Shown here: positions 1 to 22,920 of the stretch, in pieces
How positions within the stretch are numbered: position 1 is the stretch's first letter
How the letters are laid out: each line of letters opens with the position of its first letter
IMG/VR virus record: IMGVR_UViG_3300047457_000670
Coordinates: 1-22,920 of that record
Length of the DNA: 22,920 nt
Reading direction: 5' to 3' (one strand)
From: a virus
Program-made: the position numbers and the translations under genes
The notes under the pieces: model-generated
Database searches by the model: none
What the model was told of the DNA's origin: nothing
The model's input: the letters and a program-made list of their open reading frames with translations, nothing else

Positions 1-3000
1 TTCCCCAATAAGCCCCGCCCCCATTTGCGCCTGCACAATGCTGCCGCGATGCCCCGCAAGTGACCTGCTATTTTCTAATGCTTTTTGAGTAGCAAGTTCT
101 TTATCTTTAGCACTTGCTAATGCTTCATAAAGGGTCTTTTGCTGTTTAAGCAATTCAACTTGTTTGGTAGCTTCGCTAGTTTTCTGCGTTTCATAGAATG
201 CTATAGCCCTATCTAAGTCAACAGCCTTCGCTAGATAGTCATTATAGGTCTTTGTCGGTTTGCCCAATAGCGCATCAATAGCTGCCCCGACCGTAGCCGC
301 AGTACTTTTAGCTTGTTTTTCAAACTCTTGTGTTAGCGCAGCATACGTTCGTTGGGCTAATGCAACGTCTTTTGCCGTTTTACTCTGAATTTCTGCCCGT
401 TCACTGTCTAATTTAAGCAGTTCAGAACTTAAAACAAGTTCCTCTTTCTGCTCTTTAGTCATCGTGGATGATTTAACGGCAGAAGCCAGCACTTTGTTAA
501 CGTAGGCTTCAGCAACTCCACCTAGCGTCTTTAATCTAGCATTTATCTCTTCTTCTGTGACTTCTGCTGCTGTCTTATTTATAGAAGTCAACCATGCCCT
601 GACAGAAGGTGGCCCCTCTTTATAAGCAAGCAATGCTAGTTTAATTCTGCCAAAACTCTCTATTTGCTTGTTTAGGTAAACTTGCCCAGCTTTTTCCGTT
701 TCGCGCAGTGTCTCTACTTGAACATCGCTTAGTTCATTCTTCGCTTGCGTAGCAATTTCATGAATTATTTTGTAGGCATTATTGAAGCGTTCCTCTAGTG
801 CTTTTCTATTATTGTCGTTTACACCCATACCTTCAAGATAGGCGGCGCGTACAGTGTGCATCGGCCCAATAGCAGTGCTATCAGCATTAACTAAATTGCC
901 TCGCTGGGCCTTAGTTAATGACCTATAGTCAGCGGTCTTTAAGCTACTTTCTGCTAATTTAATAGCATTAGGTAATTCATCACTAAGTAATGTTATATCC
1001 TTTTTAATAGTGGAGCCAACTTCAATGAAAGTCTGATGCAACTGATTTGCATACTCTATTTCCTCTTCTTTAGACTTTCTACTAGCTTCTGCTATTTGCT
1101 GTTGCAATTCAAGCGTCTTCTGCAAGGCTTCTTGCGGTGATATTTCACCGATGGCAGGCGATGCCTTGGTCTTTAGAGCCTCAATATCAGCTTCCCTAGC
1201 AGCTATAAATTCTTTTAACTGCTCCCGATGAACTTGTTGATACTTTTCAAACTGTTTACGAAGCCCTTTTTCAAATGATGATACATCCTTCTCACTCATC
1301 TTGAATGCTTCAAATAGCGCAGTATTCTCCCCGGGTGCAGTTGGCTTGTAGTCTGCGACAGCCTTATTAACCCTAGTTAGCTCTGCCTCTACGACGCTCT
1401 TTATTTTCTCAAAATAAGTATGGTATACAACCCTCGGGTCAGCATTCTCCGGTATAGCTAAACTTTCCCTTGTTATAGTTTCCCCTAGTACAACTATTTG
1501 TCCTTTTTGCTCATTTAATTTCTTTATAAACTCATCAACCCTACCTTTAGCTGCTGCATTTTCATTAGACAGCATGGGTTCAGCCGATTTAGTATAGTCT
1601 TGAAGACTTTTTTGTGCTTGCGTGAATGCTTCAGTTACATCTTTTTGCCTTTTAAGTAAATCAATGCGCTTTAGTGCCGCTTCTTCCTCCGGTATTTTCT
1701 GCAATTCACTTAACTTATGCAATAATACATCAGTTACAACAGCTCCCTTATCTAATTGTACGTTTAAGTAACCAAGGCTAGCACCAGCAGTTACCATAGC
1801 CAATCCAGCAGGATTAAGCACTTTAGGTAGAACGGAAATAAGCGTTTGAACTGCCGCAATACCAAGTAGCCCTTCTAGGGCACCACGAACTGCCCCAATG
1901 CTTTCACTGAATTTATAGGTATCGGCAGAAGCCTCCGTGAGGGCGTCTACATACGAAGTGACCCCTTTAAGTAGCGTCTTTAGAGTTTGTTCAAATGTTC
2001 TATAAACATTATCTTCAAGTTTAGTTACTGCGGTTTGGTAATCCCCTATAGCAGCATTAAGCCCTTCTCGCGCTGATTCAAATGCACTACCGCCAAAGCG
2101 TTCGGCCATAAAGCGGGAAAACGCATCAAGCTCTTTATGAGCATATACATTTCCCTTCTTCATTTCCTCCGCAAGCTGCATAGTAGTCCTACCGGTTGCA
2201 GCAGCAAAACTAGAGAATGCACCAGGTAGGTAGTTTGAAAGCTGTTTAACTAGCTCTTCACTTTGAATTTTACCTTTGTTAAACATCTGTGCAATGGCTA
2301 GAAATACATGCGCGGTCTTATCCCCACTAGCATGTAATGTAGTCATTACAGTGTTTATATTCTTAAAGATTTCCCACGTTGTCTCGACACTCTCACCCGC
2401 CATAGTTGAGGATGCCGCGAAGTTTCTGAAGTTCTCACGCAGTGTATTCACTGCAATACCTGTCCTTTTTGCTTCCTTGTCTATTTTAAGGAATTGCATG
2501 GCGGATTCAGTTGCACTACCCATAGTAGCTTCTAAGCTAGCAAAGGTAGATTCAAGCTCAATGCCCTCTTTAGGTATTTCTCGTAAAACCTCTTGTATTT
2601 TATTAGATATAGTATAAATGCTGCCCATAATAGCGTACACCTTAGTGTAATGCGCTATGCTCTGAGCAAGGTTCATATTATAAGCATTTACCTTTTCAGG
2701 GTTAGGTTCAACCGAGGCGATTGCACGCTGTAAATTCGTTAGTTGCGCCTTATAGTTACCTATAATGGCATTCCTTGCTTGCGTAGCTTCCTCTAATGTT
2801 GTTATAGTTTTATTTTTAATTTTATCATCAATAGCGGCTAAGGCGGCAGCTAGACTTTTATAAATCTCTTTCTCACGTTCAGCAAACATGAGCAATTTAG
2901 TTTCCTTAGACTCTAACCCTGTGCGGTATACAGATAGCTCAATTTTATTGGCCATTTGTATAGAGGCCACAGCTTCTTTATTAGCCTCTTTTTGCTTACG

Positions 3001-4392
3001 AAGCAACGCTGCTATTGCTGCTTCCTCATCCTTATAGCGTTTAATAGGCGCATAAGCCTCAATAGCTCTTGCGCTTCGTTCCTCCATAAGGGCATTTAGC
3101 TTTCTTTGTACCGTACTTTCCCTAGCAATCTTATTCTCTAAGTATTGCTGATTTACTTCATCGCGTTTAGCCTCATACTCTCTAGTAATAGCTAGTAGGT
3201 CTTGCTGATATTTAGTCTGCAATGCCTTAAGGCTATCATTGCCCCCTAGCATAACCGCCTGTTCGTGTGCTAGCGATAGCTCTACTGCTTTTTCATTATA
3301 ACGCAGATATTGCGTAATCCATTCTTTTTTCTTATCATAAATTTCCTTTTCAGTTTTAATTGCGTCAAGCCTAGCTTGAGTTTCACTTTGTATGGCCTTT
3401 TCAGCCTTCTCTGCACTTAACGTAACGCGATTCATCTCATTAGTTAATGCGGTTGTGTCGGCTGTTGGGCCTTCTTTTTGCGCGTTAGCAATGAGTGTTT
3501 TTATCGCAATATCAGTATTTTTACGGATTGTTAGAATGTCATGAGCGCGTTTTAGCTCTATCCCCCGTATAGTGTCTTCCCCATGTTTGGCAATAGCTAT
3601 TTCAACGTCTATTTGCCCCCTATAGTCATTTATGTATTCCTTAAATAAATTACTCGTACTTTGCAGTGCTTGCTTGAATTTATCTTGTTCTGCCAGTGTT
3701 GCTTGCGCCTGCGCCTGTGCTAAACGCAATTTATCCATTGAATCGGCCACAAGGCTAGCTCTCATAGCATTTGCAAATGATACTAGCTTTTCCGGGTCTT
3801 CCGATTTATAAATTATTTCTTCTAACTCTTTAAGGTCAAGTGCCAACGAACGCATAATAGCTTTACGTTGGTTGGCATAACTGCGTATAATCCCTATACG
3901 GGTCGTTTCTCCATTTAATATAACCCTTGCGCTTTCAGATTCAAGCAATTCTTCCTGGTTAAGTAGGGCATTGCTTGTTTTCTTAAACTCACTTACAGTG
4001 GCTTTACCCCGCTCCGCTAGTTGGGCCGTAATATGTTGCGTCGTTTGCTCTTCCCCTGTGCGTAATTTACTCTCAAGGTCTCGATACTCGGACATATTAA
4101 GTATCTGATCCTTTGAAAGTAGCATTTTAGCTATTCCCATATCCTGCGAGTGCAAGGCATACTTAACTTCGCCTATAGCCCTTGCTAGCGACCGTAAGTT
4201 ATTCGCTTCTAATTTAAGGTCGTGGGAGAAGAAAGATTTACCACCTTCACCCTTCGATAATGTACTATAGAAGTCTTTTACATTTACTTTAAGGTCTTTG
4301 AGAAGTACAAGCAGTTCGCCGAGTTCTTCCGCAGAAGTGCCTGTCTCAGCAATAACTGAAAGTTTATAAGTGCTTGTTGTTTCAGTCGCCAT
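1..4392 (-). CDS. Tape measure protein (gpH-like), C-terminus beyond window
   Basis: The tape measure sets tail length, scaffolds tube polymerisation and is ejected with the DNA. I read one open frame from ATG 4392 to base 1, 1464 codons, with no stop found in the stretches checked. The start MATETTSTYKLSV has a good SD (AGAGG, 4402-4398, 5 nt spacing) and overlaps the end of the G-T frame by 11 nt (ATGGCGACTGA). Residues about 1-600 are charged, Lys/Glu/Ala-rich and probably helical coiled coil. Residues about 611-747 match the conserved tape-measure domain, with ATMGSATESAMQF near 620 and GKIQSEELVKQL followed by LPGAF near 705-720. Residues about 826-874 form a Gly/Ala/Leu-rich hydrophobic stretch, after which charged helix resumes. 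By the usual rule of about 0.15 nm per residue the tail would be at least about 220 nm (inference). Confidence 0.93.
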   Translation of the reverse strand, partial: MATETTSTYKLSVIAETGTSAEELGELLVLLKDLKVNVKDFYSTLSKGEGGKSFFSHDLKLEANNLRSLARAIGEVKYALHSQDMGIAKMLLSKDQILNMSEYRDLESKLRTGEEQTTQHITAQLAERGKATVSEFKKTSNALLNQEELLESESARVILNGETTRIGIIRSYANQRKAIMRSLALDLKELEEIIYKSEDPEKLVSFANAMRASLVADSMDKLRLAQAQAQATLAEQDKFKQALQSTSNLFKEYINDYRGQIDVEIAIAKHGEDTIRGIELKRAHDILTIRKNTDIAIKTLIANAQKEGPTADTTALTNEMNRVTLSAEKAEKAIQSETQARLDAIKTEKEIYDKKKEWITQYLRYNEKAVELSLAHEQAVMLGGNDSLKALQTKYQQDLLAITREYEAKRDEVNQQYLENKIARESTVQRKLNALMEERSARAIEAYAPIKRYKDEEAAIAALLRKQKEANKEAVASIQMANKIELSVYRTGLESKETKLLMFAEREKEIYKSLAAALAAIDDKIKNKTITTLEEATQARNAIIGNYKAQLTNLQRAIASVEPNPEKVNAYNMNLAQSIAHYTKVYAIMGSIYTISNKIQEVLREIPKEGIELESTFASLEATMGSATESAMQFLKIDKEAKRTGIAVNTLRENFRNFAASSTMAGESVETTWEIFKNINTVMTTLHASGDKTAHVFLAIAQMFNKGKIQSEELVKQLSNYLPGAFSSFAAATGRTTMQLAEEMKKGNVYAHKELDAFSRFMAERFGGSAFESAREGLNAAIGDYQTAVTKLEDNVYRTFEQTLKTLLKGVTSYVDALTEASADTYKFSESIGAVRGALEGLLGIAAVQTLISVLPKVLNPAGLAMVTAGASLGYLNVQLDKGAVVTDVLLHKLSELQKIPEEEAALKRIDLLKRQKDVTEAFTQAQKSLQDYTKSAEPMLSNENAAAKGRVDEFIKKLNEQKGQIVVLGETITRESLAIPENADPRVVYHTYFEKIKSVVEAELTRVNKAVADYKPTAPGENTALFEAFKMSEKDVSSFEKGLRKQFEKYQQVHREQLKEFIAAREADIEALKTKASPAIGEISPQEALQKTLELQQQIAEASRKSKEEEIEYANQLHQTFIEVGSTIKKDITLLSDELPNAIKLAESSLKTADYRSLTKAQRGNLVNADSTAIGPMHTVRAAYLEGMGVNDNNRKALEERFNNAYKIIHEIATQAKNELSDVQVETLRETEKAGQVYLNKQIESFGRIKLALLAYKEGPPSVRAWLTSINKTAAEVTEEEINARLKTLGGVAEAYVNKVLASAVKSSTMTKEQKEELVLSSELLKLDSERAEIQSKTAKDVALAQRTYAALTQEFEKQAKSTAATVGAAIDALLGKPTKTYNDYLAKAVDLDRAIAFYETQKTSEATKQVELLKQQKTLYEALASAKDKELATQKALENSRSLAGHRGSIVQAQMGAGLIGE

Positions 4393-5169
4393 AAGAGCCT
4401 CTAATAATGCTTACAAAACCATCATGTATGTATTGAACGCTAACTAAAGTTTCCCTCAATGGAATATCGAAGTCTTTTATTAGCGCAAGCAACATCGTGG
4501 TGTCTATAGTATAGTCACTTTTGGTAAAGGGGTACAGAATCTTGTAAAGTTCAAAGACTTGTGAATTGCATTCCCATAGGTCGATAACTATCGTTTCGTC
4601 TTTTACTTCAGTAGTTACGATAGTATTGTCGCTATCAATATCTAGTAGAGCCTCTAACGCTTCCTCATCGCTTTTATTACTCAATAGTTCCTTTCGCGGG
4701 GGAGAGGAGGCTCTACCTAAAGCCTCCCCCGCTTGTCTCAGTTTCCCAGACTATCTTCTTTATAAGAAGATGCGTTAGTGATTGCGATGTTAAATGTGGC
4801 GAAAATTGCTGTTTTCCACGGCAAACTTGCGAAGTATTTATCAATCATAACTTCCAAGCATTCTTTGGGGGTTTCCCAAACACCTGGCAAAGCCTCTGCC
4901 GTTCTAGTGTCAACGATGAGTTCTTCAACTTTACCCGTCTTTGTGTCTTCAATTTCTACTTTTGCGTTACAAATGTAGGCAATCTCAGCCTTAACAACGG
5001 CATCAAAATCAGTCAGGTTTTGCCAAGAGACAATTTTTTCTTCCATCGTTGGGATGTCATAGCGATGAAACCCGACGCTTATGCTATCTTGCGTATTCGC
5101 AGCATCTTTCGCGGTCACTTTAAGTTCAATGACGGGTGTTTGCAATTTAACGTACAACTTCTTTGACAT
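4382..5169 (-). CDS. Tail assembly chaperone fusion G-T (-1 frameshift product)
   Basis: Slippage at GGGAAAC (4747-4741) moves ribosomes into the -1 frame, which is open from 4741 to the stop at 4384-4382. It adds 119 residues to G (262 in total; lambda gpGT is about 279). The extension begins LRQAGEALGRASSPP and continues through SNKSDEEALEALL to SIIRGSYGD. In lambda the T part binds the tape measure or tube subunits while G coats the tape measure. A 100-codon reading beginning at TTG 4684 is only the distal part of this frame. It has no need for its own start, and the upstream frame stays open back to the slip site. The T end overlaps the tape measure start by 11 nt, as expected for coupled translation. 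Confidence 0.88.
4696..4747 (-). promoter_or_regulatory. Programmed -1 frameshift signal: GGGAAAC plus stem-loop
   Basis: Read on the minus strand, the zero frame is CTG GGA AAC TGA, so the heptamer is G GGA AAC in X XXY YYZ phasing at 4747-4741. After an 8-nt spacer (TGAGACAA) a stem starts at 4732. GCGGG + GGAGGCT pairs with AGCCTCC + CCCGC: 12 base pairs, an 8-nt loop (4720-4713) and a 5-nt bulge (4705-4701), GC-rich. Lambda uses GGGAAAG at the same place. The -1 frame has no stop until 4382. Confidence 0.9.
4738..5169 (-). CDS. Tail assembly chaperone G
   Basis: This 143-residue protein is the short product of a lambda-type G/G-T pair, chaperones that coat the tape measure and recruit tube subunits. 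Its position directly before the tape measure gene, its length (lambda gpG is about 140) and the frameshift signal at its end support the call. It starts MSKKLYVKLQTP with SD AGGTAGAG just upstream, and ends SYKEDSLGN before TGA. The slippery heptamer GGGAAAC occupies the last codons, so a fraction of ribosomes continues into the -1 frame. It follows the membrane-protein gene by 8 nt in one minus-strand operon. The sequence itself is divergent, so the call rests mainly on context and the frameshift. Confidence 0.85.
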   Translation of the reverse strand: MSKKLYVKLQTPVIELKVTAKDAANTQDSISVGFHRYDIPTMEEKIVSWQNLTDFDAVVKAEIAYICNAKVEIEDTKTGKVEELIVDTRTAEALPGVWETPKECLEVMIDKYFASLPWKTAIFATFNIAITNASSYKEDSLGN

Positions 5170-5177
5170 TTCTCTAC

Positions 5178-5459
5178 CTATCTGTGTTTATTTGGTAATG
5201 CGGGACAGCTTTTCGGCACTTCTATATCTTCTGGCATAGTGTACTTTATCTGATGGACAACTTGTGTAAGTTCCCTAATGACCTCAGTATGGTCTGCCAT
5301 AGATTTTTCAAAACATTCACGCCATTCTGCCCGTTCTTCTCTTTGCATATTCAATAAGTGTAGTATAATACTCTTACCTACCATCCAAATTGTTAAGAAC
5401 AAGGCTCCAATGACCATTCCGGCTAGGCCGAAGTTTTGCCAGGGTGTAATTTCTAACAT
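5178..5459 (-). CDS. Small single-span membrane protein, holin-like candidate
   Basis: This 93-residue protein has one N-terminal hydrophobic segment (about residues 9-31, NFGLAGMVIGALFLTIWMVG) followed by a charged amphipathic helix (NMQREERAEWRECFEKS and on). The plan, a short periplasmic N-terminus, one span and a cytoplasmic helix, is like BhlA/UviB-type and other small phage holin-like proteins. I saw no decisive motif, so function is inferred only from topology. It is the first gene after the minus-strand promoter, with SD AGGTGA close to ATG 5459, and lies 8 nt before G. Its place at the head of a tail-assembly operon, far from the M15 lysin at 16822, is unusual for a holin. A tail-associated or superinfection role is an alternative. 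Confidence 0.55.
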   Translation of the reverse strand: MLEITPWQNFGLAGMVIGALFLTIWMVGKSIILHLLNMQREERAEWRECFEKSMADHTEVIRELTQVVHQIKYTMPEDIEVPKSCPALPNKHR

Positions 5460-5476
5460 GGTTCACCTACAAGATA

Positions 5477-5505
5477 ATTTTACAAAAAAAGTGGACAAAT
5501 TTCAA
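5477..5505 (-). promoter_or_regulatory. Sigma70-like promoter for the minus-strand tail operon
   Basis: On the minus strand TTGAAA (5505-5500) and TAAAAT (5482-5477) are separated by exactly 17 bp. It lies in the 59-bp gap between divergent genes and points at the gene starting at 5459; transcription would start near 5470, leaving a very short leader. The same two hexamers with the same spacing occur at 18134-18162. On the plus strand the gap holds GATAAT (5473-5478) as a possible -10, but I see no good -35, so a rightward promoter here is unproven. Confidence 0.65.
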
Positions 5506-5518
5506 GACGAGTACAAGC

Positions 5519-6124
5519 ATGAGCAATGATACTAACTCTACGCTAGTAGATAACATTAACTTAAACTCTAAGGTTAACGTAAATACACTAGCTTACATTC
5601 TCGGTCTCTCTCGCGGCGCACTATACAATGATGCTAAGTCAGGTAAGTTTGGCGGTAAAACATTAAGTGACCAAACTTACATGGAGGCAATACAGAACTA
5701 TAGAAACTACTTCACTTCTGGTGGCCGTGCCCATTATGCAAATGCAGCGGCTAATGCCGAGGGAGCCACCCTTGTTGAGCGTCAGCTAACGCAAAAGTTA
5801 CGGGCCGATAAAGCAGCGGAGGTTAAAACGTGGTTAACCATTGCTGAAAAGCGCAAAAAACTCTTATATGAGCCAGAACTTCGGCGTTTCTATGAACCAT
5901 TCATTCATATTATAAAAAATGGAATAGTCTCAATTTCATTAGACTTCCCTGAAACACGAACTAAAGTAGACAACGTGTTAAACTCTTTAGCAGAATTTGG
6001 CTCTGTCATTATAACACAGGCCGAAGAGGACTCGGATAAATTTCTTACGGAAATGCTGGAACTTGACCTTGACAGCGATATAGCAAAATTGTCATTTATT
6101 GCAGAAGAAGTAGAAACGCTATAA
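5519..6124 (+). CDS. Terminase small subunit (Nu1-like)
   Basis: The small terminase binds the packaging site and recruits the large subunit. The protein has 201 residues. An N-terminal helix-turn-helix-like segment, VNTLAYILGLSRGALYNDAK (residues 21-40), is followed by a basic helical middle (QLTQKLRADKAAEVKTWL, then AEKRKK) typical of Nu1-type subunits. The acidic C-terminus (ELDLDSDIAKL, then AEEVET) would be the part that contacts the large subunit. Its position, 3 nt before the large terminase and first in the rightward head operon, supports the call. The SD before ATG 5519 is weak. Sequence similarity to lambda Nu1 is low, so the assignment relies on layout and neighbour as well as motifs. 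Confidence 0.8.
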   Translation: MSNDTNSTLVDNINLNSKVNVNTLAYILGLSRGALYNDAKSGKFGGKTLSDQTYMEAIQNYRNYFTSGGRAHYANAAANAEGATLVERQLTQKLRADKAAEVKTWLTIAEKRKKLLYEPELRRFYEPFIHIIKNGIVSISLDFPETRTKVDNVLNSLAEFGSVIITQAEEDSDKFLTEMLELDLDSDIAKLSFIAEEVETL

Positions 6125-6127
6125 ATT

Positions 6128-8104
6128 ATGAGAACCATTTATAACGCACCAGAAAGAGCCTTGCTTGGGTCTTTATTTAAGATATTCCAGAGAGTTCCAG
6201 CAATGTCTACCATTGATTGGGCTAAAAAGTATCGCCTTATTTCAAAGAAAGAAACATCTTTTGGCGAAGGTAAGTTCGATGCTAACTTAACCCCTTATAT
6301 GGAATACGTCTACGATTGCTTGGATAATCCTAGAATATCTACTATTGTAGCTAAAAAGAGCGCACGCATAGGATGGACAGAAACCATCAATAACTATAGG
6401 GGAAAGCGTATTCACGTTGACCCAACCACGATGTTATTAGGGTTTCCCACCCTCACTGCCGCTAAAATCTTTGCTAAGGAAAAGTGGAGAGTATTCATTG
6501 AAAATGTACCTGTGCTTCGCACCCTTGTCAATCAAGGTATTGCAGAAAATAAAAAGTCATTTTATGACTATGACTTTCCAGGGGGGCACTTGCGACTTTC
6601 AACCCTTGGTAGTATTACTAATCAGAAAAGTTCAAATTTAGAGTATATTGAAGTAGAAGAGCCTGATGATGCCCCCGATGACGTGTCTGGCCAGGGCGAC
6701 ACTTTCGCTAACCTTAAAGAACGGCAAAAACTTGTCCCTCTTATAAAGCGTAAGTTTATTTTTGGCGGCACACCAACTTTTAAGGACTTTAGCCGGGTTG
6801 AAAGTGCTATTAAAGCGTCAAATTGGATGATATTTAAGGCAGAATGCCATAATTGCGCGGCACTTGTGCCAATGGATGGCAGTTCCTTTAACAACCTTGT
6901 CTATGATGTCTATCCTAATAAAAAGATAGATGAAATATACGGGGTAAATGACCCAGATAGTGCTAAATTCATCTGCCCTCATTGCGCGGCTGAGTGGACT
7001 TTTGAACAGAAAAACGCTAATATAATTGCCGGCAAAAAGTATGGTTTTACCGACCACACCGGCAACTTCTCTAAGGGATGGCATCCTAAAAATGAAGGTG
7101 TCATAGATACCTTCGGGTTTGACTTTAGCGAAATGCTGTGCCCTTTTTCCGGTAGCTCATTTGTAGAGATGGCTAAGGCACGTATACTTGCTGAGAGGGA
7201 GTTAGCTATAGGTAAAGAACTTCTTATGAAGTCTTTTGTTAATAATAAAATGGGAGAACCCTATTCGTCAGGCTTTAATGCTATGGAGCCTGAGGAAATG
7301 AGAAAATATCGCAGAAACTATCAAGAAGGGGTAGTTCCTATGGAAGCCGTGATAGCTTTTGCTGGTATTGACGTGCAGGATAATAGGTTTGCCTATGTTA
7401 TACGCGCTTGGGGGCGTGATGGAACATCCTATTTAGTAAAGTGGGAAGAAATTTATGGAAATACCCTAAATGGTGATGATAAAATATGGGATGAACTGGC
7501 CCGCAGGGTAGTGACAGTGTCGCTGCCCCATGCAAGCGGTAAGGAAATGCCGGTTACAATGGCGTCTATAGATAGTGCATTTAATACCGAACTTGTCTAT
7601 CGTTTTGTCTATAGAATGCACGAAGATTACCCAGGGGTTTTACTTTGCTGTCGTGGTGTAAAGGATTTACGTTTTAGTGAAGATGAAATTTATAGGGAAC
7701 CTTCTATGTTTGAGATAGCTACAACGGCGCAATATAGAAGAACATTGGCAGAACGCCTCGGTGTTACCGTGTACCACGTTGGGACACATAAAGCGCATGG
7801 GGAGATACTTAGAAGAATGATGCTCGCAGTGCAGGCATCAAAATCTCCTGAAAATTACCGTTCCGACATCATGTACTGGAATGACCAAAGTTACGGTGGC
7901 TATGAAGAACAAATAGTATCTTGCCGTAAAATCTTTACGATTGACCATAATGGGAATACTAAAGAGAATTATAAATTGATTCCAGGCAAGCGTAAAGAAG
8001 CAATAGACTGTGAAAAACTTGCACTTCATGCTGCTATTGCTCATGGGATACGACAATATACCCCTGAGCGTTATGCAGAACTTGAGCGATACTATTGGAG
8101 TTAA
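6128..8104 (+). CDS. Terminase large subunit (GpA family)
   Basis: This is the packaging motor ATPase and nuclease that cuts concatemers and pumps DNA through the portal. The 658 residues match the lambda gpA length and domain order. A deviant Walker A lies at KSARIGWT (77-84; lambda has KSARVGYS). A Walker B-like acidic strand is at YIEVEEPDDAPDDV (about 173-186). A four-cysteine zinc-binding pair is C240-x2-C243 and C283-x2-C286 (CHNC, CPHC). The C-terminal nuclease core begins at AGIDVQDNRF (D415) and ends near DCEKLALHAAIAHG. The start ATG 6128 lies 3 nt after the small subunit stop; its SD is weak, so translation may be coupled. Confidence 0.97.
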   Translation: MRTIYNAPERALLGSLFKIFQRVPAMSTIDWAKKYRLISKKETSFGEGKFDANLTPYMEYVYDCLDNPRISTIVAKKSARIGWTETINNYRGKRIHVDPTTMLLGFPTLTAAKIFAKEKWRVFIENVPVLRTLVNQGIAENKKSFYDYDFPGGHLRLSTLGSITNQKSSNLEYIEVEEPDDAPDDVSGQGDTFANLKERQKLVPLIKRKFIFGGTPTFKDFSRVESAIKASNWMIFKAECHNCAALVPMDGSSFNNLVYDVYPNKKIDEIYGVNDPDSAKFICPHCAAEWTFEQKNANIIAGKKYGFTDHTGNFSKGWHPKNEGVIDTFGFDFSEMLCPFSGSSFVEMAKARILAERELAIGKELLMKSFVNNKMGEPYSSGFNAMEPEEMRKYRRNYQEGVVPMEAVIAFAGIDVQDNRFAYVIRAWGRDGTSYLVKWEEIYGNTLNGDDKIWDELARRVVTVSLPHASGKEMPVTMASIDSAFNTELVYRFVYRMHEDYPGVLLCCRGVKDLRFSEDEIYREPSMFEIATTAQYRRTLAERLGVTVYHVGTHKAHGEILRRMMLAVQASKSPENYRSDIMYWNDQSYGGYEEQIVSCRKIFTIDHNGNTKENYKLIPGKRKEAIDCEKLALHAAIAHGIRQYTPERYAELERYYWS

Positions 8105-8109
8105 CTGTT

Positions 8110-8385
8110 ATGACTGCCGCAGAAATTAAAGTAGCATTAGACACTGTTAATACCGCTATAGCGCAGCTATTATCTGGTAAGCGCGTGTTAGAACTTCGTG
8201 TAGGTAGCGGGAACTTTTTTCGTCAGTTTCGCTACGGAGAAGTTACGCTAGACGCATTAAAGGAATATAGAACTGAATTGATGCAAATGTTGCAAACTAT
8301 AGATGCAGCTAATGCTACCCCGTCTTTTAGAACCTACGCGACCGTACCACTTGTTGTTAAGAAGGCCAGAGCATGTCTAATGTAA
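8110..8385 (+). CDS. Head-tail joining protein gpW-like
   Basis: gpW plugs the portal after packaging and makes the site where the tail docks. I chose ATG 8110 (MTAAEIKVAL), giving 91 residues, because GGAG (8097-8100) lies 9 nt upstream; TTG 8095 in the same frame overlaps the terminase end and lacks an SD. The two-helix plan with a short strand pair (SGKRVLELRVGSGNFFRQF, then RYGEVTLDALKEYRTEL) is that of the gpW family, which is usually about 68 residues. The extra length is a C-terminal tail ending VVKKARACLM. It overlaps the portal gene by 13 nt. The terminase-gpW-portal order is that of lambda. Confidence 0.85.
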   Translation: MTAAEIKVALDTVNTAIAQLLSGKRVLELRVGSGNFFRQFRYGEVTLDALKEYRTELMQMLQTIDAANATPSFRTYATVPLVVKKARACLM

Positions 8386-9860
8386 TTGATGACGTTTACA
8401 CCATTCTGCATCGTGGGGCGACGGCTTTTGACGGTGCATCTACTAAATATAAAGAGGATATGAATAATGTCTTCTTTGGTTCGCCTGACCAAATTATAAG
8501 TAGAGAATTGTTGCTGCTTCAGCAACGTAGCTTACATGCAATTCGCAATAATGGTTATGCTAAAATTGCTAGAGATAAATATGTGACCAATGTTGGGTCA
8601 TTGAAGGTACTTTGGCATGATAATAAAAATAGACGCCACAATCGTATGCAAGATTTATGGGATGCCTTTGCAGATAACCCTTCTTTAGACGGCTATGGAA
8701 CGCTTTGTAATTTACAAAGCCTTTGGCACTCAAGCCTTTTTTCTACTGGAAATGCTTTCACTAGAAAGTTAATCCGCAAGGGGCGTAAAAATAGCATTGT
8801 CCCTCTTGTATTAGAGCCTATACAGAGTGAATTGCACGATTTATTTTATTTTGGCGATGGAAGGAAAACTGTTAGGCATGGCATCGGTTTTACCGATAAT
8901 GTGCCAGACACCTATTACTTTAGGTTACAAGCCTACCAAGAGTTTCCAATTATAAATAATACGCAAAACATAACCGCTATACCATCTAATGAAGTTTTGC
9001 ATTTATTTAATAGAGAGTTGCCAGGGCAATGGTTGGGCGTGCCCGTCCTTAGTAGCATTCTAATCCCTCTATATGAGTTAGACGAACTCATGGATGCTAC
9101 TGTGGCGAGGCAAAAAGCATCGCAAGCAATAAGTTGGATTATCACTAATAGCAATCCTACTAATATGATGCCAGTAGGTGTACCTATTATTGATAAAGCA
9201 GCAAATAGTAAAGAAAAGGTTGTATTTAAGGCAACCGGGTCAAATGTGCAATATCTCAATAAAGGGGAGAATATAACCTTCCATCAGGGGGCAGACATTG
9301 GGCCTAACTTTGTTAAATTAGCTGAACTTGAGCTTCGTAGAATATCTAACGCATGTCACGTGCCCTACCACCAGCTAACGGGAGACACAAATGGCATTGA
9401 CTTTAGTACACTTCGGGCACTTTTGATTGAATTACGCTCAAGAATAGAGTATACTCATCACTTTCTAACCATACCGCTTGGGCTAGCCCCGTTAACTGCA
9501 TATTTTAAGGAGCTAGCGCAGCTATACTACCCAAATGTGAAAAATGCCACCCCGTCATACCAGCTTCCGCGCTTTTACGGAGTCGATGACTTGAAGGATG
9601 CCCAAGCCGATGTACTTGAGATACAGAATGGGCTAGCTACATTAGATAGTAAATTGCAGGAAAGGCATACTACGTTTGAGGCGATTGCTGCTGATAGGGA
9701 GCGGTTAAAGGAACTAGGATTGGATAATTTATTATTCCCAAATGGGGCAGGTAAGCCAGAGGGCAATGGGGCAGGTAGGTCAGGAAGTAATGGCTCAGGT
9801 GTAACAACACCCCCTATAAAAGGGGTTACAAGTGCTACAAGTGGTGAAAACGATGTATGA
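8373..9860 (+). CDS. Portal protein (lambda gpB family)
   Basis: The portal is the dodecameric ring at one capsid vertex through which DNA enters and leaves. The 495 residues and position after gpW and before the S49 protease are as in lambda. Family features include AIRNNGYAKIARDKYVTNVG (an N-x-x-A...NVG pattern near residues 56-75), the stretch LHLFNRELPGQWLGVPVLSS, and the helical HVPYHQLTGDTNGIDFSTL, then RALLIELRSRIE. The C-terminal tail (about 450-495) is Gly/Asn/Ser-rich and probably disordered. ATG 8373 follows AAGG by a normal distance. The end overlaps the protease start by 8 nt (ATGTATGA), which suggests coupled translation. Confidence 0.95.
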   Translation: MSNVIDDVYTILHRGATAFDGASTKYKEDMNNVFFGSPDQIISRELLLLQQRSLHAIRNNGYAKIARDKYVTNVGSLKVLWHDNKNRRHNRMQDLWDAFADNPSLDGYGTLCNLQSLWHSSLFSTGNAFTRKLIRKGRKNSIVPLVLEPIQSELHDLFYFGDGRKTVRHGIGFTDNVPDTYYFRLQAYQEFPIINNTQNITAIPSNEVLHLFNRELPGQWLGVPVLSSILIPLYELDELMDATVARQKASQAISWIITNSNPTNMMPVGVPIIDKAANSKEKVVFKATGSNVQYLNKGENITFHQGADIGPNFVKLAELELRRISNACHVPYHQLTGDTNGIDFSTLRALLIELRSRIEYTHHFLTIPLGLAPLTAYFKELAQLYYPNVKNATPSYQLPRFYGVDDLKDAQADVLEIQNGLATLDSKLQERHTTFEAIAADRERLKELGLDNLLFPNGAGKPEGNGAGRSGSNGSGVTTPPIKGVTSATSGENDV

Positions 9861-11040
9861 AAGAATACTAAATAGGCTAGCTGCCCCTCTGTTGCTGGAT
9901 GAAACAAAATTTAAGGATATTCATGATAATTTAATTTTACCGTTGACATTAGGGGAAACCCCTTCTGGAATTGCTAAAGTAACGCATGAAGCAACGAGCG
10001 AGGCAGGTAAAATTAAAGTTATAAATGTAAAGGGAACACTTACTAGCGGTAATGCTGCCGGTGATAGCGGTACTAGAAGCTATACAACTATCGCTAGAGA
10101 TATAAAAACAGCTATTGCCGATGGCTATCGCAGTATTGCATTTAACTTTTCAACTTATGGTGGTGAATCTGATGGGGCTATGGGACTGGCTAAATTCATA
10201 AACTCACTACCGGCACTTTATGGCGCAAAAACTATTGCAATTATAGACGGCCCTTGCTGTTCCGCAGGCTACCTGTTGGCTAGTAACACGCAAGAAATTC
10301 TATGTACTGCCGGGGCGGAACTTGGGTCAATCGGCGTAATTGCAAGCATCCCCAATAGAGTTAGCGGGGATGAAAAGACGGGAACAACCTGGACAATACT
10401 GCGAAGCCATAGTGAAAAAGCATTGGGCAATCCGCACGAACCTATTTCTGATGCGGCATTAGCCTCTATTCAGAAAAAGGTTGACAACTTAGCTAAAGTT
10501 ATGATAGATACTATTGTAACTGGGCGTCCTAAATTGTCTAAAGACATTATTGCTACCTTAAATGGCAAGACTGTCCTGGGAGACGAGGCTATCTCACTTG
10601 GTCTAGCCGATGGCTTGATTGAAAGTGTAGATATAACATTAGAAATGTTAAATAGACGGTGTAAAAATATGAGTTCTTCTTTTGATAATTCATCTGCACA
10701 AGTTGACGAGACCATGCGTCTTCGTGCGGAACTTGAAGCGGTGAAAGCTGCTTCATCTGTAGCTATTAGTAAAGCAGTGGCCGATGAACGCGCACGCTGC
10801 CTGGCCATTTTGGATGCGGCTAAGACGTTTGGCCTGTCATCAGACGTTGCCATTAAGCAAATTAACTTATCTTCAAGCATTGAGCAAAGTGTAGCTATGT
10901 TTGAAGCGGTTAAGGAAGCTATACAAATGGCGAATCCAACTCCTGTCGCTGCTACGGCTACCCCGCAAGTAGCAGAAAGTGCCTCTAGCCCATTCGCTGA
11001 ATGGATTAAAGGTAATGAATTTTTGGCATCAATCAAGTGA
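9853..11040 (+). CDS. S49-family prohead protease with C-terminal scaffold region
   Basis: A ClpP/SppA-fold serine peptidase that matures the prohead, with a scaffold tail, as lambda gpC. I chose ATG 9853 (395 residues) because GGTGA (9843-9847) is 5 nt upstream; GTG 9832 in frame lacks this. The catalytic serine is S137 in GPCCSAGYLLAS. The general-base lysine is probably K189 in SEKALGNPHEPIS; the 52-residue gap equals that of the Ser-Lys pair of Bacillus SppA as I recall it. GSIGVI (about 159-164) is the conserved strand after the active site. From residue 273 the chain is charged, helical and Ala-rich, ending EWIKGNEFLASIK, which is scaffold-like. It overlaps the portal end by 8 nt. Confidence 0.95.
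   Translation: MYERILNRLAAPLLLDETKFKDIHDNLILPLTLGETPSGIAKVTHEATSEAGKIKVINVKGTLTSGNAAGDSGTRSYTTIARDIKTAIADGYRSIAFNFSTYGGESDGAMGLAKFINSLPALYGAKTIAIIDGPCCSAGYLLASNTQEILCTAGAELGSIGVIASIPNRVSGDEKTGTTWTILRSHSEKALGNPHEPISDAALASIQKKVDNLAKVMIDTIVTGRPKLSKDIIATLNGKTVLGDEAISLGLADGLIESVDITLEMLNRRCKNMSSSFDNSSAQVDETMRLRAELEAVKAASSVAISKAVADERARCLAILDAAKTFGLSSDVAIKQINLSSSIEQSVAMFEAVKEAIQMANPTPVAATATPQVAESASSPFAEWIKGNEFLASIK
10669..11040 (+). CDS. Probable internally started scaffold protein (Nu3-like)
   Basis: In lambda, Nu3 is translated from a start inside gene C and forms the capsid scaffold. The same arrangement is seen here: an in-frame ATG at 10669 (codon 273 of the protease gene) is preceded by GGTG (10658-10661) with 7 nt spacing. 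It would give 123 residues, close to the size of Nu3. The product begins MSSSFDNSSAQVDETMRLR and has a long helical stretch, a Pro/Ala/Thr linker and a short conserved-looking C-terminus. The position falls exactly at the end of the peptidase fold. Translation from this start is inferred, not shown. Confidence 0.6.
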   Translation: MSSSFDNSSAQVDETMRLRAELEAVKAASSVAISKAVADERARCLAILDAAKTFGLSSDVAIKQINLSSSIEQSVAMFEAVKEAIQMANPTPVAATATPQVAESASSPFAEWIKGNEFLASIK

Positions 11041-11048
11041 GGTGACTT

Positions 11049-11849
11049 ATGGCTAATTGGAATGGTGGGTGGCGGTCATACCCGAACCGCCCGACTATCG
11101 CATCTTTGCGTACTTTCTTTAGGGCAGAAGCGCATAGCACTAAACCGCTTACTATTAAAGCCGGTCAAGTGCTTCGCAAACATAGCTTTGTTGAAACTGA
11201 CGCGGCAGGCTTGGGTGTAGCTCATACCGGTATGGCTGAAAAAGCCCTGCTTACCTTTACCGCAGGCGTAGGTGCAGCAAAGACTGTTATCATCGCCGGT
11301 CTTACCTTCACCACTACTGGCATCGTAAGTGCCGCCGATGTAGTTAAGGCATTTAGCGGCCTTACTGATGGCATGACGGCGGCAGAAGCTAATGCGGCTA
11401 ACGCTGTGGCCGGGGGAAGTTTCACCGCAGGCGCACTGGCGGGGTTTCATACCTATAAAAGCAGCACTGCTAATAGCGTTCTGTTCGTTTCAACGTCACC
11501 TAACACTAATGTAACTGACCTTGCTGATGCAGGTAGCTCAACGGTTACTAGCGTCACCGTCGTGGCATACCCTAATCCGCAAAAGAAGATTGCCGGTGTT
11601 CTGTTGATGGACGTTGACGCTAGTGCGGGTGACGTTGACACGACTGTGTATAAGGAAGCTAGCTTTTATGCAAGTGCCCTTGTGTGGGAAGCTGACGCAA
11701 CCGATACTATTGAACTTGCTGACGGCACTACTGTAGCTTGTACTGATTACAATGTCGGTGCGTTCACTGATGCTGCAAAACGTAAGTTTGTAGAGAACAC
11801 TGAATTTGAAGAACTTGGTATTTTGAAAGCAGGGGAAGATTATGTCTAA
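11049..11849 (+). CDS. Head decoration protein (gpD-like) with inserted domain
   Basis: gpD trimers clamp the expanded capsid lattice. The flanking parts fit gpD: residues 1-63 (with LTIKAGQVLRKHSFVETDA) and 178-266 (KIAGVLLMDVDASAGDVDTT, then YKEASFYASALVWE and a C-terminal EFEELGI). Lambda gpD has VGILAVAADQ, YKSGTFR and VLWPEA in the same order. Between them lies an insert of about 110 residues (64-174) beginning with VIIAGLTFTTTGIVSAADVV. It recurs in the tail tube protein and is not part of the gpD fold. The protein is therefore 266 residues rather than about 110. SD AGGTGA lies before ATG 11049. Its end overlaps the capsid gene by 8 nt, as D and E are adjacent in lambda. Confidence 0.88.
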   Translation: MANWNGGWRSYPNRPTIASLRTFFRAEAHSTKPLTIKAGQVLRKHSFVETDAAGLGVAHTGMAEKALLTFTAGVGAAKTVIIAGLTFTTTGIVSAADVVKAFSGLTDGMTAAEANAANAVAGGSFTAGALAGFHTYKSSTANSVLFVSTSPNTNVTDLADAGSSTVTSVTVVAYPNPQKKIAGVLLMDVDASAGDVDTTVYKEASFYASALVWEADATDTIELADGTTVACTDYNVGAFTDAAKRKFVENTEFEELGILKAGEDYV

Positions 11850-13065
11850 TATGCAATTTGCTGATCCGTATTCAGCACAAAAGATTCTGTCCGGGGTAAT
11901 TCGTGCCCTGAATGATGGACAGCCGAAGCGGCCTAATTGGTTGCAGTCATTCTACCCAACGAATGCTGCTCTCATCAATGATAGAACTGTTAACTTCGAC
12001 CAGCAGCTATCAGTTCGCAATGTCATGGGTACGTTTGCATTGCCGAATGCTGACGTTAACCCTGTTTCATTGCCGACCTATGGGCATAAAGAGCATAGCT
12101 TCAGCTACGCTAAGGAAAGTGTAACTGACGGTGATGATGATTTTGAAACGCTCAATATGCGAGAAATGGGGCAGCAGTTCGGCCAGATTAACATTGCCGC
12201 TAATAGGGCCATGCGGTTGAATGCTAAATTTGCCGCAGTTGAACAGCGTTTTGAAAACTTGTTTGAACTGGTTGCTTCGCAAATTCTGCTTTATGGCGGT
12301 TATGGTGCAAAAAGCGAGTATTACCCGCTTTATGTATATGACTTTGAACGGTCTGTATGTAATAAATACAGTGACATTAAGACGGATAAGGATACTCTTG
12401 TCTCTAGTGTAAACTTGACTACTTCACCTGTCACTGCTCCTTGGGATGCTTCACGAGTTATCCTGCCCGTTATTGCTTCTGCCGGTGCTGCTTATACCGC
12501 CGGTGAGAAAGCCTGGACGAAAGCAAACGTCGATGCTGGCACCGCTACGCCCTATAAAGACTTGTTGCAAATGATATTGACTTGTAATGAGTGGTCGCGT
12601 GCGGATATGGTTCACATGAGCCAAGATGCTTATGAAGTTTTCAATTATGATATTGAAAAGAACTATAAGGAAGCGGCTGTAACCACCACGCTTGCTATGC
12701 TGCAAATTGAACGGGATATTTTGCCGCGTATGCAAAGTGTCGATGACTTGCACTTTCAGCGCAACATTAGCCTTGGTGGTGGCATTAACCTACCCATTTA
12801 CACTTATAAAGCTATTTATCATAACCGTAATACTGGTGAGCGCACTCGCTACATTGGTAATGGTTGGGTTAGTGTTATTCCTAACTCAGGTTATGTTAAA
12901 GCCTACGGTAGAATTATGCACCGTAAAGCCAACTATTCCGCTATGCCGCGTTGGATAAATAGCTGGATGGATGAGAAAACGGGTGTGCAGCAGTGGGAAT
13001 GGCATACTAACTTTGTTATGGCAAATTCTGCTATAAACAGCCTTGTTACGTGGAAAGTTGCATAA
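11842..13065 (+). CDS. Major capsid protein (gpE family)
   Basis: This is the HK97-fold shell subunit. The 407 residues are longer than lambda gpE (341) but the features fit. There is an N-terminal arm and a section QSFYPTNAALINDRTVNFDQ like the lambda WIEK/F region. A Gly-poor helical spine follows (NIAANRAMRLNAKFAAVEQR). Later comes SDIKTDKDTL, and the C-terminal part carries GNGWVSVIPNSGYVKAYGRI, a strand set that is typical of gpE-type proteins. SD GGGGAAG precedes ATG 11842 within the decoration gene. Codons here favour CTG and C- or G-ending choices more than in the small neighbours, which fits high expression. Confidence 0.94.
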   Translation: MSNMQFADPYSAQKILSGVIRALNDGQPKRPNWLQSFYPTNAALINDRTVNFDQQLSVRNVMGTFALPNADVNPVSLPTYGHKEHSFSYAKESVTDGDDDFETLNMREMGQQFGQINIAANRAMRLNAKFAAVEQRFENLFELVASQILLYGGYGAKSEYYPLYVYDFERSVCNKYSDIKTDKDTLVSSVNLTTSPVTAPWDASRVILPVIASAGAAYTAGEKAWTKANVDAGTATPYKDLLQMILTCNEWSRADMVHMSQDAYEVFNYDIEKNYKEAAVTTTLAMLQIERDILPRMQSVDDLHFQRNISLGGGINLPIYTYKAIYHNRNTGERTRYIGNGWVSVIPNSGYVKAYGRIMHRKANYSAMPRWINSWMDEKTGVQQWEWHTNFVMANSAINSLVTWKVA

Positions 13066-13077
13066 ACTAACACGGTC

Positions 13078-13710
13078 ATGAAAAACACAGGCGATACCAA
13101 GGTTCTTGATAACTTTATCGGCTTAGTTGACCTTCAAACTATGACGAAAAAGAATGAAAAACGCACAGTTACCTTACTTAAGGATATAGATGCAATAATT
13201 CATTCTGCTGTCAATCGCCGGTATCGCCTGCCCGCCAATATGACTACCGCATCCGTTATTAGGGGGAGACTTCCCTCTAATACCGGTAGAACCGGTAGGT
13301 ATATTTATAAGAATGGCATAACGTATGGGTATAAATCCATTCCTCTTAGCCGCTTTCTTACGTCAGAATCCATTGGAAATATCGAACCAATCGCGGAAAA
13401 GACTAAGCCAGGACTTGTCCATCGAGTGCAGATACGGCGCAAAGGAGGTGAAAAAATATCGTATGGTAAATTGGGCTTTGGTGGCTTCATACCGCGAGAA
13501 GGCAAAATAGACGGTAAAAAGGTTAGAAATAAAAACTTTCCTAAATGGGGCATTACTATGTGGGAAAGAAATAGTCGCAGCGCATATGAGATACATCCGC
13601 TTCGTGGGCCGTCTATATCGCAAATGGTAGCTACTACTATGAAGGAAGATGCCTCCCTTAAGGGGAGGATAGAGAAACTGATGCTAGATAGGCTTATTTC
13701 ATATAAATAG
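13078..13710 (+). CDS. Tail completion / minor tail protein Z-like
   Basis: gpZ acts when tail and head join. The 210-residue protein is very basic (KKNEKRTVTLLKDID near the start). In the middle it has a strand-rich section VHRVQIRRKGGEKISYGKLG, and near the C-terminus IHPLRGPSISQMV, which resembles the GPS-containing motif of gpZ and related HK97-gp10-type proteins. It sits directly after the capsid gene. The SD before ATG 13078 is poor; an alternative ATG at 13141 has none either, so I kept the longer form. In lambda Z follows FII, whereas here the Z-like gene comes first. An HK97-gp10-type tail-component role is the main alternative. Confidence 0.72.
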   Translation: MKNTGDTKVLDNFIGLVDLQTMTKKNEKRTVTLLKDIDAIIHSAVNRRYRLPANMTTASVIRGRLPSNTGRTGRYIYKNGITYGYKSIPLSRFLTSESIGNIEPIAEKTKPGLVHRVQIRRKGGEKISYGKLGFGGFIPREGKIDGKKVRNKNFPKWGITMWERNSRSAYEIHPLRGPSISQMVATTMKEDASLKGRIEKLMLDRLISYK

Positions 13711-13727
13711 CTTTAATTAGGTTAATT

Positions 13728-14036
13728 ATGGTAGAAGACATAGCATTAGTATTGTCAGTGTTTGGCGACCTTTTCGAGTGTGACGCTGGCCGCTTTCGTG
13801 GTATACTTGGGACGGAATTGGTCACCCTAGCAGGCGGGGCGTATGAACTTGCCTCGCAGTCAATAAGTATACAAGTTGCTACGCAAACAGTATATGACTA
13901 TGATATAGGGGCAGGCACTACGCTTACATATAGTAAAGTGGGCATGACCTATAATTTAACTGTGAACAGCTTTATAGATAGCTTAAATGGTTGGACTGAG
14001 CTTTTCTGCGATGCGAGTAGCGTAGAAGATGTATAA
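13728..14036 (+). CDS. Head-tail connector, FII-like
   Basis: The 102 residues have the plan of lambda gpFII (117 residues), which sits at the end of the filled head and receives the tail. A short helix with DLFECDAGRFRGILGTELVT leads to a beta barrel whose strands include SISIQVATQTVYDYDIGAGT and a C-terminal DSLNGWTELFC. Lambda FII has GYMGTSATIT, RGDTLTIG and a final HLWLG in equivalent places. Similarity is weak, so the call depends on size, order and strand pattern. SD AGG precedes ATG 13728. It overlaps the next gene by 8 nt (ATGTATAA). Confidence 0.6.
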   Translation: MVEDIALVLSVFGDLFECDAGRFRGILGTELVTLAGGAYELASQSISIQVATQTVYDYDIGAGTTLTYSKVGMTYNLTVNSFIDSLNGWTELFCDASSVEDV

Positions 14037-14439
14037 TGAAAGCACTCTTATCAATAGGTTGCAGACTGAAACTGGTTACACTGTAACGTATAGCCCTGGC
14101 AGGCAGGTTGATTTACTTTCAACCAATGAAACACTACCGAGGTTATATGTAGGCCATTTAGGTATTCAGCTTTTTGATAAGAATACTTTATTCAGTAACG
14201 GTTATGTGGAGTATGAGAATCCTGAAATACTCCTAACGGAAGTTAACTATGTCTGCTTGCGTAGCAACTGGGCAGAAGTTAGAACGAAGATTAGAGCAGC
14301 CTATACAGGTTACTCGCCGTTTCCCGATGACGCAGATTATTCCAGTATCACTTTTGTTGAAGCTATGATAAAAGGTGAAACTAATACAAAAGTATGGTGG
14401 AATGAAGTGGTCGGGCTTGTTATGCCTAGAATTTCTTAG
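14029..14439 (+). CDS. Tail terminator protein, gpU-like
   Basis: gpU caps the tail tube at its head end and stops polymerisation. The protein has 136 residues (lambda gpU 131) and lies directly before the tail tube gene, as U lies before V in lambda. Visible features are an N-terminal helix (ESTLINRLQTETGYTVTY), mixed strands (LPRLYVGHLGIQLFDK), and a C-terminal KVWWNEVVGLVMPRI that resembles the W...V closing strand of tail terminators. There is no motif that is decisive alone. Its start overlaps the preceding gene by 8 nt. Confidence 0.6.
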   Translation: MYNESTLINRLQTETGYTVTYSPGRQVDLLSTNETLPRLYVGHLGIQLFDKNTLFSNGYVEYENPEILLTEVNYVCLRSNWAEVRTKIRAAYTGYSPFPDDADYSSITFVEAMIKGETNTKVWWNEVVGLVMPRIS

Positions 14440-14456
14440 TTAATGAGGTTTATGCT

Positions 14457-16820
14457 ATGAGTGTTGTACGGTTTCACGAAAAAGCAGTGCAGATATTTGC
14501 CTGTAAACAAAATGCAGAATTTAATAGTGCTGTAAAAAGTACCGCAGAAACCACGGGTACCGTGCGGTTTGGTAGCTCAAAAGTGCTTACTGTTCCCGCG
14601 CTTGCTAATACTAATGTGCTTACTATTGGCACAGTTACATTTACTGCCACTGGTTCTGTAAGCGCAGCCGACCTTAAGCGTCGTTTGTTGGACGATACTT
14701 TATCAGTTGCAAACCTTACTGTAAGTGCAGGGACGTTACCGAGTCTTGAGGATATTGGCGGAACTCAGGTATTAGTATTTAGTCCTGGTTCTGCTCCGTT
14801 TCCGACAATTACAGGCTCCGGAGTAACGCTGACGCTTTCATCGGACGCATCAACTAAATACGTTGTTGGTGGGCCTAACTGCCGTTTTAAGTACCAAGAT
14901 GCTGAAGGGGATGGACTGGGCCAAGCTACTGTTGGTATGTATATTAGGCGTAGTGGCGCACTAGATACTAATATCGGTAGAATCGAATCCGTATTGTCAA
15001 ATACAGTTTTACTTTTGGAAAACCTTGACGATACTGCTAGGGCCACCGATAGTAAAAACTATTTTTATGCTTTCGACTTCGGCCCTAAAAATGCCGTAGC
15101 AGTGCTAAACTTGACGTATTCACTTGAAACTACGAGTGAAGCCTTCCTGTATAGCGGGGATGAAAATGAGATTGACGAAAAAACCGTCATTACTGACCGC
15201 TATGGTAAAATTGATTTTGAAACCTTTGTTCCCGCAGTAGATACGGCTTATGCAAGCAAGACGCTAGAGGGCGACTACATACCTATGGGCGACTTCTTTA
15301 ATGCCACGGGCCTTAAAGCAGATACAAGTGTGGCTGGAAGCGTTACTTACACTACAGAAAATTCAGTAGATTCTTATTTAACTATTGAAATTCGCCGTTC
15401 ATCGTCTTCAAGTACTTTTAACACGCTCGAAAAGGCATTTACCTATACTGACGTTAGAGGAACTGTTGATTTTGACGCAGTTATCGGTACTAAGGCTAAG
15501 TTGAAATGGGCCTTTATGGGTAACTTTAAGCGAGTGACTGATAAACAGCGCATAACGCCTGACCCGGAGACTAGAGCGTTGCAGAAGTCTCGTATTGCTG
15601 CAAACATTTCAGCTGACTCGTTGACCACTTGTCAGATGGACTTGGAAAGTTTTGCTACCACAGTGCAATTTTTGAGCGATTTACCCGCAAGCAAAAAGGT
15701 AGCACTAGGCGGCCTTATATTTAATTCCATAGAAGCAGTAACTCCGGAGAAATTAAGTAACTATTTTACTAATGGAACTTTGGGGCTTCAGAATGGCGTA
15801 AAAGGCAGCACGTTGAATGACATTTATGGCATAGGAAGTTCGTATAAAATCGTTCTTCCGCCTGTACTTAAACCTGGCCAATCAGTTACAGTAGGCAATT
15901 ATGTAATAACTGTATCTGGAAGTGTTAATCGTACAGCGGAAAATATAGCAAAATTGCTGGCTTTCCTTGGGTCACAAGAAGGGGAAACAGCAACAAGAAT
16001 AGCTGCTGCTAAAAATAGATACGGAAATTTTACGGTAACTAACCGCACGGCATATCCAACAGGTTCTACTATACGTAGTACACTAGCTGAATACGAGATT
16101 TTTCCTGTAGATGGGGAACCCGGTAGTGTATCTTTTTACGGGCCAGGCATAAATGATACTACAGCCGTTCCGGCTGATTTCGTTTTGTCGGCCAAAGCCT
16201 CAACTGACCCTGCTGCCGATGCTGCACCAGCTATAACGTCCTCAATTATTCCCGGAAACTATTTTTCTGGCACACTTAATGGATATGCAACAACCCCAGG
16301 TAAAGCATCTAATTCAGTTATGTTTTACCCAGTATTGCCAAATAGGGGCACCGAGGCTTTATCGCTAATCGGTACAAGTGCCACAAGTGATGTAGCAACT
16401 TTAGATGGGGCGAAAATTACTGGCCTTTCTATTGCTTCAATAGAAAAAGCCAGTGCCCTTACTATGGTCGACGGACGCAAGAATGTCTGCTTTGATAAAC
16501 TTTCATCGCCCAACTTCAGTAGCAAAGAATACGTTAGGATTCAAACGGGTTGTGGTGACGGTTGGTCACGCGGTTCCGTTCCAACTGACGTAAGCCTTAC
16601 TATCACTGAAGAGCAGGCTAACGCATCTTATAACCCTGACAATCACTTGGAAGAAGACCATGCGCTTTACGTTAAATGGACTAGCGGAAGTGGCTACGTG
16701 CTGGTTAAATTTAACAAATTGCAACTTGTTAAAGTAACTAATAGCACTGTTGGTAACTATGCCGGACAAGACCTTTCTTTCAGAAAGATTGGCATATCTT
16801 CAATTACGCTGAAGGGCTAA
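14457..16820 (+). CDS. Major tail tube protein (gpV-like) with several inserted domains
   Basis: The tube subunit forms stacked hexameric rings. Tube-type sequence is split into pieces: about residues 1-45, 140-400 (with EAFLYSGDENEIDEKTV and GDYIPMGDFFNATGL) and 665-787 (ending DLSFRKIGISSITLKG). The inserts carry a recurring domain: copy 1 at about 51-139 (VLTIGTVTFTATGSVSAADL), copy 2 at about 414-468 (VALGGLIFNSIEAVTPEKL), copy 3 at about 476-600 (VTVGNYVITVSGSV, then TAENIAKLLAFL). At 787 residues it is about three times lambda gpV (246, which carries one Ig-like domain). SD GAGGTT (14445-14450) is 6 nt before ATG 14457. A sheath protein is unlikely, as the neighbours are all siphovirus-like. 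Confidence 0.8.
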   Translation: MSVVRFHEKAVQIFACKQNAEFNSAVKSTAETTGTVRFGSSKVLTVPALANTNVLTIGTVTFTATGSVSAADLKRRLLDDTLSVANLTVSAGTLPSLEDIGGTQVLVFSPGSAPFPTITGSGVTLTLSSDASTKYVVGGPNCRFKYQDAEGDGLGQATVGMYIRRSGALDTNIGRIESVLSNTVLLLENLDDTARATDSKNYFYAFDFGPKNAVAVLNLTYSLETTSEAFLYSGDENEIDEKTVITDRYGKIDFETFVPAVDTAYASKTLEGDYIPMGDFFNATGLKADTSVAGSVTYTTENSVDSYLTIEIRRSSSSSTFNTLEKAFTYTDVRGTVDFDAVIGTKAKLKWAFMGNFKRVTDKQRITPDPETRALQKSRIAANISADSLTTCQMDLESFATTVQFLSDLPASKKVALGGLIFNSIEAVTPEKLSNYFTNGTLGLQNGVKGSTLNDIYGIGSSYKIVLPPVLKPGQSVTVGNYVITVSGSVNRTAENIAKLLAFLGSQEGETATRIAAAKNRYGNFTVTNRTAYPTGSTIRSTLAEYEIFPVDGEPGSVSFYGPGINDTTAVPADFVLSAKASTDPAADAAPAITSSIIPGNYFSGTLNGYATTPGKASNSVMFYPVLPNRGTEALSLIGTSATSDVATLDGAKITGLSIASIEKASALTMVDGRKNVCFDKLSSPNFSSKEYVRIQTGCGDGWSRGSVPTDVSLTITEEQANASYNPDNHLEEDHALYVKWTSGSGYVLVKFNKLQLVKVTNSTVGNYAGQDLSFRKIGISSITLKG

Positions 16821-16821
16821 T

Positions 16822-17262
16822 ATGGCTCTCATTACTTCTACAGAATGCCTTAAAATTTTCGGGCATCCTAGTTCTGAGAAGTACATGAAAATGTGGGATG
16901 TGCCTACTCCGTTGGAGATAGGCGCAATCCCAAAGCGTATCTATTGTTCTACTTTGCTTCCTCTTGCATTAGAGGAAGCATTTAGAAACTTAATAGACGC
17001 TGACATTGTAAATGAACTACGAACGTGGGATGGCTGCTATAACCTTCGCCTTAAAAAGGGTGGAAGCACCTATAGTATGCACGCATGGGGGCTTGCGATA
17101 GATGTCAATGCAGCATGGAATGGTTTTGGTAAGCCGCCAAAACTATCGCAAGCATTTGTAGATTGCTTCACTAGCGAGGGTTTTGAGTGGGGAGGTAAAT
17201 GGAAAACTCCAGATGGTATGCACTTTGAACTCAGTAAAGAGTTCATCCTTAAACATAGCTAA
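16822..17262 (+). CDS. M15-family peptidoglycan peptidase (endolysin)
   Basis: A zinc D-Ala-D-Ala/L-Ala-D-Glu-type peptidase that cuts cell-wall cross-links for lysis. The 146 residues carry the full zinc site: SMHAWGLAIDVN (H87 and D94 of the H-x-G-x-A-x-D pattern, here H-A-W-G-L-A-I-D) and DGMHFE (H134, with acidic D131 as likely general base). There is no signal peptide or wall-binding domain, so a holin would be needed to release it. AAGGG (16812-16816) precedes ATG 16822, which follows the tube gene stop by 1 nt. A virion-carried tail lysin is an alternative because the gene lies between tube and fibre genes. A 10-bp inverted repeat lies inside the gene. Confidence 0.92.
   Translation: MALITSTECLKIFGHPSSEKYMKMWDVPTPLEIGAIPKRIYCSTLLPLALEEAFRNLIDADIVNELRTWDGCYNLRLKKGGSTYSMHAWGLAIDVNAAWNGFGKPPKLSQAFVDCFTSEGFEWGGKWKTPDGMHFELSKEFILKHS
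16955..16980 (+). repeat. 10-bp perfect inverted repeat inside the lysin gene
   Basis: TGCTTCCTCT (16955-16964), a 6-nt loop TGCATT, and AGAGGAAGCA (16971-16980) form a perfect 10-bp stem. There is no T-run after it, so it is not a standard terminator. It encodes part of LLPLALEEAF. A role in pausing or in limiting lysin translation is possible but unproven. Confidence 0.5.
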
Positions 17263-17273
17263 ATTGGTGATTT

Positions 17274-18137
17274 ATGGCCGTTGACGCTGCAAGTACCGCT
17301 ACCGCTGGTAGTGAATTTTCAATGTTAGATACATTACTTAAAGGTGCAAATATGGGTAATTTATTCGGTGGCAATGATTCAAATAACCTTATCGGTGGAC
17401 TTATACTCGGCTCGCTGATGCGAAACGGAGGCAATTTGTGGGGGCCAACCAACGGTGTAGCCATTGACCCAAATGCCCAAAAGCTTGCTATTGATGCCGC
17501 CGTTTCAGCCGCTTTGGCTAATGCCAACCAGGCTAACAACAATAGCATGTTGCTTCTGAAAGACATACAGGATTCCTCCCAAGAAGTAATATCTTCTATT
17601 AGCGCGGCTGAAAATGCCATTAACGCTAGCATTACGCAAGGCAATCAGACCATCCTCATCCAGCAGTTGCAAGCACAAATTGCTAACTTGATGGGGCAAG
17701 GGGAAATTAAGACGGCTATCGCTACCACAAGTGGCAATATCGTCAATGAGATTCATGAATCAGAATCCGCCCTGTCTTCGCAGATGAATGCTCTCAACAC
17801 CAATATGTTGCAGGGCTTTAATAATGTTACGAGAGAAATCACCGCAGATGGTGATAAAACTCGTACTATGATTATGGCGAATCTTGTCACGGAACTTAAT
17901 AATCAAATTGCTGACTTGCGTACTCGCAGTGCAGTTGATGCAGGTGGGGTAAATGTTACTAATAACATTAACCAGAACCAAATGCAGATGCAGCAACAAC
18001 AGCAGGCTATTTTGCAAAGTACCCTTTTGCAGCAACTCGTAGGGGAAATACAGAAGAATACGCAAAGTGTAGTTAACTTAGGGACTATGTCAGGTGGGGC
18101 AGGGCAGCAAACTGCGGCTAACACCAAAGTGTATTGA
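17274..18137 (+). CDS. Unknown coiled-coil phage protein with Gly-rich N-terminus
   Basis: I do not recognise the family with certainty. The 287 residues fall into three parts. The N-terminus is Gly/Asn-rich with a hydrophobic patch (NNLIGGLILGSLMRNGGNLW, about 42-61). A long Ala/Ser/Asn/Gln heptad-like helix follows (about 70-215, with SISAAENAINASI and ALNTNMLQGFNNVTREI). The C-terminus has VNVTNNINQNQMQMQQQQQ and a Gln-rich helix. Similar plans occur in phage virion or internal proteins that associate with membranes, but that is inference. SD TTGGTGA (17264-17270) supports ATG 17274. It lies between the lysin and an internal promoter that overlaps its stop codon. Confidence 0.8.
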   Translation: MAVDAASTATAGSEFSMLDTLLKGANMGNLFGGNDSNNLIGGLILGSLMRNGGNLWGPTNGVAIDPNAQKLAIDAAVSAALANANQANNNSMLLLKDIQDSSQEVISSISAAENAINASITQGNQTILIQQLQAQIANLMGQGEIKTAIATTSGNIVNEIHESESALSSQMNALNTNMLQGFNNVTREITADGDKTRTMIMANLVTELNNQIADLRTRSAVDAGGVNVTNNINQNQMQMQQQQQAILQSTLLQQLVGEIQKNTQSVVNLGTMSGGAGQQTAANTKVY

Positions 18138-18162
18138 AAAAAGGGTGAAAAAGAGGTAAAAT
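18134..18162 (+). promoter_or_regulatory. Sigma70-like internal promoter
   Basis: TTGAAA (18134-18139) and TAAAAT (18157-18162) are separated by exactly 17 bp. They overlap the stop codon of the preceding gene and point at the gene starting at 18195. Predicted start of transcription is near 18169. It has the same hexamers and spacing as the minus-strand promoter at 5505-5477. Confidence 0.65.
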
Positions 18163-18190
18163 ATGGCCTTAAAATCCTTGAAAGGCCATA
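18162..18190 (+). promoter_or_regulatory. Inverted repeat at the internal promoter: operator or SD-masking hairpin
   Basis: TATGGCCTT (18162-18170) and AAGGCCATA (18182-18190) are perfect 9-bp arms around an 11-nt centre. As DNA it covers the end of the -10 and the transcription start, where a repressor would act. As RNA, from read-through transcripts, the right arm contains the AAAGG that is the SD for ATG 18195, four bases after the arm. Confidence 0.55.
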
Positions 18191-18228
18191 ATTCATGTAT
18201 GATATTGCCTCTTTACAAGCGCAATTAG
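18163..18228 (+). CDS. Possible 21-codon leader peptide
   Basis: ATG 18163 follows AGAGG (18152-18156) with an ideal 6-nt spacing and reads MALKSLKGHNSCMILPLYKR plus N to TAG 18228. It overlaps the start of the 18195 gene in another frame and runs through the inverted repeat, so its translation would open the hairpin. It could only be translated from read-through RNA, because its SD overlaps the -10 of the internal promoter. Coding is unproven. Confidence 0.3.
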   Translation: MALKSLKGHNSCMILPLYKRN

Positions 18229-18608
18229 CCCAACTTCAAGCATCTTTACGGACACAACCGGCTACGCAAGCCGCGCAAGCCGCACCACCTGTAAGTGACG
18301 CTAACGCTAACAGCGTTAGCAGCCGAGACTATTTGCGAAGCATTGTAAAGGAAGTTTTAATGGAAGAAGTAGAGGCGGCTAAAGTTGCTATGCAGCCGAA
18401 AGCCGCCACTACCCCGCAAGAGCCTGCTCCTGCGGTAAGTCATTTAATGCGAAGCATCGGTAACGCCTTAGATGAAAATGACCAAGTGTTTCTAACGAAG
18501 CATATTGCATCAGTAGAGAGTGAACTTCCTAAGTTCTTAGAGACAGAGGATGGTAAATTGGCTATCCACTCATTCATACTTTACTTAAAGGGTATTTATG
18601 GAAATTAA
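18195..18608 (+). CDS. Unknown small phage protein, Ala/Gln/Pro-rich
   Basis: I do not recognise this 137-residue protein. It starts with a short amphipathic helix (SLQAQLAQLQASL), then a low-complexity Ala/Gln/Pro linker, a second helix (RDYLRSIVKEVLMEEVEAAK), another Pro/Ala linker, and a compact helical C-terminal part (SIGNALDENDQVFLTKHI, then FILYLKGIYGN). There is no signal peptide, span or metal site. It is the first gene behind the internal promoter and overlaps the next gene by 11 nt. AAAGG before ATG 18195 lies in the arm of a hairpin. An oligomeric adaptor or regulatory role is possible but not shown. Confidence 0.75.
   Translation: MYDIASLQAQLAQLQASLRTQPATQAAQAAPPVSDANANSVSSRDYLRSIVKEVLMEEVEAAKVAMQPKAATTPQEPAPAVSHLMRSIGNALDENDQVFLTKHIASVESELPKFLETEDGKLAIHSFILYLKGIYGN
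18300..18320 (+). repeat. 9-bp perfect inverted repeat with 3-nt loop
   Basis: GCTAACGCT (18300-18308), loop AAC, AGCGTTAGC (18312-18320). It falls in the linker of the unknown gene at 18195 and encodes ANANSVSS. There is no T-run, so it is not a standard terminator. Confidence 0.45.
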
Positions 18609-18831
18609 GCACATAATTAAACCATCATCGGATGAAGTTAAGAATTTATTTAACGTCATCAAAGTTCCGGCAACTATAGTATACCCTAGCGTAGCATTGC
18701 AAGAAGCGGCAATAGACGCCACTATGGTAGAATTTGAAAGTCTGCTTACTAGCTATGTTATGGAAGCATTTGAACTAGGGAAGAAAATGGCTAAGGCAGA
18801 TATGAAAGATAGAGAAATGTATTCTGCGTAA
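18598..18831 (+). CDS. Unknown small helical protein
   Basis: This 77-residue protein is not recognised. It is mostly helical (SSDEVKNLFNVI, then LQEAAIDATMVEFESLLTSY and FELGKKMAKADMKDREM). AAGGG lies 5 nt before ATG 18598. Its start overlaps the previous gene by 11 nt, so the two are probably translated together and may form a pair. No membrane span or signal peptide is visible. Confidence 0.72.
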   Translation: MEIKHIIKPSSDEVKNLFNVIKVPATIVYPSVALQEAAIDATMVEFESLLTSYVMEAFELGKKMAKADMKDREMYSA

Positions 18832-18849
18832 CGCAAATTAGGTGGCGTT

Positions 18850-19209
18850 ATGGCTAATTTAACAATACAAAGTGAAACTACACGAATAAACTTCATTGAG
18901 TATGCTGGCGACACAATTAAAATGTTGTTTGCCTATAAGGATAATTTAGGAGCTTTTATAGATTTAGAAAATTACGAAGTATCAATGGAACTTCGTAAAA
19001 ACCAAGAAGATGCTAACGCAATACTTACTTATAGCTCGGCAAATGGGACTGTCGATACTACAGGGGCCGACGCTAACATTGCATTAGAGATAAGTGCAAC
19101 ACAATCAGCTTCACTCGGGCCAGGCGAATACTTTTACTTTATAAAGTTAGCCATTGATACCTTTGTAAATACCCTTATAGTTGGTAAATTGGTATTGAGG
19201 ATTAGGTAA
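18850..19209 (+). CDS. Fibre/baseplate-associated beta protein
   Basis: The 119 residues show a single beta-rich domain: GDTIKMLFAYKDNLGAFIDL, then YEVSMELRKNQEDANAILTY, and a closing SLGPGEYFYFIKLAID with VGKLVLRIR. This order of strands, with G-D/K-D-N-G-x-x-I-D-L and a G-E-Y-x-Y-x-I-K-L end, is common in small phage proteins encoded just before tail fibres, and resembles the N-terminal domain of some siphovirus baseplate upper proteins. I infer a structural adaptor role. SD AGGTGG precedes ATG 18850. The stop overlaps the next start by one base (TAATG). Confidence 0.7.
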   Translation: MANLTIQSETTRINFIEYAGDTIKMLFAYKDNLGAFIDLENYEVSMELRKNQEDANAILTYSSANGTVDTTGADANIALEISATQSASLGPGEYFYFIKLAIDTFVNTLIVGKLVLRIR

Positions 19210-19580
19210 TGGCGACTACTGACGTAATAGAAGTAGTTGCTAGACCACCTATAGTAAATACTATTACAGCTAGGTTACCACCAGAAGTGGTAACTGTAGA
19301 AGGTATTAGGCAGGGGCCACCTGGTAGAGACGGTAAGTCAACAACTGTAACCTTAGCCCGCTATAATTTTCTTACACCGCGTAAGGATTGGAGTGTTTCG
19401 CATAATAAAGACTCGACTTTTGTGCGCGTTGACTTTTTTGATAGCAATGGCATGATGTTTCTAGCAAATTATACGGTATCGGACACAACGATAGGCATCC
19501 TGCTGTCGTCACCGATGGCAGGGTATATTTTAGTAACTTTTGGAAAAGCAGAAGATGTAGATGTCATTACCTATGAATAA
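19209..19580 (+). CDS. Small fibre-like protein with collagen-like turn and HN module
   Basis: 123 residues. After a strand-rich head (VIEVVARPPIVNTITARLPP) comes GIRQGPPGRDGKST, a short collagen-like G-x-y stretch often found at phage fibre joints. The rest (about 60-118) is a module starting DWSVSHNKDSTFVRVDFFDS and ending SSPMAGYILVTF, which recurs in three downstream proteins (19827, 21498, 21932). A tip or adaptor protein of the tail fibre is the likely role. It is coupled to the previous gene through TAATG, and its stop lies in the first copy of a 28-bp duplication. Confidence 0.7.
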   Translation: MATTDVIEVVARPPIVNTITARLPPEVVTVEGIRQGPPGRDGKSTTVTLARYNFLTPRKDWSVSHNKDSTFVRVDFFDSNGMMFLANYTVSDTTIGILLSSPMAGYILVTFGKAEDVDVITYE

Positions 19581-19633
19581 AGAGCAATTTATACCTTTTT
19601 ATGAATAAAGAGCAATTTATACCTTTTTATGAA
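19572..19633 (+). repeat. 28-bp tandem duplication with third partial copy
   Basis: Two identical 28-bp units (19572-19599 and 19600-19627), each beginning TATGAATAAAGAGC, are followed by TATGAA (19628-19633). The 6-bp TATGAA at each edge indicates slippage or end-joining between short matches. The duplication copied an ATGAATAA stop/start overlap, so both copies carry a start codon and a stop codon. Confidence 0.95.
19573..19608 (+). CDS. Eleven-codon relay ORF created by the duplication
   Basis: ATG 19573 overlaps the stop of the preceding gene (ATGAATAA) and reads MNKEQFIPFYE to TAA 19608. That stop overlaps the ATG at 19601 of the next gene in the same ATGAATAA form. Before the duplication ATG 19573 must have been the start of the full downstream gene. 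It is probably translated as a by-product of reinitiation. Confidence 0.4.
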   Translation: MNKEQFIPFYE

Positions 19634-19825
19634 GTAAAAGTAAAAGATTTACATTTAGCCGCTTATATGAAGTTTCATGGGGCCACCTTTACCATGTTTC
19701 AAGGTGGCTTTTTTTATTTTGAAAGTAATATAACTGAATCAGAGTGGAGAGTCCGGCACAGTAATAGCTGTTGCAGGGGAGTGGACAATGAACTTTTCTC
19801 ACTTAAAAAATTTTTGAGGTCTTAA
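19601..19825 (+). CDS. DUF5659-like small protein
   Basis: 74 residues. The pattern VKDLHLAAYMKFHGATFTM, then GGFFYFES and a C-terminal FSLKKFL resembles DUF5659, a small phage domain of unknown function (D-L-x-L-A-A-x-L at the front, an F-x-F-E strand, a helix end). It starts at ATG 19601 in the second copy of the 28-bp duplication, out of frame with the first copy. It has no SD of its own and probably depends on reinitiation. A terminator-like hairpin lies inside it. It ends one base before the fibre gene. Confidence 0.65.
   Translation: MNKEQFIPFYEVKVKDLHLAAYMKFHGATFTMFQGGFFYFESNITESEWRVRHSNSCCRGVDNELFSLKKFLRS
19682..19715 (+). terminator. Intrinsic-terminator-like hairpin inside a coding region
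   Basis: GCCACCTT (19682-19689), an 11-nt loop, AAGGTGGC (19701-19708), then seven T (19709-19715), one A and four more T. The 8-bp perfect stem with a T-tract is the form of a rho-independent terminator. It lies within the DUF5659-like gene and 111 bp before the tail fibre start. Confidence 0.65.
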
Positions 19826-19826
19826 G

Positions 19827-21074
19827 ATGGCTGACTTTCCTATTTATCACGGTATTAATCTTGCTGCCAATGCTTACATTGAAAACTTCCATGTAGAGCA
19901 GTTGGCTTCTGATCCGGTTCCGGTTGCTGCTGGCCGCGCTTGGTTCAACACCACCGACAAAGTTTGGAAACATTCTACTCTGGATGCAACCGGTGCAGTA
20001 ATTGTTCGTACTTTTGCAACTGCTGAAGCCCTGGCTGCTGACATTGCAACTGTTACTGCGGCTCTGAATGCTGAGATTGCCCGCGCAACTGCTGCTGAAG
20101 CGACGCTGACCACCAATCTTGCTGCTGAAGTTACTCGTGCCACCGCTGCCGAAGCCACCCTGACTTCTAATCTGGCAACGGAAGTTTCACGCGCAACGGC
20201 TGCTGAAGTTGCTTTGGGACAACGAATTGATGCCCTGGGTAACGTCTTTGAATATGTTGGTACTGTCAATGGTGGCGCAGATGCCGCTAATGCCCTTGAC
20301 ATGGATACGCTGGCCCAAAAAGCCACCGGCGATTACTACAAAGTAGCAACTGCTGGTTACTTTAAGGTAGGTGCAGCCGGTACCCCGTTTTATGCCAACC
20401 TGAATGATGGCCTTGTTTTCAACTCCGCTGCTGGCGTTGATAAGATTGACAACACTGACAGTGCTGTTGCCGGTACCACGGATTACATTAGCGTAACTGG
20501 TTCTACCGATACTGGCTTTGTTGTAGACGTTGACACTGCGTTTAAGGCCCGTGTATCAACTCTGGAAAGCGGTCTGGCAGCCGAACTTGTAACTCGTGCC
20601 GCTGCCGACACTGCTCTTGATACTCGCGTTACAACGGTTGAAGGGCAAGTTAATGGTAAGATTGGTGACCTAACCGCTCTTACTACTTCTGAAAAAGGGA
20701 CTATCGTAGGGTCTATCAACTCTCTGAAGTCTGACCTTACTACTGAAGCCTCTGCTCGTTCGACTGCTGATACTACTTTGCAGTCAAACATTGATGCAGA
20801 AGTTGCTGCTCGTACTGCTGCTGACACGGCTATTCGTAATGATTACAATGCTCGCCGGTTTACTTTTTCTAGTACGTCCGCTGCTCTGGAACACACTGTT
20901 ACCCATAACTTGAACTCACAATGGGTAGACTTTACCATTTGGGTGCAGCGTGCTGATGGTTCTTGGCGTAATGACATTGTTTCCGTGAAGGCAACTGATG
21001 CTAATAGCATGACTGTTTATCTGTCAAGTGCTGCTAACGTCCGTTTGAGCGTTACTTCAATGGCTAGCATCTAA
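19827..21074 (+). CDS. Tail fibre protein with coiled-coil shaft
   Basis: The 415-residue fibre has these parts in order. A virion-attachment head includes DPVPVAAGRAWFNTTDKVWK (about 30-49). A coiled-coil shaft (about 68-130) has an 18-residue repeat (ATAAEATLTSNLATEVSR and variants). A globular part follows (about 135-230, with FEYVGTVNGG and DYYKVATAGYF). A second coiled coil spans about 240-345. The C-terminal module begins LEHTVTHNLNSQWVDF and ends VRLSVTSM, shared with neighbours. Such fibres are normally trimers that bind the host surface. SD GAGGT precedes ATG 19827. Codon use is richer in CTG and C-ending codons than its neighbours, like the capsid gene, which fits high expression or separate origin. 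Confidence 0.88.
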   Translation: MADFPIYHGINLAANAYIENFHVEQLASDPVPVAAGRAWFNTTDKVWKHSTLDATGAVIVRTFATAEALAADIATVTAALNAEIARATAAEATLTTNLAAEVTRATAAEATLTSNLATEVSRATAAEVALGQRIDALGNVFEYVGTVNGGADAANALDMDTLAQKATGDYYKVATAGYFKVGAAGTPFYANLNDGLVFNSAAGVDKIDNTDSAVAGTTDYISVTGSTDTGFVVDVDTAFKARVSTLESGLAAELVTRAAADTALDTRVTTVEGQVNGKIGDLTALTTSEKGTIVGSINSLKSDLTTEASARSTADTTLQSNIDAEVAARTAADTAIRNDYNARRFTFSSTSAALEHTVTHNLNSQWVDFTIWVQRADGSWRNDIVSVKATDANSMTVYLSSAANVRLSVTSMASI

Positions 21075-21081
21075 TCTAGCC
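21062..21081 (+). repeat. Short inverted repeat at fibre gene stop
   Basis: GGCTAG (21062-21067) and CTAGCC (21076-21081) flank the TAA stop. The stem is only 6 bp and no T-run follows, so a terminator is unlikely. Confidence 0.3.
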
Positions 21082-21094
21082 TATCGTGGTAGGT

Positions 21095-21304
21095 ATGTTA
21101 AAGTCAATAAATTTTGAAGCTATTAAAACTATAGAAGAAGGTATAGACGCGCTAAACGCGGCTTTACTAGAACTAGAAGACATGGCTGAAAAGACTGACT
21201 TTACATTACCTGCCTCGACTGAAGTATTCTGCGAAAACATCGCCTTTATAAAAAGATATTATGAAAGGCTTGAAGAATTGCTATTAGATAGCACTAAAGC
21301 ATGA
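21095..21304 (+). CDS. Small helical protein, possible fibre assembly partner
   Basis: I chose ATG 21095 (69 residues, MLKSINFEAIKTIEEG), with GTGGT just upstream acting as SD; GTG 21086 in the same frame has no SD. The sequence is acidic and almost wholly helical (DALNAALLELEDMAEKTD, then ENIAFIKRYYERLEELLLD), likely a helical hairpin. The family is not recognised. Small helical proteins after fibre genes are often assembly chaperones, but this is only an inference from position. Its stop overlaps the next start (ATGA). Confidence 0.68.
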   Translation: MLKSINFEAIKTIEEGIDALNAALLELEDMAEKTDFTLPASTEVFCENIAFIKRYYERLEELLLDSTKA

Positions 21305-21486
21305 GCATCAGTAACGACCAAGCAAAGGCTTGGATTAACAATTTGCGTAAGCAAGTCACTAATGCCACAGAGTCTTTAACTACATTAAGGCATCAATACT
21401 TCTTGCTAAATCTCATAGTATTAGCTATTAAAGGCGATGTTACCTTTAGCGGTGCGCCTGTAATAGAGTATGATGCAAAACAGTAA
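21301..21486 (+). CDS. Unknown small protein coupled to the previous gene
   Basis: 61 residues; the start ATG 21301 overlaps the previous stop as ATGA, so translation is probably coupled. It has a helix (QAKAWINNLRKQVTNATESL), then a moderately hydrophobic stretch (YFLLNLIVLAIKGDVTF, about 33-49), too short and charged at its edge to be a confident membrane span, and a short C-terminus. The family is not recognised. It may form a pair with the 69-residue protein. Confidence 0.62.
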   Translation: MSISNDQAKAWINNLRKQVTNATESLTTLRHQYFLLNLIVLAIKGDVTFSGAPVIEYDAKQ

Positions 21487-21497
21487 TAGTCTAATTT

Positions 21498-21908
21498 ATG
21501 TCAAACAATAGCGATGATGACGTTATAATTCACGCTGACGTTATCCATAATGGCTCTCTTACTATAAATCAAGTTGATGCGTTTCCGCCAAACCCTAAAG
21601 TAGTGACGCTTATTGTTAAAGACGACACCCTCTGGGGTTATCTTAACATTCAAGGCGTGACAGCCTGGTGTCCTTTTGCTAAAATACCAATGAATTTTGT
21701 GTATAAGCAAGAGACAGCCGCATTTACTTGGATTGTGCAGCACAATTTAGATGCAAGCGATACTTGGGTTCAAGTAAAAGATACATTAGGTAATCCCGTT
21801 ACTTGTGGTAAACAAGACATAAATAGGAATAGTTTTAGTTTGCATTTTACAGAGCCAACCGCAGGTGCCGCGCTAGTTATTGCAAATACAGAATTGCAAA
21901 TGGCTTAA
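21498..21908 (+). CDS. Stand-alone tail fibre head protein with HN module
   Basis: 136 residues in two parts. Residues about 8-66 (HADVIHNGSLTINQVDAFPP, then TLIVKDDTLWGYLNI and AWCPFA) match the N-terminal head of the next fibre gene. Residues about 78-134 are the HN module (FTWIVQHNLDASDTWVQVKD to GAALVIANTE). It lacks any shaft, so it looks like a shortened paralogue of the gene at 21932. It may be a fibre adaptor, or a remnant of a duplicated fibre. The SD before ATG 21498 is weak (TAATTT directly upstream). Confidence 0.72.
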   Translation: MSNNSDDDVIIHADVIHNGSLTINQVDAFPPNPKVVTLIVKDDTLWGYLNIQGVTAWCPFAKIPMNFVYKQETAAFTWIVQHNLDASDTWVQVKDTLGNPVTCGKQDINRNSFSLHFTEPTAGAALVIANTELQMA

Positions 21909-21931
21909 CAAGCCTTTAATTGAGGTCATTT

Positions 21932-22920
21932 ATGACAGATAATATTATTCGACATCTTGGAGACTTAGACTTACATGGGAACCTAACCCTTTTAAGTCAA
22001 GTTACTGATTTCCCCGCCAATCCCCGTATTGGTACTATGGTTATGAAAAATAACTGTATGTACGTTTATGCACTAATTGGTAGTCTTGAAACCTGGTATC
22101 CGTATGCTTCCGCTACGGCCAGCTACATCCATACGCAAGGACTTGCCGCGCAGACATGGACAGTTACGCATAATCTTGACTCACTTAACTTGTGGTTTCA
22201 AGTAAAGGATAGCGACGGTAATATACTTGCAGTTAACAAAACTGACGTTAACCGCAATGTATTTACGCTTAACTTCACAACCCCGGTTGTCGGAACGGTT
22301 GTTGTAGTCGCCCCTGAAAAGATTGACGTTCCTCAAGTTAGAGCGACAGGTTTAATTGTTGGTAACAACAATGAAGTTGTTGTGGATTCATCTGGGGTAT
22401 TGATAAACGGAAGTTATGCTTTAACGACTGCTGTTATCTCTTCTGAGATTGCAACGGCTGTTAGCGGTGAAGCTACACTGCGGGCAAATGCTGATACTAC
22501 GCTTACAAGCAATCTTGCCAGCGAGGTCACTAGAGCGCAATCTGCTGAAGCGTCCCTAACGTCGAGTATTGCAACGGAAGCAAGTAGCCGCGTCTCCGGT
22601 GATACTGCTTTGCAAGGACAGATTGATAGTATTCTGTCAAATGTTGATGCAACGGCCCTTAACTCATTGAGTGAGATTGTAACTGCTTTTCAAGCAGCAG
22701 ATGGTACGCTGAATGGCGCAATTACTACTCTTGCTGGTAGTGTGACCACGGGGCTGGAAGGGAAAGTAGATAAGGTTGCAGGGAAAGGGCTGTCTACAGA
22801 AGACTACAGCACGGCTGAAAAAACTAAGTTAGCTGGAATTGCCGAAGGGGCACAAGTTAACGTAGTTACAAGTGTGGCGGCTAAAACCGGTGATGTTACT
22901 CTTGTGAAGGCAGATGTTGG
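21932..22920 (+). CDS. Second tail fibre protein, C-terminus beyond window
   Basis: ATG 21932 follows GAGGT by 6 nt and is open to the window end (329 codons). Domains in order: a head (DLDLHGNLTLLSQVTDFPAN, then ETWYPYA), the HN module (QTWTVTHNLDSLNLWFQVKD to VVVVAPE), a turn into the coiled-coil shaft (about 165-235, with LTSNLASEVTRAQSAEASL), and a typical phage-fibre stretch KGLSTEDYSTAEKTKLAGIA followed by VTSVAAKTGDVTLVKADVG. This last pattern is widespread in lambda side-tail-fibre-type proteins. Receptor-binding parts would lie beyond the edge. The shaft repeats resemble those of the fibre at 19827. Confidence 0.88.
   Translation, partial: MTDNIIRHLGDLDLHGNLTLLSQVTDFPANPRIGTMVMKNNCMYVYALIGSLETWYPYASATASYIHTQGLAAQTWTVTHNLDSLNLWFQVKDSDGNILAVNKTDVNRNVFTLNFTTPVVGTVVVVAPEKIDVPQVRATGLIVGNNNEVVVDSSGVLINGSYALTTAVISSEIATAVSGEATLRANADTTLTSNLASEVTRAQSAEASLTSSIATEASSRVSGDTALQGQIDSILSNVDATALNSLSEIVTAFQAADGTLNGAITTLAGSVTTGLEGKVDKVAGKGLSTEDYSTAEKTKLAGIAEGAQVNVVTSVAAKTGDVTLVKADV

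Follow-up and report, generated by a model that had tools for sequence, protein, structure and literature searches.

The stretch of DNA analysed here raises the question of whether one phage carries the same accessory module on its head and on its tail, and what such a module would do there. We address it in a window of 22,920 nucleotides (the whole stretch; positions 1 to 22,920 of IMG/VR record IMGVR_UViG_3300047457_000670), in which a preliminary description had placed one recurring non-Ig domain in both the head decoration and the tail tube protein. The features are listed in Table 1.

Table 1. Features of the window, with profile scores of the tube module copies and the best of 1,000 shuffles per tube segment
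Feature	Coordinates	Strand	Residues	Bits (best shuffle)	Remarks
Head decoration protein gene	11049..11849	+	266 aa		gpD/SHP-fold core carrying insert
Inserted module of decoration protein	11232..11579	+	62-177		~115 aa in gpD-fold core
Major tail tube protein gene	14457..16820	+	787 aa		double tube core
N-terminal tube copy	14577..14855	+	~41-133	13.5 (13.2)	marginal
First half of split tube copy C1	15648..15812	+	398-452	15.1 alone (8.0)	
Allele-exchange block	15657..16457	+	~401-667 of tube		
Nested tube copy C2	15834..16181	+	~460-575	17.6 (7.8)	within variable loop of C1
Second half of C1	16191..16436	+	579-660	24.7 alone (10.7)	
Small tail-region gene, phrog_1084	18850..19209	+			function unknown; alleles split like tube block

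Head decoration protein

The decoration gene lies between genes for an S49 protease upstream (Pfam, 4.9e-15) and a Phage_cap_E protein downstream (6e-7), that is, between head protease and major capsid gene, as gpD/SHP-type decoration genes do. VIA-align matched the core of the predicted model to gpD/SHP structures (6xgq_a, Z 11.9, 101 residues aligned, rmsd 2.5; 8xqb_J0, Z 11.0; 1td0_D, Z 11.0; 1c5e_A, Z 10.1), giving it a gpD-type fold. Foldseek returned two matches at E ≤0.001 among viral models and none in the PDB, where 6xgq_a ranked first (E 0.021), and tblastn with the protein found no match in phages (E 0.01) or in plasmids (E 0.1). The Pfam family HDPD scored 2.6e-5 and 24.7 bits, under its cutoff of 29.1, with its best stretch at residues 178-220; because that threshold is missed and the insert interrupts the domain, we call the protein gpD-fold and not a member of the Pfam family. 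The insert-free relatives L034 and L035 match phrog_49.

The module is an insert and not a set of integral gpD core strands, since alignment of the core with gpD/SHP structures leaves it out and it is absent at the same point in 6 of 29 related loci. The preliminary description had the right region at 64-174, and its ends are corrected in Table 1. The insert scores 119 bits with the insert HMM, and its model has pLDDT values of 82-96 in blocks of ten residues, except 67 at 151-160 and 75 at 171-180. A tree of decoration cores holds three changes of insert state and rejects a single insert-free clade (p-AU 0.006), with the caveats that a single change is required when only well-supported branches are counted and that 67-69 of 500 shuffles were equally clustered.

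Module copies in the tail tube protein

The tube had been seen as lambda-like; its model instead matches double tube proteins along the whole chain (P74-26 tail tube 8ed0_A, Z 22.4, 302 of 348 residues aligned, rmsd 3.1; T5 tube 9iny_A, Z 20.5). Single-domain tube and Hcp proteins align to residues ~1-378 or ~370-787, so that each chain holds two tube domains, as in the T5/P74-26 type. Mean pLDDT is 73, and the model is weak where the second half of C1 lies, with block values of 34-80 across 571-660. No phage matched the protein by tblastn.

A profile built from 34 inserts (32 rows from phage decoration proteins, 2 from bacteria and none from tubes) was searched against 1,582 open reading frames (ORFs) of at least 60 aa. 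It found the tube of the window at a full-sequence E of 1.2e-9 and tubes of other phages at 9e-20 and 4e-18; the best ORF that was neither decoration, tube nor bacterial member reached E 0.16. The head and tail proteins thus share one module, as first proposed, and the segments then quoted are present in both named genes. On sequence comparison, the tube appears to hold one strong copy, C1, split by the weaker nested copy C2, plus a marginal N-terminal copy. The halves of C1 cover model positions 5-53 (residues 401-448) and 55-115 (588-652) and when joined score 36.8 bits against 10.3 for the best shuffle. C2 covers model positions 6-81, with counterparts at 15.3 bits in L014 and 14.2 bits in L015. 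The tube segments first proposed are redrawn accordingly: 414-468 is module but corresponds to the opening half of C1, the rest of which was mostly off the list; 476-600 is mainly a copy, nested in the C1 loop; and 51-139 is the weakest. By inspection, the N-terminal copy lies inside a small domain that is uninterrupted in the aligned tube of L016.

An alternative, that the segments share merely a beta-rich, Thr/Ala-rich composition, would fit the near-shuffle score of the N-terminal copy and the weak profile-profile agreement (hhalign; C region, E 5.9e-4, probability 29%; N-terminal copy, E 1.9e-3, 14%). It would also fit the fate of the letter pattern first proposed: taken literally, the pattern has no match in any of the four segments, and a looser form hits two of them (decoration 81, tube 415), with 0.09 expected in shuffles and no match in the 59 other ORFs. 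The reach of the tube-free profile argues against this alternative, as does the order of strands and helix, which by inspection is the same in the tube copies and the decoration insert, and we regard it as very improbable. The structural matches listed for the tube model are to the tube core.

Fold of the module

The model of the decoration insert (62-177) aligned best by VIA-align to 8kee_A, the A-1(L) sheath-tube (Z 9.2, 89 residues aligned, rmsd 2.5), and to the nozzle-type chain 8i4m_A (Z 8.2). Below Z 8, a range for which the tool cautions about common arrangements, stand 8foy (Milano sheath, 7.8), 9khy_a (Mu, 7.7), 1el6_A (T4 gp11, 6.8), 4nx9 (FliC, 5.8) and 6kty (FliD, 5.1), with further chains of the sheath, nozzle, gp11, FliC and FliD kinds at Z 3-8. 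The predicted fold is that of the "lateral domain" of sheaths, nozzles, FliD and flagellin. Section 3.8.1 of PMC12846349 already reports the recurrence of this domain in type 2 sheath, podovirus nozzle, auxiliary capsid, FliD and flagellin proteins, and describes it as a seven-stranded beta-sandwich with a helix; the insert model has two helices between strands.

No Ig-type Pfam family matched 22 module rows at E up to 5, which agrees with the "non-Ig" label first given, although absence from a fold list is no proof and usage of "Ig-like" varies. Most sheath additional domains are termed Ig-like in a passage of PMC9230969, and the lateral domain is described as a beta-sandwich, so where one ends and the other begins depends in part on naming. 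Two further sets of matches were taken as chance: ten single-row Pfam matches among the 22 rows (best E 0.015) and 74 matches of 17 inserts in a PDB sequence search (E at least 0.44; the best 60 of the 74 all Hsp90).

Distribution and allele exchange

Three tube sites are used for the module across phages, and in 12 of 23 tube proteins no copy could be detected. Eleven phages carry it on both proteins, 6 on decoration only, none on tube only and 6 on neither (Fisher p 0.014), counts that are not independent, as they include near-duplicates, related phages and the fragment L032; moreover, L027 and L030, among the 11, pass only with a second profile that contains tube rows (tube-free E 5.1 and 2.3). 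In L021 and L022, different-looking stretches stand near the same tube site, and the module profile does not match them.

Part of the tube gene has been exchanged between strains. Nucleotide identity between the window and L014, per 20 codons, is 0.48-0.68 in the block and 0.92-1.00 over residues 668-787, and dS is 1.76-1.89 inside against 0.16 (residues 146-400) and 0.09 (676-787). Since dS is raised together with dN, this is exchange, and positive selection was rejected. Of 16 proteins compared between the phages concerned, 14 are 97-100% identical. Among three strains, exchange is sharpest at the tube module block and at the phrog_1084 gene, whose product in the window shares 62% amino acid identity with that of L014 and 61% with that of L015, the latter two being 98% identical. 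A search for further tube alleles recovered only the two known contigs. The stretch exchanged in this tail tube gene thus coincides with the inserted module. The decoration insert is not exchanged between strains, and its dN/dS of 0.08 and 0.12 indicates purifying selection.

These patterns bear on two alternatives. The modules could be structural cement, contacting their neighbours and stabilising head and tail while binding nothing outside. Decoration proteins stabilise capsids, and the conservation of the decoration insert between strains suits this role. Relatives manage without the module, however, the tube block is swapped between near-identical phages and three tube sites are in use. 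A passage of PMC9230969 does offer stability as one hypothesis for sheath additional domains, citing contact in phage 812, and we consider a cement role possible but unlikely. Alternatively, the modules could be neutral passengers, functionless and spread by recombination among insert-tolerant loops of abundant virion proteins. Their patchy presence would be expected then, as would the stretches of L021 and L022, whose kinship was checked by profile only, with no match; purifying selection on the decoration insert and the recurrence of module and fold in several extracellular polymers speak against it, and we find it hard to credit.

Bacterial relatives and origin

Relatives of the module lie inside bacterial FliD, FlgK, FlgE, FliC and RTX-type proteins. 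The preliminary description named S-layer-type and adhesin-like proteins, which the large RTX-type proteins fit; the clearest kin are the flagellar axial proteins. Carriers are rare, at 4 of 398 and 4 of 200 genomes sampled. A first module tree included two tube copies of the window and one of L014; in that tree the nested copy had a very long branch (3.53). A second tree left out these three copies, L053 and L063, so its clade tests are uninformative on the window's own tube copies. A single clade of five tube modules of other phages was rejected (p-AU 0.0175), and a single clade of all decoration modules was not (0.128). Descent of a tube copy by duplication from the decoration copy of the same phage was tried as a sister relationship and rejected for L018 (p-AU 0.001), not for L026 (0.188). 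The L018 tube module grouped with FlgK modules (support 97/85). The trees point to more than one origin of tube modules. By tblastn, neither the L046 insert in phages nor the L018 tube module in plasmids found a match.

Presence in four kinds of flagellar axial protein and the L018-FlgK grouping raise the alternative that the module engages or resembles the host flagellum, so that homotypic contact or shared ligands would enrich phage on flagella. In its favour, a preprint (PMC13320782) describes phage Peru-2 particles that appear to touch sheathed flagella via minor capsid proteins, with a module of another, Ig-like kind. The bearers of the present module include phage FL-1, whose host is Flavobacterium, a genus known not for flagella but for gliding, and this counts against the idea, as does the rarity of carriers. 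Overall, we judge flagellar engagement quite unlikely.

Phage FL-1 and mucin

Flavobacterium phage FL-1 also has the module in its decoration protein (APZ82873.1; 3.9e-27, residues 66-172). As in the window phage, a head decoration protein carries it; the decoration family is a different one, phrog_5204, and only this second family found named phages by tblastn. Profile comparison of few rows detected no homology between gpD-type and phrog_5204 cores, so we do not claim the same insertion site in both; the same comparison found nothing between module and gpD core, as expected. No module was found in the FL-1 sheath and other ORFs in 39.9 kb examined of 53.1 kb.

Phage adherence to mucus is commonly ascribed to Ig-like domains. 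FL-1 binds mucin, and the relevant passages of PMC6867891 leave the cause open, call it speculative and report no apparent Ig domain in FL-1. They also report mucin binding by FCL-2, T4, V46 and PRD1 and propose another FL-1 protein, APZ82894, as a possible mucin binder; the FCL-2 decoration protein is without the module. The link is thus suggestive but confounded. It makes the module a concrete candidate for FL-1 mucin binding that can be purified and tested.

Proposed role

Surface display or adhesion was the function suggested in the preliminary description. The reading we favour, at about even confidence, is that a mobile module of lateral-domain fold in head decoration and tail tube most likely forms a low-affinity, multivalent adhesion surface. 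An alpha/beta module of the flagellin/FliD/sheath type would have entered the gpD-type decoration loop and, separately, loops of the T5-type double tube, with a second copy landing within the variable loop of the first. As the cores still assemble head and tail, the modules probably face outward, in many copies per virion, and most likely bind extracellular glycans or the host surface weakly. This reading draws on the insert-free relatives, core tree, head-tail homology, fold matches, bacterial kin, module trees, exchange, FL-1 and composition (module rows average 28% Ser+Thr, with one Cys among 4,961 residues). Counted against adhesion are the purifying selection on a decoration insert that strains do not exchange, the tubes without a detectable module, the weak tube model over the second half of C1 and the other mucin-binding phages.

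A wider and rather doubtful conjecture is that phages and bacteria share a pool of recombining "coat" modules, fitted in parallel on flagellum proteins (FliD with FlgK, FliC with FliD) and virion proteins (decoration with tube), which would give a polymer a uniform sticky or recognisable surface and would make the module a virion mucus/glycan adhesin outside the Ig families, explaining FL-1 mucin binding.

Comparison with known systems

Within the literature searched, several points appear new: one sequence family on head and tail, with relatives in FliD, FlgK, FlgE, FliC and RTX-type proteins; more than one tube origin; allele exchange across tube residues ~401-667; and presence of the module in the FL-1 decoration protein. 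The parts consulted of PMC10966104 and PMC10811340 do not mention the module. The link between phage virion and bacterial flagellar proteins is here at sequence level, where the literature consulted noted structural likeness.

Ig-like virion domains, as in Hoc, lambda gpV and T5 pb6, are proposed weak surface binders. Like the present module, they are accessory and patchily present on head and tail proteins; the window module differs in having no Ig-family match. The lateral domains listed in the relevant section of PMC12846349 share the fold of the decoration insert by VIA-align, and what differs here is the setting: a gpD-type decoration protein and a siphophage-type tube of one phage, with sequence kinship and a nested tube copy. 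In excerpts of PMC10457771, the sheath of Vibrio phage XM1 carries a domain, InD, similar to FliD D3, a flagellar-cap-like domain in a phage tail protein for which its authors suggest gene exchange from the host. That case concerns the sheath alone and structural similarity, whereas the module described here is found on head and tube and has sequence-level flagellar relatives.

A mobile module of about 115 residues, without an Ig-family match, is present in both head and tail proteins of one phage, as the preliminary description had proposed, and it has flagellar relatives and a history of exchange. Its two genes (see the table below) lie in a head-tail cluster encoding a terminase, portal, S49 protease, decoration protein, capsid E-type protein, and neck-type protein. 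Of the copies originally described, one in the decoration protein and three in the tube protein, the decoration insert (residues 62-177) and a split tube copy (398-452 plus 579-660) hold, the copy nested in the latter (~460-575) is moderately supported, and the N-terminal tube copy (~41-133) is marginally supported. The sequence family, the head and tube pairing, and the nesting were not found in the open-licence literature searched, mostly at the level of listings and passages.

Coordinates of genes in the window and in comparison loci (nt)
Source	Feature	Coordinates	Strand	Length
Window	Head decoration protein gene	11049-11849		266 aa
Window	Tail tube protein gene	14457-16820		787 aa
Window	M15-type peptidase gene, endolysin-like	16822-17262		
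Window	Small tail-region gene (phrog_1084)	18850-19209		
Window	Putative tape measure gene and two small genes	1-5169	minus	
L005	Homologues of the preceding three genes	12754-16797	plus	
L016	Tube gene	9544-11235		
L021	Tube gene	12584-14059		
L022	Tube gene	11658-12887		
L085	FliD gene	175-2973		

A profile of 34 rows (32 phage decoration inserts, 2 bacterial modules, and zero tube rows) was searched over 1,582 ORFs. It matched the tube proteins of the related viral loci L026 (9.1e-20), L018 (4e-18), and L025 (2.2e-6) and of the window (1.2e-9), as well as those of L014, L029, L015, L028, and L031; the tube proteins of L030 and L027 reached only E values of 2.3 and 5.1, and the best ORF other than decoration, tube, and bacterial members reached 0.16. 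After the profile had been extended with tube modules and more bacterial ones, it matched 11 of the 23 tube proteins, each from a phage with a decoration insert; the 12 without a match comprise 6 from decoration-insert phages and 6 from insert-free phages. The module occupies three sites in tubes: one close to residue 41, a second in the 93-212 stretch, and a third falling in 387-499 or 401-667.

In the window's tube protein, model positions 5-53 fall at residues 401-448 and 55-115 at 588-652, with another copy (model positions 6-81) between these halves. The outer halves score 36.8 bits joined versus 15.1 and 24.7 separately, and the L014 and L015 tubes are alike (39.5 and 33.6 bits joined). 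The split follows the first helix, a length-variable place in the family alignment. By inspection, the strand and helix order of the tube model resembles that of the decoration insert, with low model confidence over much of 541-660. Close to the C-terminal insert site, the L021 and L022 tubes instead hold sequence of a different appearance that includes an "AHGLT" motif, so the site may tolerate domains of other kinds as well. The L016 tube has a C-terminal extension that the window does not have, and its small N-terminal domain is uninterrupted; the window's N-terminal copy seems to break the counterpart. The peptidase gene lies immediately 3′ of the tube gene. The putative tape measure gene, so called by length and place, and two small genes are inverted upstream of the window's terminase; in L005 all three follow the tube gene on the same strand, as do two of the three in L006.

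The decoration protein model is good (mean pLDDT, 84.3), with a predicted gpD/SHP-type core. The modeled insert gave structural alignments with an A-1(L) sheath-tube chain at Z 9.2 and with a chain of the nozzle type at 8.2, and lower-scoring ones with other chains of sheath, nozzle, T4 gp11, flagellin, and FliD proteins. Section 3.8.1 of PMC12846349 describes the same fold as common to sheath, nozzle, auxiliary capsid, FliD, and flagellin proteins, and a passage of PMC10457771 describes an insertion resembling FliD D3 in the sheath of XM1; recurrence of the fold is therefore already known and not new. The tube model is fair (mean pLDDT, 73.3), and its core is a double tube protein of the T5/P74-26 type (Z, 20-22 across the top four alignments), so the earlier likening to lambda's tube is not apt.

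Of 16 proteins compared between the window and L014 and L015 (loci that share their contigs with L001 and L002), 14 show 97.1-100% identity; the tube protein and the phrog_1084 product do not. Tube residues ~401-675 form a sharp-edged block of 51-55% identity, with dS values of 1.76-1.89 against L014 (flanking core, 0.16 and 0.09) and 1.80 against L015 (456-675, with 401-455 not computable; flanking core, 0.32 and 0.29). One allele is common to L014 and L015, and another is in the window. The phrog_1084 alleles split likewise (62% and 61% versus 98%; three genomes, too few for linkage). The N-terminal copy, too, is more diverged than the sequence around it, though to a much smaller degree than the block (identity, 86% and 73%; dS, 0.21 and 0.42). 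Identity is 94% and 89% over tube core residues 146-400 and 98% and 97% over the decoration insert, which has undergone no exchange.

Decoration proteins of 29 loci from viral contig scans were aligned with the window's. The insert is present in 21, and six (L032 and L034-L038, with L032/L034 and L037/L038 seemingly near-duplicate pairs) have just 4-8 residues in its place; the remote short proteins of L039 and L040, likewise without it, were kept out of the count. A 30-row core tree was built with the insert removed, leaving out L012, L014, L015, L023, L032, L038, L039, and L040. The best tree has three changes of insert state, one of them forced by well-supported branches alone; grouping the four insert-free rows was rejected (p-AU, 0.006), and L034, the row nearest to the window, is insert-free. 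A module tree of 52 rows included tube modules of L018, L025, L026, L028, and L029, with the window's tube copies left out. One clade of these five was rejected (p-AU, 0.0175), and the L018 tube module clusters with FlgK modules (support, 97/85). As sister of its own decoration module, the L018 tube module was rejected (0.001) and that of L026 was not (0.188). Tubes thus probably acquired the module on more than one occasion; on this tree the L018 copy is closest to bacterial modules, with no direction of transfer implied.

Module composition (Ser+Thr, 28% on average over 44 rows, with a single Cys in total; charged residues, 8% of the window's decoration insert) fits an extracellular surface. 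The module would be exposed outward on the virion, where we infer a role in weak multivalent adhesion; a cement role is the alternative, and composition favors neither. A tblastn search with a second decoration family gave 86 records, one covered at ≥80%: Flavobacterium phage FL-1, covered in full, with the module (3.9e-27) in its decoration protein of 263 aa. The module was not found in the 151-aa FCL-2 decoration protein, to which the similarly short proteins of FCV-1 and Cellulophaga phiSM (151 and 146 aa) can be aligned. According to passages of PMC6867891, mucin plates enrich FL-1 (P = 0.001), the authors saw no evident Ig-like domain in it beyond one very weak hit, and its binding mechanism "remains speculative," with another FL-1 protein, APZ82894, suggested. 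The same source gives FCL-2, T4, V46, and PRD1 as mucin binders and FLiP as a nonbinder; thus, the module is dispensable for mucin binding in general and is only a candidate cause of that by FL-1.

A first genome scan found two bacterial loci with the module. Surveys found carriers in at least 4 of 398 genomes from a single phylum (threshold, 1e-5), at least 4 of 200 from one family (threshold, 1e-6), and at least 1 of 149 from another family, starting genomes included (G001 in the first two surveys; G353 as the sole carrier in the third); these are lower bounds because, for many of the 398 genomes, just part of the first-look candidates was scored. By Pfam, the carriers are three FliD proteins (1, 3, and 4 copies), one FlgK (2 tandem copies), FlgE, FliC, three RTX-repeat proteins, and one protein without a family. 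In the four-copy FliD (L085), a CBM_5_12 match at residues 239-258, inside the first copy, falls below threshold (19.9 bits versus a cutoff of 26.2). The FlgK gene occurs twice on G001 contig C6 (L072 and L073), in opposite orientations with equal scores, a duplication that may be an artefact of assembly or amplification. The module is on FliD and FlgK in one genome and on FliC and FliD in another, a two-protein flagellar carriage that parallels the phage's decoration and tube proteins.
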